Below, in pieces: positions 1 through 64,000 of a stretch of DNA of 64,000 bases. The notes beneath the pieces are model-generated. The model was not told where the DNA came from. It saw nothing but the letters and a program-made list of their open reading frames with translations, and did no database searches. The DNA lies in NCBI RefSeq assembly GCF_030378065.1, contig NZ_JAUCGJ010000021.1:1-64000 (forward strand). Direction: 5' to 3'. The position numbers and the translations under genes are program-made. The stretch comes from Candidatus Venteria ishoeyi (lineage in GTDB: Bacteria > Pseudomonadota > Gammaproteobacteria > Beggiatoales > Beggiatoaceae). Numbering within the stretch: position 1 is the stretch's first letter; each line of letters starts with the position of its first letter.

Positions 1-23
1 CTCTGGTATCATCACATTACAAA

Positions 24-136
24 CCCAGGGCGTTGCCCTGGGCTAGTATGTTTTGCCCCTTTGGGGCTTGAATACTTTCTTAAGTTAATGGCAGTGGGGC
101 GTTGCCCCAGGCTATATTAAAATACCCTTTTGGGGT
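24..136. repeat. Two tandem copies of a GC-rich hairpin repeat
   Basis: Two related units lie in a row. The first pairs CCCAGGGC with GCCCTGGG (24-42) and then GCCCC with GGGGC (55-67). The second is a diverged version at about 95-109 and 123-135. Each unit is therefore two small hairpins joined by an AT-rich linker. The block lies upstream of the solute-binding protein gene. The layout resembles dispersed intergenic hairpin repeats; no coding potential is seen. A further short hairpin (TTCGCCT/AGGCGAA) lies at 193-209. Confidence 0.6.
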
Positions 137-260
137 GTTAGCGCTAAAACCCATATTTTAAGTTTTACCGTTAAACATTAGAGATAAATCTGTTCGCCTG
201 AAAGGCGAAGGTTTTAACCTTGTGCATGGAAAATAAAATATAAAGCTATTGGAGGTTGAT

Positions 261-1295
261 ATGTATTTTGGAAAACGATATAAGTTGTTCTATGCGATAT
301 TAGCCATTGTCTGTTCTGGCTTGTTCAGTTTTTTTTCTGTATCCGCTGCTGCCGCCTCATATAAACTGGGCCTTGTAGAATGGTTACCCTGGGGGACTGC
401 ATATATTGCGGAGAATAAAGGTTTCTGGAAAGAACAGGGACTGGACATTCAAATAAAACAATTCCAGAATTATGAGACAGAAAATCTCAGCGCATTTGAA
501 AATGGACATACTGATTTTATGTTGTCCATGTTAGGCAATACGCTTGAAATGATTAATCGAAATCCAGATAAAACCATTATTTTTGAAAATAATTGGTCTC
601 ATGGGGGGGATTTTTTTATTTTAAGTAAAGCCTTGCATAGCTTGGCAGCCGTTAAGGGTAAAAGAATTGCTGTCTATAGTAAATCTGCGCCCATTGGTTT
701 TTTTGCGACGAAAGTGCTGGCATCAGCAAATTTAACGATTAATGATGTTAAACTGATTGAAATCGCAAATACAAAACATCTTAACAAGGCATTTAAGGCT
801 GGGAAATTTGCCGCCATTATCAGCTATGAACCCGATGCCTCCAATGTGATTAAAGAGGGTAGCGGTAAGTTGTTATTCACCTCAGCGGACTTCCCTGGCG
901 TGATACCGGAAGGTATCAGTGTGCAGAAAAAACACTTACAGAAAAACCCGGAAGATGTGCAGAAATTTCTGCGTGGCTGGCTGCGCGCAATACAGTGGCA
1001 GGCGAATCCGGCAAACCGGGATGAGTATTTTAAGATTTTAAAGCAAACCATGTTCAAGAACACAAGCTATTCCCAAAAAGAACTGGAAGCTTTTCATAGC
1101 GGTGGCAAATTTCACACAGATCTGGAATCAATTCAGCAGAATAATACACTGGCTTTGGAAACCTATATCAAGGAGCTGCTGGTATTTCTCAAACAGACTG
1201 GACGTAAAATACACAGCAGCAATGCCAGTGATTATTTTCAAACAGATATGGCCTTGCAGGAAGCAAAATTACTTTTTTCTGTTGCAGCAGAATGA
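261..1295 (+). CDS. NMT1/THI5-like ABC transporter substrate-binding protein
   Basis: Predicted 344-residue exported solute-binding protein of the NitT/TauT/thiamine-precursor type (NMT1/SsuA fold). The start at ATG 261 is chosen because GGAGG lies at 251-255, five bases upstream; an in-frame TTG at 249 would put the ribosome site inside the gene. A signal peptide with a hydrophobic stretch ending near SVSAAAA is followed by a domain opening (LGLVEWLPWGTAYIAENKGFW) typical of the family. No permease or ATPase gene is adjacent, so it is an orphan. It may feed a distant transporter or serve as a periplasmic sensor. The substrate cannot be told from sequence. Confidence 0.8.
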   Translation: MYFGKRYKLFYAILAIVCSGLFSFFSVSAAAASYKLGLVEWLPWGTAYIAENKGFWKEQGLDIQIKQFQNYETENLSAFENGHTDFMLSMLGNTLEMINRNPDKTIIFENNWSHGGDFFILSKALHSLAAVKGKRIAVYSKSAPIGFFATKVLASANLTINDVKLIEIANTKHLNKAFKAGKFAAIISYEPDASNVIKEGSGKLLFTSADFPGVIPEGISVQKKHLQKNPEDVQKFLRGWLRAIQWQANPANRDEYFKILKQTMFKNTSYSQKELEAFHSGGKFHTDLESIQQNNTLALETYIKELLVFLKQTGRKIHSSNASDYFQTDMALQEAKLLFSVAAE

Positions 1296-1318
1296 TTAAC
1301 CTGCGTGGAACCAAGGTT

Positions 1319-2008
1319 TCAACGCCGCAACAAAGCAATCCAGCGCGCCAGATTTAACAACGCAGCCAGCGAAGAAGCGACATAAGTCAGTGCGCAGGCC
1401 GTTAAAATGCGCCGTGCAACGCGCAGGTCTTTTTTCTCTAAATAGCCGCCTGCTTCCAGCAAGGGTAGGGCGCGGCGAAAACTGGCATCCCATTCCACAG
1501 GCAGGGTCAGCAAATGCACAAAAACCGGAGTACCCAGACTGGCAAGACCTGCCAGAAACATCAACAGACCGGCTGCCGGTAAACGAAAAATTGCCGTTAC
1601 CAGTGGCACGGCTATCATTAAACCCGCGCCTATGCGTTCAATTTTACTGGCAATCCCCACTAACTGGGTGCGAATATGCAGGGGTTGATAACCCAGCTTA
1701 TCCTGCAAAGCATGACCCATTTCATGGGAGGCAACCACGATGGCGGTTAATGAGTTCCCCTTAAAATTTTCTGGACTCAGGCGCACAACCTTGTTCAGCG
1801 GATCATAATGATCCCCCTCACCGGACTCCGTGGGTTCTATGCGAATGTCTAATTTCATTTGCCGCGCCAGATGGCGGGCAAATTCAGCGCCACTGCCGGG
1901 AAAGTCTTCGCGGGGTTTGCTGTAGCGGCGCAACACATATTGCGCCCACCATTGTGGCAAAAAGATTCCCGCAATCAGCAGACTAATCAATATCACTAAA
2001 AAGGCCAT
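1319..2008 (-). CDS. YugP-like membrane zinc metallopeptidase
   Basis: 229 residues, the usual length for the neutral zinc metallopeptidase family Zn_peptidase_2 (B. subtilis YugP). It has an N-terminal membrane segment (about 3-24), an HEMGH zinc site at about 95-99 where His and His bind zinc and Glu is the catalytic base, two hydrophobic segments at about 125-165, a candidate third ligand Glu in LPVEWDAS, and a C-terminal hydrophobic segment. It probably acts at the inner membrane; the physiological substrate of the family is not known to me. It converges with the gene at 261-1295 with 23 bases between their ends and is separated by about 135 bases from the CHAT gene, so it is probably transcribed alone. 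Confidence 0.85.
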   Translation of the reverse strand: MAFLVILISLLIAGIFLPQWWAQYVLRRYSKPREDFPGSGAEFARHLARQMKLDIRIEPTESGEGDHYDPLNKVVRLSPENFKGNSLTAIVVASHEMGHALQDKLGYQPLHIRTQLVGIASKIERIGAGLMIAVPLVTAIFRLPAAGLLMFLAGLASLGTPVFVHLLTLPVEWDASFRRALPLLEAGGYLEKKDLRVARRILTACALTYVASSLAALLNLARWIALLRR

Positions 2009-2142
2009 CAGTTTCCAGATCCAGTAACGTGTACAAAATGCTGTGCCATATTATTTTTTTGGCACAGGCTATTATGCAATATTGGGGTTAAAAATCCCCA
2101 AATCACACAAATTATACTTTAATTGAATGCTGAAACGTGATG

Positions 2143-4953
2143 TTACAACAAATTGCCCATCAAAATAAACGCCGCCCAATGATAAGGATGATCATAAGGC
2201 AAACCCTTTTGCCCCCCTTTTGCCTGACCATTTTTCGCCTTAATTCTGCCCTGAATAAACGCCAGTTGCGTCTGGCGCAAAGCGGCAATTTTACTCAAAC
2301 CCTGTTGCTCACGCAGTTGATAAAAATGCTGCATCCACCGGCTGGTGCTGTCATCATTGACTTGCCACAAGGTTGCCAATACCGCTTTTGCCCCTTTTTT
2401 CTGGGCGATAGTGCCGAAACTCTCTACCTCGGAACCATCCGCCCCGGATTTGATACTGCCCATCGCGGTATTGCAGGCGGACAGGGTTAATAAATCAATG
2501 CCGCGAAAACGGTAACGGCGTTGGTTCAGTTCCCCCAGATTTAAGGTATGACCATTGCCAAGCAATAAAAAGGAATGGCTTTCATTGCCTGGGCGCAAGT
2601 GAAAATGGGTGGCAAGGTGCAACACCTGGTGTTTTCTTTCTCCCAGCGTGTTTTGCAGGGTTTTGAGGGTAAATTTCTCATCTAACCAGACATTGCCAGA
2701 TAAAATCCCCGCATCTTTGTTATTTTCACGGATAATATCGCCCAACTCTTTTGCTACGGCGGGCAATGCGGAAAAATCAAGGCGTTCATTATTGTTTTCC
2801 ACCGCAGTTGCGCCCTGACTTACGCCCATGCCCGCCACATGCCACTGCGCCTGTGGTTTATTAGTCAAATGCAAACCCACGCCGGTGGCAGCGGTATAAA
2901 CACTCAATGCGTATTGTTCAGCAAAATACTGTTTACCATCATGCAGAGCCGCTATCGGCACATAACGCAGCACATCATCCAACGACAACATCAAATAATC
3001 CGCTTTGACTTGTCGCAGGTCTTTGGCAATAGGCTGGAGAATCTGCTGATATAAATATTGAGATTCAGCACGGACATTTTTATAATTTTTCAGTTTTTGG
3101 CGATAATCCATAATTTTATGGCGCAAATCCTGACTATCCACTGTGATCACTTTTGCCACACGGTTATTTTCAGTTGCCATAATGATATTCAGGCGGTTTT
3201 CGGTCAGCCAGAAATGCAATGCCACCGCTTTGCCGCCTAATTGCTTGCCAAGTTCCAGCAGCACTTCCTGAAAATTATCCGGTTCATTATCAAGCTGCGC
3301 CATATTCAAGCGTTTTAATTGTTTATCCTGTTCGGCAAATGCCTGTTTGAGTTGGTCAATCAAATGATAATACGCCGCATCCGCGACATCCAAGTCCTGC
3401 CCTAATTGTATAAAACGCTTTTCTTCCGTGGCACTACGTTGCCCGCCTTTTTTCTCCAGACGTACATATTCCTGTCCCAGCGTAGTTAGTTTTTCACTGA
3501 TTTGTTGATAACGTTGACACCAGCTTTGCTCCGCGCTGCTGCAATTAATGGCATGACTGAAATTAGCAGCACGGCTATGGTCGCGGCGCACATAATTAAA
3601 TGCCTCTTTTTCCTTGAGCAATGCCAGCACCTGCTCGGCTTCCGGCAAACGCCCTGTATCCATTAACCAGTTGGCAAGGGTGCGGTATTTGTTTTCTTGG
3701 GACTGGATGAAGCTTTTTTTCAGGTCTTCAGATAGTTTGAGGTTTTGCTGGCGACTGGCTTGTAAAGTGTTGATGGCGCGTTTGGCAAAAAATATTGCTG
3801 CCTGGGGGTTGGATTTTTGTAATAACAGGGCGTAGTTCATTAGTGCAAGCGCAGTATCAGGGTGGCTGTTGCCGAGTGTTTTTTGCAAGAGGAGTTGGGC
3901 TTGTTGGTAAAAAGGCTCGGCGCGGGCATAATCACCCATTATTCGGTACAATTCTGCGAGGTTGTTGAGGCTTTGAGCGTAATCGGGATGGTTTTCACCG
4001 AGGGCGGTTTTTCTGATTTGCAAAGCCTGTTTGTGGAGTGGCACGGCGCGGGCATAGTCACCCATTGCTTGATACAGTACTGCAAGGTTGTTGAGGCTGC
4101 ACGCATAATTGGGATGGTTTTCACCGAGGGCAGTTTTTCTGATTTGCAAAGCCTGTTTGTAAAGCGGCTCGGCGCGGGCATAATCACCCATTGTTTTATA
4201 CAATAATGCGAGGTTGTTGAGGTCTGTAGCATAACCCGGATGATTTTCACCAAGGGCAGTTTTATCTATTTGCAAAGCCTGTTTGTAAAGCGGCACGGCG
4301 CGGGCATAGTCACCCATTGCTTGATACAGTACTGCAAGGTTGTTGAGGCTGGTGGCATAACGGGGATGGTTTTCACCGAGGGCAGTTTTTTTGATTTGCA
4401 AAGCCTGTTTGTAAAACGGCGCGGCGCGGGCATAATCACCCATTGTTTTATACAATAATGCGAGGTTGTTGAGGTTTGTAGCATAATCCGGATGGTTTTC
4501 ACCGAGGGCAGTTTTATCTATTTGCAAAGCCTGTTTGTAGAGCGACTCGGCGCGGGCATAGTCGCCCATTGTTTTATACAATAATGCGAGGTTGTTGAGG
4601 CTGGTGGCAGTGCTGGGATGATTTTCAGCAAGGGTGATTTTTTTGATTTGCAAAGCCTGTTTGTAAAGCGGTTCGGCGCGGGCATAGTCGCCCATTGCTT
4701 TATACAATAATGCGAGGTTGTTGAGGCTGGTGGCAGTGTCGGGATGTTCCCCTAACACTTGTTGACGGATTTTTAGTGCCTGTTTGCCAGCAGTTATTGC
4801 TTTTTTGTATTTACCTTGTTGATAGGCTTTTACCAATTGCTGATTGAGGGATTGCGCCTGTTGTAATAATTCTTGTTTGTTGTCTTGCGCTAATAGCGGA
4901 TTGGCTGTGTATAGCAGTAAAAAAATTAAAATAAATGAAAGCAGGGGTTTCAT
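2143..4953 (-). CDS. Secreted TPR-CHAT (caspase-like) protein
   Basis: 936 residues from ATG 4953, chosen because GGAG lies eight bases upstream and the product then opens with a clear signal peptide ending LLAQ; the longer frame from 4989 reads into repeat DNA. After the signal come about eight 42-residue tetratricopeptide units of the kinesin-light-chain/NB-ARC-associated type (LNNLALLYKTMGDYARAEPL), a helical linker (about 420-560) and a CHAT domain (about 640-936). The CHAT caspase-like dyad is present: His near 783 in LHLATHFHLRPG and Cys near 827 in LLTLSACNTAMG. It is probably a periplasmic or surface peptidase with a protein-binding TPR array. It lies downstream of a CHASE2 sensor and a beta-rich protein, from which a RAYT element separates it. 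Confidence 0.85.
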   Translation of the reverse strand: MKPLLSFILIFLLLYTANPLLAQDNKQELLQQAQSLNQQLVKAYQQGKYKKAITAGKQALKIRQQVLGEHPDTATSLNNLALLYKAMGDYARAEPLYKQALQIKKITLAENHPSTATSLNNLALLYKTMGDYARAESLYKQALQIDKTALGENHPDYATNLNNLALLYKTMGDYARAAPFYKQALQIKKTALGENHPRYATSLNNLAVLYQAMGDYARAVPLYKQALQIDKTALGENHPGYATDLNNLALLYKTMGDYARAEPLYKQALQIRKTALGENHPNYACSLNNLAVLYQAMGDYARAVPLHKQALQIRKTALGENHPDYAQSLNNLAELYRIMGDYARAEPFYQQAQLLLQKTLGNSHPDTALALMNYALLLQKSNPQAAIFFAKRAINTLQASRQQNLKLSEDLKKSFIQSQENKYRTLANWLMDTGRLPEAEQVLALLKEKEAFNYVRRDHSRAANFSHAINCSSAEQSWCQRYQQISEKLTTLGQEYVRLEKKGGQRSATEEKRFIQLGQDLDVADAAYYHLIDQLKQAFAEQDKQLKRLNMAQLDNEPDNFQEVLLELGKQLGGKAVALHFWLTENRLNIIMATENNRVAKVITVDSQDLRHKIMDYRQKLKNYKNVRAESQYLYQQILQPIAKDLRQVKADYLMLSLDDVLRYVPIAALHDGKQYFAEQYALSVYTAATGVGLHLTNKPQAQWHVAGMGVSQGATAVENNNERLDFSALPAVAKELGDIIRENNKDAGILSGNVWLDEKFTLKTLQNTLGERKHQVLHLATHFHLRPGNESHSFLLLGNGHTLNLGELNQRRYRFRGIDLLTLSACNTAMGSIKSGADGSEVESFGTIAQKKGAKAVLATLWQVNDDSTSRWMQHFYQLREQQGLSKIAALRQTQLAFIQGRIKAKNGQAKGGQKGLPYDHPYHWAAFILMGNLL
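3900..4760 (-). repeat. 126-bp tandem repeats encoding the TPR array
   Basis: Within the CHAT gene about seven consecutive 126-base units are near-identical at the DNA level, each encoding one 42-residue TPR. Identity extends to synonymous positions (for example the recurring stretch TTTGCAAAGCCTGTTTGTA), which suggests recent unit duplication or gene conversion rather than ancient repeats. Copy number may vary between strains, and short-read assembly could miscount it. Confidence 0.8.
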
Positions 4954-5049
4954 GAAATAGACTCCGTTTAATGTTTGTTTGTAGTTCAACCTTTAGGTTG
5001 CCACGCCTCACGTAGTGAGGCGTAATAAGCTGAGACTTGATATTATAAA

Positions 5050-5149
5050 CGCAAGCTGAAGCTTGAACTACGAACGCAAGCTAAAGCTTGAACTACGAAC
5101 ACAAGCTGAAGCTTGAACTACGAACGCAAGCTAAAGCTTGAACTACGAA
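5050..5149. repeat. Four 25-bp REP-like tandem repeats
   Basis: Units start at 5050, 5075, 5100 and 5125. Each has the form CRCAAGCTRAAGCTTGAACTACGAA with an internal AAGCT/AGCTT palindrome. Two more inverted units sit at about 5790-5835, on the other side of the RAYT gene. They are probably the REP sequences recognised by the neighbouring transposase. Confidence 0.7.
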
Positions 5150-5168
5150 CAAACTACGAACAAACAAA

Positions 5169-5771
5169 CTACGAATAATCCCAATTTTTACCATAATCCA
5201 AAACAGGATATGTCTGCCACAACTGCAATGCCTCATCCCGATTCACTTCAGCTAAAAACTCATGCACACTCGAATAAGCCCAGTCCTGCCAATGCTCAAC
5301 TAAACCATGCTTAACCGCATTGTGATGAATATAATTCAAACTCGTATAAAAATGTCGCTCAGAACGCATTACGCGATCTGAGCAATTATGCCAAACTTTA
5401 CGCCCACGCCGATTGTCTTCACCATTCCAACGATACGAAGAACTACCGTGAAATTGTCCCAGACTTTTTCGCAAAATATCTAAATTTTCAGTGGTCAGTA
5501 ATGCGTGATAATGATTAGGCAATACGACCCAGGCGTGGATTTCCTTGCAATATTCACGATAAATGGGCAACAAGCAATCTACACACTCTTGCAAACGCTG
5601 ATGGTTTTTACCAATAATCGGCGCGTGTTCATAACAAGCGACAGACAGGATATAAACTTGTTCACCTTGTAGCGCCAAATGCGGTGGTGAATGCCACGGG
5701 CGGTGTAATTGTTTGCGCTCTTTTAATATTTCTGCCTGCTGTGCAGGTGTCATTTTACGCCATTTGTACAT
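5169..5771 (-). CDS. REP-associated tyrosine transposase (Y1, RAYT)
   Basis: Single-strand DNA transposase of the Y1/HUH class related to IS200/IS605 TnpA. The HUH motif is LPNHYH and the likely nucleophile Tyr lies in LNYIHHNAVKHGLV, both typical of RAYTs. Start ATG 5771 gives 200 residues. A longer frame from 5798 starts inside the flanking repeat and is less likely; no strong ribosome site is visible for either. RAYTs cleave and process REP hairpins, and their genes are usually single-copy and flanked by REPs, as here. The reading frame is intact, so the protein may be active. Confidence 0.8.
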   Translation of the reverse strand: MYKWRKMTPAQQAEILKERKQLHRPWHSPPHLALQGEQVYILSVACYEHAPIIGKNHQRLQECVDCLLPIYREYCKEIHAWVVLPNHYHALLTTENLDILRKSLGQFHGSSSYRWNGEDNRRGRKVWHNCSDRVMRSERHFYTSLNYIHHNAVKHGLVEHWQDWAYSSVHEFLAEVNRDEALQLWQTYPVLDYGKNWDYS

Positions 5772-5884
5772 TTTGATTTGTGTTTGTTTGTAGTTCAAGC
5801 TTTAGCTTGTTGTTTGTAGTTCAAGCTTTAGCTTGTTACGCCTCGCTACGCGAGGCGTGGCAACCTAAAGGTTGAACTACGAAC

Positions 5885-6715
5885 TTATAGGTGAATTTCC
5901 AGCCGCGTCAACACCTGCACCAGCAAAGCAGGCCGGTTTTGTAACATCTGCTGGGCTTGCAGTCGCCATGCCGGGTCTTTGCTCAGTGCTAAAGCAATAT
6001 AGGCTTGCTGGATATTTTCCGGTAAACCAGCTTGCTGAATTTCTTCAACATTGGCAGGTAGTTTATCCACTACACGAATAAGAATCATTTTTTTCTGGTA
6101 ATAATTATCTTCCAATACAAGTTGGTACTCCCCAACAGAGAGGGCTGCAAAAGATAAACGCGCCTCTTTTTGCTTGTCTTTTTGCTTGGTTTTAAGGGTA
6201 GCAATTTCCTTTTCTCTCTGTTGCAGTGTCAGTTGATAGGGCGCGACACCTGCCTGCCAGTAGACAAATAATGTTTTTTGCCCGTGTAACAAATAGTTTT
6301 TCCCCTTTTTATTCACACCTTGTATTTGAAAGCCTGTACCAACTATTCCACGCGCACTAAGGTCAATACTGGCAACTTGTTGATTGGTTTTTTGAGAAAA
6401 CCATTTATTGACCATGGTAAACAGGTTATCTATCAGGCTGGGCGGTGGCGGGGTTTCTGGAATCCTAAACGGGCTGTTTTGTATAAAAACCTTTTGTTGC
6501 TGATTTTGGTCTGTGGTGAGTTGCAGCGAACTATCTGCTTTAACCTGCACCTCATCACCACTTTTCAACGCCATGAGTAACAAGGGTTGAATCGGCTCGG
6601 CATCCCGGATGATTAAACAGTCTTTGCCGTTAATATCATTTATCCACCAGGCAGCGGAAAGAGGCGTTGTCAGGCTAATAATTAGCAGTAAAATGGATAT
6701 TTGTTTTTTATTCAT
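5885..6715 (-). CDS. Exported beta-rich protein, partner of CHASE2 sensor
   Basis: 276 residues from ATG 6715. Start chosen because GAGG overlaps the end of the upstream CHASE2 gene and the protein then opens with a signal peptide (MNKKQISILLLIISLTTPL, cleavage near LSA). The N-terminal third (GDEVQVKADSSLQLTTD) resembles the beta-strand pattern of FecR-type domains. The middle has a charged helical stretch (REKEIATLKTKQKDKQKEA), followed by a second beta segment and a helical tail. The start is four bases after the CHASE2 stop, so the two are translationally linked. Function not recognised; it is probably a periplasmic partner of the CHASE2 protein. Its stop lies five bases from the RAYT element boundary. 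Confidence 0.6.
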   Translation of the reverse strand: MNKKQISILLLIISLTTPLSAAWWINDINGKDCLIIRDAEPIQPLLLMALKSGDEVQVKADSSLQLTTDQNQQQKVFIQNSPFRIPETPPPPSLIDNLFTMVNKWFSQKTNQQVASIDLSARGIVGTGFQIQGVNKKGKNYLLHGQKTLFVYWQAGVAPYQLTLQQREKEIATLKTKQKDKQKEARLSFAALSVGEYQLVLEDNYYQKKMILIRVVDKLPANVEEIQQAGLPENIQQAYIALALSKDPAWRLQAQQMLQNRPALLVQVLTRLEIHL

Positions 6716-6719
6716 GGTC

Positions 6720-8129
6720 TTATCCCTCATTTTTTTGATGCAGGTTTTCTTCCCATTGGGCAAACATTTGATGCAGTTGCATCGCCAGAATCGGCAGGGC
6801 AAAATCTATCCAGATACCAAATTTGAAAAAATAGAAACTGAGTGGCATTAACACAAGCATGATGATACTCCCTGTTAATAGCGTGGCAGTGGTGGAGTGA
6901 AAGCGGCTAAACAGCCATGCCATGCTGATAATCAATACAATTTCAATCAGCCATTTTATCCATGCGGACGGTGGGCTGATTTGACCGAACAGGGAAAAGG
7001 ATTTGATGGCATTAATAATAATTAAGCCGCCGGAGAGTTGACCTAAGGGCGTGGCGTGCTGGTCATGTGCATAGGCATGGCTGGCGGCGATAACAACAAT
7101 GCGGTTTTTAATCCGGTCATTGGCACAAGCCTGATTTTGACATTTAAGCAGGTCTTTTGCGGGAAGTATCTGCAAATCATCTGTTTCTTTGCCTGTAAGC
7201 GTGTAAATAATGCGCTCGCCAAGACTATGACTGGAAAGGGTAAGGGTTTTATCGTTGTATTCCAGTGTGTCGGGGGGTAGGGTTTGACAATCAGCAGGGG
7301 CGGCAATTTGCAGGGCTTCGCTGAGTTTGTCGTATTTGTTTTGCAACAAGGCATGACTGAGGAGTTGATAGGAAGGCAGTAAAATAGCTGGGTTTTGCTC
7401 GTATCCGGCTTTGCATCCGGCCTTGAGCAAATGCCAGTAGCGTACTTGCTGGTCGCTGTTGGTTTTTTTGAACAGTGGCTGCGCCCAGAAAATACGGTTG
7501 CCGATGCGGTTTTCATCAAAAAACAGGGGGCGTAATTTTGGCAGTTGAGCTTGTTTTACTGCATTAGTTGGATTGCTAAGTGGGTTAGTGAGGCTTGGGT
7601 AAAAACTGCGTAATAATATCAGTGGTGGAGATTTTTTATCATCATATTGGCGTAAAAAGTGTTCCAGTTGTCGGTCGGCTTTGGGCTGGTGTCCTGCGTG
7701 GGAAATATCAATATCAACGATGATTATTTTGGCTTGTTGTTTGGCGGCAAGCCGGATGAGGGTGGTTAGTTTGTCTCTTGGCGTGTAAAAAGGTTCGCCC
7801 CAGTCGCGGTAGCTTGTTTCGTTGATGTCAAGCAGCGTAAATTGCAGGTTTTGCTGTGTCGCTGAGAGGCGTGGCAGGGATTGATTGACTTGCATCATGC
7901 TGTCCATTGCAAAATTTTCCATTTCCTGTAACCAGGCGGAATGATGGGACAGTGTAATAATCAGGGTGATGAAACAGCCAATGAAAATGTTTTGCTGGAA
8001 ATGATTGAGTTTTTGCCAGTAGCTTTGCCAGTGTTGTTGCGTGGGTTTAATGAATTTGCTCATCCCTTGGAACAGGACGCGAATCAGTAGCAAACGAATT
8101 AGATTTTGGTAAATACGTTTTATGAACAT
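6720..8129 (-). CDS. CHASE2-domain membrane sensor without output domain
   Basis: 469 residues from ATG 8129; a TTG at 8144 and an ATG at 8063 are alternatives. A membrane segment near residues 50-68 is followed by a long extracytoplasmic CHASE2-type domain (LLDINETSYRDWGEPFYTPRDKL; IIIVDIDISHAG; later GGLIIINAIKSF) and three C-terminal membrane helices (about 390-455). CHASE2 proteins normally end in a kinase or cyclase; here nothing follows the helices. In bacteria with many CHAT proteins, CHASE2 proteins are often found beside CHAT/TPR genes, which fits this locus. It is probably a membrane anchor and sensor for the downstream exported protein and the CHAT peptidase. Confidence 0.75.
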   Translation of the reverse strand: MFIKRIYQNLIRLLLIRVLFQGMSKFIKPTQQHWQSYWQKLNHFQQNIFIGCFITLIITLSHHSAWLQEMENFAMDSMMQVNQSLPRLSATQQNLQFTLLDINETSYRDWGEPFYTPRDKLTTLIRLAAKQQAKIIIVDIDISHAGHQPKADRQLEHFLRQYDDKKSPPLILLRSFYPSLTNPLSNPTNAVKQAQLPKLRPLFFDENRIGNRIFWAQPLFKKTNSDQQVRYWHLLKAGCKAGYEQNPAILLPSYQLLSHALLQNKYDKLSEALQIAAPADCQTLPPDTLEYNDKTLTLSSHSLGERIIYTLTGKETDDLQILPAKDLLKCQNQACANDRIKNRIVVIAASHAYAHDQHATPLGQLSGGLIIINAIKSFSLFGQISPPSAWIKWLIEIVLIISMAWLFSRFHSTTATLLTGSIIMLVLMPLSFYFFKFGIWIDFALPILAMQLHQMFAQWEENLHQKNEG

Positions 8130-8227
8130 CAGCGTTTTCCACAAAAAACATTAACTCTGCCACAAATTTATTATCTATTCAAAAAAAGCCATATTGCTGC
8201 ATGATATGTCATGGGAATTAGAAGATT

Positions 8228-8265
8228 AGAAGCTGTTAATCAATCATTATTAACTAACAGCTTCT
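8228..8265 (-). terminator. Possible terminator downstream of gltB
   Basis: An inverted repeat AGAAGCTGTTA / TAACAGCTTCT with a loop of about 16 bases lies 10 bases past the gltB stop. The T-tract is weak on the gltB strand, so termination is plausible but not certain. Confidence 0.4.
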
Positions 8266-8274
8266 ATTTATATT

Positions 8275-11200
8275 TTAAGCGCTTGCTGACGTACCCTGAT
8301 TTTCCTGCTTCATCTGCATCAAGGCGCGGCGGTAATCTACCGGCATGACTTTGATGAATTTTTCACGGTAATTAGCCCAGTTATCGAGGATTTCCTGAGC
8401 GCGTTCGCTGTTGGTGTAGCGATGATGATTTTCAATGAGTTTTTTCAAACGCGCTTCATCACCACAGGTCATGTCACGCAGTATGTCCACCCGTCCGTGC
8501 ATTTCCAGATCACCTTCCTGATGCGTTTTTTCCATCTCGGTTTCTTCTTCTGGAATCGGTTCCAGTTCCACCATAGATAGATTGCAGCGTTGCTCAAAAT
8601 CACCGACTTCATCCAGTACATACGCCACGCCACCGCTCATGCCCGCAGCAAAGTTGCGTCCGGTGTTGCCCAGTACCACGACCACGCCGCCAGTCATATA
8701 TTCACAGCAATGATCGCCAACGCCTTCAATCACCGCAATCGCACCGGAATTACGTACCGCGAAACGCTCGCCACCAACACCCCGGAAATAACATTCCCCG
8801 GTGATGGCACCGTATAACACGGTATTGCCGACAATGATGTTTCGCTCGGCAACAATCGGGCTTTCGCTTGGTGGATAAATGGCTATGCGCCCACCGCATA
8901 AGCCTTTACCGACATAATCATTGCCTTCTCCGGCAAGCTCTATGGTCACGCCTTGGGCGAGAAACGCGCCAAAGCTCTGGCCTGCGGTGCCTTTGGCTTT
9001 CACATAAATCGTGTCGTCTGGCAAACCGGTGTGACCGAAGTTACGCGCCACTTCACCGGAGAGCATAGCCCCAAAACTACGATTATAGTTGTAAATAGGC
9101 GTTTCTATCTGTACTGGTGTTTGATTTTCCAGCGCAGGTTTTGCCTGAGCGATCAACTGATGATCCACGGCCTTATCCAAGCCGTGATCCTGTAATTCAC
9201 TGTGGGAAATCGCCACTTCTTTATCCACTTTAGGGCGATGCAGCAGACGCGATAAATCCACGCCTTTGGCTTTCCAGTGCTCTATCGCCTGTTTGCTGTC
9301 GATAAAATCTGTACGTCCAATGATTTCATTGATGCTGGACATGCCTAACTCAGCCATGATGCGGCGGGCTTCTTCAGCAACGAAGAAGAAATAATTGACC
9401 ACATGTTCCGGTTTGCCGGTGAAGCGTTTGCGCAGTTCCGGGTCTTGGGTGGCAACGCCAACGGGGCAGGTGTTCAGATGACATTTACGCATCATGATAC
9501 AGCCTTCCGCAATCAGCGGCGCGGTGGCAAAGCCGAATTCATCCGCGCCTAACATCGCGCCGATAATGACATCGCGTCCGGTGCGCATGCCGCCATCCAC
9601 CTGCAAGGCAATACGACCACGCAGTTTGTTCAGCACCATAGTCTGCTGAGTTTCTGCCAGACCGATTTCCCAGGGTGAACCTGCGTGTTTAATCGAAGTA
9701 ACCGGGCTTGCGCCAGTGCCGCCGTCATAACCGGAAATAGTGATGTGATCGGCGTGGGCTTTGGAAACCCCGGCAGCTACAGTGCCAACACCGACTTCAG
9801 AAACCAGTTTCACGCTGATGCGGGCTTTTGGGTTGACGTTTTTCAGATCATGAATGAGCTGTGCAATATCTTCAATGGAATAAATATCATGATGCGGTGG
9901 TGGAGAAATCAGTCCCACGCCTGGGGTGGAGTGACGTACCTTGGCAATCACCTGATCCACTTTATGACCGGGTAACTGTCCACCTTCACCCGGTTTTGCA
10001 CCTTGTGAGATTTTAATCTGAATATCATCGGAATTAACCAGATATTCTGTGGTTACGCCAAAACGCCCGGAAGCCACCTGTTTGATGGCAGAGCGCATGG
10101 AATCACCATTATCCAGTGGTTTGAAACGCTCCGGCAATTCACCGCCTTCGCCGGTATTGGATTTGCCGCCAATGCGGTTCATGGCAATTGCCAGTGTGGT
10201 GTGCGCTTCAAAAGAAATCGAGCCAAACGACATTGCGCCGGTGGCAAAACGCTTGACAATTTCAGTAGCGGGTTCCACGTCTTCCAGCGGAATCGGGTCA
10301 CGATTGGATTTGAGTTGCATCAAACCACGAATGGTCAGCAGTTTTTCACTTTGCTCATTAATCGCTTTGGCAAAAGCATCATATTTTTGCTGTGCACTGG
10401 CACCGGGTTCACTGCGCACGGCGTGTTGCAGATCACTGATAGTTTTGGCATTCCATACGTGTTCTTCTCCACGAATACGGTAAGCGTATTCTCCGCCTAC
10501 ATCCAGGGCGTCACGATAAATCAAGGCATCGCCATAAGCCGCATGGTGACGGCCTACGGTTTCTTGCGCGATTTCTGCAAGGCCGGTACCTTCGATTGTG
10601 GTTTTGGTGCCGGTGAAATATTGCGCGATAAAGTCTGTGCGCAGGCCTACGGCATCAAAAATCTGTGCGCCACAATAAGACTGGTAGGTAGAAATGCCCA
10701 TTTTAGACATGACTTTTAACATGCCTTTGTTGACGGCTTTAATGTAACGTGAATGCGCTTCTTCTTCGCTGAGCTGTTCCGGCAACTGCGGCAGAATTGA
10801 AGATAAGGTATCAAATGCCAGATAAGGGTTGACCGCTTCCGCGCCAAAACCCGCCAGGGTACAGAAATGATGGACTTCGCGTGCTTCACCGGTTTCCACG
10901 ACCAGACCGGCAGAAGTGCGCAGGCCGCTGCGGATTAAGTGATGATGTACTGTGGAAGTCGCTAATAAAGCTGGAATCGCAATATGATCGGCATTCATTT
11001 TACGATCCGATAAAATCAGGATGTTATTACCTTCATTCACGGCAGTTTCAGCACTTTGACACAAAGTTTCCAGCGCACTTTCCATACCTTGCGCGCCTTG
11101 TTTTGCCGGATAACAAATATCCAGGGTTTTGGTACGGAAAGCGCCGCCAGTACGGGCTTCAATCTGGCGAATTTTCTCCAGATCGCCATTACTCAAAATC

Positions 11201-12912
11201 GGCTGATGTACTTCCAGGCGTTTATGGCCGCCACCACTGCCAAGATTTAACAGATTCGGGCGTGGGCCAATCAGTGACACCAGCGACATCACCAGTTCTT
11301 CACGGATGGGATCAATGGCGGGATTAGTCACCTGGGCAAAACCCTGTTTGAAATAGTCATATAACAAACGCGAACGATCCGATAATACGGCAATAGGGGT
11401 ATCAATACCCATAGAACCAATCGGGTCTTGACCGCTGAGCGCCATCGGCTGGATAAAGAATTTCAGATCTTCCTGAGTGAAACCAAAAGCCTGTTGCCGA
11501 TCCAGTAAGGTCTGCTGCGCAGGCGGCATGGCAGCCACTTCACTGGGTAATTTTTCCAGTTGTATCTGGGTGCTGTCCAGCCAGTTTTGATAAGGTTGTT
11601 TTTCACTCAATGCGGCTTTGATATCAACATCATCAATAATACGCCCCTGCTGTAAATCAACCAGGAACATTTTGCCGGGTTGCAAACGCCATTTTTTAAT
11701 AATTTTTTCTTCAGGAATTTGCAAAACACCCATTTCTGAAGCCATTACCACCAAGCCATCGTCAGTGATAAGATAACGTGCCGGGCGCAGGCCATTACGA
11801 TCTAATGTCGCCCCGATTTGCTGACCATCAGTGAATGCGACCGCTGCCGGGCCATCCCAAGGTTCCATCAAGGCTGCATGATATTCATAGAATGCGCGGC
11901 GTTTTTCATCCATTAAAGGATTACCGGCCCAGGCTTCCGGGATCAGTATCATCATCGCCTGCACCATGGAATAACCGCCCATCACCAGCAGTTCCAGCGC
12001 ATTGTCAAAACACGCGGAATCAGATTGATCGGCATCGATCAAAGGCCAGATTTTATCCAGGTCTTCACCCAGAATTTCTGAGGCCATGGCATGACGGCGT
12101 GCGCTCATCCAGTTGACATTGCCGCGCACGGTATTGATTTCACCATTGTGCGCAATCATACGAAATGGCTGCGCCAAATCCCAGGTGGGGAAGGTGTTAG
12201 TGGAAAAACGCTGGTGTACCAGAGCCAAGGCCGATACCATTTTTTCATCCAGCAAATCCAGGTAATAAACCCCCACCTGATTGGCTAATAACATGCCTTT
12301 ATAGAGCAAGGTACGGCAGGATAGAGAAGGGATAAAAAAGGTTTCACGCCCACCGATGCCCTGGCTTTCTACCGCGTGTTCCACCTGTTTGCGGATGACA
12401 AACAATTTGCGTTCAAAAACATTCTGATCGGCGCAGTTTGCGCCCTTGCCAATAAAGAGCTGGCGCACAACCGGCTCAGATTGTTTAACGCTTTCGCCTA
12501 GTGTGCTGTTATCGGTTGGCACATCGCGCCAGCCCAACAGGTTTTGTCCTTCCTGTTCCACATATTTTGCAATCAGATCTTCGCAACTGGCGCGTTTATC
12601 CAATTCCTGTGGCAGAAATACCATGCCCACGCCATATTCTCCGGCAGCGGGCAAATTGATATTAAATTCTTCGCAACAACTACGCAGAAATTCATCAGGT
12701 ATCTGGATTAAGATACCTGCGCCATCGCCTGCCAGAGGATCTGCGCCCACTGCACCACGATGGGTCAGGTTCTTCAGAATTTCCAGTCCCTGGGCAACAA
12801 TCGCATGACTTTTCTGGCCTTTAATATGCGCAACAAAACCAACGCCGCAGGCATCATGCTCATTAGCGGGATCATAAAGCCCCTGGGGGGACGGAAAAAC
12901 ACTGTGGGTCAT
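8275..12912 (-). CDS. gltB: Glutamate synthase large (alpha) subunit
   Basis: 1545 residues, full length for NADPH-GOGAT alpha. The mature N-terminus is expected at Cys22 in DACGVGF, the glutaminase nucleophile, after a short propeptide. The order is class-II glutaminase (22-430), central domain, FMN-binding synthase barrel with the cysteine-rich 3Fe-4S segment ([20 protein letters not shown]), and the C-terminal GXGXG beta-helix. It makes two glutamates from glutamine and 2-oxoglutarate. GAGG lies seven bases before ATG 12912. The small subunit gene gltD is not adjacent, which is unusual, and must be elsewhere if the enzyme is NADPH-dependent. A PII gene (glnB) is 18 kb away. Confidence 0.97.
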
Positions 12913-13282
12913 CTGAATACCTCATTGAAAAACATAGATAAAGCGATAATTTAGGCTATTTGTGAGAATAAATGCACTATTCACAGACAGCCTTCACCCT
13001 GCCTCAGGGCAAAATGGGGTTATTATACATGTTTTTTTTGAAGTCGTGGTTATCAAGCTCAGCCAGTTTTTAATGGATTTTTACTGGTTTTTTTCAGGAA
13101 TTCAGCACCGAAAATATAAAGATATAAATCAATGTGTTGAAATAATAGGGGGGGAATATTTTTCAGGGTATTTTTGGTGCAGCGATTCAGAACCCTCATC
13201 AATTATTTCATTAGATTGATAAAGCAGTTTATAACGGGCAAGGGTCGGCCTCTCCACAACCTCAGAAGTCTGTTTTGGTGTA

Positions 13283-13455
13283 TAGGAGCGAGAATTTTAT
13301 AACTTCAGCAACTTGGCTGGTCTTTTTCTCCATTTTCTGTGTTCCGCCTGTTTGGACTTAGGCAGTTACATAGCTTGCTATGCGCCTGTTTTCACGCCTT
13401 GAAAATGAATAAAAATCCTGCGCCCAGTTTCTGTATTTATTTTATCCTCACTCCA
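13283..13455 (+). repeat. MITE-like element, copy 1
   Basis: About 173 bp, starting AGGAGCGAGAATTTTATAAC and ending TTATCCTCACTCC, with imperfect terminal inverted repeats (GGAGYGAGRAT). It matches 17721-17882 in the same orientation and 59724-59899 in the opposite one. It lies in the 845-bp gap between gltB and the tRNA-fMet gene. No credible protein is encoded. The 103-codon frame at 13378-13689 runs partly through the element and is not supported. The rest of the gap (12913-13282) holds no gene that I can support. Confidence 0.7.
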
Positions 13456-13637
13456 TATTGATGTCGGGTTGTGGATTATGTGGTGGTTTATGAGCTTTGC
13501 CACATCAAGCAGCATGATCATTCCTCGCAGTTCTGGAAGTGTGTAGCACAGGTAATTCCTGACTATCTGGAATGCAAGGCGTGGTTGAAGGTAAATGCTC
13601 AGAATTTGGAAACCTGACGCTTTAACGAATATTGGTG

Positions 13638-13682
13638 CAAGAATTGGCGCAGGATTTTTGTTCGCATTCAAGGTGCGAAAAA
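13638..13682 (-). repeat. Partial MITE-like element, inverted
   Basis: This stretch (GGCGCAGGATTTTTGTTCGC...) matches the internal part of the element at 59751-59795 and so is inverted relative to copy 1. The two may bound a decayed larger element of about 400 bp. Confidence 0.5.
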
Positions 13683-13690
13683 AAAACATA

Positions 13691-13726
13691 AAAAAACCCG
13701 CAAAGCATTATGCTTTGCGGGTTTTT
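13691..13726 (-). terminator. Rho-independent terminator of tRNA-fMet
   Basis: Perfect stem AAAAAACCCGCAAAGCA / TGCTTTGCGGGTTTTT with a three-base loop, followed by the T-run on the minus strand. It lies about 30 bases past the tRNA 3' end. It would also work for transcripts on the plus strand. Confidence 0.85.
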
Positions 13727-13757
13727 AGGTATTCTGACACAGTGTAAAACTGTGAAT

Positions 13758-13834
13758 TGGTAGCGGGGGCAGGATTTGAACCTGCGACCTTCGGGTTATG
13801 AGCCCGACGAGCTGCCAGACTGCTCCACCCCGCA
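13758..13834 (-). tRNA. Initiator tRNA-fMet (CAU)
   Basis: 77 nt with CCA encoded (TGG at 13758-13760). The anticodon CAU is at 13798-13800. Three consecutive G:C pairs in the anticodon stem (GGG/CCC) and an unpaired 1:72 position mark it as initiator rather than elongator. Here 1:72 is U:U instead of the usual C:A. The D and T arms and the rest of the acceptor stem are canonical. It is flanked by its own consensus promoter and terminator, so it is a single-gene unit. Confidence 0.95.
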
Positions 13835-13871
13835 ACACTATTTCTTACATGCTCGTCTTGAAGAAGCGGTA

Positions 13872-13900
13872 ATTATAGGTATACTCGGATAGCTTGTCAA
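13872..13900 (-). promoter_or_regulatory. Perfect sigma-70 consensus promoter of tRNA-fMet
   Basis: Read on the minus strand: TTGACA (13895-13900), 17-base spacer, TATAAT (13872-13877). Both hexamers match the consensus at all positions. Transcription should begin about 30 bases before the tRNA. Confidence 0.85.
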
Positions 13901-13936
13901 CGTTTATTTTCATATAAATTAAAATTCAGGTTATTT

Positions 13937-14767
13937 ATGCAAAATTCTGTCATGACTTCATCAACAACTTCAGAACAGGCCGCCTCAGAAAGTGTGCTAT
14001 CTCAAGTGTCCGTCATTCTCATCACCCACAATGAAGCCCATAATATCCAGGACTGTCTGGCATCCGTGTCCTGGGCAGGGGAAATTATTATTGTTGATTC
14101 CGGCAGCACCGATGCAACCCTGACTTTGGCGCAAGCTTACAATCCTCGTATACAGCAAACCGACTGGCCCGGTTTTGGCAAACAGAAAAACCGCGCGCTG
14201 GATCTGGCAAGTAAACCCTGGGTGCTTTCTATTGATGCGGATGAACGGGTTTCCTCAGAACTGAAACAGGAAATTGAGCAGGTGCTGGAAAATCCACAGG
14301 CTTGCAATGGCTGGCATATTCCCCGCCTGTCCACTTATTGTGGTCGTTTTATGCATCATGGCGGCTGGTATCCTGATTATGTGTTGCGTTTATTTAAACG
14401 TGAGACCGCGCATTTTAGTGATCTGCCCGTACATGAAAAGCTGGAAATACAACAGGGTAAAATTGGCAGGCTCAAAAACCCCTTATTACATTATTCATTT
14501 CCCGATCTGGAAACGGTATTGAATAAAGTCAATCACTACTCCACGGCAGGCGCGGAAAGTTATGCACAGCAAGGTAAAAGTGGCGGTTTGCGTAAAGCGG
14601 TTTTGCACGGTTTATGGACATTTATCCGTACCTATTTTTTACGGCTGGGTTTTTTAGATGGGCGGGAAGGGTTTATGCTGGCGGTTTCTAATGCCGAAGG
14701 TGTGTATTATCGCTATCTGAAATTATCTTTTAATTTCCAGACAGGTAATGAGAAGACTGAACACTAA
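13937..14767 (+). CDS. Family 2 glycosyltransferase, WaaE/KdtX-like
   Basis: 276 residues. GT-A fold: the nucleotide-binding start (VSVILITHNEAHNIQDCLAS) lies at about 25-45, the acidic site IIIVDSGSTDAT follows, and the metal-binding DAD is in LSIDADERVS. The pattern LSIDADE with RALDLASKPWV is that of the WaaE/KdtX group, which adds a sugar to lipopolysaccharide inner core, so an LPS or surface-glycan role at the inner membrane is likely. ATG 13937 is taken as start; ATG 13952 is also possible. It is divergent from tRNA-fMet and stands alone. Confidence 0.8.
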   Translation: MQNSVMTSSTTSEQAASESVLSQVSVILITHNEAHNIQDCLASVSWAGEIIIVDSGSTDATLTLAQAYNPRIQQTDWPGFGKQKNRALDLASKPWVLSIDADERVSSELKQEIEQVLENPQACNGWHIPRLSTYCGRFMHHGGWYPDYVLRLFKRETAHFSDLPVHEKLEIQQGKIGRLKNPLLHYSFPDLETVLNKVNHYSTAGAESYAQQGKSGGLRKAVLHGLWTFIRTYFLRLGFLDGREGFMLAVSNAEGVYYRYLKLSFNFQTGNEKTEH

Positions 14768-14881
14768 AAAATAAGAATTTTATAATACTCGACTATCAAG
14801 GATTTTAAATTTAACAATTTTCAGTAAATGAGCATCTAATTTATAGATAGTCCTGCCTGATTCAGGAGAAAACCGATACTC

Positions 14882-15046
14882 TTTACCAAACCACTACCCT
14901 TCATCAGCAAATTTATTGATGAACTTAATCAAGGCATCCAAGAACTTAGACCAAATCGCAAGCTGTCAAAAAACCAATGTTGGTGGCTAAGCTTTTGCCT
15001 GAGAGTCGAGTTAAATGCCATCAAGGTTGCGACAGCTATTCCGTAG
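14882..15046 (+). pseudogene. Transposase N-terminal remnant
   Basis: In the 420-bp gap after the glycosyltransferase, one frame reads PLPFISKFIDELNQGIQELR and then a Trp-rich helix (QCWWLSFCLRVELNA) before a TAG at 15044. From memory this resembles the start of a DDE transposase family whose members read FIxxLNQxIQELxP and WLAFCL. It has no clear start and no catalytic domain, so it is a relic. The hairpin ATGAAATATCCGGG at 15134-15189 may be an end of the same element. Confidence 0.4.
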
Positions 15047-15133
15047 CATGTTTGCGCTACGGATTTTCCAGTGTGTGTTGGATATAGAGCATGGATACCA
15101 GATTTCATGTATAAGCAGGTGCATACTGTCATT

Positions 15134-15189
15134 AGCCCGGATATTTCATAAATATGCTCATGCCCTTGCTTCATGAAATATCCGGGTTA
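15134..15189. repeat. Inverted repeat, possible IS end and terminator
   Basis: Arms AGCCCGGATATTTCAT (15134-15149) and ATGAAATATCCGGGTTA (15173-15189) pair almost perfectly. The stop codon of the small membrane protein gene (15187-15189) lies within the right arm. The hairpin may therefore end the cytochrome operon transcript. Confidence 0.6.
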
Positions 15190-15438
15190 GTGTTCGCAAT
15201 CTTTCAACTTATCCCGCATACCAGGCAACACAGTCAGCAGATAAGTGCTAACCAGAATCAACGGTGCAAACAGCAACAATGAAAAACCGGCAAGCAATAT
15301 AATAAAATTCATATAAAACAATGTTGGTACAATATTGGTTGCCGCCAGGATCATTAATATACTGAAAATAAAAAAGATGAATGAAACCACCACGCCTTCG
15401 CGCATGGTTTTACAGCCAATCAATAATAACTTTCTCAT
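15187..15438 (-). CDS. Small two-helix membrane protein of cytochrome operon
   Basis: 83 residues with two hydrophobic helices (about 15-35 and 42-70) separated by a short loop and followed by a basic tail. The ATG overlaps the stop of the NapC-like gene (ATGA arrangement), so it is co-translated with it. No family recognised. The position suggests an assembly or anchoring subunit for the cytochrome complex. The length and the overlap support a real gene rather than a chance frame. Confidence 0.6.
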   Translation of the reverse strand: MRKLLLIGCKTMREGVVVSFIFFIFSILMILAATNIVPTLFYMNFIILLAGFSLLLFAPLILVSTYLLTVLPGMRDKLKDCEH

Positions 15439-16076
15439 TGTGTTTCATCCTGGTTATTTTTCATTAACTTTGCTGCCGTGCCAGGGCTTAGCTTAAATTC
15501 CTGTTCTATCATCTGGTTCCAGGCCTCGCGCTTAAAGGTTTTTTCATGGGGGATTTTGCGATGTACCAGATTATAGTGGCAATCAATGCAGCTTTTACCC
15601 TCAGTTTCCTGCTGATGAATCTGCTGTGTGGCTGGGCGCATACCGTTAATGGCATCCTGTACATGACAACGCTTGCAGGTGGCTGAGTCGCTGTCCTTAA
15701 ACCACTTGCGTGCGGCAAAAGCAGCATCCGGTAAGTGTAAAGCACTGACCACCGGATCGTCATAATTTGCACCAAAAATTTGTTTCAGTAAGTCCTTGCC
15801 ACCGATAAAATGATCCCAGGTGGCGGCAAATACGCCTTCGGAAACGTGACAATCACCACAATCAGCGCGCACACCGGATGTCGGCATATAATGCGCTGAC
15901 TGGTAATAAGGTTCGGCAACCAGTTGCATGGAATGACAAGTGGTGCAGAATTGTTCGGTGCCGGTGTAGTGATCAAACTCAATCAAGGCCAGGATAAAAC
16001 CCATGCCGAACAGGCCACCAATCAGGGATGCAATCAGTACATGTTGGGTGATAAATTCAGGTAATTTAAGTTTCAT
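15435..16076 (-). CDS. NapC/NirT/NrfH-type tetraheme quinol-oxidising cytochrome c
   Basis: 213 residues from ATG 16076, four bases after the octaheme gene stop, with GGGA upstream. One N-terminal membrane anchor (about 10-32) is followed by four CXXCH haem sites: CTTCH, CGDCH, CKRCH and CIDCH. The spacing and the motif CHSMQLVAEPYYQSAHY fit the NapC/NirT family, which takes electrons from the quinol pool and passes them to a periplasmic reductase. Pairing with an octaheme HAO-like partner recalls the hao-cycX arrangement of Epsilonproteobacteria. It probably delivers electrons to the protein at 16081-17544. Confidence 0.88.
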   Translation of the reverse strand: MKLKLPEFITQHVLIASLIGGLFGMGFILALIEFDHYTGTEQFCTTCHSMQLVAEPYYQSAHYMPTSGVRADCGDCHVSEGVFAATWDHFIGGKDLLKQIFGANYDDPVVSALHLPDAAFAARKWFKDSDSATCKRCHVQDAINGMRPATQQIHQQETEGKSCIDCHYNLVHRKIPHEKTFKREAWNQMIEQEFKLSPGTAAKLMKNNQDETQ

Positions 16077-16080
16077 GCGC

Positions 16081-17544
16081 TTATTTCCCTGTATTTTGTG
16101 TATTTTCAGCGGTTTCCGCCCCAATTGCATCCTCAATTGCATCCTTGGCTGCATCGGTTTCACCCGTGTATTTTTGCAATAAACGCAAGGCTTCTTGTTC
16201 ACCCACTAAAGCTTTTAACTGATTTGTCCAATCGCCATCAAAGCGTTTCGCAACACGATGCATACCTTCTGTCCAGGCTTGAGTTGGGCTGGCCATTGCC
16301 GCGCCATGACGCGCACGAATACCATCATCGTGCCACAGTTGCCAATAATGCTGCTCTAAAGGCTCATCTAGTTTTTCAGGTGTGAGTTTTCCCTGCGCAT
16401 ACAAGTCTTGCATAATGGCGGCTGCGGGTTTGGCATATTTTTCGTTGTAATGTTTGACGAAATTATCAAAGTTACGCATAAAACCCTGGGTAAAACCTTT
16501 GCTGTGGCATTCAATGCATACTTTGCTCATGATTTGCCGCCGCCGTTTTGGGGATGCCACGGCTTTGACTTTTGCCATGCTGCCATCAACTTTTGCCAAT
16601 GCTGCACCACGCTTGGGCGCAGGTTCTGACTCAGCCACTTCGCGGCGATCACCGTCGGCAAAAATAACCAGACTTTGTTTTTCAGAAATTGGTGTGCTGA
16701 GTTCCCAGGCGCTGCGCATACTCACATCATGACTGGATTTGATACCGGGTGCGGCGCTCATGTGGCAGGTCACGCAAGTTGGGGCTGCGGCGTAATCTTT
16801 ACCCGTAACCCATTGTTCGCTGTCTAAATTCATGTCTGCGCGATGGCTCTGGTACAGCATACCGTGTTTAGAGCTGGCATAACTCTCCGTGTCAGGTGAT
16901 TCTGAGCCGCTATGACACCAGGCGCAGGCTTGCGGGTCACGGGCTTGTGCTTTGGAAAAACTGTGTCGTCCATGACAGGCCGAGCAAGAACCGATAGAAC
17001 CATCGGGGTTGATGCGTCCAATACCGGTATTAGGCCAGGAATCTGGTGCTATCGTACCATCAGCTTTCACGGTGACGCGAGTGCCATGACAATCCGTGCA
17101 ACCGGCTTGTTTGAGTCCCTGCCCATCATTTTTCTGAGCCAGTTTGGGAAATTTTTGCTCCAAATGCAACAGGGCTTTGTTATGTGTTGAAGCCGTGGCT
17201 TCTTGCGTTTCAGTTTGATGGCAGCGTCCACAATCTTTGGGTGACACAATTGTGGCTATCACTTCGCCTTCATGTTCAAACGCATCGGCATCACCGGCAT
17301 CGGCCTGGTGACAGTCAAAGCAATTTACTTTGGCCTGGGCATGGGCGCTTTGCTGCCATTGATGGGTCAGACCCGCAGAGGATTTTTGATGACAACTGAT
17401 GCAGCTTTTGCCTTGTGCTAATCCCCAGTTTGCAGGGTCTAAGGTGACTTTAACGGCATAAACAGGAAATGTCAGCAGGGTTGCCAACATGAAAATAAAT
17501 GTTTGAATGAAATAGGGGGGTTGCGTTTTGTTCCATGATTGCAT
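16081..17544 (-). CDS. Octaheme cytochrome c, hydroxylamine oxidoreductase family
   Basis: 487 residues from ATG 17544 (AGGA ten bases upstream, then a signal peptide ending VYA). Eight CXXCH sites begin at about residues 48, 75, 105, 149, 187, 207, 257 and 343. The segment CSACHGRHSFSKAQARDP and the following SSKHGM are hallmarks of the HAO family, as is the helical C-terminus after haem 8. In HAO of ammonia oxidisers a Tyr cross-links the catalytic haem. In the matching region here (RARHGAAMASPTQAW) I see no Tyr, which fits the reductive, Tyr-less group that converts nitrite or hydroxylamine to ammonia. This alignment is from memory. Periplasmic; first gene of a three-gene operon with the NapC-like donor. 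Confidence 0.85.
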   Translation of the reverse strand: MQSWNKTQPPYFIQTFIFMLATLLTFPVYAVKVTLDPANWGLAQGKSCISCHQKSSAGLTHQWQQSAHAQAKVNCFDCHQADAGDADAFEHEGEVIATIVSPKDCGRCHQTETQEATASTHNKALLHLEQKFPKLAQKNDGQGLKQAGCTDCHGTRVTVKADGTIAPDSWPNTGIGRINPDGSIGSCSACHGRHSFSKAQARDPQACAWCHSGSESPDTESYASSKHGMLYQSHRADMNLDSEQWVTGKDYAAAPTCVTCHMSAAPGIKSSHDVSMRSAWELSTPISEKQSLVIFADGDRREVAESEPAPKRGAALAKVDGSMAKVKAVASPKRRRQIMSKVCIECHSKGFTQGFMRNFDNFVKHYNEKYAKPAAAIMQDLYAQGKLTPEKLDEPLEQHYWQLWHDDGIRARHGAAMASPTQAWTEGMHRVAKRFDGDWTNQLKALVGEQEALRLLQKYTGETDAAKDAIEDAIGAETAENTQNTGK

Positions 17545-17720
17545 TATTTTTGTCCTTTTTTGGCTTTTATTTTCTCGTTTGCTAAAGAAACTATCATCAG
17601 TGCTTATTATTTTCAATCTAAAATATTAAAATAAAGTACATGGAAATATTATTAAATTCTAATACTTATTGACAGAATAACCCCAATTCATGCACATTAG
17701 GCCTGCGTTACATTAGTGCT

Positions 17721-17882
17721 TAGGAGTGAGAATTTTATAACTTCAGCAACCTGGCTGGTTTTTTTCTCCATTTTCTACGTTATGAAAACCGTTACATAGC
17801 TTGCTATATGCCTGTTTTCACGCCTTGAAAATGAATAAAAATTCTGTACCCAGTTTCTGCATTTATTTCATCCTCACTCCTT
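17721..17882 (+). repeat. MITE-like element, copy 2
   Basis: About 162 bp with ends TAGGAGTGAGAATTTTATAA and CATCCTCACTCCTTA. It is near-identical to copy 1 apart from a roughly 10-bp internal deletion. It fills nearly half of the 364-bp gap between the divergent octaheme and c554-like genes and ends 26 bp before the latter's ATG. The rest of the gap is AT-rich with no further gene. Confidence 0.75.
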
Positions 17883-17908
17883 AATAAAAAACTTCACAGG
17901 AGGAAGTT

Positions 17909-19177
17909 ATGTATTTAAAACAATTTGCGGGATTGCTCGCTTTAGCTTGGACCAGTCTGAGTGTCAGTAGTTATGCTCAGCCTATTCATCAGGTTTCTGC
18001 GCAAACTTGTAAGCTGTGCCATAAAGAAGTCTATAAGCAATGGAAAGGTTCTATGCATGCGCAAAGTACCGCGCTGAAAGACCCGATTCATGGTACATTT
18101 TATAAAAAAGTGGTGGGCGATCCCACCAAGGAAGGCGTCAAACATAAAGCATCTGGAAAGTTCCCGGTGTGTTTAAATTGCCATGCACCCAATGCTGCAA
18201 AAGATAAAACGACCAAGCTGGACGCGAAACCGGCCTATTCTGAAGGTGTAAACTGCGTTGTCTGTCATACCTTAAAAAAATATAAGGGTATTGACGGGGA
18301 AAATGGCAAATTACGTCTGGGCATTAAAGCTTATGAAACCTCAGATAAAATCCAAGGCCCTGGACGTCATTCCAATCGTGGCCTGCAAAATTTAACCGCA
18401 GCCAATGATATGTTTGGTGGCGCTGGCGGCGATGAGCAAAAACCCAATCCCCATCTGGGCGAGCCTGTGACGATGGATGGTCAGGAAGTTCCGGCCCTGC
18501 CGATGGAAAGCAATCCCTTGCAAGTTAAAACCTCTGATGCCTGCATGGGTTGTCATGATAAACGTAATAACCCACATGGCGTTGCGCTGTGCCAGACCGG
18601 TAAGGAATTTGATACCAGTCAGGCGAAGGTCAGCTGCTTATCCTGTCATATGCCGATTAATGGTCAGGTTGCCGATCACAGCATGAGCGGTGGTCATCAT
18701 TTAGCCACATTACAACGTGCTGTGGTATTTGACATCAGTGGTAACAAAACCGGTGACAGTATTAAAACCACTGTTATCCTGAAAAACCAACAGCCGCACA
18801 GCCTGCCTACTGGTGCACCGTTTCGTAATATTTATATGAAATTAACAGCTTATGATACTGAAGGTAATGTGGTTTGGGAAAATGCCAAGGGACATCCTGC
18901 GAAAACTGATCCACAAGCTTATCTGGTTTATAAACTGGAAGATGACAAGGGCAAACCTGCACCACCACCGACTGCCAAGCAATCAGGTGAAGATACACGT
19001 CTTAACCCTTATGAAGAACGCAGCTTAAGTTATGATATTCCTGCTAAAGGCGTGGTGCTGGTACGTGGTGAATTATATTACAACTTGCTGTGGCCGGGGC
19101 TGGTGAAAAAATTCAAGCATTTGCCGGAAGATCTGGTTGCGCCACAAATGATTGCCAGTGCTGAGTTCAGTCTCTAG
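17909..19177 (+). CDS. Pentaheme c554-like multiheme cytochrome
   Basis: 422 residues with a strong AGGAGG ribosome site just upstream of ATG 17909 and a signal peptide ending SYAQ. Five CXXCH motifs (CKLCH, CLNCH, CVVCH, CMGCH, CLSCH) lie in the first about 250 residues. The opening TCKLCHKEVYKQWKGSMHA is typical of the cytochrome c554 family, the electron acceptor of HAO in nitrifiers. The haem-free C-terminal part (about 270-422) is beta-rich. It is divergent from the octaheme operon and probably exchanges electrons with it in the periplasm. Nitrosomonas c554 has four haems, so this is a longer variant. Confidence 0.8.
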   Translation: MYLKQFAGLLALAWTSLSVSSYAQPIHQVSAQTCKLCHKEVYKQWKGSMHAQSTALKDPIHGTFYKKVVGDPTKEGVKHKASGKFPVCLNCHAPNAAKDKTTKLDAKPAYSEGVNCVVCHTLKKYKGIDGENGKLRLGIKAYETSDKIQGPGRHSNRGLQNLTAANDMFGGAGGDEQKPNPHLGEPVTMDGQEVPALPMESNPLQVKTSDACMGCHDKRNNPHGVALCQTGKEFDTSQAKVSCLSCHMPINGQVADHSMSGGHHLATLQRAVVFDISGNKTGDSIKTTVILKNQQPHSLPTGAPFRNIYMKLTAYDTEGNVVWENAKGHPAKTDPQAYLVYKLEDDKGKPAPPPTAKQSGEDTRLNPYEERSLSYDIPAKGVVLVRGELYYNLLWPGLVKKFKHLPEDLVAPQMIASAEFSL

Positions 19178-19204
19178 CATTCTAATGACGGTTGGTTTAT
19201 TAAA

Positions 19205-19237
19205 AGACCTTCCAGGTTTTCAAAACCTGGAAGGTCT
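19205..19237. repeat. 33-bp perfect palindrome (dispersed family)
   Basis: AGACCTTCCAGGTTTT, C, then the exact reverse complement. The same sequence is at 41461-41493, with variants at 31609-31641 and 60777-60807. It follows the c554-like gene and may act as a terminator. The rest of the 338-bp gap to 19515 is AT-rich and shows no other feature I can support. Confidence 0.8.
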
Positions 19238-19515
19238 GGTATACATCAAAATAAAGTTGACAATGTACTAAACAACCGTTGCTAAATCTGTGGTAGATTT
19301 TAATACGCCATCCAGCTATCAATGTTGTATTCAAGCAAATGAATATTCATAGATGTCTGGGTGGCGTATCTGTTTTGTGGGCTACAAGAAGTTATATGTG
19401 GGCTGGTGAAAATTTATCAAAACAAACTGATATGTGTTAGCTTTTATTCTGTAGTACATTATCATAAAGTTTAGGATTGGATATTATCTTGTAAATCCGA
19501 AAGGGGCATTTAAAG

Positions 19516-21465
19516 ATGACTCAAAGCAAAACAATCATTTTTATTTTTGTTGCCATACTCAGTTATTTTTTTAGTCTCAATATTGCTGCTGAGGAACATG
19601 GCGTATTAAGCATCGAAGAACTGATGGATATGGAAGTAACAAGCGTATCCAAAAAACCCCAGTCTATTACCCAGTCTGCGGCATCGGTGTTTGTCATAAC
19701 CCGCGAGGATATTCGGCGCTCTGGCGCAACCAGTGTGCCTGAAGCACTGCGCCTGGCACCGGGTATTAATGTCGGGCGCATTGATGCCAGTCGTTGGGCG
19801 GTGTCGATTCGTGGCAATGTGGATCGTTTTGCCAATAAATTGTTGGTGATGCTGGATGGTCGCACCTTGTATACCCCGTTGTTTGCAGGTGTCATGTGGG
19901 AAACCCAGGATTTGTTATTGGAAGAAATTGAGCGCATTGAAGTGATTCGTGGCCCAGGTTCTGCGGTATGGGGGGCGAATGCAGTTAATGGCGTAATTAA
20001 TATTATTACCCGTCATGCCGGTGATAGCCAGGGCACTATGCTGGCTGCCACGGCGGGCACTGAAGAACGCGGTATCTTGGCATTACGTCACGGCATGGCC
20101 TTTAGTGAAGATAATTTTCTGCGTCTTAGCGCCAAACTGCACCGAGTTGATGAGAGTCTTAACCTGCAAGAGGCCTCTGCCGATGATGGGGCGCACAGTT
20201 TACGCTTGAGCAGTCGCTGGGATACCTTGATTCATGGCGATCAGGTATCGCTCAATGCCAACTACTATCGTGGTAGCAGTCAGAGTAGAGAAGCGTTCAA
20301 CCTGCTTGCCCCCCCTTGGAAAACCTTAGGCCTGGTTAAAGAAAGTTATGATGGTGCTGCTGTGAGTGGGAGTTGGCAACATGTAGGCATAGATGGAGCC
20401 ACAATGAAGCTGACAGGTTTTTTGGATTATACCCATGCTAATTTGCCTTATATCGAAGACCGACGCTTGACTGTGGATTTAGAATTTCAACGCCATGAAG
20501 CCCGTAGTGGTCGTCATGAATGGATTTGGGGGGGCGGGTATCGTAATGTTGCAGATAAAGTATCTGTATTTACGCCTACAGAACGTACAGTTAAACTGTA
20601 TTCTATCTTTTTTCAGGATGAGATTGAATTGCAGGCAGAGCGCTGGAAGCTGATCTTGGGAGGGCGTCTGGAACATAATGATTATACCGGTTTTGAATTT
20701 CAGCCAAATGCACGTCTGTTATGGCACCCCAAGGCTGGTCATGGGGTGTGGCTAAGTGTCTCTCACGCAACTCGCACCCCATCCCGCGCCGAGAATGATA
20801 TGTGGTTGCGTCAGGCCACCATTCCCGCACAGTCAGCAGAGAATCCGTTTCCGCTGCCAATGGAAATCATTGCACTGGGCAACCAGGACTTACAATCAGA
20901 AGTCATGGATGCATTTGAACTGGGGTATCGGGGCCAATGGAGTCAACATCTTTCAGTGGAATGGGTGACTTTTTTTCACCAATATGATCAACATGTTGAT
21001 TTTCTATGGGATGGCAGTACGGTCAATGTATTGGCAGATCGTTTACAGCTTCCCTGGTTTGCCCAAAATATTACAGGCAAACAACAGGGCAAAGGTATGG
21101 AACTGTCTTTTGACTGGCGTCCTGTGAATAATTGGCGTATCAGCAGTGCTTACAGTTATATTGATACAGAATTGGAACATGCACTGCATCACTGGTCTTT
21201 GCGGGTTTCTCATAAACCAACCCCACATACTGAATTGGATGCCTGGCTGAAACATGTCTCTACATATAAGGGGGTTTTGCCGACACCCGCTTATACAACG
21301 CTCGACTTGCGATTGGCATGGCGACCCTGGCACAATCTGGAATTGAGCTTAGTGGGGCAAAATTTACTAGATAAGCAACATCCTGAGAAGGAGAGTCTTT
21401 TTTCTCAGGCGGAAGCCATACAAATTCAACGTGGCGTTTATCTTAAATCAGAATGGCGCTTCTGA
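19516..21465 (+). CDS. TonB-dependent outer-membrane receptor
   Basis: 649 residues. After the signal peptide come a short N-terminal segment, a plug domain (about 45-150: VFVITREDIRRSGATSVPEA, then IEVIRGPGSAVWGANAVNGV) and a beta-barrel that ends on an aromatic residue (EWRF), as outer-membrane barrels do. The shape and short loops resemble small vitamin, metal or siderophore receptors of the BtuB/CirA class; the ligand is unknown. AAGGGGC precedes ATG 19516. It is the first gene of a four-gene operon with a YfiR-like protein, a hybrid kinase and a c-di-GMP enzyme, so it may act as a signal receptor as well as a transporter. Confidence 0.88.
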   Translation: MTQSKTIIFIFVAILSYFFSLNIAAEEHGVLSIEELMDMEVTSVSKKPQSITQSAASVFVITREDIRRSGATSVPEALRLAPGINVGRIDASRWAVSIRGNVDRFANKLLVMLDGRTLYTPLFAGVMWETQDLLLEEIERIEVIRGPGSAVWGANAVNGVINIITRHAGDSQGTMLAATAGTEERGILALRHGMAFSEDNFLRLSAKLHRVDESLNLQEASADDGAHSLRLSSRWDTLIHGDQVSLNANYYRGSSQSREAFNLLAPPWKTLGLVKESYDGAAVSGSWQHVGIDGATMKLTGFLDYTHANLPYIEDRRLTVDLEFQRHEARSGRHEWIWGGGYRNVADKVSVFTPTERTVKLYSIFFQDEIELQAERWKLILGGRLEHNDYTGFEFQPNARLLWHPKAGHGVWLSVSHATRTPSRAENDMWLRQATIPAQSAENPFPLPMEIIALGNQDLQSEVMDAFELGYRGQWSQHLSVEWVTFFHQYDQHVDFLWDGSTVNVLADRLQLPWFAQNITGKQQGKGMELSFDWRPVNNWRISSAYSYIDTELEHALHHWSLRVSHKPTPHTELDAWLKHVSTYKGVLPTPAYTTLDLRLAWRPWHNLELSLVGQNLLDKQHPEKESLFSQAEAIQIQRGVYLKSEWRF

Positions 21466-21992
21466 TGCGATATGAAATAGCAGGATTATTACTGTTGATG
21501 CTGAGTTTTACCGGCAATCTCAGTGCGGGAGATAAGCCAAAGAAATCGGCTGAAATCAAAGCAGCATTTATTATTAATTTTGCTAAATTCACCCGCTGGC
21601 CGGTTAATACTACAACAAATATGGTCATTTGCTTTCCTACCGTAGCTGAACCTGTCGGTGCAGTGATGACACGAAAATATGCCCAGGTAGCTATTCAAAA
21701 TCAGAAATTGGAGGTGCACCGAGGAGTTGTGCTGAATGAATTACACTATTGCCGCATTGTCTATCTTGGTCATCACGATGCTTATCGACGCAATGAAATC
21801 TTAGCACAATTGTCGAATACAGCGGTATTAACTATCAGTGATCTGCCCGGCTTTAATCACAGTGGCGGCATGATTGAGCTATTTCGGGAAGGTAATAAAT
21901 ACCGTTTCTCAGTAAATCTTGACGCGATTGCCTGGGAAGGCCTGGAAATCAATGCGCGTATTCTGGGTTTAGCGCGTAACCGAGTACAATAG
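21465..21992 (+). CDS. YfiR family (DUF4154) periplasmic regulator
   Basis: 175 residues from ATG 21465, which overlaps the receptor stop (TGATG); ATG 21453 is an alternative. Signal peptide to about LSAG. The motif IKAAFIINFAKFTRWP and the closing NLDAIAWEGLEINARILGLA are typical of YfiR/DUF4154. In Pseudomonas YfiR binds the periplasmic domain of the diguanylate cyclase YfiN and holds it off. Here no YfiN is present; the next gene, two bases on, encodes a membrane histidine kinase with a similar-looking periplasmic region, so YfiR may control that kinase instead. Confidence 0.85.
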   Translation: MRYEIAGLLLLMLSFTGNLSAGDKPKKSAEIKAAFIINFAKFTRWPVNTTTNMVICFPTVAEPVGAVMTRKYAQVAIQNQKLEVHRGVVLNELHYCRIVYLGHHDAYRRNEILAQLSNTAVLTISDLPGFNHSGGMIELFREGNKYRFSVNLDAIAWEGLEINARILGLARNRVQ

Positions 21993-21994
21993 CC

Positions 21995-24184
21995 ATGCAT
22001 CACAGCCGTCAAGATAAACGTCTCCATACCTTATCCATCCACAAAACCATCAGCCTTTCCGTACTGGTGATGATTAGCCTGATAATGCTGTTGTTTATCA
22101 TCATGGGCTTTAAAATTCGCAATACCTTATTGGAACACGAAGCCCAGGCCATGCATGTGCAGTGGGCAACACTTGCTGAAAGCAGTATCCCGGCATTATT
22201 ATTTGATGATGAAAAAGCTGCAACAGAATTGCTTAATCCCTTGCAGGCCTCACCTAAACTGGTTGCAGCCGTATTACTCTATCCTGATGGCCGGGAATTG
22301 GCGCATTATGGCAAAACCCTTACCAATCCAGCGGCTTTGCCGGAAAAGCAGTTTACGGATAAAGCCTTAGTCATACATCAAGTTATCCATTTTGAAAATA
22401 AAACAATTGGCTCCCTGGTTCTGGTATCGGATATGGGGAAGTTCCGCGCACTAGAACAGCGACTACTTTTGATCTTTTTATTGCTTTTGGGGTTTGCTTT
22501 AAGCGTCGCCTTGTTGATTTCAAAATTTCTAAACCGCCGGGTCTCAATGCCACTGGCACGATTTGTCGCCACTACGGATAAAATTGCGCGTAGTGGTGAT
22601 TATAGCCAACGGATTCATGCACGCAGTGGTGATGAGTTTTATACTTTTGCACATGGTTTTAACATGATGCTGGAAGCGGTGCAGCAACGTGACCAGGAAC
22701 TGCTGGAACACAAAACCCATTTGGAAGAAATGGTTGCCGTGCGCACAGCTGATCTGGAACAAGCCAAAGAGGCAGCAGAATCAGCCAACCGGGCAAAAAG
22801 TGCTTTTCTTGCCAGCATGAGTCATGAACTGCGTACACCGCTTAATGCAGTATTGGGATATGCACAGATTCTCCAGCACGATGTCTTGCTTAATGCAGGG
22901 CAGCAGCAAAGCGTGGCAACGATTAAACGTAGTGGCGAATATTTATTAACCTTGATTAATGATGTATTGGATCTGGCAAAAATCGAAGCGGGACGCTTAG
23001 AGTTGATACCCGGTCCCTGTGAACTGAGTCGGTTTTTTACAGAATTAAGTGACATGTTCCGTTTGCATGCAATTGACAAGGGCATTACATTCCAGGCAAA
23101 AACCCGTGGTAAATTACCGGACATCATAAAAATAGATGAAAAACGCTTACGTCAGGTGTGTCTGAACCTGTTAGGCAATGCCATAAAATTCACTGAACAA
23201 GGCACAGTGAACCTGGAAACGGAATATCAGGCGGGCAAGCTGTTGATTCGAGTGATAGATTCGGGGATTGGGATTCCTGAAGCCCGCCATAAAGAAATTT
23301 TTAACCCTTTTCATCAAACCTGTGATGATCAGTATAAACAGCAAGGTACAGGCTTAGGTTTGGCTATCAGCCATAGCTTGGTTAAACAGATGCAGGGTTG
23401 TATTAAACTGGATAGTGAAACAGGACATGGCAGTTGTTTTAGCGTTATGATACCTGCACCAGTACTCAAGCAAATATCAGCAGGCAAGACTGAACACCAG
23501 ACAACTGATACCAAGACTGGCAGCAAGATTGTTGCTTATCAGCGTCTGGATGGTAAAAGCGATGCTTTGCAAGTGTTGGTAGTGGATGATAACCAGGATA
23601 ATCGTGCAGTGTTGCGTGGTTTATTGGAGCCACTGGGTTTTGTTATCACCGAGGCAGAAGATGGCTTGGTGGCAATGGCATTGACTGAAAAGCAAGCATT
23701 TGATGTTATTTTGATGGATTTAGTCATGCCCAAGCTGGATGGTTTAAGTGCGACACGCCGCATTCTGGCACGTACCGATAACTGCAATCATTTAATTATT
23801 GCAATCAGCGCCCGTGCTTTTAAGGAAAATTATGCAGAAAGTCTGGCGGCAGGTTGTCAGGCACATCTTTGTAAACCAATTGATAATGATGCTTTATTGC
23901 GTTTGTTGCAAACTCATTTGTCTGTAAAATGGTGTTATGCTGAGAATAGCCAGCGAACTGAGCAACAGGAAAGCGGACTTTCTGCTAAGATTAGTTGTCC
24001 GGCTACTTGGTTTGACAGGTTGGAACAGGCTGTGGTTGAAGGTAGCCGCATGGAAATTTTGAGTCTGTTAAATGTCGTCAAACAACAGGATGAAAAGCTT
24101 GGAAGCACTTTGGCATCATGGGCTGAAAGCTATGAGTCCAAGCGACTGTTAGAATGGATAGAAAAGAACAGGGTCGGGCAATGA
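21995..24184 (+). CDS. CHASE8-like/HAMP hybrid histidine kinase
   Basis: 729 residues. TM1 (about 20-42), a periplasmic domain whose sequence (LAESSIPALLFDDEKAATEL) recalls the CHASE8 domain of YfiN, TM2 (about 160-180), HAMP, coiled coil, HisKA with phospho-His in [11 protein letters not shown], HATPase_c with GTGLGLAIS, and a receiver (VLVVDDNQDNRAVL; phospho-Asp in ILMDLVMPKLDG). A C-terminal tail of about 70 residues resembles the tail of the kinase at 50271-53552. It starts two bases after the YfiR gene, and its end overlaps the next gene by ATGA. It probably relays the receptor/YfiR signal to the GGDEF-EAL protein. Confidence 0.88.
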   Translation: MHHSRQDKRLHTLSIHKTISLSVLVMISLIMLLFIIMGFKIRNTLLEHEAQAMHVQWATLAESSIPALLFDDEKAATELLNPLQASPKLVAAVLLYPDGRELAHYGKTLTNPAALPEKQFTDKALVIHQVIHFENKTIGSLVLVSDMGKFRALEQRLLLIFLLLLGFALSVALLISKFLNRRVSMPLARFVATTDKIARSGDYSQRIHARSGDEFYTFAHGFNMMLEAVQQRDQELLEHKTHLEEMVAVRTADLEQAKEAAESANRAKSAFLASMSHELRTPLNAVLGYAQILQHDVLLNAGQQQSVATIKRSGEYLLTLINDVLDLAKIEAGRLELIPGPCELSRFFTELSDMFRLHAIDKGITFQAKTRGKLPDIIKIDEKRLRQVCLNLLGNAIKFTEQGTVNLETEYQAGKLLIRVIDSGIGIPEARHKEIFNPFHQTCDDQYKQQGTGLGLAISHSLVKQMQGCIKLDSETGHGSCFSVMIPAPVLKQISAGKTEHQTTDTKTGSKIVAYQRLDGKSDALQVLVVDDNQDNRAVLRGLLEPLGFVITEAEDGLVAMALTEKQAFDVILMDLVMPKLDGLSATRRILARTDNCNHLIIAISARAFKENYAESLAAGCQAHLCKPIDNDALLRLLQTHLSVKWCYAENSQRTEQQESGLSAKISCPATWFDRLEQAVVEGSRMEILSLLNVVKQQDEKLGSTLASWAESYESKRLLEWIEKNRVGQ

Positions 24185-26301
24185 GCGAAAAACAACAAGC
24201 AAGTATTTTAGTGGTGGATGATACCCCCGCCAACTTGGCGCTGTTAGAAAACATCCTGAGTAAAGAAGCCTATAAGGTACGGGTTTCCCCTGATGGCGCA
24301 CTGGCAGTGCGTTCTGTGCAGAGCAAAGCACCGGATTTGATTTTGCTGGATATTCGTATGCCGGGCATGGATGGTTATGAAGTTTGCGCCCAACTTAAAA
24401 AAAATCCACAGACTTGTGATATTCCTGTCATTTTTATCAGCGCCTTGCAGGAAACCGATGACAAAATTCGGGCTTTTGCAGCAGGTGGTGTGGATTATGT
24501 CACTAAACCTTTTCAATCTGAAGAAGTATTGGCCAGAGTAAAAACCCACTTAAATTTTCAGCACTTACAAAAATCACTGGTTTCCAGAAATGCACAACTA
24601 CGCAGCTTATTAAGTGAGCAGGAGCGTATTCAACATCGGCTTGAAGAAGCAGCCGTCGTCTTTGAAGTCAGCAGTGAAGGCATTATGTTGACGGATGCGC
24701 AAGGCGTTATTCACCGGGTAAACCCCGCATTTACCGAATTGACCGGTTATACACTTGAAGAAGTGGCGGGGCAAACGCCACGGGTGCTCAAGTCCGGGCA
24801 TCATGATCAGGAATTTTATAGTCAATTGTGGGATAAGTTGACAACCGAAGGCTGCTGGGAAGGAGAAATCTGGAACCGGCGTAAAAATGGCTCGGTCTAT
24901 CCCAAATGGGAAATGATTACCGCGATTCGTAATAATCAGCATGAAATTATCGGTTATGTTTCACAATACAGTGACCTTGCGCGCAGAAAACTGACTGAAG
25001 CAGATATCCGTTACCGGGGCAATTATGATCCCTTAACCGGACTGGTTAACCGCTATTTGCTGTTGGAACGATTTGCCCACGCCATTAAAGAGCATCAGCG
25101 TAAACAGCGTAAACTGAGCTTATTATTTATCGATTTGGATCGCTTCAAACAACTCAATGACGCAATGGGATATACCATTGGTGATCTGTTGTTGCAACAA
25201 GTTGCAAAACGGATACAGTCTGAGAGCCGGGAAGTGGATACCGCAGCCCGCCTCGCAGGCGATGAGTTTGTGTTGATGCTGACCGACCAAGTCGATCAGA
25301 TGTCCAGTGAGCGCGTAGCATCAAGAATTATCAAAGTTTTAAATGAACCTTTTGAGGTGGATGGTTATCAGGTGCAACTCGGTGCCTGCATTGGTATCGC
25401 CATGTTCCCTGATGATGGTGACAACATTGAAGTGTTGTTGCGTAATGCTGATCTTGCCATGTTTCGGGCTAAAGAAAACGGGCGGCAGCAATTACAGTTT
25501 TTCACTGACAGCATGGAAAAAGAATTTCTTGAACGCAGTCGCGTGGAATCAGAATTACGCCTTGCCATTGAACGCGAAGAACTGGTGATGTATTACCAGC
25601 CAATTATTGACTTGCAGACAGGAAAAACGATAGGTGTTGAGTCATTGATACGCTGGCAGCACCCCACGCTGGGTTTGATTTCTCCAGAAAAATTTATTCC
25701 TATCGCAGAAGACACCCGATTGATTTGTCCCATTGGTAGTTGGGTGCTGGAAACAGTTTGTCGCCAGCTTGCAAAATGGCATAAGCAGGGTCTGAAACTT
25801 TATGCTTCAGTGAATGTATCGGCTTATCAGATCCCACAAAAAGTTTCACCTGCATGGTTACAGCAGCTTATTAATGAAGTGGACTTACCCGCAGATCGGC
25901 TGGTGCTTGAGATTACGGAAAGTGTTTTTGTCAAAGACGTAGATAAGGTGGCGGCGTGGTTAAAACAGGTGCGGGCTTTGGGTTTTCGCATCTATCTGGA
26001 TGACTTTGGTACGGGCTATTCCTCTTTATCTTATCTGAAAAATTTTCCCGTAGATGCGGTTAAAATAGACCAGGCCTTCGTGCGTGAAGTGGCCCGTCAT
26101 GGCAGTGATCAAGCTTTAGTGCGCGCCATTGTTGCCATGAGTGAAGGATTGGGCTTGCAGGTTGTCGCAGAAGGTATTGAAACTGAAGAACAGAGTAATA
26201 CTCTGCGCCAGTTTAATTGCCCCTATGGGCAAGGCTATCTGTTTTCGGAGCCTGTACCTGCCCAGAGGCTGTATCAGTTTTTACAAAAAAATCTGAAATG
26301 A
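24181..26301 (+). CDS. Response regulator with PAS, GGDEF and EAL domains
   Basis: 706 residues from ATG 24181, overlapping the kinase stop. The order is receiver (ILVVDDTPANL; LLDIRMPGMDG), coiled coil, PAS (about 165-270), GGDEF-type cyclase and EAL phosphodiesterase. The cyclase signature reads RLAGDEF, a common active variant of GGDEF. The phosphodiesterase reads ESL instead of EAL but keeps the metal and catalytic residues (LEITES, LDDFGTGYSS, VKID, VVAEGIE). It may therefore both make and break c-di-GMP, switched by phosphorylation from the upstream kinase. Last gene of the operon. Confidence 0.9.
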   Translation: MSEKQQASILVVDDTPANLALLENILSKEAYKVRVSPDGALAVRSVQSKAPDLILLDIRMPGMDGYEVCAQLKKNPQTCDIPVIFISALQETDDKIRAFAAGGVDYVTKPFQSEEVLARVKTHLNFQHLQKSLVSRNAQLRSLLSEQERIQHRLEEAAVVFEVSSEGIMLTDAQGVIHRVNPAFTELTGYTLEEVAGQTPRVLKSGHHDQEFYSQLWDKLTTEGCWEGEIWNRRKNGSVYPKWEMITAIRNNQHEIIGYVSQYSDLARRKLTEADIRYRGNYDPLTGLVNRYLLLERFAHAIKEHQRKQRKLSLLFIDLDRFKQLNDAMGYTIGDLLLQQVAKRIQSESREVDTAARLAGDEFVLMLTDQVDQMSSERVASRIIKVLNEPFEVDGYQVQLGACIGIAMFPDDGDNIEVLLRNADLAMFRAKENGRQQLQFFTDSMEKEFLERSRVESELRLAIEREELVMYYQPIIDLQTGKTIGVESLIRWQHPTLGLISPEKFIPIAEDTRLICPIGSWVLETVCRQLAKWHKQGLKLYASVNVSAYQIPQKVSPAWLQQLINEVDLPADRLVLEITESVFVKDVDKVAAWLKQVRALGFRIYLDDFGTGYSSLSYLKNFPVDAVKIDQAFVREVARHGSDQALVRAIVAMSEGLGLQVVAEGIETEEQSNTLRQFNCPYGQGYLFSEPVPAQRLYQFLQKNLK

Positions 26302-26312
26302 ACTAAACTGGA

Positions 26313-26347
26313 TTTCCTGAAACACCACATATCGGTGTTCCAGGAAA
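26313..26347. terminator. Bidirectional hairpin terminator
   Basis: TTTCCTG-AACACC pairs with GGTGTT-CCAGGAAA around a seven-base loop, between the convergent ends of the GGDEF-EAL gene and the ASH-repeat gene. It is well placed to end both transcripts. Confidence 0.65.
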
Positions 26348-26359
26348 GCCACTGCATTA

Positions 26360-29300
26360 TTAGGGTGTTATTGTCGGCAGCGCAAACAGGTTTTGACGCT
26401 CACCTGATGGATACACCAGCGTGAAATCCGCTAGCCCATCAGCATTGAGATCTGTTCCACTTTCCACACTCAAACTACCATTGCCAAGGCCGCGTGCCGT
26501 ACCATCTACCGTATAATCCGCAACCCCGGCATAGTCCTGACCATTAAGGCGGAAACGCACCAGGCCGTGCGGTTCAACCTGTACACTTTCTGCCGCTGTG
26601 GTTAAGGCTGATGGTGTTGCCAGAGCCGGGTAGATATATTGCTCACGGAGATTACCCGCAGTATCGTTAAATACCAATGCCAGAGCAAGAGTACCTAATG
26701 GTGAGAGTCGTACCTGCAAGCCGGTTTGTCCATCACCATCTGCTATCAGCCATAATAATCCCGGTTCACTCGTACCTGCTGGGCCTATTGGCCCGGATAA
26801 CCAGTCAGGCCGCACGCTGAACCAGAGTCCTGGCGTTGCACTGTGACCAACCTGCAAATTGCCATCATCCAGCACCTTGAGTCCTAAACTAGCCCCTGCC
26901 AGTAGTTGCTGTAATTTTTTAGGTTGCTGCAATACGGGGTGTACATCCACAGTCAAACCATCCAGGGTGTTGAGCCTGAAGCTTTGACGCCCCAGATTTT
27001 CCACGCCACCACTTTGTGCCGTCACACCCAGAGAAGTGGGCTGTAGTGAGATTTGCAAACCTGCAAAGCTAATTTCAAAGAAGCCTGCTTCAGTTTCCTG
27101 AGTCAGCAAAATATCTGAATCCTTGAGCAGCGGAATAGCATTGATGGCATCCAGTACACTGCTGTCACCTTCCAGCACTTTCACTGTGAAATCCATCCGT
27201 TCAGGATATTCCAGTGCTGTCGTACCTAACAGTTCATGAGTTGCAAACTTAGGCAACAGTTTTGACAGATCAAAACCAGCCGGGATAAGCGCCTTATTGA
27301 GGAACCGCACACCACTACCAAATTCTATATCATCTGGCAGGGTGACATTTTCAGCAATAATCAAATTGGCCAGTTTCGCGCCATCAGTAATACTCAGATT
27401 TGTCAATTTCGCTGGTGCTGTGGCATCACCACTGACATCACCTTGCAAAATACCACCACTGAGTATGGCATTTGCCAGCAGTTGCACATCACGGAACAGG
27501 CTGCGGGTTCCAGCAGCAGTTACATTACCGGAGAGGAGACCGCCGCTGATGCTGCCATCACGCAGTTCAAAGTCAGCCAGGGTGCCGAAGTTGCGCACAT
27601 TGCCTGATAACACACCGCCACTTAACAGGGTATCAGCCAGGATAGTCACATCATTATTAACCATGCCCTGACTGCTAACAGTGCCGCTCAGGGTTCCACC
27701 CTGAACTTCTGCATCCGCAGCCAGCGTGGCATTGCGTAACATCTGACCACGATTGTTGCAGGCACCGCTCACTGCGCCGGTTTCAGGACAGAGAGCCATG
27801 CCCGGTACATCATTGGAGGGGTTGGTGCTCAACTGCACGCTAACACTGCTATTTACTTCAGTATCACCAGCAGAGAGTGCGCTAACACTAAGACTGGCAT
27901 TCTGATCATGAGCTGCGGGCAGGGTAACTTCCACCGCGATATCAACGCTGGAGAGCGCAGGTACATCCACGGTATCAGGTGCTTGACCCGGTATTTGACC
28001 CAGAGTCCAGCCAGCACTGTTGACTACAGTCAGAGTGTAACTGTCTTCAGTCGCACCGTTGTTGCTCAGAGTCAGGTTAACCGTCAGGGTTTCACCCGGT
28101 TCGCCACTCATGGCCTGTGGACCACTGAGAGAGGCCGCGTAAAGAACCTTGGCTGGGGCTACAATAATCTCGGTTGCTTCAATGACATCAGATAACTGTC
28201 GCCCTTCATCCAGCAAAATGGTATCCGCAAAAATGCGTACTGTACCACCAGCTGTAAGCACACCGTTAGCCGCACCGCTGAGATCGATAGCACCGCCATC
28301 ACCTACGCTGAGAACAATGTCTCCCGGCACATTAAACAAGGCTTCACTGGCACCGCTGAGATCCAGATTCCAGTCACCACCACCGAAGATTTCTACGTTA
28401 CCGCCTTCAATGCGGGTCTGCGCGCCGGAGAGATCGATGACATTAGGCTCGATACGCACCCAGCCGTCACTGCCATTACTACCCAGAGGTGTGCAATGGG
28501 TTCCGCCTTTACCCGCCTTATGGATACCGCCACTGAGGTGGACATTAGGCAGGGAAACCAGCCATAGATTACCACCGGGGCCACCATTTTGTGCAGCCGT
28601 GGCAGCGGCGTTACAGTTGCCACCATCACCGGCAATTGCTTTTGCGCCATTGGTATTATAGAGATGACCGGAACCGCCGAGCTTGCCCCACAACTGGGTA
28701 ACGCCACCGCGTCCGGCTTGACCTGCGAGGGTGCCGTAGATACTACCACCACGTCCGGCTGCAATCGTCCCCTTATTGGTAAGATTACGCGCCAGCACGA
28801 TAGCATTGCCGCCATCCGCGCCATAGGCTGAGCCGGTACCGCCGTCACCACCTTGAATCAGACCGGTATTGAGGATTGGACAACCGGAGTTGTAGGCATA
28901 CCACCAGGTATCCCCCGCCTTGCCGTGGCTCTTAACATTGGCGCCACACTTGAGCATCACATCAGCCCCCGGATAAGCGCACTGAGCTGTGCCCAAAGCA
29001 CTTTGTGTACAGGGCGAATCGGTCAATTCAGCGCTCCCTGCTGTACCCAGAATGGAGCCGTGGTTTTCAATATAATCACTGGCCTGAATCTCGATAGGCG
29101 TACCGTTGACATCCACGCTCTGTAGCGTAGCACCTTGTTGCACACATAGCGTTTTAACCCCGGCGGCAGAAACGTCTACCAAGGCACCCGTATTAATCCG
29201 CACCACGTCATTTACATCGGGAATGCGTCCAGCGGAAGCACCGGCAGTATCTTGCCAAGTGGAAGTATCGCTCCACTTGCCTCCTCCAGTGGAGGACTGA

Positions 29301-30868
29301 ATAGTTACGCTGGCATCTGCACAGTTGGCGGGTGCCACAACCTTGCCAGTTAATGGCAATTCTCCTGCAACCAGTGTATTAGGTGCTGCAACCAGTAGTT
29401 TCGCAGTTTTATCCCCTGTACTTGCCGGAGTGAAACGTACACCCGCCTGACAGCTTTGCCCCGGATGCAGCGCGCGCCAGGTGCAGCCCCAGGATTGGGC
29501 ATGAAAATCACTGGCAGAATCACCACTGAGAGAGAAAGAACCATGCCGCAAACGTAGATTGACATTACCGCTGTTGCTCAGAGTCACACTTTTGGACTGA
29601 CCATTGCCAAAGCCGAGCTTGACTTCAGCAAAATCCAGGGCGCTGGGAACCAAGGCAATAGCCGGTTCGCCACTATTAACGGCGGAAGCTTGCAGGGGAA
29701 CAGTTCCTGGATCAACACCTGGTGCACTGTAAGCGATACTAAATGCAGCATCTTTAGTGCCCACTGCTGTAGGGGTAAAACTTACCCGGAACCAGCAGGA
29801 AGAGTAGGAGTTATCCCGCCAGCGACCGTGGTAGCATTGCATACCGTTGATACTGAATTCAGCGGCATCTGCGCCGGTGGTGGTAATATTATTGATTTCC
29901 AGTGCATCACAACCCTGGGTCCAGGAATAAACCCCGTAATACAGCGTATAATTGCCTCCCACCGGTTCCACACCAAAATCAAGCGGATTGGGATAGGCAT
30001 TTAAGTGATGCGTATAATTACCGCCACACCAGGCAGCGCCCGTGCCGCTCAGAGCCAGATCCAGTGTAGGTGTATCAGGATCATTGGAAGGTATAGAAAT
30101 CGTATCGCTTTTCGCGCCCTCTGAGGTCGGTTTGAAAGCAGCCTTGATGATGCAGGAACCGCCCGCTTGCAATGTTGTATTGGTACATGCTCTATCAACG
30201 CTATTAAACTCGCTGCTGACATGGGCAGTCTGCCCGATTTCCAGAGGTGCATTGCCGATATTGTTGATTTTCAGCAACTGACTGGGAGACGTTGTACCAA
30301 GATTGATTGCACCAAAATCAAAGGAAGCCGACTCAGCTGAAATATCAGGGATTCCAGCGGCAATGGCTAAACCCGTCAAAGGCAGGCTAAGCGAAGTGGG
30401 ATTACCGAACTCATCTATATAAGATAATGGCAGATTAAGTTGTTTGCTACCGACTGAAGTTGGTTCAAAAATTACTGAGAAATTACATGGATTACTTGAC
30501 CCGGAGGCGAGTTCTGTATTAGAGCAGTTATCGGTAGTGACTTTAAATTCCTGACCATGCACCGCAGAAACATTACCTAAGTCATCAATAGTGGTGGTGA
30601 CATTGGCAAGCTCATCAATGACACCCAGTGATACAGCCCCCTGCCCCCCATTTTCTAAGTTAAAGTTTTGTTCTGTCGAGGACTGCCCCGTCTCCAGCGT
30701 ACCAAAATCATGTGCGGTAGGCTCAAGTGTCAGGTTTGCTGCAACAGGACTGCTGACCAATAATAACGCTGACAACCATATAAGTAGTATTCGCAACCAG
30801 AAAAGACTTCTGGTGTTATCTATGCTCCCACGGTAAGTGGGGAAAGCATTAAAACTTAGAAATAACAT
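26360..30868 (-). CDS. Giant secreted ASH/Hydin-repeat surface protein
   Basis: 1502 residues with AAGGAG nine bases before ATG 30868 and an N-terminal signal (hydrophobic stretch ILLIWLSALLLVSSPVAA). The first about 500 residues hold four or so ASH/SPD-2/Hydin-type beta-sandwich repeats (each with DFG near the start and FxPTSxG near the end). Then follow a Gly-rich parallel-beta region, an NEW3-like domain (LTLSNNGATEDSYTL), a run of short repeats containing LSGGxLSGNV that should fold as a beta-helix or bactofilin-like solenoid, and a C-terminal region with a short D-rich segment (DLNADGLADFTL) like calcium-binding FG-GAP/EF motifs. It is probably an extracellular or surface structural protein. 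Secretion route unknown; no LPXTG or autotransporter barrel seen. Confidence 0.7.
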   Translation of the reverse strand: MLFLSFNAFPTYRGSIDNTRSLFWLRILLIWLSALLLVSSPVAANLTLEPTAHDFGTLETGQSSTEQNFNLENGGQGAVSLGVIDELANVTTTIDDLGNVSAVHGQEFKVTTDNCSNTELASGSSNPCNFSVIFEPTSVGSKQLNLPLSYIDEFGNPTSLSLPLTGLAIAAGIPDISAESASFDFGAINLGTTSPSQLLKINNIGNAPLEIGQTAHVSSEFNSVDRACTNTTLQAGGSCIIKAAFKPTSEGAKSDTISIPSNDPDTPTLDLALSGTGAAWCGGNYTHHLNAYPNPLDFGVEPVGGNYTLYYGVYSWTQGCDALEINNITTTGADAAEFSINGMQCYHGRWRDNSYSSCWFRVSFTPTAVGTKDAAFSIAYSAPGVDPGTVPLQASAVNSGEPAIALVPSALDFAEVKLGFGNGQSKSVTLSNSGNVNLRLRHGSFSLSGDSASDFHAQSWGCTWRALHPGQSCQAGVRFTPASTGDKTAKLLVAAPNTLVAGELPLTGKVVAPANCADASVTIQSSTGGGKWSDTSTWQDTAGASAGRIPDVNDVVRINTGALVDVSAAGVKTLCVQQGATLQSVDVNGTPIEIQASDYIENHGSILGTAGSAELTDSPCTQSALGTAQCAYPGADVMLKCGANVKSHGKAGDTWWYAYNSGCPILNTGLIQGGDGGTGSAYGADGGNAIVLARNLTNKGTIAAGRGGSIYGTLAGQAGRGGVTQLWGKLGGSGHLYNTNGAKAIAGDGGNCNAAATAAQNGGPGGNLWLVSLPNVHLSGGIHKAGKGGTHCTPLGSNGSDGWVRIEPNVIDLSGAQTRIEGGNVEIFGGGDWNLDLSGASEALFNVPGDIVLSVGDGGAIDLSGAANGVLTAGGTVRIFADTILLDEGRQLSDVIEATEIIVAPAKVLYAASLSGPQAMSGEPGETLTVNLTLSNNGATEDSYTLTVVNSAGWTLGQIPGQAPDTVDVPALSSVDIAVEVTLPAAHDQNASLSVSALSAGDTEVNSSVSVQLSTNPSNDVPGMALCPETGAVSGACNNRGQMLRNATLAADAEVQGGTLSGTVSSQGMVNNDVTILADTLLSGGVLSGNVRNFGTLADFELRDGSISGGLLSGNVTAAGTRSLFRDVQLLANAILSGGILQGDVSGDATAPAKLTNLSITDGAKLANLIIAENVTLPDDIEFGSGVRFLNKALIPAGFDLSKLLPKFATHELLGTTALEYPERMDFTVKVLEGDSSVLDAINAIPLLKDSDILLTQETEAGFFEISFAGLQISLQPTSLGVTAQSGGVENLGRQSFRLNTLDGLTVDVHPVLQQPKKLQQLLAGASLGLKVLDDGNLQVGHSATPGLWFSVRPDWLSGPIGPAGTSEPGLLWLIADGDGQTGLQVRLSPLGTLALALVFNDTAGNLREQYIYPALATPSALTTAAESVQVEPHGLVRFRLNGQDYAGVADYTVDGTARGLGNGSLSVESGTDLNADGLADFTLVYPSGERQNLFALPTITP

Positions 30869-30996
30869 GCTGTATCTCCTTACATTACGGCAAATAAGAA
30901 ACTTTTATAAAATACAGATCTATAGTTATAGTTTATTTTTTATAGATATGCCATTTAATTTGAGTTTAATATAAGTTTAAGTTGGGCATATTTGCC

Positions 30997-31053
30997 AGGA
31001 GATTGTCCGAGAATAGCAAAATCATTGATTTTACTATTTTCGGACAGCCTCCT
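30997..31053. repeat. Palindromic GACAGCCTCC element
   Basis: Arms of about 25 bp starting AGGAGATTGTCCGAGAATAG and ending TTTTCGGACAGCCTCCT pair with few mismatches around a four- to six-base loop. Half-copies with the core GACAGCCTCC occur at 31598-31607, 45735-45744 (inverted), 48131-48140 and 55410-55419. It lies in the 321-bp gap between the ASH-repeat gene and glnB, which otherwise holds a G-rich run (31058-31080) and no gene. Confidence 0.65.
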
Positions 31054-31189
31054 AGTTGGGGGGGAGGAGGGGAGGACTCCGTCAATGGAAGGAAATTATT
31101 AATGGAAAAAATTAACCCACATTTTCTATTGCAAAGCTTAAATATCCTTCACTTAATCAGCTTAAGTCGGTGAGGATAATTATGATTAC

Positions 31190-31641
<452 letters not shown>

Positions 31642-31663
31642 AAAGCCCGTCAAAATCAGCCTC

Positions 31664-32536
31664 CTAGTTCATCGCTGCCAGCATCTGTTGCCCAATTTCC
31701 GCAGGGGAGTGCGCCAAACGCACGCCAGCGGTCTCTAATGCAGCAAACTTATCTTCTGCTGTGCCTTTGCCGCCGGAGATAATTGCTCCGGCATGGCCCA
31801 TGCGTTTACCAGGAGGCGCAGTCAGTCCAGCAATATAGGCAACAACAGGTTTACTCACCTGTGCCTGAATATAGGCTGCGGCCTCTTCTTCCGCGCTGCC
31901 GCCGATTTCTCCCACCAGCACCACGCCCTCAGTTTGTGGATCGGCTTCAAACAGTGACAAACAATCAATGAAATTCATGCCGTGTATGGGGTCGCCACCG
32001 ATGCCAATGCAGGTACTTTGCCCTAAACCATTCAATGTCGTCTGATGCACCGCCTCATAAGTCAAAGTGCCAGAGCGCGAGACGATGCCAATTTTGCCAG
32101 CCTGATGAATCGAACCCGGCATGATACCCACCTTGCAGGCACCCGGCGTAATAATACCGGGACAATTTGGGCCAATCAGACGGGTATCGGGAAAGTCTTT
32201 TAACACCGCTTTCACTTTTAACATATCCAGCACCGGAATGCCTTCGGTAATACAAACAATAACCTTGATACCGGCATGAGCCGCTTCTAAAATCGCATCG
32301 GCAGCAAATGGCGCAGGCACATAAATCATGCTGACATCAGCCTGAGTTTCGGTAACGGCATCAGAGACGGTATTAAACACCGGCAAACCTAAATGGGTTT
32401 CACCTTTGCGCCCCGGCGTCACGCCGCCGACCATGTTAGTACCATAAGCAATCGCCTGCTCAGAATGAAACGTGCCTTGTTTACCGGTAAACCCCTGGCA
32501 AATCACCCGGCTTTCGGCATTGATTAAAATACTCAT
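31664..32536 (-). CDS. sucD: Succinyl-CoA ligase (ADP-forming) alpha subunit
   Basis: 290 residues, the normal length. CoA-binding Rossmann domain ([19 protein letters not shown]) and ligase domain with the phospho-His in [14 protein letters not shown]. It forms succinate and ATP from succinyl-CoA in the TCA cycle with the beta subunit. The ATG overlaps the sucC stop by four bases, so the two are co-translated. No 2-oxoglutarate dehydrogenase gene is next to it. Confidence 0.97.
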
Positions 32537-33705
32537 ACGGCGCTCTCCCTGGCAGCAGTAATGGCTTTTTGTGCGGCATCGGCTAAATTATCGGCAGTAA
32601 TCAAATCCAGCCCGCTGTTTTTTAACAGCGCCTTACCCTGTTCAACATTGGTGCCTTCCAAACGCACCACCACCGGCAGTTGGATACCGGTTTGCTGCGC
32701 AGCCTGGATAATACCTTCGGCGATTAAATCACAACGCACAATACCACCAAAAATATTCACCAATATGGCTTTGACTTTGCTATCGGATAAAATAATCTTA
32801 AATGCTTCCGTCACCCGCTCAGCGGTGGTGCCGCCACCAACATCCAGAAAATTAGCCGGTTCGCCGCCATGCAGCTTGATTAAATCCATGGTTGCCATCG
32901 CCAGTCCTGCGCCATTGACCATGCAGGCAATATCACCGTCTAAAGCGATATAATTCAAATCAAACTGATGGGCGATATTCTCTTTTTCATCGGTCTGGCT
33001 GTCATCGCGCAGTTGCGCCAGTTGTGATTGGCGATATAAAGCACTTTCATCAAGGTTAATTTTGGCATCCAGTGCCAGCAATTTATCATCCTCGGTAATT
33101 ACCAGCGGATTGATTTCCAATAGGCTGCAATCACAACTTGTAAACAAACGATATAAGTTGTTCAATAATTGATTAAACTGACGGCGCTGACTTTTATCCA
33201 AAGCCAAAGCAAAACCCAATTCCTGTGCCTGCCAGTTCTGTATACCCGTGACAGGGTGAATCAATTGCGTAAATACCTGCTCCGGGGTTTTTGCGGCAAC
33301 CGCTTCAATATCCATACCGCCTGCCTGGGAAGCAATCACCGCCACCTTCTGGCTGCTGCGATCCACCACCATGCTCAGATAAAGCTCGCGCTTAAATGCG
33401 GTGGGGCTTTCAATCAATACATGGTGAATGGGTTGACCCAGCGCATCGGTCTGGTGAGTCACCAAATGTTGTCCCAGCAAAGCCCCCGCCGCTTCCTTTA
33501 CGGCTTCCAGACTTGCTACTTTTTTAACGCCACCCGCCTTGCCACGCCCGCCGGCATGAACCTGCGCCTTGACCATCCACTGCGTACCGCCCAGTGTATT
33601 GGCATGTTGTAGCGCCTCATCAACGCTGTTGGCGACCAAACCGGTTGAAACCGGCACCGCATAATCGGCAAACAGTTTTTTTGCCTGGTATTCGTGTATA
33701 TTCAT
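32533..33705 (-). CDS. sucC: Succinyl-CoA ligase (ADP-forming) beta subunit
   Basis: 390 residues from ATG 33705 ([15 protein letters not shown], the family start; GGAA precedes). A TTG nine bases upstream in frame is unlikely. ATP-grasp domain with [14 protein letters not shown], then the CoA-ligase domain with [16 protein letters not shown]. Forms the nucleotide-binding subunit of the heterotetramer with SucD. Divergent from the Uma2-like gene. Confidence 0.97.
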
Positions 33706-33852
33706 AAGTTCCAAATACGATGTAAAGTTAAACAGTATATCGTGGCAGGTACTGTTGTCACCAGTGATTTATGCACGCTTAAAAAGAATTTTATAAAGAT
33801 GTACCAAGTTTCGGGTATTATAAAATTTCTATTCATTTCTGAACACAATGTT

Positions 33853-34347
33853 ATGACATTACAACAAACGCTGCTCCAGGCAAGTGAATTGGGTATACGC
33901 CTGGAAATTGTCAATGGCCTGCCAATCTGGGAAGCACAACCGCTGTATCGTCATCAGAAACATATTGAGCGTATTTGTCAGGGCATCAGCAAGACAGCTC
34001 ACAAGGATGCCCCCTGTGACTGCGTTCATGTCATGGATGTTTATGTACAATTTCCCAATGGCTTAAAACGCCCGGATATTTCTATATTCTGCCGGGAGCC
34101 AACTGAAGAAGAGCAGGATGCTGCTTTAACCCTGATTCCGGAAGCGGTGATTGAGGTCGTCAGTAAAGGTTATGAAGCCAAAGATTTGGAAATTGGCCCA
34201 CCTTTTTATTTATCCCAGGGGGTGAAAGATGTGATTGTTTTTGATCCTCTCACCTTGCTGGTTTTGCATGTTAGAAAAGAGCGTGCCACACGCCAGATTT
34301 CTCCAGTTGAGATTGAGCTGGAATGTGGGTGCAAGGTGTTGGTATGA
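33853..34347 (+). CDS. Uma2 (DUF820) family putative endonuclease
   Basis: 164 residues from ATG 33853; the frame is open further upstream, and ATG 33799 is an alternative. The nuclease core of the PD-(D/E)XK type is visible: RPDISIFCREP, then EAVIEVVSKGYEAKD with E-x-V and Lys. Proteins of this family are abundant in cyanobacteria and large filamentous bacteria; their biological role is not established. No toxin, antitoxin or transposase partner is adjacent. Downstream DNA to 35049 is decayed. Confidence 0.75.
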   Translation: MTLQQTLLQASELGIRLEIVNGLPIWEAQPLYRHQKHIERICQGISKTAHKDAPCDCVHVMDVYVQFPNGLKRPDISIFCREPTEEEQDAALTLIPEAVIEVVSKGYEAKDLEIGPPFYLSQGVKDVIVFDPLTLLVLHVRKERATRQISPVEIELECGCKVLV

Positions 34348-34613
34348 AAGGGGGATCTTGTTCCCATTGGTCTCACGAATCCCCCCCGTTTTTGATTGGA
34401 CAATTTTTTATATCTCCCGCAGAGATGCAGGGGTGCAGAGAAAAATTTGAAGGCCATTCAAAAATCTCTGCACCTGTGCGGGAAAAAATGAGCAACTCAA
34501 CAGCACTGTAGTCACTTTGGCATCGCGGACGTGGGTATCCATGAGATTTTTGACATTTTCCAGTTGCTCAGGGGTGTGCTTGCCGGTTCTCAATTTCTCA
34601 ATAAGGCGTTTAT

Positions 34614-34961
34614 CTATTCCTGGTGGATTTGGTCTGTCCAATGCGCCCGGAACAAATCCGTGAGCGCCAGAGGCATCAGCAAATCACGCAGCGGCGCGGG
34701 GTACAGTACGCAGGCATCGTAGCCAACGGAGAAGTACGCCATTATTCGTAGCCCATACCTAAATCCTGGGATAATGAAGCAGCCGTCTACGCCATGCTTG
34801 ACGAATATCTGTTCAGCGGCAAGGCACCACTGCGCGAAACCGTGTTCGCCGCCATGCAAAGCAAACCGAAGCTGATGCAACGCAAGAAAATATTCCAGCG
34901 GGTGATGGATGCTTTAATGGACATTGTGCAATGCTTTGATGAGGGGATGGGGGACATTTGA
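34614..34961 (+). pseudogene. Decayed coding remnant of unknown family
   Basis: One plus-strand frame reads coding-like sequence (MRPEQIRERQRHQQITQRRG, then NEAAVYAMLDEYLFSGKAPL up to a TGA at 34959) but is broken by TAG at 34749. No start or family is recognised. On the other strand, 34408-34641 also reads coding-like (LIEKLRTGKHTPEQLENVKN). I take the 700-bp stretch 34348-35049 as a graveyard of gene fragments with short inverted repeats (TCTGCACC near 34430 and 34470). Confidence 0.3.
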
Positions 34962-35049
34962 TGGTTTGTGAAGCATCCGTTTTTATAGGAAAAAATATCT
35001 AAAAGATGGTTTTTAAGGTCAGCAAAATGCGCGGAATGCTATGAAATAA

Positions 35050-35126
35050 TGGTGTCCTCGACAGGACTCGAACCTGTTACCTACCACTTAGGAGGCGGTC
35101 GCTCTATCCTGATGAGCTACGAGGAC
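35050..35126 (-). tRNA. tRNA-Arg (CCU)
   Basis: 77 nt with encoded CCA (TGG at 35050-35052). Anticodon CCU lies at 35090-35092 within the loop CUCCUAA. The acceptor stem GUCCUCG/CGAGGAC pairs fully, and the T-arm GGTTCGAGTCC is canonical. It reads the rare codon AGG. It starts 33 bases after the exbB stop and could be cotranscribed with it. Confidence 0.95.
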
Positions 35127-35159
35127 GCTACAGGCGGGAGTATAGCAGGAGTACAGCAC

Positions 35160-35684
35160 TCAATCAAAGGTTAATAAGTCGGCCATTTTGCGGGTTTCAT
35201 CATGCACCCGGCGGCTGAGATTGGCACTGAAGTATAGGCCGGAAAGTGCGGTCAGCAATCCTGCCATGGTTGTAATTAATGCAATGGAAATGCTCGACAT
35301 CATGGCGCGAATATTATCCATGCCAAAATAATTTAAGGTGTCAAAGGTTTTGACCATGCCCACGACGGTGCCGAGCAAACCTAATAGTGGCAGGATGCGG
35401 GTGAGGACTTCTATGATGGGTAATACCAGGCGCAAGTCGTTTTCAGCTTGCGCAATCAGCCCTTCGCGTACCCGGTGTGCATACCAGGATTGATGTTCCT
35501 TGCGAGCGTTCCACAGTGTTTGCCAGCGTTTGCGATAACGCGGATAGGTGAAATGGAAAAACCAGTAGCGTTCAATGATGAGCGTCCACATCAACAAGGA
35601 TGTGAAGAAAATCACCCATAAAACAGCGCCGCCCAGTTCCATAAAATCCAGCAATATGTCCAGTTCTACAGAAAAATAAGGCAT
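35160..35684 (-). CDS. exbB: ExbB/TolQ-family proton channel protein
   Basis: 174 residues, the short ExbB form. A first membrane helix (about 18-38), a cytoplasmic helical stretch, then two closely spaced helices with the family motif LPLLGLLGTVVGMVKTFDTL and ISIALITTMAGLLTAL. ExbB uses the proton gradient with ExbD to energise TonB, which would serve receptors such as the one at 19516. No exbD or tonB is adjacent in this window. No clear ribosome site precedes ATG 35684. Confidence 0.85.
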   Translation of the reverse strand: MPYFSVELDILLDFMELGGAVLWVIFFTSLLMWTLIIERYWFFHFTYPRYRKRWQTLWNARKEHQSWYAHRVREGLIAQAENDLRLVLPIIEVLTRILPLLGLLGTVVGMVKTFDTLNYFGMDNIRAMMSSISIALITTMAGLLTALSGLYFSANLSRRVHDETRKMADLLTFD

Positions 35685-35767
35685 GGTTTAAGCCATTGTA
35701 TAAAAAAGGAATCCACGGAGCAGATAAGTTACCGTTACCACGCGGAGCATGGTAACAAGGTAGCGCA

Positions 35768-36289
35768 CTAAACTTCCAGTAAGCGCGGCATCATATCAAC
35801 TAAATTACAGGGACGGGTACGGTGATCCAGTTGTTCCACGATGATTTCATCCCATGCAGTCTGACAGGCACCTGTAGAGCCAGGTACGCAGAATACATAA
35901 GTGCCATTGGCAACGCCAGACAGGGCGCGGGATTGCAAAGAGGAGCTTTTGATGTCGCGATAGGAGATGGTGCGAAACATTTCACCAAAACCTTCAACGG
36001 TTTTGTCCAGCAATACGCTGATGGCTTCCGGTGTACCATCACGACCAGTAATGCCGGTGCCGCCAGTGGTGAGAATTACCTGGATATCCTTATCAGCAAT
36101 CCAGCGCGAGACCACGGCGCGGATGTCATAAACATCATCTGGCACAATAACTTTTTCTGCAAGCTTATGCCCAACATCCGTCAGGCGTTGCACCAGGGTT
36201 TGCCCGGATTTGTCGGTTTCTTCCGTGCGACTGTCTGAAACCGTCAGTACCGCGATATTTAAGGGAATAAATTGGCGTTCTTGTTTCAT
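35768..36289 (-). CDS. moaB: Molybdenum cofactor biosynthesis protein B
   Basis: 173 residues from ATG 36289, with AAGGA directly upstream; the frame is open 18 bases further. MoaB/MogA fold: NIAVLTVSDSRTEETDKSG at the start and the molybdopterin-binding loop ILTTGGTGITGRDGTPEA. It helps adenylylate molybdopterin in cofactor synthesis. It follows trxB by five bases in a five-gene run. Confidence 0.93.
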   Translation of the reverse strand: MKQERQFIPLNIAVLTVSDSRTEETDKSGQTLVQRLTDVGHKLAEKVIVPDDVYDIRAVVSRWIADKDIQVILTTGGTGITGRDGTPEAISVLLDKTVEGFGEMFRTISYRDIKSSSLQSRALSGVANGTYVFCVPGSTGACQTAWDEIIVEQLDHRTRPCNLVDMMPRLLEV

Positions 36290-36294
36290 ATTCC

Positions 36295-37637
<1,343 letters not shown>

Positions 37638-37654
<17 letters not shown>

Positions 37655-39083
37655 TATTCAGCTCCTTCGCTGCTTTAACATCATCCAGACGTCGTACTGG
37701 CAGTGTATACGGTGCGTTATGTAATAACTCCGGGTGCTTTTCCGCTTCTTGTGCAATTTCCTGCATGGCAACAACAAAAGCATCCAGTGTTTCTTTATCT
37801 TCAGTTTCGGTCGGTTCAATCAGCAGACATTCGGCTATCAACAGGGGAAAATACGTGGTGGGTGCATGAAAGCCTTTATCCAGCAGACGCTTGGCATAAT
37901 CCATGGTGCTACAGCCTTGTTCCTTGGCCTGTTTCTTCAGGGTCAGAATAAATTCATGACTGGCACGGCGCTCAGGGAAAGCCGCATCAAAGCCAGCCTG
38001 GGTTAAACATTTTAATAAATAATTGGCATTCAAGCTGGAAAATTCTGCCACCCGCTGCATCCCTTTACGCCCTAACAATCGGGCATAAATATAAGCGCGC
38101 AATGCTATGCCGACATTACCGGCAAAACTGACTAAACGCCCCATTGTTTGTGGTTGGTCTTTTTCTGTCAGCCAATGATATTCATCACCATCATAAGCCG
38201 CCATCGGTATCGGCAAAAAGGGTAATAAACGCGCACTGACACCAACCGGCCCGGAACCGGGGCCACCACCGCCATGCGGCGTGGAAAAAGTTTTATGCAG
38301 ATTCATGTGAATCACATCAAAGCCCATGTCACCAGGGCGCACCTTGCCTAAAATCGCATTGAGATTGGCACCGTCATAATATAACAGCCCCCCCGCTTCA
38401 TGTACGATAGCCGCAATATCAGTGATGTTACGATCAAATACCCCCAGCGTTGAAGGATTAGTCAGCATGATGCCTGCCGTCTGCGGCCCTACCACCTGAC
38501 GTAGCGCGTCAATATCAACATCACCATTGGCATGGGTGGGAATTTCCCGTACGCTCATACCGCACATGACCGCCGATGCGGGATTGGTGCCGTGCGCGGC
38601 ATCCGGCACCAGCATTTCAGTGCGCGCGGTATCACCGTGACTGTCATGATAAGCTTTGATCATCGCAACCCCGGCAAACTCACCCTGCGCCCCGGCAGCA
38701 GGTGCCAACGACACCCCTTGCATACCGGTAACGGTTTGCAAAATCTGTTGCAAATCATACAAACAGGCCAGAATCCCCTGGCTGTGACTGTCCGGCGCTG
38801 CGGGGTGGCGACTTAAAAAGCCGGGCAGCATCGCTAAACTGTTACAGGCACGCGGGTTGTATTTCATGGTGCAGGAACCCAGCGGATAAAAATGCGTGTC
38901 AATGGAAAAATTTTTCTGTGACAAGCGGGTATAGTGCCGCACGACCTGCAATTCTGACACTTCCGGTAAAGCGACTGGCTGTTTACGCAGATAATTTTCG
39001 GGAATATCGCTGATATCCTGGTGCTTTGCAGGATACAAGGAAGCTGTGTTGCGCCCCGGACTGCTATGTTCAAAAATCAGCAT
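37638..39083 (-). CDS. gcvPB: Glycine dehydrogenase (decarboxylating) subunit 2
   Basis: 481 residues, the C-terminal half of the P-protein in its split form. The PLP Lys is in [16 protein letters not shown]. It decarboxylates glycine with GcvPA and the H-protein; gcvPA, gcvH and gcvT are not in this window. AAGG lies 10 bases before ATG 39083. It follows the UPF0323 lipoprotein gene by 20 bases. Confidence 0.96.
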
Positions 39084-39103
39084 ATCAAAGACCTTTTTAT
39101 TGT

Positions 39104-39739
39104 TTAACGCCGTCTTCTTGGGCTGCGGCGCGTGCCACGGCGTGAACCTGATTTTTGGCTTTTGCTGGTGGCTTTTGCTTTTTCAGCCGCCTGTGTTTTC
39201 TGATTATTTGCCAGGGCTTTTTTATTGCCTTCTGCTGCGTTTTGGTTCGCTTGCTGTTGATGCTGCTGGAAATTATTGTTCCCTGCCAGTTTGTTGGCGA
39301 TCATGCCGCCAATTAAGGCACCTGCGGCACTAGCCATAATGGTTTCCCCCAGACCTAAGGATTCAGAAGCCGTGCCTTCCTGGGTTAAACGCGAAGTACC
39401 TGCCTCTACTTTAGCCGCTTCAGCTTCCGCAAGCTGTTTTAATTCTGCTTCGCTGAGCATTTTTTCATTGCCCTGCATATCGCGCAAAACCGCACGGGTG
39501 GCACCGGTGGAAGGATGTTTTTCCACCAGCTTATAGGTATCAGGTTGAACACCGGTTTGTTCGATCACCAGAAAAAAATTCTGCTGCGTATTGACGCTTT
39601 CCGCAATTTTTGCCCCGTCATCGCTACGGCTTTGATTATTCTGACCTTCACCGCAGCCAGATAATAACAATCCCAGGCTCAAGCCCAGACTGGCAATGAT
39701 AACAGGCGATAATTTTGGCGATATTGCAGTCAATTTCAT
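39104..39739 (-). CDS. UPF0323-family lipoprotein
   Basis: 211 residues with a lipobox LLLSGC (Cys about 29) after a hydrophobic signal and AAGGA before ATG 39739. The middle ([49 protein letters not shown]) matches my memory of UPF0323 lipoproteins of Epsilonproteobacteria. It has a Gly-zipper-like hydrophobic patch and ends in a Lys/Arg-rich tail ([12 protein letters not shown]), which is unusual for a lipoprotein and might bind nucleic acid or LPS. Function unknown. Confidence 0.7.
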
Positions 39740-40094
39740 TTAAATTTCCTTTGTCTTAAAATAATAAAAATAGAAAACCAAGTGTTTTCAGTCGCCTGAT
39801 TGCTACCGATTGTCCAAAGCCTCTTGAACTCTCAGAGAGATGCACCAGATAGTATATCTAATACAAGTGTATATCGGACGATTCATAATAATGGCGTGAG
39901 ATTTTAGCAGCTTTCATATGATAAGTGCTGAATGAGGGCTAAAAAGCTGTTGCTAAACCAGCGACTGTCAACTTGAGCTTTCATATTTGCAGGGCAAGTA
40001 TGAAAACTTCAAGGTCAAATATGATAAAAAGCCGCACATTCCAATATGCTGAAAGTATATAATAGCCTGAAATTTTTTAATAATTGGAGACACC
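39740..40094. other. Intergenic region before ctpA
   Basis: 355 bp between divergent genes. A TATAAT hexamer at 40058-40063 is a candidate -10 box for ctpA, but no good -35 box stands 16-18 bases upstream. No gene or repeat is otherwise supported. Confidence 0.4.
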
Positions 40095-40097
40095 GTG

Positions 40098-41447
40098 ATG
40101 CAATCACGTCATATATTCGCATTATTACTGGGAACCTTATTAGGTATTTTCATCTCATTAGGTCATAACGTCTTTGCTGAGCGCGAACATAAAATTCCCA
40201 CACTACCGCTGGAAGATTTACATACCTTTACCGAGATTTATACCCGGATCAAAGAAAATTATGTGGAGGAAGTATCCGATAAAGAATTGCTCGAACATGC
40301 CATTAAAGGCATGTTGAGTGGTCTGGACCCACATTCCTCTTATCTTAACGAAGAAGCTTTTAAAGAATTACAAGTCGGCACCAGTGGTGAATTTGGTGGT
40401 CTGGGCATTGAAGTCAACATGGAAGATGGTTTTGTGCGCGTGGTTGCACCGATTGATGACACACCGGCAAAACGTGCCGGCATTGAATCAGGGGATTTGA
40501 TTGTGCGCCTCAATGAAACCCCGGTAAAGGGCATGACGCTACGGGAAGCGGTTAAGGTCATGCGCGGTAAACCGGGTTCTAAAATCAATTTAACCATTGT
40601 CCGTAAAGGTTCTGAAAAACCCTTAAAAATTGAAATTATCCGTGATGTGATTCAGGTTAAAAGCGTTAAAAGTCGTGTGTTGGAAACCGGTTATGGTTAT
40701 ATCCGCATTAGCCAGTTTCAAAATCATACCGCCAGTGATTTACATAAGGCAATTAATAAGCTGAAAAAAGACAATGAAGGCTCCTTAAAAGGTTTAGTGC
40801 TGGATTTACGCGATAACCCCGGCGGTGTATTAGGCGCTGCGGTGGGCGTTTCTGATACCTTTTTGAAAAAAGGTTTAATTGTGTATACCGAAGGCCGCAT
40901 TGAGGATTCCGAGCTGCGTTATAACGCTAAACCCAAAGATTTGCTGGGTGACGCGCCGATGGTGGTGCTGGTGAATGGCGGTTCCGCTTCCGCTTCTGAA
41001 ATTGTTGCCGGGGCTTTGCAGGATCACAAACGCGCAATTATTTTAGGTACTAAAACTTTTGGTAAAGGCTCCGTACAGAGTATTCAACCGATTGGTAACA
41101 ACGCGGCTTTAAAAATCACCACGGCGCGTTATTACACCCCTTCCGGTCGTTCTATCCAGGCTGAAGGCATTGAGCCGGATATTCAGGTTAACCGGGTTAA
41201 AATTGATTCTGTGGAAATGCCGGATGAGTCCATTATTGTTTCTGAATCAGATTTGCGGGGGCATTTAGAGCAAAAAGGTGATGAAGATAAAAAAGCTGAA
41301 AATAACAAAGATAGTGAAAATGGGGATGATAAAGCTGATAAGCAGAAAGCCAAAGATGATGAAGATATACCGTTAATTAAACGTGATTATGTCTTATATG
41401 AAGCACTTAATTTGTTAAAAGGCTTGAGTATTATCAGCCAGCGTTGA
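40098..41447 (+). CDS. ctpA: Carboxy-terminal processing protease (S41)
   Basis: 449 residues from ATG 40098 with GGAG eight bases upstream; GTG 40095 is also possible. Signal/anchor helix, PDZ domain (about 85-165, GGLGIEVNMEDGFVRVVAPI), S41 protease core with catalytic Ser in GSASASEIVAGAL and Lys in TKTFGKGSVQS. The tail is rich in charged residues (Asp/Lys/Glu) before a final helix. It trims or degrades periplasmic proteins. A 33-bp palindrome 13 bases past the stop may end the transcript. Confidence 0.95.
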   Translation: MQSRHIFALLLGTLLGIFISLGHNVFAEREHKIPTLPLEDLHTFTEIYTRIKENYVEEVSDKELLEHAIKGMLSGLDPHSSYLNEEAFKELQVGTSGEFGGLGIEVNMEDGFVRVVAPIDDTPAKRAGIESGDLIVRLNETPVKGMTLREAVKVMRGKPGSKINLTIVRKGSEKPLKIEIIRDVIQVKSVKSRVLETGYGYIRISQFQNHTASDLHKAINKLKKDNEGSLKGLVLDLRDNPGGVLGAAVGVSDTFLKKGLIVYTEGRIEDSELRYNAKPKDLLGDAPMVVLVNGGSASASEIVAGALQDHKRAIILGTKTFGKGSVQSIQPIGNNAALKITTARYYTPSGRSIQAEGIEPDIQVNRVKIDSVEMPDESIIVSESDLRGHLEQKGDEDKKAENNKDSENGDDKADKQKAKDDEDIPLIKRDYVLYEALNLLKGLSIISQR

Positions 41448-41460
41448 TTTATCTGAGTAA

Positions 41461-41493
41461 AGACCTTCCAGGTTTTCAAAACCTGGAAGGTCT
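41461..41493. repeat. 33-bp perfect palindrome, possible ctpA terminator
   Basis: Identical to the palindrome at 19205-19237. It lies between the convergent ctpA and DUF4139 genes. Confidence 0.8.
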
Positions 41494-41553
41494 GGCATTG
41501 GTCAAAACAATATCATCACAAAAAATACAGTAAAGAAACCAGCATAACTCAGG

Positions 41554-42975
41554 TTATTTAAGCGTCTCTAATGTCACATTATTCTTATGTGCATTTTTAC
41601 CCTGTCGTAAGACCACTTCATAGGTTAATTCCTGTTTTTGACCGACAGGAATATGTGCCTGGTATTGCACAGTGCGAAAATCGTGCAGTGTAGGCTTTAG
41701 ATCGCTGCGAAATAATACATCACCCTCATATTGCCGCCGTACTTCGAGTTGAATGGGACGTTGCGTGTAATTAATCACTTGTTGACTGTAACGGGTGTGA
41801 CTATCCCAACCCGCGACAGTGCTGCGGCTGTCAAACTGTAATTTGCCACTATCCAGTTTACGGTAGACGTTAGGGCCGCGTAATTTCATTAAAAAGGCAT
41901 CGCGCCAGACTTTTAATTTACGCAGCTCAAATTGTACTTCCGGGTCAACCCCCAGATTTAATTCAATCTTATCGCCTATCGGTACATATTTCAGGTGTTG
42001 CGCAGTCAGCCAGTTTAAGCCTTGTTGCGTTTTTTCCCGGAAAACCTGAACCTGTCCTTCCGGCAAGGGCGTCTTACCCAGTTCAGAGGCCGAGTCATTT
42101 TTCATCAGATATAAACGCACCAGTTGATTACCATATTCGCGTGGGCGATAGCGGTATTCAACCTGCATTGGCACGGCATCCGCTTTAAAGCTGCGCAGGC
42201 GCTTGCTCCAGCCGTCAGCAATGGTTTCCGTGCCTTCAATCGTGTATAAAAAATATTCACTGAGACTTTCTTTAGCCACTTCTTTAGGCGCAGCCATAGC
42301 CGCTGGCACAGCCATATCTGCCATTTCCATCGTGGCTTCTGTTTTTAAGGCCCGTATTGCGTGTTTCATACGGCGCTTGTTTTGTGCTTTTTTCTGATAA
42401 CGCCCGGATGCTTTAATTTGTGTTTGCCTACTGGTCAGACTGCTAATTGATTCAACCAGGTTAATCGTGCCAACCACCAGACGCACCTGGGCATTTTCAT
42501 AATCTTCCCCGGAATGATTACGGATGCGTACAAAACTTTCCAGATTCAGCGTGGTTTCTTCAGGATTGGCAATTGCCAGATAATCCGCCTGCCAGGAAAT
42601 GCCGGAAGTGAAATAGCTGATTTCCAATTCAACTGCACCTTGATATTCGCTGTGTATCTGCCAGTACAGCATTTGCGGTTTATCGTGCGGGAAACGAATA
42701 TCTAAAATTTCCAGTTCAGCGCCGTGGTTGAGAAAACGCAATTCCACCGAGGAGGGATCAATTAAGGTGTTACTCCAGGAAAATTGCAGGGGATTTTTAC
42801 CTTTTTTGAAACTTAAAGTGCGCTTTTCCCGCACCAGGGTTAAATCCTCAGCATTATAAATGGTTAATTGCACCTGCTGACGCGGTGGTACGGTTGATAA
42901 ATCAATATTTTTGGCAAACACGCTCAAGCTGCTAAATAACAAGCTGATAAACAAACAAGACTTAAAAATATTCAT
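41554..42975 (-). CDS. Exported DUF4139 protein (paralogue 1)
   Basis: 473 residues with AGGGAG before ATG 42975 and a signal peptide ending VFA. The N-terminal beta region (VQLTIYNAEDLTLVREKRTL), the FSWSNTLIDPSSVELR motif and the C-terminal domain (NYTQRPIQLEVRRQYEGDVL) fit DUF4139/DUF4140 proteins, large all-beta exported proteins of unknown role. A low-complexity Ala/Met stretch (about 210-235) lies in the middle. It is the third gene of an operon after the TssG fusion and the next DUF4139 gene, with 14 bases between. Confidence 0.75.
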   Translation of the reverse strand: MNIFKSCLFISLLFSSLSVFAKNIDLSTVPPRQQVQLTIYNAEDLTLVREKRTLSFKKGKNPLQFSWSNTLIDPSSVELRFLNHGAELEILDIRFPHDKPQMLYWQIHSEYQGAVELEISYFTSGISWQADYLAIANPEETTLNLESFVRIRNHSGEDYENAQVRLVVGTINLVESISSLTSRQTQIKASGRYQKKAQNKRRMKHAIRALKTEATMEMADMAVPAAMAAPKEVAKESLSEYFLYTIEGTETIADGWSKRLRSFKADAVPMQVEYRYRPREYGNQLVRLYLMKNDSASELGKTPLPEGQVQVFREKTQQGLNWLTAQHLKYVPIGDKIELNLGVDPEVQFELRKLKVWRDAFLMKLRGPNVYRKLDSGKLQFDSRSTVAGWDSHTRYSQQVINYTQRPIQLEVRRQYEGDVLFRSDLKPTLHDFRTVQYQAHIPVGQKQELTYEVVLRQGKNAHKNNVTLETLK

Positions 42976-42989
42976 GGTTTATAACTCCC

Positions 42990-44192
42990 TTAACGCCATT
43001 CATTTTTCAGTAAAATTGCCAGTTTGTGCACGATTTTCCTGGCACTGCCATCGGCATTGCGCGCAGGCAGATCCGTGGTGTAATATAATTTTTCAAAACT
43101 GCTTTTTTCCGGATCGGCAGCCGTGCTGAACGTGGTTTCATCCAGAATTTCCCACTCCACATCCTGATCGGTATAACCGCGCAACTCATTACGCACGGCC
43201 CACAGGTTTTCTGCAATGTTCAGTGCAACGGCTTTATTTTTGAAATTTTCAATTTCATAACGAATAATCACTTTATGGTTGTATAAGTTGCCAGCAACCC
43301 GCTGTTGCTCGCTTTTTTCTATGCTGCGCTTGACCACAATATCCTGTGCCACGCCCAGGTATAAAGCCATTTCATCATCGCGCGGTGTAAAATGTCCCCA
43401 GTCCTCACCAATAAATACCTGACTGCCCTGGCTGTCCGTTTGAAAAATACGCACTTTCCCCGCCGCCAGCGGGGTTTTGCCTAAATGATGCTCGGCATCA
43501 TTGTTTAAGACATAATGCATGGGGACTTTTAATTTTTTTTGTGGCGCATTGAGATAACCATAGTCTTCCAGGTCTGCGGTATAGGTTTTTTCTATCGGTA
43601 CATTGGTATAAGATGCAAATAACAATTTCTGACTTTCATTAAGCGCAATAGAGCGTTGAAAAACACCACCAAAACCTGCCTGAATCCGGCTGTCAGTAAA
43701 TGACTCTCCGGCATGATTTTTCACCTTAAGGTATTGTGATAAGCTCAGGGTTTTTTCCTCGCCGTCACTGAGTGCGCGATAGCTGAAACTGCGTGACAGT
43801 TGATGCAGTATATAACTGATACGCACCCGGGCTGTTGCCGTTTGTTGCGCACCAACATTCCAGACCAGTGCATTCTCCCCAGGCGGATAACTCACCGATA
43901 ATACCTGTACGGCATCGCCACTGGGTTCCATCACCCGAAATACAATACTGTCCGGGTCGATACCGGTATTGGCCCAGGAAAAATCAACTTGATTATTGCC
44001 CTGAATCAAAGGCACCAGGCGCTCTTCTTCCACTAAGGTCACTGCGGCATTATCAAGATGTACTTCCACACGCTCACGGGGGGGCAGGGTGATGAGTTTA
44101 ATGCGCGCCCAGGCCTCTAAGGGTGCAAACAGTACCAGTGCTAAAATAAAAGCCGTTGTTACAATTTTGCTGAGTTGAAATGGATAAGACAT
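42990..44192 (-). CDS. Exported DUF4139 protein (paralogue 2)
   Basis: 400 residues with AGGAG eight bases before ATG 44192 and a signal peptide ending AWA. The same layout as its neighbour (LPPRERVEVHLDNAAVTLVE; VDFSWANTGIDPDSIVFR) shows an old tandem duplication. It lacks the central insert of the other. It follows the TssG fusion by 13 bases, so the three genes are one transcription unit. Location is expected to be periplasmic or outer surface; function unknown. Confidence 0.75.
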   Translation of the reverse strand: MSYPFQLSKIVTTAFILALVLFAPLEAWARIKLITLPPRERVEVHLDNAAVTLVEEERLVPLIQGNNQVDFSWANTGIDPDSIVFRVMEPSGDAVQVLSVSYPPGENALVWNVGAQQTATARVRISYILHQLSRSFSYRALSDGEEKTLSLSQYLKVKNHAGESFTDSRIQAGFGGVFQRSIALNESQKLLFASYTNVPIEKTYTADLEDYGYLNAPQKKLKVPMHYVLNNDAEHHLGKTPLAAGKVRIFQTDSQGSQVFIGEDWGHFTPRDDEMALYLGVAQDIVVKRSIEKSEQQRVAGNLYNHKVIIRYEIENFKNKAVALNIAENLWAVRNELRGYTDQDVEWEILDETTFSTAADPEKSSFEKLYYTTDLPARNADGSARKIVHKLAILLKNEWR

Positions 44193-44205
44193 CAGCGTTC
44201 TCCTG

Positions 44206-45648
44206 TTAGACTTTATAATGGTTACGATGAGTATAAATAGACATTAGCATTTGTCGGATTCTGGGATATTTTTCTATAATCCATTCCACATCGGCTTTGT
44301 CCAGTTCCAGTAATTTGGTGTCTGCGGTGGTAATCACCGTTGCCATGCGGGGTTTGTCGGTAAGTAAAGAAAATTCTCCAAAAAAATCACCCACTTGCAG
44401 ATTGGCCAATGTTTTTTCCTGACCTTCTACGGTTTTACGGACAACCTGCACCGACCCGGAGCGAATTAAAAACAGGGAATGACTTTGATCCCCCTGTTGT
44501 ATGACCACGGTATGCATCGGAAGGTTATGCACCTGCATATTATTGTGTATCATTTCACGCGCTTCCTGGGGTAAGTAAGCCAGCAATGGAATCGTGGTCT
44601 CTGATTTTTCCTTTAATAATTTTTTGGGGCGTAGCGTAACCTGTGGATTTTGCTGGAAATCAGCACTTTTCAACCAACTGGTCCAGGACAGGCGCGCACC
44701 CTTTTTATGACTCAGGGTACAAGCAGGCACGGCTGCTTTTTTTAAGCGAATTTCCAGATCAAAATCCAATTCGGGGCCAATAAAAAAACGGGTGAGTTCA
44801 CATAAGGGGATAAATCCCCAGCCAATGGGCAGAAAATTGAGAAAAGCCTGGAAATCCAGGGCTTCAGTTTGTATCAGCAGTTTGCCTTGTTGATCCCAGA
44901 CCCGGCTGCCTAAAGCCGCACCCTGCCCCAGGCTTTGCTGTTGGCCTTTGGCGGAACCCAGATGGGTGCAGGCATCTTCTGATAACTCTAACCATTGCCC
45001 AATAAACGGTAAAACCTTCATTTTAACCCGGAAATAATCCGATAACATGGCTTCCAGCGCAACCTGGGAATGTGGCTCATGCTGTAATATACCCGCATAA
45101 TGCAATAAGGCATGGTCTTCAGTCTGCATGCGCTGCTGCAAACCTTCCGTACCCATGCCAAACAGAGAAAATAAAAAGCGCGCAAAGCGTGATTGCCAGG
45201 GGGTGTTTTCGCCATAACCCAAACGGTGGGTACTGCGCACCCGGTATTGCAGTGATAACAGACGATGGTTAAAAATATCCAGAAAGCTTTTTAGCGCCGT
45301 GTCTTTATTCCATACCCGATCCATAATCAGTTCAGTATAGGGTGTGGGCAAGGGGCCGTTAGCACCCGCCAGCCCCATGAAATTAACCTGCATTTGTGGA
45401 CGGGTATCGCTTATGTTGGGGTCTTGCGCGTCCGGGACTTCAATCTCATCAATCTCAGTTGCAGGAAAGCGAATGTCGACTTTAGAGCGAAAACAGATAG
45501 CTTCCTGCATCGGGTTATTATGTTGTGCAGGGCGATGGGCTGCTGGCGCACATTGTAATAATAGGCGCACCGCCTGATAAAATTCAAAGCGATGTGCCTC
45601 TTTTAATAAGCTTTCCAACACTGTAATACGGCGTTTTAATGGGGGCAT
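44206..45648 (-). CDS. TssG-like protein fused to cyclic-nucleotide-binding domain
   Basis: 480 residues. Residues 1-330 match TssG/ImpH/VasB, a baseplate-wedge protein of type VI secretion: LLKEAHRFEFYQAVRLL, the loop FMGLAGANGPLP (91-102), FLDIFNHRLLSLQYR and the closing RLSWTSWL. Residues about 366-465 form a Crp-like cyclic-nucleotide-binding domain with an apparently complete phosphate-binding cassette (GDFFGEFSLLTDKPRMATV; Glu425, Arg434). TssG normally ends before this point, so it is a fusion. No other T6SS gene is in the 64-kb window; instead two exported DUF4139 genes follow by 13-14 bases. ATG 45648 has only a weak AGG upstream. The TssG part appears complete. Confidence 0.85.
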   Translation of the reverse strand: MPPLKRRITVLESLLKEAHRFEFYQAVRLLLQCAPAAHRPAQHNNPMQEAICFRSKVDIRFPATEIDEIEVPDAQDPNISDTRPQMQVNFMGLAGANGPLPTPYTELIMDRVWNKDTALKSFLDIFNHRLLSLQYRVRSTHRLGYGENTPWQSRFARFLFSLFGMGTEGLQQRMQTEDHALLHYAGILQHEPHSQVALEAMLSDYFRVKMKVLPFIGQWLELSEDACTHLGSAKGQQQSLGQGAALGSRVWDQQGKLLIQTEALDFQAFLNFLPIGWGFIPLCELTRFFIGPELDFDLEIRLKKAAVPACTLSHKKGARLSWTSWLKSADFQQNPQVTLRPKKLLKEKSETTIPLLAYLPQEAREMIHNNMQVHNLPMHTVVIQQGDQSHSLFLIRSGSVQVVRKTVEGQEKTLANLQVGDFFGEFSLLTDKPRMATVITTADTKLLELDKADVEWIIEKYPRIRQMLMSIYTHRNHYKV

Positions 45649-45763
45649 AACCTGTTATATCATGCGTTAGCCAATAAACAAAGTCTTGTTTTTCAGCCCA
45701 GAAATAAATATTTCCCAGCCAGCGGCGATGCCTGGGAGGCTGTCTGAGAACACAATTGGTTTA

Positions 45764-48001
45764 TCAATTTATTGGCTCTACACTGTTTTTCATGTTGATC
45801 ACCCGGGGGCTGCCATAAACGTGATGTAGATTTTCAATTTGCAGCAGCGCTTTACTCAGTTGGCGCAAGTTTCTGATTTCAATACTCATCACCATATTGG
45901 CGATGTTTTCTTTGTCCGTCTGGGTTTGCATTGCCATGATGTTAACCCGGGCATCGGACAGAATGCTGCTGATGTCGCGTACTAAACCAAACCGGTCATC
46001 GGCTTTAATTTCAATATCCACTGCATAACTTTGTTCCGGCAGACTCTCCCAGTTCAGCGTGACCAGCCCTGGATGGTTGGCGGCTTTCCAGGTAATCACT
46101 TTCAGACAGTCTGAACGATGCACCTCAACGCCACGGGAGGTAAAATAACCGGTAATCGCTTGATGGGGTTCCGGGTGACAACAATCGGCAGTGAACATTT
46201 TAATATGGGCATCGTCTACGGCGCTACTGTGTGACATCAGCGGATGACTGCGCAAGGTGCGCGGTTGGGCATGATGGGGTAATAATTTGCTGCCAAAAGA
46301 GGTCACTACTTCCGAAGTCTCCAGGTCGCCACGACCAATCGCGGCAAGAAACCCTTCCAGGTCTTCAAAATCAAACTGCTCTGCCAGTTCCGATAAATTG
46401 GCATCCGCAACATTTAAGCGATATAACTCACGATTTAGCGCAGATCGCCCTTCGGCAACATGGTGTTCATCATCTTGTTGTTTCAGCCATTGTTTAATCC
46501 GGGTAAGTGCACGGGATGTTTTAACATAGCCCAGTTGCTCATCCAGCCAGCGCCGGTTGGGGCGCGCATGTTCAGATTTGATGATTTCAACCTGATCGCC
46601 GGTATGCAAAGGATAGGTCAGGGGCATAATGCGTCCATTAACCCGTGCCCCACGGCAGCGATGCCCTAATTCGGTATGAATATAATAGGCAAAATCAATC
46701 GGTGTTGCACCACTGGGTAAGTCAATGATTTTACCCTCAGGGCTGCGCACATAAACTCTGGCTTCATGTAATTCTGATTGAAAACGCCGAATAAAGTCCC
46801 CCGCGCTGACTTCTTCATCCTGCCAGGTTAGCACTTGCCGCATCCAGGCAATTTTACGTTCAAAATCCTCATCAGGATGAGAACCTTCCTTATAACGCCA
46901 ATGGGAGGCCACGCCCAACTCGGAATGATGGTGCATCTGCTGGGTGCGGATTTGCACTTCAAAGGTCTGCTGATTGGGGCCAATGACCGCAGTATGTAAG
47001 GAGCTGTAATCATTGATTTTGGGGTTGGCGATATAATCATCAAACTCCCCCGGCACGGGTGGTGATTGTTTGTGAATCAAACCCAGCGCCAGGTAACATT
47101 CCTGTTCGGTATTGACGATAACCCGCACCGCCAGCACGTCATACAGTTCATGATAATCCAGTTGCTTGCGCTGCATCTTTTCCCAGATGCTGTAGATATG
47201 TTTGGGACGCCCCATGACCTGCGCCTGGATACCTGCCTGCTCCAGCGTTTCCCTGATTTGCTGCATCATTTGCGCAATATGTGCTTCCCGATCAGTGCGG
47301 CGCTCTTGCAATAAACTGGCAATTTGCTTGTATTGCTCAGGTTGCAGATAACGCAGAGAAAGGTCTTCCAGCTCCCATTTAATCTGCCAGATACCCAGGC
47401 GATTGGCCAGTGGTGCAAAAATATCCAAGGTTTCGTGGGCAATGCGGCGTTGCTGGGCAGCGGATAAATGGCGTAACATGCGCATTTCATGCAGGCGTTC
47501 AGCGAGTTTAATCAACATCACCCGTACATCTTCGACCATCGCCAGAATCATCCGGCGCAGGTTTTCCGTTTGTTGATTTTGCCCCTGATTATTCAGATTT
47601 TCTTCAGCATCAAGTTTAAGCTCACTGAGAAAACCCATTTTATTCACACCATCAACCATTTTTGCGACAGCGTCCCCAAACTGCTGGCGCACAGTTTGCA
47701 CATCCAGATCACCGGTTTCCACCGGATCATGCAAAATAGAAGCAATCAGCGTGTCGGTATCCATGTTCAGTTGCGCCAGTAAATCAAGCACGGTAAAAAC
47801 ATGGTTAATAGCCGGTTCACCGGTGGGGCGTAATTTATCCTGACAGCGTTGCTGCGCCAGTTTAAAAGCGCGTATCAGGGTATCCCGTTCCTTAGCTGTG
47901 CGATCTTGACTGACTTGTTCAAACCAGGCATCTAGTTGTAACAAGCCGGGTTTGCTGTTGCTGTGTGCAGGTTCGCTCATATTAAGTGCATTTGTATTCA
48001 T
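45764..48001 (-). CDS. relA: GTP pyrophosphokinase (stringent response)
   Basis: 745 residues from ATG 48001; ATG 47980 and TTG 48025 are alternatives, none with a clear ribosome site. The order is HD-type domain (about 50-190), synthetase (GRPKHIYSIWEKMQRK; YHELYDVLAVRV; EVQIRTQQMHHHSELGVASHW), TGS (VRSPEGKIIDLPSGATPIDF), helical/zinc-finger region and C-terminal ACT. The hydrolase motif HDPVETGD lacks the Asp of the canonical HDxxED, as in RelA rather than SpoT, so it is predicted to make but not break (p)ppGpp. Confidence 0.93.
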   Translation of the reverse strand: MNTNALNMSEPAHSNSKPGLLQLDAWFEQVSQDRTAKERDTLIRAFKLAQQRCQDKLRPTGEPAINHVFTVLDLLAQLNMDTDTLIASILHDPVETGDLDVQTVRQQFGDAVAKMVDGVNKMGFLSELKLDAEENLNNQGQNQQTENLRRMILAMVEDVRVMLIKLAERLHEMRMLRHLSAAQQRRIAHETLDIFAPLANRLGIWQIKWELEDLSLRYLQPEQYKQIASLLQERRTDREAHIAQMMQQIRETLEQAGIQAQVMGRPKHIYSIWEKMQRKQLDYHELYDVLAVRVIVNTEQECYLALGLIHKQSPPVPGEFDDYIANPKINDYSSLHTAVIGPNQQTFEVQIRTQQMHHHSELGVASHWRYKEGSHPDEDFERKIAWMRQVLTWQDEEVSAGDFIRRFQSELHEARVYVRSPEGKIIDLPSGATPIDFAYYIHTELGHRCRGARVNGRIMPLTYPLHTGDQVEIIKSEHARPNRRWLDEQLGYVKTSRALTRIKQWLKQQDDEHHVAEGRSALNRELYRLNVADANLSELAEQFDFEDLEGFLAAIGRGDLETSEVVTSFGSKLLPHHAQPRTLRSHPLMSHSSAVDDAHIKMFTADCCHPEPHQAITGYFTSRGVEVHRSDCLKVITWKAANHPGLVTLNWESLPEQSYAVDIEIKADDRFGLVRDISSILSDARVNIMAMQTQTDKENIANMVMSIEIRNLRQLSKALLQIENLHHVYGSPRVINMKNSVEPIN

Positions 48002-48375
48002 AAGGTGGTTTATTCCAAAGACCAAGCGATAACGATTACACTATTTTCTGGCAATCGTCCAAATAATCGGCGGATTAAGCTGAAGCAAGGATTTGCAGGA
48101 TTTGAAGAATGATAAAATTTCCCTAAGCCTGACAGCCTCCTAGATTCAGCTTATGTTAAAATACCGTTATTTTTTTATCTTTAATGATTGTTATGTTGTA
48201 CTGATGTTGCACAGTTGCTGCTTTTTTGCACCAAAATAGTGTTTGGCAAGGTGCAAATACAAATCAGCGTGAAGCAAAAGTGGTTTTTTTGTGTTTCAAA
48301 CCTTCAAAACCTGCAAAAAAGAAGCTTTTGCGTAACACCGTTATTTTATTATACATTGAAACGAGAAATACGCTT
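48002..48375. other. Intergenic region between relA and moxR
   Basis: About 374 bp between divergent genes. It holds a half-copy of the GACAGCCTCC element (48131-48140). The moxR frame is open through much of it back to 48226, but that part reads as low-complexity Lys-rich sequence and is not counted as coding. Confidence 0.5.
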
Positions 48376-49368
48376 ATGTCCACGCAAGATGCGCTAAACC
48401 AGCTTAAAACCAGTATTCAAAACCGCATTGTCGGACAGGAAGCATTGGTACTGCGTTTATTGATTACCTTGTTAGCCGATGGTCATCTCCTGGTTGAGGG
48501 CGCACCGGGATTGGCGAAAACAACGGCAATTAAAACCCTTGCCGGTGGGCTGGAAGGTAATTTTCACCGGGTGCAGTTTACTCCAGATCTATTACCCGCT
48601 GATTTAACCGGTACTGAAATTTATAGGCCACAGGATGGCTCTTTTGTCTTTCAGCAAGGGCCACTGTTTCATAATCTGGTGCTTGCCGATGAAATCAACC
48701 GGGCACCGGCAAAAGTACAATCGGCCTTATTGGAAGCGATGGGGGAGCGCCAGATTACCATCGGCAAGGAAACCTGGGGGCTGCCACGTTTATTTCTGGT
48801 GATGGCAACACAAAACCCGATTGAGCAGGAAGGTACTTATCCTTTACCGGAAGCACAATTGGATCGATTTTTAATGAAAGTACTCATCGATTATCCCAGC
48901 CCAGATACAGAACAAACGATTCTGTCACTGGCGCGGCAGGAAGCGCGGGAAAATTGTGCGGAAGAGCCGATAACGACAACTCAAACCCATGAAACAGAAA
49001 CTGAGGTGTTGTCTCAGGACATATTATTCAGCGCCCGGCGTGAAGTACTGGATATGCACTTGGATCCAGCGCTGGAAACCTATATGATTCATTTGATTGC
49101 GGCAACGCGCAATCCGCAGGCCTATCATCCGGAATTATCGCGTTATCTGGAATTTGGCGGCAGTCCACGCGCCACCATTGCCCTGGAACGCTGCGCCCGC
49201 GCACATGCCTGGTTGCATGGACAGGATTACGTATCCCCCGGTGATATTCAAAGCATTGCCCATGACGTGTTGCGCCATCGTTTGATTTTATCTTTTGCTG
49301 CTGAAGCAGAAGGTAAAACCGCAGACCATGTGATTGATGAACTGTTAAATACCGTACCAGTACCCTAG
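48376..49368 (+). CDS. MoxR-family AAA ATPase
   Basis: 330 residues from ATG 48376. Walker A GAPGLAKT, Walker B LVLADEINRAP, sensor region VMATQNPIEQEGTYPLPEAQLDRF. MoxR proteins are chaperone-like ATPases usually followed by DUF58 and von Willebrand A domain genes. Here none follows; 13 bases on begins a membrane sensor gene, then two hybrid kinases. That is an unusual context and suggests a role in assembly or control of the sensor complex. No strong ribosome site was seen. Confidence 0.9.
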   Translation: MSTQDALNQLKTSIQNRIVGQEALVLRLLITLLADGHLLVEGAPGLAKTTAIKTLAGGLEGNFHRVQFTPDLLPADLTGTEIYRPQDGSFVFQQGPLFHNLVLADEINRAPAKVQSALLEAMGERQITIGKETWGLPRLFLVMATQNPIEQEGTYPLPEAQLDRFLMKVLIDYPSPDTEQTILSLARQEARENCAEEPITTTQTHETETEVLSQDILFSARREVLDMHLDPALETYMIHLIAATRNPQAYHPELSRYLEFGGSPRATIALERCARAHAWLHGQDYVSPGDIQSIAHDVLRHRLILSFAAEAEGKTADHVIDELLNTVPVP

Positions 49369-49381
49369 GAATTAAAACAAC

Positions 49382-50263
49382 ATGTTTCCGCGTTTTCAGA
49401 TTATGCTGGTATCCAGTATGTTGTTGTTGATGGTGTTTATTCTGCTGAGTTGGAATACCATGGATCGCTTAAACCGCTTTTCAGCCAACCAACAGGTATT
49501 GGAAAGTGCGTTACTCAAGGGCGCGGGAAATCAGTTATTACAGCGTATTCAAGACCTGCAAACGCGGGTATTGCTGTTCAGCGAGGAACACCACCCGCAA
49601 ATTGCCAAGTTGGTACAATATCCGGATAATGCTGCGCTGCGTGTTGCCATGCAACAGCGCGTTAAACGCCATTTTCCCGATTATTCTAATTTTATGCTGG
49701 CTGATGCGAACGGTTTTGTGAAATTCACTGAGCAAGCACCGCCTATTTCAGAACATTGCCAAAATGACTTGTTACGCTTTTCCCAGATGAGCCGCCAGCA
49801 TGGCGCGGATCATTTGCATCCACTGTATACGCATCCTCACCAATCACAACATCATATCAACATCATGAGTCCCTTCCTCAATCAACGAGGGCTAAAGCAA
49901 GAAGGTATTTTTCTGGTCAGTTTTAAGGCGCATATACTTGCGCAGATTCTGGCTGACTATGAATTACCGGGTTATCAATTAATGTTACTCAAACAAGATG
50001 ATCCGGGTTTGATTGAGATCACGGCAAAAGGTGGACGGGAAACATTGCAACGGGCGCATCAGCTTGATCGCGCAGAACAGCGTTCAATTCACCAACATCT
50101 GCAAATTCCCGGTAGTTTATGGAAACTGGTGGTATTGTCCAGTCCCGCGTTGTATCAAAATTATCAGCAAAGCGCATTATTGGAGGCAGCTTTAGTCTTA
50201 GGCCTGGTTTTATTCGTGACGTTTTTAATCGTGCGGATTGCCTGGCTGAGTTATCGTTGTTAA
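49382..50263 (+). CDS. Stand-alone membrane sensor protein with two helices
   Basis: 293 residues. N-terminal membrane helix (about 8-26), a large extracytoplasmic region with a mixed alpha/beta pattern like a Cache/PDC sensor (NFMLADANGFVKFTEQAP; HHINIMSPFLNQRG), and a C-terminal helix (about 265-287) followed by only six residues. No output domain. It lies between moxR (13 bases) and the triple-PAS kinase (7 bases). It looks like a sensor half whose signal must pass through its neighbour kinase. Family not recognised with certainty. Confidence 0.65.
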   Translation: MFPRFQIMLVSSMLLLMVFILLSWNTMDRLNRFSANQQVLESALLKGAGNQLLQRIQDLQTRVLLFSEEHHPQIAKLVQYPDNAALRVAMQQRVKRHFPDYSNFMLADANGFVKFTEQAPPISEHCQNDLLRFSQMSRQHGADHLHPLYTHPHQSQHHINIMSPFLNQRGLKQEGIFLVSFKAHILAQILADYELPGYQLMLLKQDDPGLIEITAKGGRETLQRAHQLDRAEQRSIHQHLQIPGSLWKLVVLSSPALYQNYQQSALLEAALVLGLVLFVTFLIVRIAWLSYRC

Positions 50264-50270
50264 TTCAGCC

Positions 50271-53200
50271 GTGAATATTCAGGCATTAATTAGCCGATTC
50301 CATTATATCGGCATCAGTTTGATTGCATTAGCTTTATCACTTTTGCTGTATGTATTTTTACAATTTGAACAAAATACAAGCTTACAGCGACAGATTGTGA
50401 ACTTAACCGAAGATCTCAATCTGCTGTCCAGCCTGGCTACTGATTATGTATTTTATCCCGAAAATCATGCTATCTCTCAGTGGAAACAAAAATACAATCG
50501 CCTATCCCTGTCACTGCAACGCAGTCAAGCTGAATTCGTTGATAATTCAGCTTACCAAACACTGTTACACAGTCATGAAAAATTAGCTCAATTCTTTGCC
50601 AAAATATTTAAGGTGGATGCAAATCCACGCTTATATCAGGAGAATGTTCAAAATTTAGCCTTGTTGCTGACTAAAATGCGCACGGTTTTAACAATATTAC
50701 ATCGACAAACGGAAACAGATATCCTGCAAAGCAATCAATGGTTACAATTGCTAATTAGTCTGAGTTTTATCATTTTTGCCCTATTTTTGACTACACTCTT
50801 ATTTTTTCTGCATACCCGCGTTGCACGTCCACTAAGTTGCTATCAGCAAATATTCAATAAAGTTTCTGATAGCAACCCGGTGTTATGTTTACCGCCTATG
50901 GTACACGATGAGTTCTCCCAGATGGTTGAGTATTTTAATGAAACACTCAAGCAACGTACAGTCGCGCAAAACCAGAATCAACAAATCACCAACTTATTTC
51001 AGGCCGTTTTTGAACACGCTGCGGTAGGTATTGCTTTTATTACGCAGGATGGTTCCTGGTTAAAAGTAAATCATACCTTGTGTGAAATTTTAAGGTATCA
51101 ACGCAGCGCCTTATTAGAGACTGATTTTTTACATATTATTCATACTGGAGACAGAGCACTTAATATCAAAAAATTTAAACAATTACTTGCAGGAGAGCTG
51201 CCCCATTACAGCATAAAGCCACGTTTTCTGCGTAAAGATCGCAATATAGCCTGGGTTGACTTAACGGTGACGCTGATACACCACAATCACAACGATCCTG
51301 ATTATCTGCTCATCATGGTTCATGATATCACTGAACATAAACAATTAGCAGAAAAAGGGCAGGAATTGTTAGCCTGGAAACAGGCTATTTTGGATAATAG
51401 CAGCGCGGGCATTTTAGTCACCAACCAATATCGTAAAATTTATGATCTTAATCAGCGCCTGCTGGAAATGCTTGGTTATGAAAAGCAGGCTTTGTTGGGT
51501 CAATCAACAGAAATGCTATATTGTGACCATGCCAGCTATATCAAGTTCGGCAAACAGGTTTATTCCCAGACCGCTGATGGCAAAGTGCAGCAGGTTGAAC
51601 AGGTGTTTCGCAAGAAGTCAGGTGAGCTATTCTGGTGTCATATCAGTGGTCGCGCTATTGCCCCGCCCGATCTGAGTCAGGGCGTGGTATGGATGATGGT
51701 TGACATTAGCCAACGTAAACTTACGGAAACCCGCTACCAGTCCGTTTTTGACTTTTCTCCTATTGGCATACTCTGGCTGACTGCGGAAGGTTTTTTACAA
51801 GATTGCAATCCAGCGGTTGAGCGTATGCTGGGGTATAACAAAATCGAACTGAAGCGCATGAATCTCTATAACTTGTTTTTATCTGATAAACAACATAAAA
51901 ACGAACATACTTTAAGCGCATTATTGCGAGAAGAACGCGACAGTTTTATTTTAGAACAGCGTTATCAACATAAAAATGGGACATTTATCTGGTCATTAAC
52001 CTCCGCCTTTGCGATTCGTAATGAAGCAGGAGAAGTCATCACCTTTGTTGCCATGTTACAGGACATCAGCAAACGCAAAAAAATGGAAGGCCAACTGCAA
52101 CTGGATCTGGTGCTGCAAAAAGAAACTGAAATGAAGCTGGAACAGGCCAAACAACAGGCAGAATCGGCAAACCGCGCCAAAAGCGTTTTCCTTGCCAATA
52201 TGAGTCATGAACTGCGCACCCCGTTAAATGCCATGCTGGGTTATGCGCAGATTCTGCAACGAGACACACAACTTTCCGACAAACAAAAACAGGCAATAAA
52301 CACCATTAAACACAGTGGCGATCACCTCTTGTTATTAATTAATGATGTGTTGGATCTCGCTAAAATTGAAGCCGGACGTTTGGAATTACATATCCATAAC
52401 TGTGTTTTACCCCGATTTTTTGAAGATTTATACACCCTTTTTCAAGTGATGGCGCAGCAAAAAGGTATCATGCTTAAATACCAGGCAAATACTGATTTAC
52501 CCAATACTGTCGCTGCTGACGAAAAACGTTTACGACAAATTTGTATGAATCTGCTCAGTAATGCAATTAAGTTTACCGAACAAGGGCAGGTGGATATACA
52601 AACAGCCTATCAAAATGGCATGCTTGAAATTCAAGTTAGCGATACCGGTATTGGTATTCCAACGCAACGCCTGAAAACCTTATTCCAGCCTTTTGTACAA
52701 GTGGGTAGTGAATATTATCAACAGCAGGGCACAGGACTCGGTCTGTCTATCAGTAAAAATCTGATTGAACAAATGCAGGGAACCATCAGCATTAATAGTG
52801 AAGAGGGCGTGGGTACTTGCTTTAAGCTGAAAATTCCTCTCCCCGTGCTTGAACAACAAAAACGGGATGAAAAATCAAGCACAAGCCAGCATCCTGCCAT
52901 TGCTTATCAACGCAACGATCATCAGTCAGTACCTTATCGCGTGCTGGTAATTGATCATACCAAAGTTGATCGGCAACTGATTATTGATTTATTAGAACCC
53001 TTGGGTTTTACTGTATTGGAAGCAAAAGATTGTGAGGAAGGTATAAAACAGGCTTTGGCTCAACAACCAGATATAATATTGCTGACCTTGCTATTACCGA
53101 AAATGGAAAGCCTGGCAGTGCTTCCCGTGCTGCTCAAGCAGGAAAGCCTGCAACAAACAAAGATTGTCGCCATTGCCGCGCACACTTTTGACAAGGCCAA

Positions 53201-53552
53201 GCAAGCCGCATTAAAAGCAGGTTGTCATGGTTATATTGATAAGCCTGTAAATGAAATACAATTACAACAGGTTTTGCAGCAACACCTGGCACTGGAATGG
53301 GTTTATACGCAAGCTGTTGCCATCAACTCAGACAATTTATCAACGCACACACTGGATTTATCTGTATTATCCCCTGATATATTAGAACAACTGGAACAAT
53401 CTATGTTGCGTGGTAACTCACAACAAACTCAGCAATTATTAGAACACATACAAGACCAGCATACAGAGCTTGCCGCGAGCTTAACGCATTGGTTTAATCT
53501 CTATGAGTACCAGCGTATTTTAGACGCCATTAGCGAGGCAAAAAATGCATAA
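50271..53552 (+). CDS. Triple-PAS hybrid histidine kinase with pseudo-receiver
   Basis: 1093 residues from GTG 50271. TM1 (about 13-32), helical periplasmic part, TM2 (about 158-180), HAMP-like linker, three PAS domains (about 240-365, 375-485, 490-610), coiled coil, HisKA with [13 protein letters not shown], HATPase_c (GTGLGLSIS), receiver-like domain and a C-terminal helical tail. The receiver is degenerate: the acidic pair reads IDHTK and the phospho-Asp is replaced ([13 protein letters not shown] has Thr where the paralogue at 21995 has Asp). It cannot accept phosphate in the normal way. Its 3' end overlaps the next gene by eight bases. Confidence 0.88.
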
Positions 53553-55326
53553 CCCCACCAGTATCCTGATGATTGATGACACCCCTGCCAATCTGGATGT
53601 GTTAGAAAACATACTTGCGCAGCATGATTATGAAGTGCGTAAAATGCCCAGCGCAATGCTGGGTCTGGCTTCAGCGCAGGCCATGCCACCCTCATTGATT
53701 TTACTTGATATTAAAATGCCGCAGATGGATGGTTATGAAGCCTGCACACGATTAAAGGCGGATGCCCGTACCTGTGATATTCCGGTTATTTTTATCAGTG
53801 CTTTACAAGAAACCGCAGATAAAATTAAAGGTTTTAGCGTGGGTGGCGTTGATTTTATCAGCAAGCCCTTTCAGGCCGAAGAAGTTTTGGCGCGGGTGGA
53901 AACCCACTTACGCATTTACCAGCTACAAACTGATCTGGAAAAAGCAAAAAATCAGGCGGAAGTAGCCAATCGTGCTAAAAGCGCTTTTCTTGCCAACATG
54001 AGCCATGAACTGCGTACACCGCTTAATGCCGTACTGGGGTTTTCCCAGATTCTGGAAAGAGATGAAGCCTTAACTGAGCGCCAGCTTAATCAGGTTCAAA
54101 GTATTAAACGTGGTGGCGATTACCTGCTGACGCTGATTAATGACATTCTGGATCTGGCAAAAATTGAAGCCGGGCGTTTTGAACTTTTCCCTGGCAACCT
54201 GGATAGCAAAAGTTTTTTTAATGACCTCAATCAGATGTTTCTCATACGTGCGCAGCAGAAAAATATAAGCCTGAATTACTCAGCTGCGGATAACTTACCG
54301 GCAACTTTATATTGTGATGAAAAACGCCTGCGTCAGATTATGATGAACTTACTGAGTAATGCGATTAAATTTACTGAACAAGGTGAGGTAAGTCTGCATA
54401 CCGCATTTTCTGAAAACCAGTTAATACTCACGGTTAAAGATACCGGCGTTGGTATTCCTGAGTCCGCCATAAAAAAAATATTTGAACCCTTTATCCAGGC
54501 TGGTAATGCCTCGCATAAACAACAAGGTACGGGGCTTGGCTTATCTATTACCCGCCGCCTGATTGAAATCATGGGCGGGGAAATTACACTAAAAAGCGTC
54601 CCTGGTCAGGGTAGCTGCTTTCAGGTGAGTCTGCCAACAGAAGAAGTCCTGCCTGTACAAAATGATACGCAAACAGTTGATGATAATGTTCAAATTAATG
54701 GCTATCTGCGCACGGCAGGAGCAGGGCCTTTTAAAATTCTGATAACCGAAAACATGAGCGATAGTAGCAGTATTACGCGCAGCTTATTAGAGCCTTTCAA
54801 TTTCAGTATCACAATCGCTTCTAGTGGCAAGGATTGTTTGGCACTGGCACATAGCTGGAAACCCGATGCCATACTCATGGATTTAAGCTTGCCGGACTTA
54901 AATGGTCTGGAAGTCACGCAAAAACTACAAAATATTTCTGAGTTTATCGATCTGCCGATTATTGCCATTTCAGCAAATGCCTTTAAAGAAGCAAAGGATA
55001 AGGCATTGCAGGCCGGGTGTCATGATTATATCAGTAAACCTATTCAGTTAAATACTTTGCTTGGGGTACTTGCCAAGCATCTGCCAATGCAGCTTGATTT
55101 TTCAACACAAAATGAGGAAATAGAAGAGGCTGATGTCAGCATATTGTCCCCGGAGCAACACAGTAAGTTAACACTTATGCTGAAAATGGGGGATATGGAA
55201 GATTTCCAGGATTATTTACAAGAACAAATGCAACAAGCTGAAAATACCTCAAGCAAGCAGTTACAACACTTATTTACCCTGGCTGAAAATTTTCAGTTAC
55301 TGGAAATAAAAAAATATTTAACCTGA
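53545..55326 (+). CDS. REC-HisKA-HATPase-REC hybrid kinase, soluble
   Basis: 593 residues, no membrane segment. N-terminal receiver with intact site ([22 protein letters not shown]), coiled coil, HisKA ([13 protein letters not shown]), HATPase_c (GTGLGLSIT) and a second receiver with phospho-Asp in [12 protein letters not shown] but a weak acidic pair (ITENMSD). The first receiver is close in sequence to the one at 24181, so the two operons share origin. It probably takes over the phosphorelay from the upstream kinase, whose own receiver is dead. Confidence 0.87.
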
Positions 55327-55397
55327 GTTCAACGTAAGCTTCTTTTTGCGCTTATGGCGCAAAAAATGGCTTCTAAACCCCCGTCTAATCGCCACGA

Positions 55398-55440
55398 CCT
55401 CTGTTCTCAGACAGCCTCCTGGGTTTTTTAAACCTGGAAT
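55398..55440. repeat. Composite palindromic repeat fragment
   Basis: GTTCTCAGACAGCCTCC followed by TGGGTTTTTTAAACCTGG joins the GACAGCCTCC core to a short version of the CCAGG/CCTGG palindrome. It is in the 165-bp gap before the DUF350 gene. Confidence 0.5.
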
Positions 55441-55491
55441 GTGATACAGTATTCCAATTTCTTTTACGCGCATTTTACGAGGATTGATGTA

Positions 55492-56382
55492 ATGACTTAT
55501 CTGAGTCTTGATGAATCTGTTTTAATGTATTACTTAATTGATTTTGTTATTGTTTTAAGCATACTGACTGGTTTCCGTTTTTTCTCCAACCTAATTGCCA
55601 GTGCTTCTTTGCATGAGCGTCTGGCGGAAGATGATAATTTTGCATTGGGCATCTCCCTGGCGGGTGCCATTATCAGTATTGCTATTATGCTGATGGGCGC
55701 GGTCAGTGGGCAGGTGGCCGCATCACCCCGGCAGGAACTGGTGATGATGGCGGCTTACGGGGTTTTTGGTATTTTGCTGATGTGGCTTACCCGCAAGTTA
55801 TTTGATCATGTCTTGTTTGCAAAAGTCTCCATTCATCAACTGATATTGTCTGACAATGCAGCAGCGGGGCTGGTGGATGCTGGCAATATGATTGCCACAG
55901 CGATTATTGTGCGTGCGGTAATGATGTGGGTGGAAGAAGACTCCTGGCTGGGTTTTGGCATTGTATTACTGGGTTTTGCGCTCTCTCAACTCATCATGTA
56001 TCTGGCAACCTGGTATCGGCGCTGGGTGTTTATGCGCCGCCACCCAAAACGCTCTCTGGATCAGGAACTGGAAACCAATAATATCGCCTTGGCCATTCGT
56101 TTTTCCGGTCATCGTATTGGTCTGGCGCTGGCAATTACCAGCACTTCCAGTCTGGTGTTATACCAAAGTGAACAATTAGCCTGGGCCTTAGGCTTATGGC
56201 TATTAGTAGCTCTAGCCTTGTTTGTTGCGCAAACCCTGATTGCTATTGCCGCACGTTTTATTCTGTTGCCCGGTGTCAATGTCGGTCAGGAGGTCACTGA
56301 ACAGCGTAATATCGCCATTGGTGCTTTGGAAGCCTCAATTTATATGGCGGTGGGTCTGATTTTTCTGGGGCTGCTGGGATAA
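55492..56382 (+). CDS. DUF350 membrane protein (duplicated domain)
   Basis: 296 residues from ATG 55492 (GAGG about 11 bases upstream; the frame is open earlier). About eight membrane helices arranged as two copies of the DUF350 unit: EDDNFALGISLAGAIISIAI in the first half and ETNNIALAIRFSGHRIGLAL in the second. The family is membrane-bound and of unknown function. It sits 30 bases before a DUF4178 gene; in other bacteria these two families are often adjacent, sometimes with spermidine synthase or PspA-type genes, none of which is present here. Confidence 0.78.
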   Translation: MTYLSLDESVLMYYLIDFVIVLSILTGFRFFSNLIASASLHERLAEDDNFALGISLAGAIISIAIMLMGAVSGQVAASPRQELVMMAAYGVFGILLMWLTRKLFDHVLFAKVSIHQLILSDNAAAGLVDAGNMIATAIIVRAVMMWVEEDSWLGFGIVLLGFALSQLIMYLATWYRRWVFMRRHPKRSLDQELETNNIALAIRFSGHRIGLALAITSTSSLVLYQSEQLAWALGLWLLVALALFVAQTLIAIAARFILLPGVNVGQEVTEQRNIAIGALEASIYMAVGLIFLGLLG

Positions 56383-56412
56383 GAGTCAGGATGTAACAAG
56401 GAGTAGTCGATC

Positions 56413-59400
56413 ATGGGTCAACAGATTCAATGCCCTAATTGCGGCAGTCCGCAAACCAGTAAAAACCCAGGCATTCGGATGCTGGTGTGTGAACATTGTT
56501 CCAGCACCTTGTATTGGGATGAACAAGCCGTATTACAGGCGGGTAAAAAATCCATTTTACCGGAAGCCGACACCCGTTTATTTGACGGGGCCACCGGTCA
56601 GCTCAACGGCAAAAACTTTGAAGTGATTGGTCATGTGCGTTACGCTCATGCCAGCGGTCACTGGGATGAATGGTATCTGGCACTTACCGATGGTGAGACC
56701 ATCTGGCTCAGTGAGGATGCGCGTAAACTGACACTGGAAACACCCGTTAGCGCCAAAACTACTTTACCGGCTGCCGGACAGCTTCAAGTGGGGCGCAGCC
56801 TGAATCTGGACGGTACCTATTTTACAGTTCGCGAACTGGGTGAAGCAACCTGCATCGGGGGCTGGGGACAACTGCCTTTTACCTTGCTGCCAGACTCAAA
56901 ATATCAATATGCCGACTTGGCTTCCAAAGATGGTCAGCATTTCGCCACGCTGGAGTATGACCAAACCCAGCAGCCGCATTGTTTTATCGGTCAAGCCCTT
57001 GAACATGGGCAACTGACGGTTAAAGACCAGGATGGGACGCTACAGGCCATTGAAACCCGCAGTGAGTCCAGCGACAGCATTCAATGTGCTTCTTGTGCCG
57101 CACCCCTGAAAAAACCCGCTGCACAACAGGAAATTCAAACCCTGGTGTGTGAATACTGCGGCAGTCAAAATGATCTCAGCGGCGCAGCGGCTGAAGTAAT
57201 GGGCAAAAACCCCAAACAATTCAATGCTGATTTTATTTATGAGATTGGTCAACAAGCACGTTTTTCCGGTATTGATTACGCAATCTGTGGACGCCAGCTC
57301 AACACTGATGATGAGGGTTATGTCTCCCGTTTGTATCTGTTGTGGCATGAAAAAAAGGGCTATCTGTATTTAGAAGAATCTGAAAATGAATACACCCTGC
57401 TACATGCCACCTTATCTGCGCCTAATGCCGATCCTTTTGATTTGGATGAAGGTGAATGGATAAAAGTTAATAAAAAACCATATCGCTTTATTGAAGATGG
57501 CAGTAATAAGGTCACTTATGTTGATGGCGCATTTCCCTGGAAAGTGGCCTGCGGTGATCAGTCAGACTATGCTGACTTTAAAAATGGACAAAAACGTTAC
57601 AGCGTAGAGCGTAGCCGTAATGAAATTGAATATTTTACCGGCAGAACCCTTTCTGCTTATCAACTGGAAAATGCCTTTAATCCTCCAAAAACTACAGAAA
57701 GCACCTCAGCCAGAAAACAGGAAACCGGGCCTGTCGGCTTTTTGAAAAAAACAGCTTTCTATGGCTTATTGATAGCAGTGATTGCGTTTAGCACATTGAT
57801 TGCACTCGCCAGTTTTGAAAGTTTGTTTAGTGCTTATACCCTGATTGCCGCTGCCACATTTGCCCCGGCACTGTGGTTCATCAGCCGTAAGCCGGACGGT
57901 TTTTTATGGGGGCTGTTGTATATCGCCAGCCTGTTGATCGCAGTGGTTGCGCCACTGGCACTGCTGCTGCCTCTGCTATTATTGCCCTTATTCAAACAAA
58001 TACCCTGGGCAATACTAAACCGGTTAACCATTCCCCTGGTTTTAGCCATCGTCGTTACCGGTTTAATGACATTGGATTATTTTGACACATTGAAAAACAA
58101 TGCGCTGCAAGCCTCTTCAGATTATGAGCAGACACAAAAGCAACTGAGTGCATTGAGTCAGGGCAGCGCAGATGTGTTGCAAAAAGAGCCTTGGGTAAGC
58201 GCGGTATATCCAGCCAGTGCGCAGTGGCAAAATCAAATCAATCAGCAACGGCAACACTTACAACAACTCAAGCGTAAGGAATTAAATCAATTACAAACAA
58301 TTCTGGCGCAGGATTCCAGCTGGGCGTTAACCAGTACCCCGGCCCTGGTTGCAGTGGTTAACCAGGTGCTTGTACCCGTGAATTATGAGCGCAAGACAAT
58401 CAGCGACAAACTACAGGAACTGAGAACATTCAAGAAAAACCTGCCACAAAAACTCAAGCAATATCAATTTCATTACAATCTCACCCAGCCTGCCTTTCTG
58501 CAAAAACTGCAACAACGCAAGCAACAGGCGATTAAATTGTGGTCAGCAAAAAATCCTCAAGTTGCAACCAGGCTGAACGCCGTCTGGCAGCAGGGTAAAT
58601 TTGACCAGATCGATGCGCTCAGTGCACAAACCCGGAAACTCTGGTCGGCAAATCTGGAAGCTTATCAGCAAGCAAAAGCCATGCAGATTAGCCCCGCAGT
58701 TTATCAGGAACTGCCTAAAGCCTGGGACAATATGGCACAACTGACGCTATCGGTGCAAAAACAAGGTAAAGAACTGACAGGGTTGATGAGAACCCTTAAC
58801 ACCCAGTGGGAAACACAACTGGTGGATATGGAAATTATTGAAGGCAGTGAAATACAATTTTTTCACACTTATCAGATCGTCACAACGACCTTATCCGATG
58901 ATGCCTTAATCAGCCCTGATAATGTAAAAAGCAAACTGGAACAAGCTTACCAGAACCATATAGCGCGCAAACGCATCAAAGTCAGCAAGACCTTGTATAA
59001 CCAGCAGGAACCCTTTATGGGTATGACTTTGGAATATAAAAAACTGGGGCAATTCCAACCGCTTCAGCATATTATTCCCTTGGGTTATTCTTTTCTCAGT
59101 CCGCTTGAATCAGAAAAAAATTATTTCGGGTTTTGGCGGCAAGGTCAGTGGCAATGGCTGCCACCTTATGCGCAATGGTCTAAAGCATTATGGGGGGCTT
59201 TCTATCGCCCCACTTTCTCAGATATGCAGGCTTTTTTAGCCAGTGGTCAACGTCCCTGGCTGGCCCGACAACAGTCCAATAGAGTCAGATTTGGCAATCT
59301 GGGTGCATTTAGCTTAGCCATGTTTGCGGGTAGTAAATATTATTTAAATAATCGTTACCGGCAAAGCCGTTATATCACCAGTGGTCGCACTTGGCGCGGC

Positions 59401-59481
59401 ACCCGTTATGAAAGCTCCAGTTCCAGCGGCAGCTACCGGGGCAGCTCTTCCAGTGGTAGTTATTCTGGTGGTGGTAAATAA
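56413..59481 (+). CDS. DUF4178 zinc-ribbon membrane protein
   Basis: 1022 residues, with AAGGAG nine bases before ATG 56413. Two zinc ribbons (CPNCGSPQ...CEHCSS at 7-31 and CASCAAP...CEYCGSQ near 220-250) each precede a DUF4178 beta domain; the phrase HWDEWYLALTDGETIWLSED is typical. Two or three clustered hydrophobic segments (about 440-560) follow, then a long Gln/Lys-rich helical region (about 565-800), a further folded domain and a Ser/Gly-rich tail (SSSSGSYRGSSSSGSYSGGG). The zinc ribbons suggest that the N-terminus is cytoplasmic. It is predicted to work with the DUF350 protein; the function is not established. Confidence 0.78.
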   Translation: MGQQIQCPNCGSPQTSKNPGIRMLVCEHCSSTLYWDEQAVLQAGKKSILPEADTRLFDGATGQLNGKNFEVIGHVRYAHASGHWDEWYLALTDGETIWLSEDARKLTLETPVSAKTTLPAAGQLQVGRSLNLDGTYFTVRELGEATCIGGWGQLPFTLLPDSKYQYADLASKDGQHFATLEYDQTQQPHCFIGQALEHGQLTVKDQDGTLQAIETRSESSDSIQCASCAAPLKKPAAQQEIQTLVCEYCGSQNDLSGAAAEVMGKNPKQFNADFIYEIGQQARFSGIDYAICGRQLNTDDEGYVSRLYLLWHEKKGYLYLEESENEYTLLHATLSAPNADPFDLDEGEWIKVNKKPYRFIEDGSNKVTYVDGAFPWKVACGDQSDYADFKNGQKRYSVERSRNEIEYFTGRTLSAYQLENAFNPPKTTESTSARKQETGPVGFLKKTAFYGLLIAVIAFSTLIALASFESLFSAYTLIAAATFAPALWFISRKPDGFLWGLLYIASLLIAVVAPLALLLPLLLLPLFKQIPWAILNRLTIPLVLAIVVTGLMTLDYFDTLKNNALQASSDYEQTQKQLSALSQGSADVLQKEPWVSAVYPASAQWQNQINQQRQHLQQLKRKELNQLQTILAQDSSWALTSTPALVAVVNQVLVPVNYERKTISDKLQELRTFKKNLPQKLKQYQFHYNLTQPAFLQKLQQRKQQAIKLWSAKNPQVATRLNAVWQQGKFDQIDALSAQTRKLWSANLEAYQQAKAMQISPAVYQELPKAWDNMAQLTLSVQKQGKELTGLMRTLNTQWETQLVDMEIIEGSEIQFFHTYQIVTTTLSDDALISPDNVKSKLEQAYQNHIARKRIKVSKTLYNQQEPFMGMTLEYKKLGQFQPLQHIIPLGYSFLSPLESEKNYFGFWRQGQWQWLPPYAQWSKALWGAFYRPTFSDMQAFLASGQRPWLARQQSNRVRFGNLGAFSLAMFAGSKYYLNNRYRQSRYITSGRTWRGTRYESSSSSGSYRGSSSSGSYSGGGK

Positions 59482-59504
59482 TTTGAATTTAACGTAAGCT
59501 GGTG

Positions 59505-59637
59505 GATTAGCCACTACACTGAAAACTCTGGAAAAGTCCGTAAGTCATTGATTTTAGGTGATACATATCCGCATAAGCCATTGATTTTATTAGAGGCAAA
59601 AAAGTTCTTCGGAGTTTTCAGCACTACACGGCTAATC
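59505..59637. repeat. Imperfect inverted repeat
   Basis: Left arm GATTAGCCACTACACTGAAAACTC (59505-59528) pairs in part with the right arm ending GGCTAATC (59612-59637). Two direct repeats of AGYCATTGATTTTA lie between. It may be another small decayed mobile element. Together with the MITE that follows it fills the 453-bp gap before 59935. Confidence 0.45.
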
Positions 59638-59723
59638 GATCTTAGGGAACGAGAAATTTATGCTGCCTAAAACTGGAATGGCCTGACTCGTTTCTTACAC
59701 CAAATTCAGATTATTTAATGGTG

Positions 59724-59899
59724 TTAGGAGTGAGGATGAAATAAATGCAGAAACTGGGCGCAGGATTTTTATTCATTTTCAAGGCGTGAAAACAGGCGCA
59801 TAGCAAGCTATGTAACTGCCTAAGTCCAAATAGGCACAACGCAGAAAATGGAGGAAAAGACCAGCCAAGTTGCTGAAGTTATAAAATTCTCACTCCTTA
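59724..59899 (-). repeat. MITE-like element, copy 3
   Basis: 176 bp, inverted relative to copies 1 and 2, with the cleanest ends: TTAGGAGTGAGGAT and AATTCTCACTCCTTAG. It ends 36 bases before the ATG of the NosY-like permease, and the open frame of that gene runs back into it, which would give a false start at 59848. A TTA flanks both sides and may be a target duplication. Confidence 0.75.
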
Positions 59900-59934
59900 G
59901 TTCACCATTTGCAATTTTTAGAGATAAATCACTT

Positions 59935-60768
59935 ATGTTATTAAAACACCTCTGGCTCAGCGCCAAACTGGATATTGCCGAGTCTTTACGCGCCCGTTGG
60001 TTTTTGGTTTACAGCCTGGTTTTTGGCGGTATCGTCGCGCTGTTATTCATGTTTGGTCTGACCGAATCACGGGTACTGGGTTTTACCGGCTTATCCCGCC
60101 TGCTGGTTACTTATATACAAATCTGCATGGCAATACTGCCGGTATTTGTATTAATCACCACCGTGCGCTCTGTAGCGGGTGATCGCGAAGCAGGGGTGTT
60201 TGAATATCTGTTATCGCTGCCAGTCTCGCTGGCAGGATGGTACTGGGGAAAAATGCTGGGGCGTTTTGTCAGTGTTTTTATGCCGGTATTTCTGGCAATG
60301 TTTGCCGCCGCGCTTTGGGCCTTGGTGCAGGGCGTGCCGGTGCCCTGGATGCAGTTTGGTTTTTACACCGCCTTGCTCATCGCATTAGCCTGGTGTTTTC
60401 TCGGTATTGGCATGTTGGTATCTAGTATGGCACGTACCACGGATGTGGCGCAGGGACTGGCTTTTGTCATTTGGTTGCTGTTATTGTTGTTTCTGGATTT
60501 AATTTTACTGGGTATTTTAATTCAGCAAAAATCCCCCCCCGAACTTGTCGTGACAATTGCGCTGCTCAACCCCATGCAGGTATTTCGTACGGCGGCAATG
60601 TTATTATTTGACCCCCAATTGGTGCTGTTAGGCCCTGCTGCTTATGTCATTCTGGATAACTTCGGTAAATTAGGTTATATCATCTGGGCTTTGGTTTATC
60701 CTGTTATTTTTGGTAGCCTTTGCGCAAGCTTGGGTTATTGGTTGTTTAAGCGGGGAGATTTACCTTAG
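59935..60768 (+). CDS. ABC-2 type permease, NosY-like
   Basis: 277 residues from ATG 59935; the open frame to 59848 is repeat DNA. Six hydrophobic helices. The pattern RSVAGDREAGVFEYLLSLPVS, then WYWGKMLGRF and SSMARTTDVAQGLAFVIW is close to NosY, the permease for nitrous-oxide reductase maturation, and to related gliding/ABC-2 permeases. No nosF-type ATPase, nosD or nosZ is adjacent in this window, so the specific assignment is tentative. Confidence 0.7.
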   Translation: MLLKHLWLSAKLDIAESLRARWFLVYSLVFGGIVALLFMFGLTESRVLGFTGLSRLLVTYIQICMAILPVFVLITTVRSVAGDREAGVFEYLLSLPVSLAGWYWGKMLGRFVSVFMPVFLAMFAAALWALVQGVPVPWMQFGFYTALLIALAWCFLGIGMLVSSMARTTDVAQGLAFVIWLLLLLFLDLILLGILIQQKSPPELVVTIALLNPMQVFRTAAMLLFDPQLVLLGPAAYVILDNFGKLGYIIWALVYPVIFGSLCASLGYWLFKRGDLP

Positions 60769-60776
60769 GAATAGCA

Positions 60777-60807
60777 ACCCTTCCGGGTCTTTAAGACCTG
60801 GAAGGTT
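60777..60807. repeat. Palindrome variant between convergent genes
   Basis: AACCCTTCCGGGTCTT, T, AAGACCTGGAAGGTT: a diverged member of the 33-bp palindrome family, between the permease and porin gene ends. Probable bidirectional terminator. Confidence 0.65.
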
Positions 60808-60820
60808 TTCAAAAGCCTTA

Positions 60821-62146
60821 TTACCACCAGGTTTCCGCCTGAACACCCAAATTCCAACCTTCGGTATCTGTGGCATAACTTTCACCACCAACTTGTCCAC
60901 GAAAACTCTCCGACCAGGTGGCATAAGTACCATAAATGCGTAGCACCGGGCGTTGCCAGAATCCTGCTTGATGCGCCAACTCCCCTGCCAGGGTGAATTT
61001 GCGCACAGAACCCTGAATATCCTTGCTATGGTCAGTCACCCGATCATAACCCGCTTCCAGCAGCAGACGAAAATGTTTACTGACAAACCACATTGGGCGT
61101 GCGCCAAGGCTTATCCAGGTTTGATCAGTACCATCAAATTCCCGATGCTCACGTCTTTCATAAACGCCCGCAACCATTATCGCCCAGCGTTTGCCATCAA
61201 TCAGAAAATGGTCTGTCAGACGTAAAGTTGCTGCTTTTTCCAAGGCTGCTTTATTGGCTTCATCCAACAGCAAACCCAGCGCGGCTTCTTTTTCAAAAGG
61301 CCAGGAGCCTGCCTGACGTGAAGAACCGCGTCCGTATTGTAAGGTGAATTTATTATAACCCCAGGACTGAGTCTGTTTATGCGTCACACCTAAAGCCCAG
61401 CCATTGGCACCGCTGAGTTTGAGCTGTTTAACTGTTTCATCGCTGGTACGGGTCGCATACAGTGTCTCATCAGCAATACGGGTATAGTTTGCAAACAGCA
61501 TGAGCTTGCCATCAGGATTCACCTTGATATTCTTTAAGCGAAAGTCATGACTCTGCTGATGTGCCTGCTGACGGAGATGAAAATCATCGACTATGGGTGT
61601 TGTCTTATCGCGTAGATAAAAATAAGCTAATTGACCGATACCCAGATCAAGATTATCAAAGCCAAAACCATCACCTATCATTTTATAAAAAAAGTAATCA
61701 GCGATATGAATATCGCGACGGTCATAACGACGCCGCCCTATCCAGACACTGAAATTCCCCAAATCAGCATTGAGTTGGCCCACTTCAAAAAAGAAATCAC
61801 TGACACCTTTATAATCAATTCCCTGCTCATCTTTGCCATGAAATAATAAACGGGTTTCCAGATGTACATACGGGCCTTTTTTCAGCTTATCCAGGTAATA
61901 CCTGTCGTAAACGTCAACATCCATCCAGTTTTCACATTCATTACCCAGTCGATATTTACTGCCTGCACCGGGGGCCGCAAAGCAGGATTTAGTATCTCCT
62001 GATGAAGTGCCTGCACCTAATCGGAAATAGCCACGGCTACCGATTTCATGATTACCAATATTGGTTTGTACTGCGCTATAGGCCGTTATAGGAATATAAC
62101 TTCCCATTAATATCAATATGCTGATGATAAGTTGTTGCAATTTCAT
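60821..62146 (-). CDS. LamB-family carbohydrate porin
   Basis: 441 residues from ATG 62146 (AGGGGA upstream). Signal peptide ending AYSA. The N-terminal strand GYFRLGAGTSSGDTKSCF followed by SKYRLGNECENW is a strong LamB (maltoporin) signature. The C-terminal repeat ends GVQAETWW with a final aromatic residue, as in an 18-strand trimeric barrel. It should allow passive uptake of sugars or oligosaccharides across the outer membrane; no sugar transporter genes are next to it. It stands alone between convergent and divergent neighbours. Confidence 0.88.
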   Translation of the reverse strand: MKLQQLIISILILMGSYIPITAYSAVQTNIGNHEIGSRGYFRLGAGTSSGDTKSCFAAPGAGSKYRLGNECENWMDVDVYDRYYLDKLKKGPYVHLETRLLFHGKDEQGIDYKGVSDFFFEVGQLNADLGNFSVWIGRRRYDRRDIHIADYFFYKMIGDGFGFDNLDLGIGQLAYFYLRDKTTPIVDDFHLRQQAHQQSHDFRLKNIKVNPDGKLMLFANYTRIADETLYATRTSDETVKQLKLSGANGWALGVTHKQTQSWGYNKFTLQYGRGSSRQAGSWPFEKEAALGLLLDEANKAALEKAATLRLTDHFLIDGKRWAIMVAGVYERREHREFDGTDQTWISLGARPMWFVSKHFRLLLEAGYDRVTDHSKDIQGSVRKFTLAGELAHQAGFWQRPVLRIYGTYATWSESFRGQVGGESYATDTEGWNLGVQAETWW

Positions 62147-62248
62147 GTCATTCCCCTGTTGCAAAAGTTAAATACCAGCGAAGGTCAGCAAAAGCACTTG
62201 ATCATTAAGCCATTATTCAGAAAGTTTTAAAAAAAAGTAAATTAGTGA

Positions 62249-62277
62249 TTGCTAATATTCTTAAGTTGTACTAGAAT
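62249..62277 (+). promoter_or_regulatory. Candidate sigma-70 promoter of sulfur-globule gene
   Basis: TTGCTA (62249-62254), 17-base spacer, TAGAAT (62272-62277): 4/6 and 5/6 matches to consensus. This would give a leader of about 100 nt before ATG 62383. Confidence 0.45.
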
Positions 62278-62382
62278 GACATCCGTCGCTTGGGAAAATG
62301 TGGAAATAAAGCAAAACTCAAGTTACACCACCGATAGTTTATTTGTTGTTTTTTTTATTAAAAACCTTTTGGAGATATTATT

Positions 62383-62727
62383 ATGAAAATTAAAGCACTG
62401 GCTCTGTCTGCTGTTATCGCTCTGTCTGCTACTTCCGCTCAAGCTTTCTGGGGTGGTCCAGGTTACGGTGGTGGCCCTTGGAGCAACATGTGGGATAATA
62501 ATGCTTTTGGTGACGGTTTTGGTGACTTCAACATGAACATGAATGCTCGTGGTAGCGGTTATGGTCGTGGTTATAATCGTGGTTATGGTTACGGTGGCTA
62601 TCCTTATGGTGGTTATGGCGCTCCTTACGGTGGTTATGGCGCTCCTTATGGTTATGGCGCTCCTTATGGTGCAGTACCTCCAATGGCTCCAATGGCACCA
62701 GCCGCTCCAGCAGCAGTTGCTAAATAA
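62383..62727 (+). CDS. Sulfur globule protein (Gly/Tyr-rich)
   Basis: 114 residues with GGAG upstream and a signal peptide ending SAQA. The mature protein is nearly all Gly, Tyr, Asn, Phe and Pro, with [20 protein letters not shown], a [14 protein letters not shown] segment and short repeats of YGGYGAP. The composition and the [12 protein letters not shown] stretch match the sulfur globule envelope proteins (Sgp) of Allochromatium and Beggiatoa relatives, which coat intracellular sulfur stores in the periplasm. Codon use is strongly biased to GGT/GCT, as in a highly expressed gene. It has its own promoter and terminator. Confidence 0.85.
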
Positions 62728-62768
62728 TCTGAATTATCAGATTAATAATCACAGTTTTACTGTAGATT

Positions 62769-62807
62769 AAAAAAACGGAAACGGCAACTGCCGTTTCCGT
62801 TTTTTTT
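62769..62807 (+). terminator. Strong rho-independent terminator
   Basis: Stem AAAAAACGGAAACGGCA / TGCCGTTTCCGTTTTTT with a two-base loop, followed by a T-run, 40 bases past the sulfur-globule stop. It may also serve the minus-strand rsmD transcript. Confidence 0.9.
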
Positions 62808-62832
62808 GTTCAGAAAAAAATTAGATTTAAAT

Positions 62833-63465
62833 TTAAAGTGTTGAGCGTTGTATCAAACAGCTATAGATTTCCCGGCTGCTTTGCTCTCGATGCAGCTGCC
62901 AGGTATCCGGCCAGGATGTTGGCAAAACCGCCTGTAATTCCTGTTCCATTTCCAGATAAATCTGTGCCTGGGGTTTCAGCCAGCCGTCTTGTTCTAATAG
63001 CGTGCAGGTTTTTTCCAGTAATTGCTGATGAAAGGGGGGATCGAGAAACACCAGATCAAAGGGGGTTGCTGGTTTCTGATTTAGATAATCCAGTGCATTT
63101 TGATGATGCACAAACAGTTCTCGTCCTGTTGTATTGGCTGGATTCAAATGATTGATATGCTGTTGTAGCTGTTTTGCCAGGATGGGTGATTGCTCAATCA
63201 AGGTTACTTGCGCTGCGCCGCGAGAGGCGGCTTCCAGACCTAAGGCACCACTGCCTGCAAAAGCATCCAGGCAAACAGCACCTGGCAGGCTGGGCATTAA
63301 CCAGTTAAACAAGGTTTCGCGTAGACGATCCGGGGTTGGACGTAATCCCGGCAGCTTGGGTACTGCCAGTTTACGCCCCCGCCACAAACCGGCAATAATG
63401 CGAACGCTGCCGGTTGTGGTACGTGAGGAGGCTGTGGTTTTAGTTTTACGTTTTTTTAAACTCAA
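62833..63465 (-). CDS. rsmD: 16S rRNA (guanine(966)-N2)-methyltransferase
   Basis: 210 residues. SAM-binding [20 protein letters not shown] and catalytic DLVFLDPPF are typical of RsmD. It methylates G966 in the small subunit. The start is a TTG at 63465 that overlaps the secA stop; an internal start is possible because the first 17 residues are Lys/Thr-rich. It is linked to secA. Confidence 0.9.
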
Positions 63466-64000
63466 GTTTCCAGCTTACCGCAACAACGTTTATATTTTTT
63501 GCCACTACCACAAGGACAAGGCTCGTTGCGCCCCACTTTACGACTACTGCGAACAAAGGGCTGATGTGCTTCAGACTGTTCCGGTGCTGCTTGCTGGTGA
63601 GCCAGCGCGGTGGCGGCTGCCATCGCTTCCGGGCTAAGTTCGCCACCCATTTCCGCAGCATCGGCATGTTGAAACTGCATTTCTGGTTGCTGCTGCAAAC
63701 GTGCTTCCATTGCCAGTAAATCGGCCTGCATTTGATCAGCCGCTTTCAGCAATTCAGCCGTTGCGGTGTGTAAAACGCTCTCTTTGATTTGTCCGAGCAT
63801 GGCCTGGAACATTTCAAACGCTTCACGTTTATATTCCTGCTTGGGATTTTTCTGCGCATAGCCCCGCAAATGAATACTTTGCCGTAAATAATCCATCGCC
63901 GCCAGATGCTCTTTCCAGCTCTGATCCAAAACCTGTAACATCAAGGTTTTTTCATAATTACGCACATTGTCTTCACCAATAGCCTGGGTGCGTCGGGTGT
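63462..64000 (-). CDS. secA: SecA, C-terminal part (cut by window end)
   Basis: The last about 180 codons of the protein-translocation ATPase. The helical-scaffold end ([38 protein letters not shown]) is followed by a Gln/Ala-rich linker and the SEC-C zinc motif [16 protein letters not shown] that binds SecB. The frame continues past 64000 with conserved sequence, so the GTG at 63965 is not the start. Confidence 0.95.

Follow-up and report, generated by a model that had tools for sequence, protein, structure and literature searches.

Do a gene for a type VI secretion system (T6SS) baseplate protein and two tightly following genes for exported proteins form one functional unit, or do they only adjoin? 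In this stretch of DNA (the window, 64,000 nucleotides) the three genes occupy positions 41554-45648 of the minus strand, and the preliminary description had proposed that they might be a new envelope system or an effector/adaptor module for a distant T6SS. The layout described there was confirmed, namely three open reading frames separated by intergenic gaps of 13 and 14 bp. The features of the locus are as follows:

44206..45648, minus strand: TssG with a C-terminal cNMP-binding domain, 480 aa (open reading frame and profile matches)
44668..45600, minus strand: TssG domain, aa 17-327 (PF06996; genome match G000:C33:44668-45600)
44908..44961, minus strand: three LG repeats (aa 230, 240 and 246), putatively foot 1 for TssK binding (from sequence, cf. 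PMC8406304)
44266..44526, minus strand: cNMP-binding domain, aa 375-461 (PF00027; matches to cNMP domains in the PDB)
44335..44382, minus strand: phosphate-binding cassette FGEFSLLTDKPRMATV, aa 423-438, with the key Glu and Arg present
42990..44192, minus strand: exported DUF4139/MuiA-type protein, 400 aa, P2 group (open reading frame and profiles)
41554..42975, minus strand: exported DUF4139/MuiA-type protein, 473 aa, P3 group (open reading frame and profiles)
41461..41493, minus strand: perfect 16-bp inverted repeat, 3' of the last gene

The inverted repeat is a probable terminator that separates the 473-aa gene from a convergent S41 peptidase gene. The Shine-Dalgarno sequence of the 400-aa gene (AGGAG) lies directly after the tssG stop codon and, together with the short gaps, suggests joint transcription of tssG and both DUF4139-type genes. 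Since 16 of the 29 same-strand neighbour pairs in the window are no more than 20 bp apart, little weight can be given to the tight spacing of the three genes. A scan for promoters and terminators returned promoter-like sites no more often than in shuffled sequences. The next gene upstream of tssG, 115 bp away and likewise on the minus strand, is of the RelA/SpoT type (45764-48025; HD, synthetase, TGS and ACT domains).

The 480-aa protein matched the TssG profile PF06996 with E 1.7e-94 (316.9 bits against a cut-off of 24.6) and TIGR03347 with 311.5 bits (cut-off 143.3). The TssG domain is full length in a single intact frame, and this fusion protein is the only TssG of the genome. Two loops of TssG are known to bridge TssF and two TssK trimers (PMC6300606, PMC8406304), and a TssK-binding foot with LG repeats has been described as a TssG feature (PMC8406304). 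The LG repeats at aa 230-247 of the fusion fit foot 1, while foot 2 has no clear assignment. In its full-length domain, its putative LG-repeat foot and the single TssF, TssE, TssK and VgrG that accompany it in the genome, the protein resembles the TssG wedge subunit (PF06996/TIGR03347). Unlike the other TssGs examined, it continues through a linker of about 45 aa into a C-terminal cNMP domain, and its gene stands apart from tssF.

The C-terminal domain matched cNMP_binding (PF00027) with E 1.1e-22. Read from the sequence, its phosphate-binding cassette is intact, with the residues needed for ligand binding in place, and the FGE...PRxATV pattern of the CRP and PKA regulatory subunit type is conserved. 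In contrast to domains of that type, this one sits on a T6SS structural protein and has no DNA-binding or kinase partner. None of the other TssGs examined carries a cNMP domain. This holds also for TssGs with long open frames around them, six of which were fetched and proved to be without the domain. Plasmid records gave no TssG-cNMP fusion either: one record covering 81% of the fusion proved to be an E. coli tssG match continuing into the adjacent tagH. In the literature searched we found nothing on TssG with cyclic-nucleotide binding. By these comparisons of sequence, the TssG-cNMP fusion is a novel form of a known baseplate component, seen in one genome.

What might such a domain do? In two-hybrid assays, a bulky C-terminal fusion on TssG was reported to block the contacts with TssF and TssK (PMC6300606). 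The C-terminal cNMP domain of the present protein could, from that position, switch wedge assembly. Since the phosphate-binding cassette is intact, gating of baseplate assembly by this domain is possible, and the domain may have this role in the one genome from which the fusion is known. That cyclic nucleotides would directly gate the T6SS baseplate through TssG, as a post-translational second-messenger control at the wedge, is a tentative proposal to which we give somewhat less than even credence. The AlphaFold model of the fusion is of low confidence (pLDDT 45).

The preliminary description had noted no sheath, tube or membrane-complex gene near the locus, and our neighbourhood comparison likewise found no T6SS gene in the window besides tssG. 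The assembly of this genome (G000) comprises 4.4 Mb in 115 contigs and is 98.8% complete and 0.35% contaminated. Targeted searches of it, with ClpV, TssA and TssJ outside their scope, returned one match each for TssE, TssF, TssC, TssK and VgrG, and also TssB, Hcp, DotU/TssL and an IcmF_N protein, so that the link to a distant T6SS is borne out by parts on other contigs. The genes are found at six separate places:

Contig C37: tssB-tssC-hcp
Contig C36: tssF
Contig C26: tssK, a DotU/TssL gene and a gene for a 2558-aa IcmF-related_N protein
Contig C22: tssE and three adjoining Hcp-like genes in a row (by eye; L203:5707-8038)
Contig C9: vgrG
Contig C33: the tssG-cNMP fusion

Only tssB-C-hcp, the tssK-L-M-like group and tssE-hcp are still together. 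Because unrelated genes flank the dispersed T6SS genes on both sides in the stretches read (tssF, at 8 kb, is the one nearest to a contig end), the dispersal is more than contig breakage. Loss of the membrane complex was considered, as PF06761 and PF06744 are both absent from the 2558-aa protein (L184:805-8481), and was rejected, since this protein has IcmF-related_N and adjoins TssL and TssK; by its sequence it looks like a divergent TssM type. By eye it appears internally repetitive, and a related 1554-aa protein occurs in G002.

Since the tssG gene is isolated from the remaining T6SS genes, the fusion may have left T6SS service and now be decaying or act as a cyclic-nucleotide sensor on its own. 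The occurrence of the fusion in no other genome examined and the only partial coverage of the T6SS by our searches also speak for this. However, the TssG domain is complete in one frame and strongly matched, the putative TssK-binding foot has three LG repeats, and the genes found for TssK and for sheath, wedge and spike parts are likewise all intact open frames. We thus regard departure from the T6SS as unlikely, although it is the best surviving alternative.

The two downstream proteins were described as exported paralogues, which our data corroborate: Sec-type signal sequences can be recognised by eye at both N-termini, and the two proteins match each other in phmmer at 7e-33 with 27% identity. 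The 473-aa protein exceeds the cut-off of DUF4139 (PF13598; 46 against 31.8 bits). The 400-aa protein falls under it (21.3 bits), and is labelled DUF4139 because of its kinship to the 473-aa protein and its weak matches to the MuiA family. Neither reaches the MuiA cut-off (TIGR02231; 71.0 and 35.9 against 112.6 bits), and DUF4140 was absent from both at E<=1. The pair is thus like the MuiA family in being exported and having a DUF4139-like core, and unlike it in scoring below the family cut-off, in having no detected DUF4140 and in forming an obligate pair of diverged paralogues. Solved structures gave no match for the 473-aa protein, structure prediction of the pair was of low confidence (pLDDT 38), and nothing on DUF4139 function was found in the literature searched.

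Homologues of the 473-aa protein occur in 24 of 115 related genomes, 16 of them in the organism's own family (42 genomes, a size inferred from genome handle numbering). All 16 family carriers have both the 400-aa and the 473-aa types, in tandem in 12, with both gene orders, and at separate loci in four. No wide recurrence was seen among the other neighbours of the pair, and tssG lies beside none of the other pairs examined. TssG itself is present in 22 of the 115 genomes and absent from 11 of the 16 family carriers; TssG and the pair are together in 5 of the 42 family genomes, where 3.8 would be expected (Fisher p = 0.46). Since every family carrier has both types and their association with TssG is at chance, the two DUF4139 genes form a unit of their own, whose products are probably partners in one envelope complex. 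The loci L071-L090 are those of this obligate exported pair; at one of them (L071:8084-8503, G030) a 139-aa open reading frame, by eye possibly a mobile-element fragment, lies between both genes.

The neighbourhoods of tssG lead to the same separation. The nearest TssG homologues, in a family member (L031, G002), Desulfonema magnum (L103), a Desulfobacterales MAG (L104) and a Gemmatimonadetes MAG (L105), stand in the order tssB-C-hcp-E-F-G-clpV; the last three records are 41-49% identical to the window TssG. All four differ from our locus in that tssG belongs to a larger T6SS cluster, has no cNMP domain and has no DUF4139 beside it. Similar clusters without DUF4139 occur at L032 and L107, G026 and G037 have tssG within a partial cluster of this kind, and in the near relative G006 tssG is isolated too. 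A recurrent DUF4139 partner, which the preliminary description would have taken as support for a system, was near none of the other tssG neighbourhoods searched in relatives, a sample from some collections of which records very near this genome may have been left out. Most TssGs of near relatives thus lie in T6SS clusters without DUF4139, the arrangement named beforehand as evidence against a new TssG-DUF4139 system; this comparison used TssG homologues without the cNMP part, no second fusion having been found.

We therefore consider it improbable, more so than departure from the T6SS, that the locus is a functional module in which a cNMP-regulated baseplate subunit and two exported envelope proteins (anchor, adaptor or immunity) serve the same T6SS. 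The tight spacing on one strand, the ties of TssG and the DUF4139 proteins alike to the cell envelope and the five family genomes with both would fit such a module. However, short gaps are frequent in the window, tssG and DUF4139 genes are near each other in no relative, and their co-occurrence shows no statistical association; on the neighbourhoods and this chance co-occurrence, the DUF4139 genes were rejected as T6SS partners. Moreover, the closest DUF4139 homologues in the family (G030, G014 and G013; 54-61% identity) come from genomes without TssG, and G108, outside the family, has a similarly close homologue with its TssG at another place. That the fusion is an artefact of assembly or annotation is very improbable: it does come from one draft genome only, but no stop interrupts its single open frame, each of the two domains is complete and scores strongly, and the assembly is of the high completeness and low contamination given above.

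The explanation that we prefer, with good though not full confidence, is that the TssG-cNMP fusion of a scattered T6SS and an independent DUF4139 pair adjoin through rearrangement. The genome would have one T6SS, with its genes dispersed by rearrangement; the first gene would encode the TssG baseplate subunit of this system, which would have gained its C-terminal cyclic-nucleotide-binding domain. Rearrangement in the organism's own lineage would have placed the DUF4139/MuiA-type pair behind tssG, an arrangement seen in this genome only; the pair may be co-transcribed with tssG, but the comparisons gave no sign of a shared function. The linkage is most likely incidental. Of the proposal made for this locus, the part that assigns the fusion to a distant T6SS stands, and the part that joins it to DUF4139 in one system does not, so that a new TssG-DUF4139 system is not upheld.

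For the organism, these results mean that a T6SS with intact genes has been kept despite their scattering, and for the family that the obligately paired exported DUF4139 proteins are an uncharacterised set. Should the cNMP domain prove functional, the baseplate of the T6SS would itself contain a second-messenger switch, a simple post-translational control of the timing of assembly.

Follow-up and report, generated by a model that had tools for sequence, protein, structure and literature searches.

A type VI secretion baseplate protein, TssG, with a C-terminal cyclic-nucleotide-binding domain in Candidatus Venteria ishoeyi

Background

What triggers assembly and firing of the type VI secretion system (T6SS) baseplate is an open question in the field, and in a 2023 review the signal that makes the baseplate change conformation is described as uncharacterized (PMC10482370). 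In the window analysed here, a stretch of 64,000 nucleotides, one gene appears to join the baseplate subunit TssG to a domain of the type that binds cyclic nucleotides (cNMP). The locus therefore raises the question of whether the gene is genuine, whether its product is the TssG of a T6SS, and whether the added domain could sense a ligand. If it does, the baseplate assembly step would have a ligand-controlled handle in the form of a sensor built into a subunit, and a signalling molecule could give the cell a direct on-off switch for its harpoon, the T6SS.

The fusion gene and its neighbours

The gene is a single unbroken open reading frame (ORF) of 480 amino acids, with its ATG at 45648 and its TAA at 44206 (Table 1). 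The sequence-only reading had reported the fusion without a strand; the fusion is borne out by the uninterrupted ORF, and the strand, minus, is supplied here. Frameshifts, internal stops, N and direct repeats were looked for at the junction and none was seen. There is no ATG or GTG between residues 326 and 365 (TTG occurs at 326 and 355), so a complete stand-alone sensor cannot start in the linker from ATG or GTG. Fusion in silico of two separate genes during assembly is very improbable: although the protein is known from one draft genome of 115 contigs in a single assembly, the join is in frame, contains no stop, N or repeat, and lies in the middle of a 73 kb contig (C33), and GC content is alike on either side of it (0.485 and 0.443 in the two halves of the gene, 0.43-0.49 in neighbouring genes).

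Table 1. Features of the fusion gene and adjacent genes, in coordinates of the window
Feature	Coordinates	Strand	Basis or remark
Second DUF4139/MuiA-like protein	41554..42975	-	Pfam, NCBIfam; 14 bp further downstream
DUF4139/MuiA-like protein, apparent signal peptide	42990..44192	-	Pfam, NCBIfam; 13 bp downstream of tssG-cNMP
tssG-cNMP fusion gene, 480 aa	44206..45648	-	ORF list, Pfam, NCBIfam
Cyclic-nucleotide-binding domain with flanking helices, residues 352-475	44224..44595	-	Pfam, alignments
PF00027 core, residues 375-461	44266..44526	-	Pfam
Phosphate-binding cassette, Glu425 to Arg434	44347..44376	-	Alignments
Linker, residues 328-351	44596..44667	-	Between TssG match and cNMP-domain helices; alignments
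TssG domain, residues 17-327, full PF06996 model	44668..45600	-	Pfam
TssG loop 2 hydrophobics Leu312, Leu320, Leu326, second TssK trimer contact	44671..44715	-	Profile alignment; PMC6300606
TssG loop 1 hydrophobics Leu240-Leu246, TssK trimer contact (E. coli Leu236, Met242)	44911..44931	-	Profile alignment; PMC6300606
RelA/SpoT-family (spoT-like) gene, co-directional	45764..48025	-	Pfam; 115 bp upstream of tssG-cNMP

The fusion gene and both DUF4139/MuiA-like genes are probably one operon, and the RelA/SpoT-family gene is not part of the T6SS. The same arrangement around tssG was sought in the relatives examined and is kept in none of them, so the neighbourhood gives no clue to function. The two DUF4139/MuiA-like genes (window 41554-44192) are adjacent yet divergent in sequence, and the products of both have apparent signal peptides.

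The TssG half

The TssG profile PF06996 matches residues 17-327 over its full length (profile positions 1-304 of 304, E=1.7e-94, 316.9 bits against a cut-off of 24.6), and the NCBIfam TssG model TIGR03347 scores 311.5 bits, far above its curated cut-off of 143.3. The cNMP_binding profile PF00027 matches residues 375-461 (profile positions 3-89 of 89, E=1.1e-22, 80.3 bits against 27.5). Neither match is due to chance. The two profiles, each matched over the full or nearly the full model, thus agree with the initial description of the protein as TssG over its first 330 or so residues and a Crp-like nucleotide-binding domain over its last 115 or so.

The residues of E. coli TssG that contact TssK trimers have been defined in two loops, both located in its C-terminal domain (PMC6300606). 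When a profile of six TssGs was aligned to EAEC TssG (PDB 6giy chain C), L240, L246, L312, L320 and L326 of the fusion protein aligned to EAEC L236, M242, L308, L319 and M325, respectively; the contact hydrophobics are therefore kept or conservatively replaced at five of six positions, the sixth being EAEC M228, whose counterpart is ambiguous. On this basis the TssG half looks functional. EAEC TssG (PDB 6giy/6n38) resembles the fusion protein in its full TssG profile match and in the hydrophobic sets of both TssK loops, which are largely conserved, but it ends at residue 366 with no added domain, whereas the fusion has about 150 further residues that include the cNMP domain. In a tree of 44 TssGs, the TssG half groups with TssGs of its own bacterial family (support 99/95), and its branch length within the family clade (0.52) is ordinary. 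Given the kept TssK contacts, the family placement and the ordinary branch, this half looks like a constrained and inherited TssG, neither decayed nor borrowed. A single alignment of TssGs with CRPs was discarded since the CRPs fell on the TssG half, and the two halves were therefore aligned separately.

The cyclic-nucleotide-binding half

In cyclic-nucleotide-binding domains, a cassette Glu contacts the ribose 2'-OH and an Arg contacts the phosphate. Both are present in the fusion protein as Glu425 and Arg434 (FGEFSLLTDKPRMAT), within a retained FGE...PR-AT cassette; as first read, they are in place, according to residue numbering and to an alignment in which they fall on E72 and R82 of CRP, the residues with which that protein binds ribose and phosphate. 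Directly after the cassette Arg comes Met435, at a position occupied by Ser, Thr or Ala in CRP and many relatives. By comparison with PKA and PKG, Met435 is weak evidence favouring cAMP over cGMP. The best sequence matches of the sensor among solved structures include the cNMP domains of PKA, PKG, EPAC and CRP. The AlphaFold models are of too low confidence to inform on the fold, with a mean pLDDT of 41 for the whole fusion protein (six sequences in the input alignment) and a pLDDT of 47 for the sensor alone (twelve rows).

Many PF00027 domains bind no cyclic nucleotide, the fold often having been co-opted without ligand binding. The added domain might thus be a structural or docking module, or a passenger tolerated since the linker holds it off the wedge, and the departure of Met435 from the usual residues and the fact that tails of 4-73 residues suffice for other TssGs are in keeping with this. 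We nevertheless consider a non-sensor role rather unlikely, given that the fusion protein retains both diagnostic residues, Glu and Arg, whereas one or both are missing from the aligned positions in five other domains of the same genome (L214, L216, L217, L219 and L220), and that the genome is rich in cyclases, encoding 13 of class III. The cNMP domain model has 14 matches in this genome. The domain may plausibly sense a cyclic nucleotide and control assembly.

T6SS genes elsewhere in the genome

The genome, which is 98.8% complete, was searched family by family and with one joined query for TssM, TssE, ClpV, VgrG and TssA. The fusion gene is the only TssG found. One copy each was found of TssF, TssK and TssC, and TssB and an Hcp, assigned by position and sequence, adjoin TssC. 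The joined query recovered ClpV (63% identity to that of a relative), VgrG, TssM, TssA and TssE, and Pfam confirmed TssL, TssM, TssE, TssA, VgrG and additional Hcp-like proteins. A search for TssM with PF06761 gave no match in this genome or in the three relatives searched; the gene was recovered through PF14331. Open frames are thus present for the core components Hcp, VgrG, ClpV and TssA, B, C, E, F, G, K, L and M. The core genes are spread over eight contigs (C9, C22, C26, C33, C36, C37, C47 and C62), with the fusion gene on C33 and the remainder on the seven others; this scatter is not merely fragmentation of the assembly, because several core genes have unrelated genes on both flanks. In relative G002 the T6SS genes form compact clusters, and in relative G006 the sister TssG likewise lies away from a T6SS cluster and has no sensor.

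These results bear on the suggestion, made when the gene was first noticed, that the protein had been recruited to another machine. It is true that no T6SS gene adjoins the fusion gene, whose neighbours are the spoT-like and DUF4139 genes. However, tssF, tssE and tssK, for which a genome search had been proposed, are all present in a T6SS core that looks complete and has the fusion as its only TssG; the other core components are also scattered, the TssK-contact loops are conserved, and the likewise isolated TssG of G006 carries no sensor. Departure of the protein from the T6SS, with its TssG-like half now scaffolding a different cNMP-regulated machine, is accordingly disfavoured, and we regard it as improbable.

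Several other features of the T6SS genes were noted. TssM (L201:6804-14480, on contig C26) is predicted to have 2558 residues, and after its second apparent transmembrane helix a unit of about 315 residues occurs four times in tandem, with 73% identity between copies 2 and 3 over 169 residues; TssM of relative G002 has 1554 residues and one unit. The periplasmic part of TssM seems to be longer here by about 1000 residues. Immediately 3' of tssM, and co-directional with it, is a PAS histidine kinase gene (L201:4188-6605). TssE is adjoined by three consecutive Hcp-like genes (L205:5707-8038; 178, 276 and 318 aa), and the 276- and 318-residue products match PF05638, the latter in two stretches.

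Distribution of the fusion

Nine other TssGs were found in the 43 genomes of the same family, and none of the nine is fused to a cNMP domain. Survey sets of 369 genomes of the class and 398 of the phylum (Pseudomonadota) were evenly drawn. In more than 100 TssG-bearing genomes among them no match extends beyond query residue 364; these surveys, like those of the family and of plasmids, are bounded by E-value limits, and a highly divergent added domain is detectable only among the 63 TssG C-termini that were measured directly, in which the tail after the TssG match is 4-73 residues long, compared with about 150 in the fusion protein. No relative came to light in a scan of viral contigs. Matches occur in 238 plasmid records, in no case spanning 80% of the query. 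Other fusions were suspected from long frames (up to 1151 aa) in GC-rich TssG hits, and those translated proved to have an excess of upstream frame, not a C-terminal domain. Since its nearest relatives lack the fusion, an origin within this lineage is the most likely. It is one instance from one assembly, which counts against the explanation favoured below.

No relevant paper that links a cyclic-nucleotide-binding domain to TssG, or to type VI secretion, was found in the literature. The layout, called undescribed in the sequence-only reading, thus has no parallel among the surveyed TssGs or in a published description that we could find; it is a variant of a known component, TssG, not previously described as far as searched.

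A ligand-tuned baseplate as the proposed function

The reading that we favour, with a probability of roughly 0.55, is that the protein is the cell's one TssG and a working baseplate subunit, with an added C-terminal domain of the CRP/PKA type through which the cNMP level would tune baseplate assembly or stability. The fusion protein would take the place of TssG in the TssF2-TssG1 wedge of the baseplate, and with one TssG per wedge the baseplate ring would bear six sensor domains, each about 25 residues beyond a loop that anchors a TssK trimer. A ligand, cAMP being likelier than cGMP, would be supplied by one of the 13 cyclases; its binding would shift the sensor domain and its C-helix, and this shift would relieve or impose a block on the contact of TssG with TssK or with TssF, so that baseplate assembly or stability might be coupled to the nucleotide level.

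In an E. coli study, TssG no longer interacted with TssF and TssK in two-hybrid assays once a domain was fused after its C-terminal domain, a loss that the authors attributed to steric hindrance (PMC6300606). In the fusion protein, a linker of some 24 residues leads to a domain of regulatory type at the equivalent position. The E. coli result suggests by analogy that the C-terminal site can affect wedge contacts, and the simplest reading would be that the ligand blocks or releases the assembly of the wedge; the two-hybrid loss could equally mean that a domain at the C-terminus merely harms assembly. A bolder proposal from the domain layout is that the baseplate is itself a cyclic-nucleotide receptor, its six TssG sensors directly gating the assembly of wedges or their readiness to fire, with no transcriptional or phosphorylation step; we offer it tentatively and would lean slightly against it.

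Comparison with known systems

According to the available part of the review cited above (PMC10482370), cyclic nucleotides affect the T6SS at the transcriptional or post-transcriptional level, apart from the binding of c-di-GMP to the ClpV homologue ClpB, and post-translational control is exerted by a threonine phosphorylation pathway, TagB/TagJ and turnover of TssE. The proposed control of TssG would resemble these last in that the target is the assembled or assembling apparatus, not transcription. It would differ in that no cyclic-nucleotide domain built into the baseplate is described in that part of the review, the nearest case being ClpB with bound c-di-GMP.

Family 2B encapsulins combine a virus-derived particle subunit with a PF00027 domain proposed to confer cNMP control (PMC8346489). 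Like the fusion protein they are self-assembling structural subunits with an added PF00027 domain, but they have a capsid fold and the domain is internal, whereas the fusion is a baseplate subunit with the domain at its C-terminus. The NCBIfam encapsulin model NF041163 hits the fusion through the cNMP domain only (residues 354-474), at 36 bits far below its cut-off of 400, and no HK97-type capsid domain was found in the fusion protein. If the proposal is correct, the T6SS baseplate would be a second phage-related assembly to have acquired a cyclic-nucleotide domain, family 2B encapsulins providing the earlier case.

CRP/FNR proteins have a sensor domain of the same family, with cassette Glu and Arg aligned with those of the fusion; in contrast to them, the fusion has no helix-turn-helix DNA-binding domain according to a Pfam search, and its ORF stops at residue 480, a few residues past the C-terminal helix of the sensor. 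The closest sensor sequences belong to proteins that, like the fusion, carry a C-terminal cNMP domain on an unrelated machine, namely MscS-type channels in genomes of the family (31-40%, one of them Pfam-confirmed) and, within the same genome, a Na+/H+ exchanger (38%); unlike the fusion, these act in membrane transport and contain no T6SS component. One ORF of about this kind (L128:1493-5113), like similar ORFs in many relatives, encodes a protein of about 1150-1200 residues in which an MscS channel core is joined to a periplasmic binding-protein domain and, at the C-terminus, to a cNMP domain.
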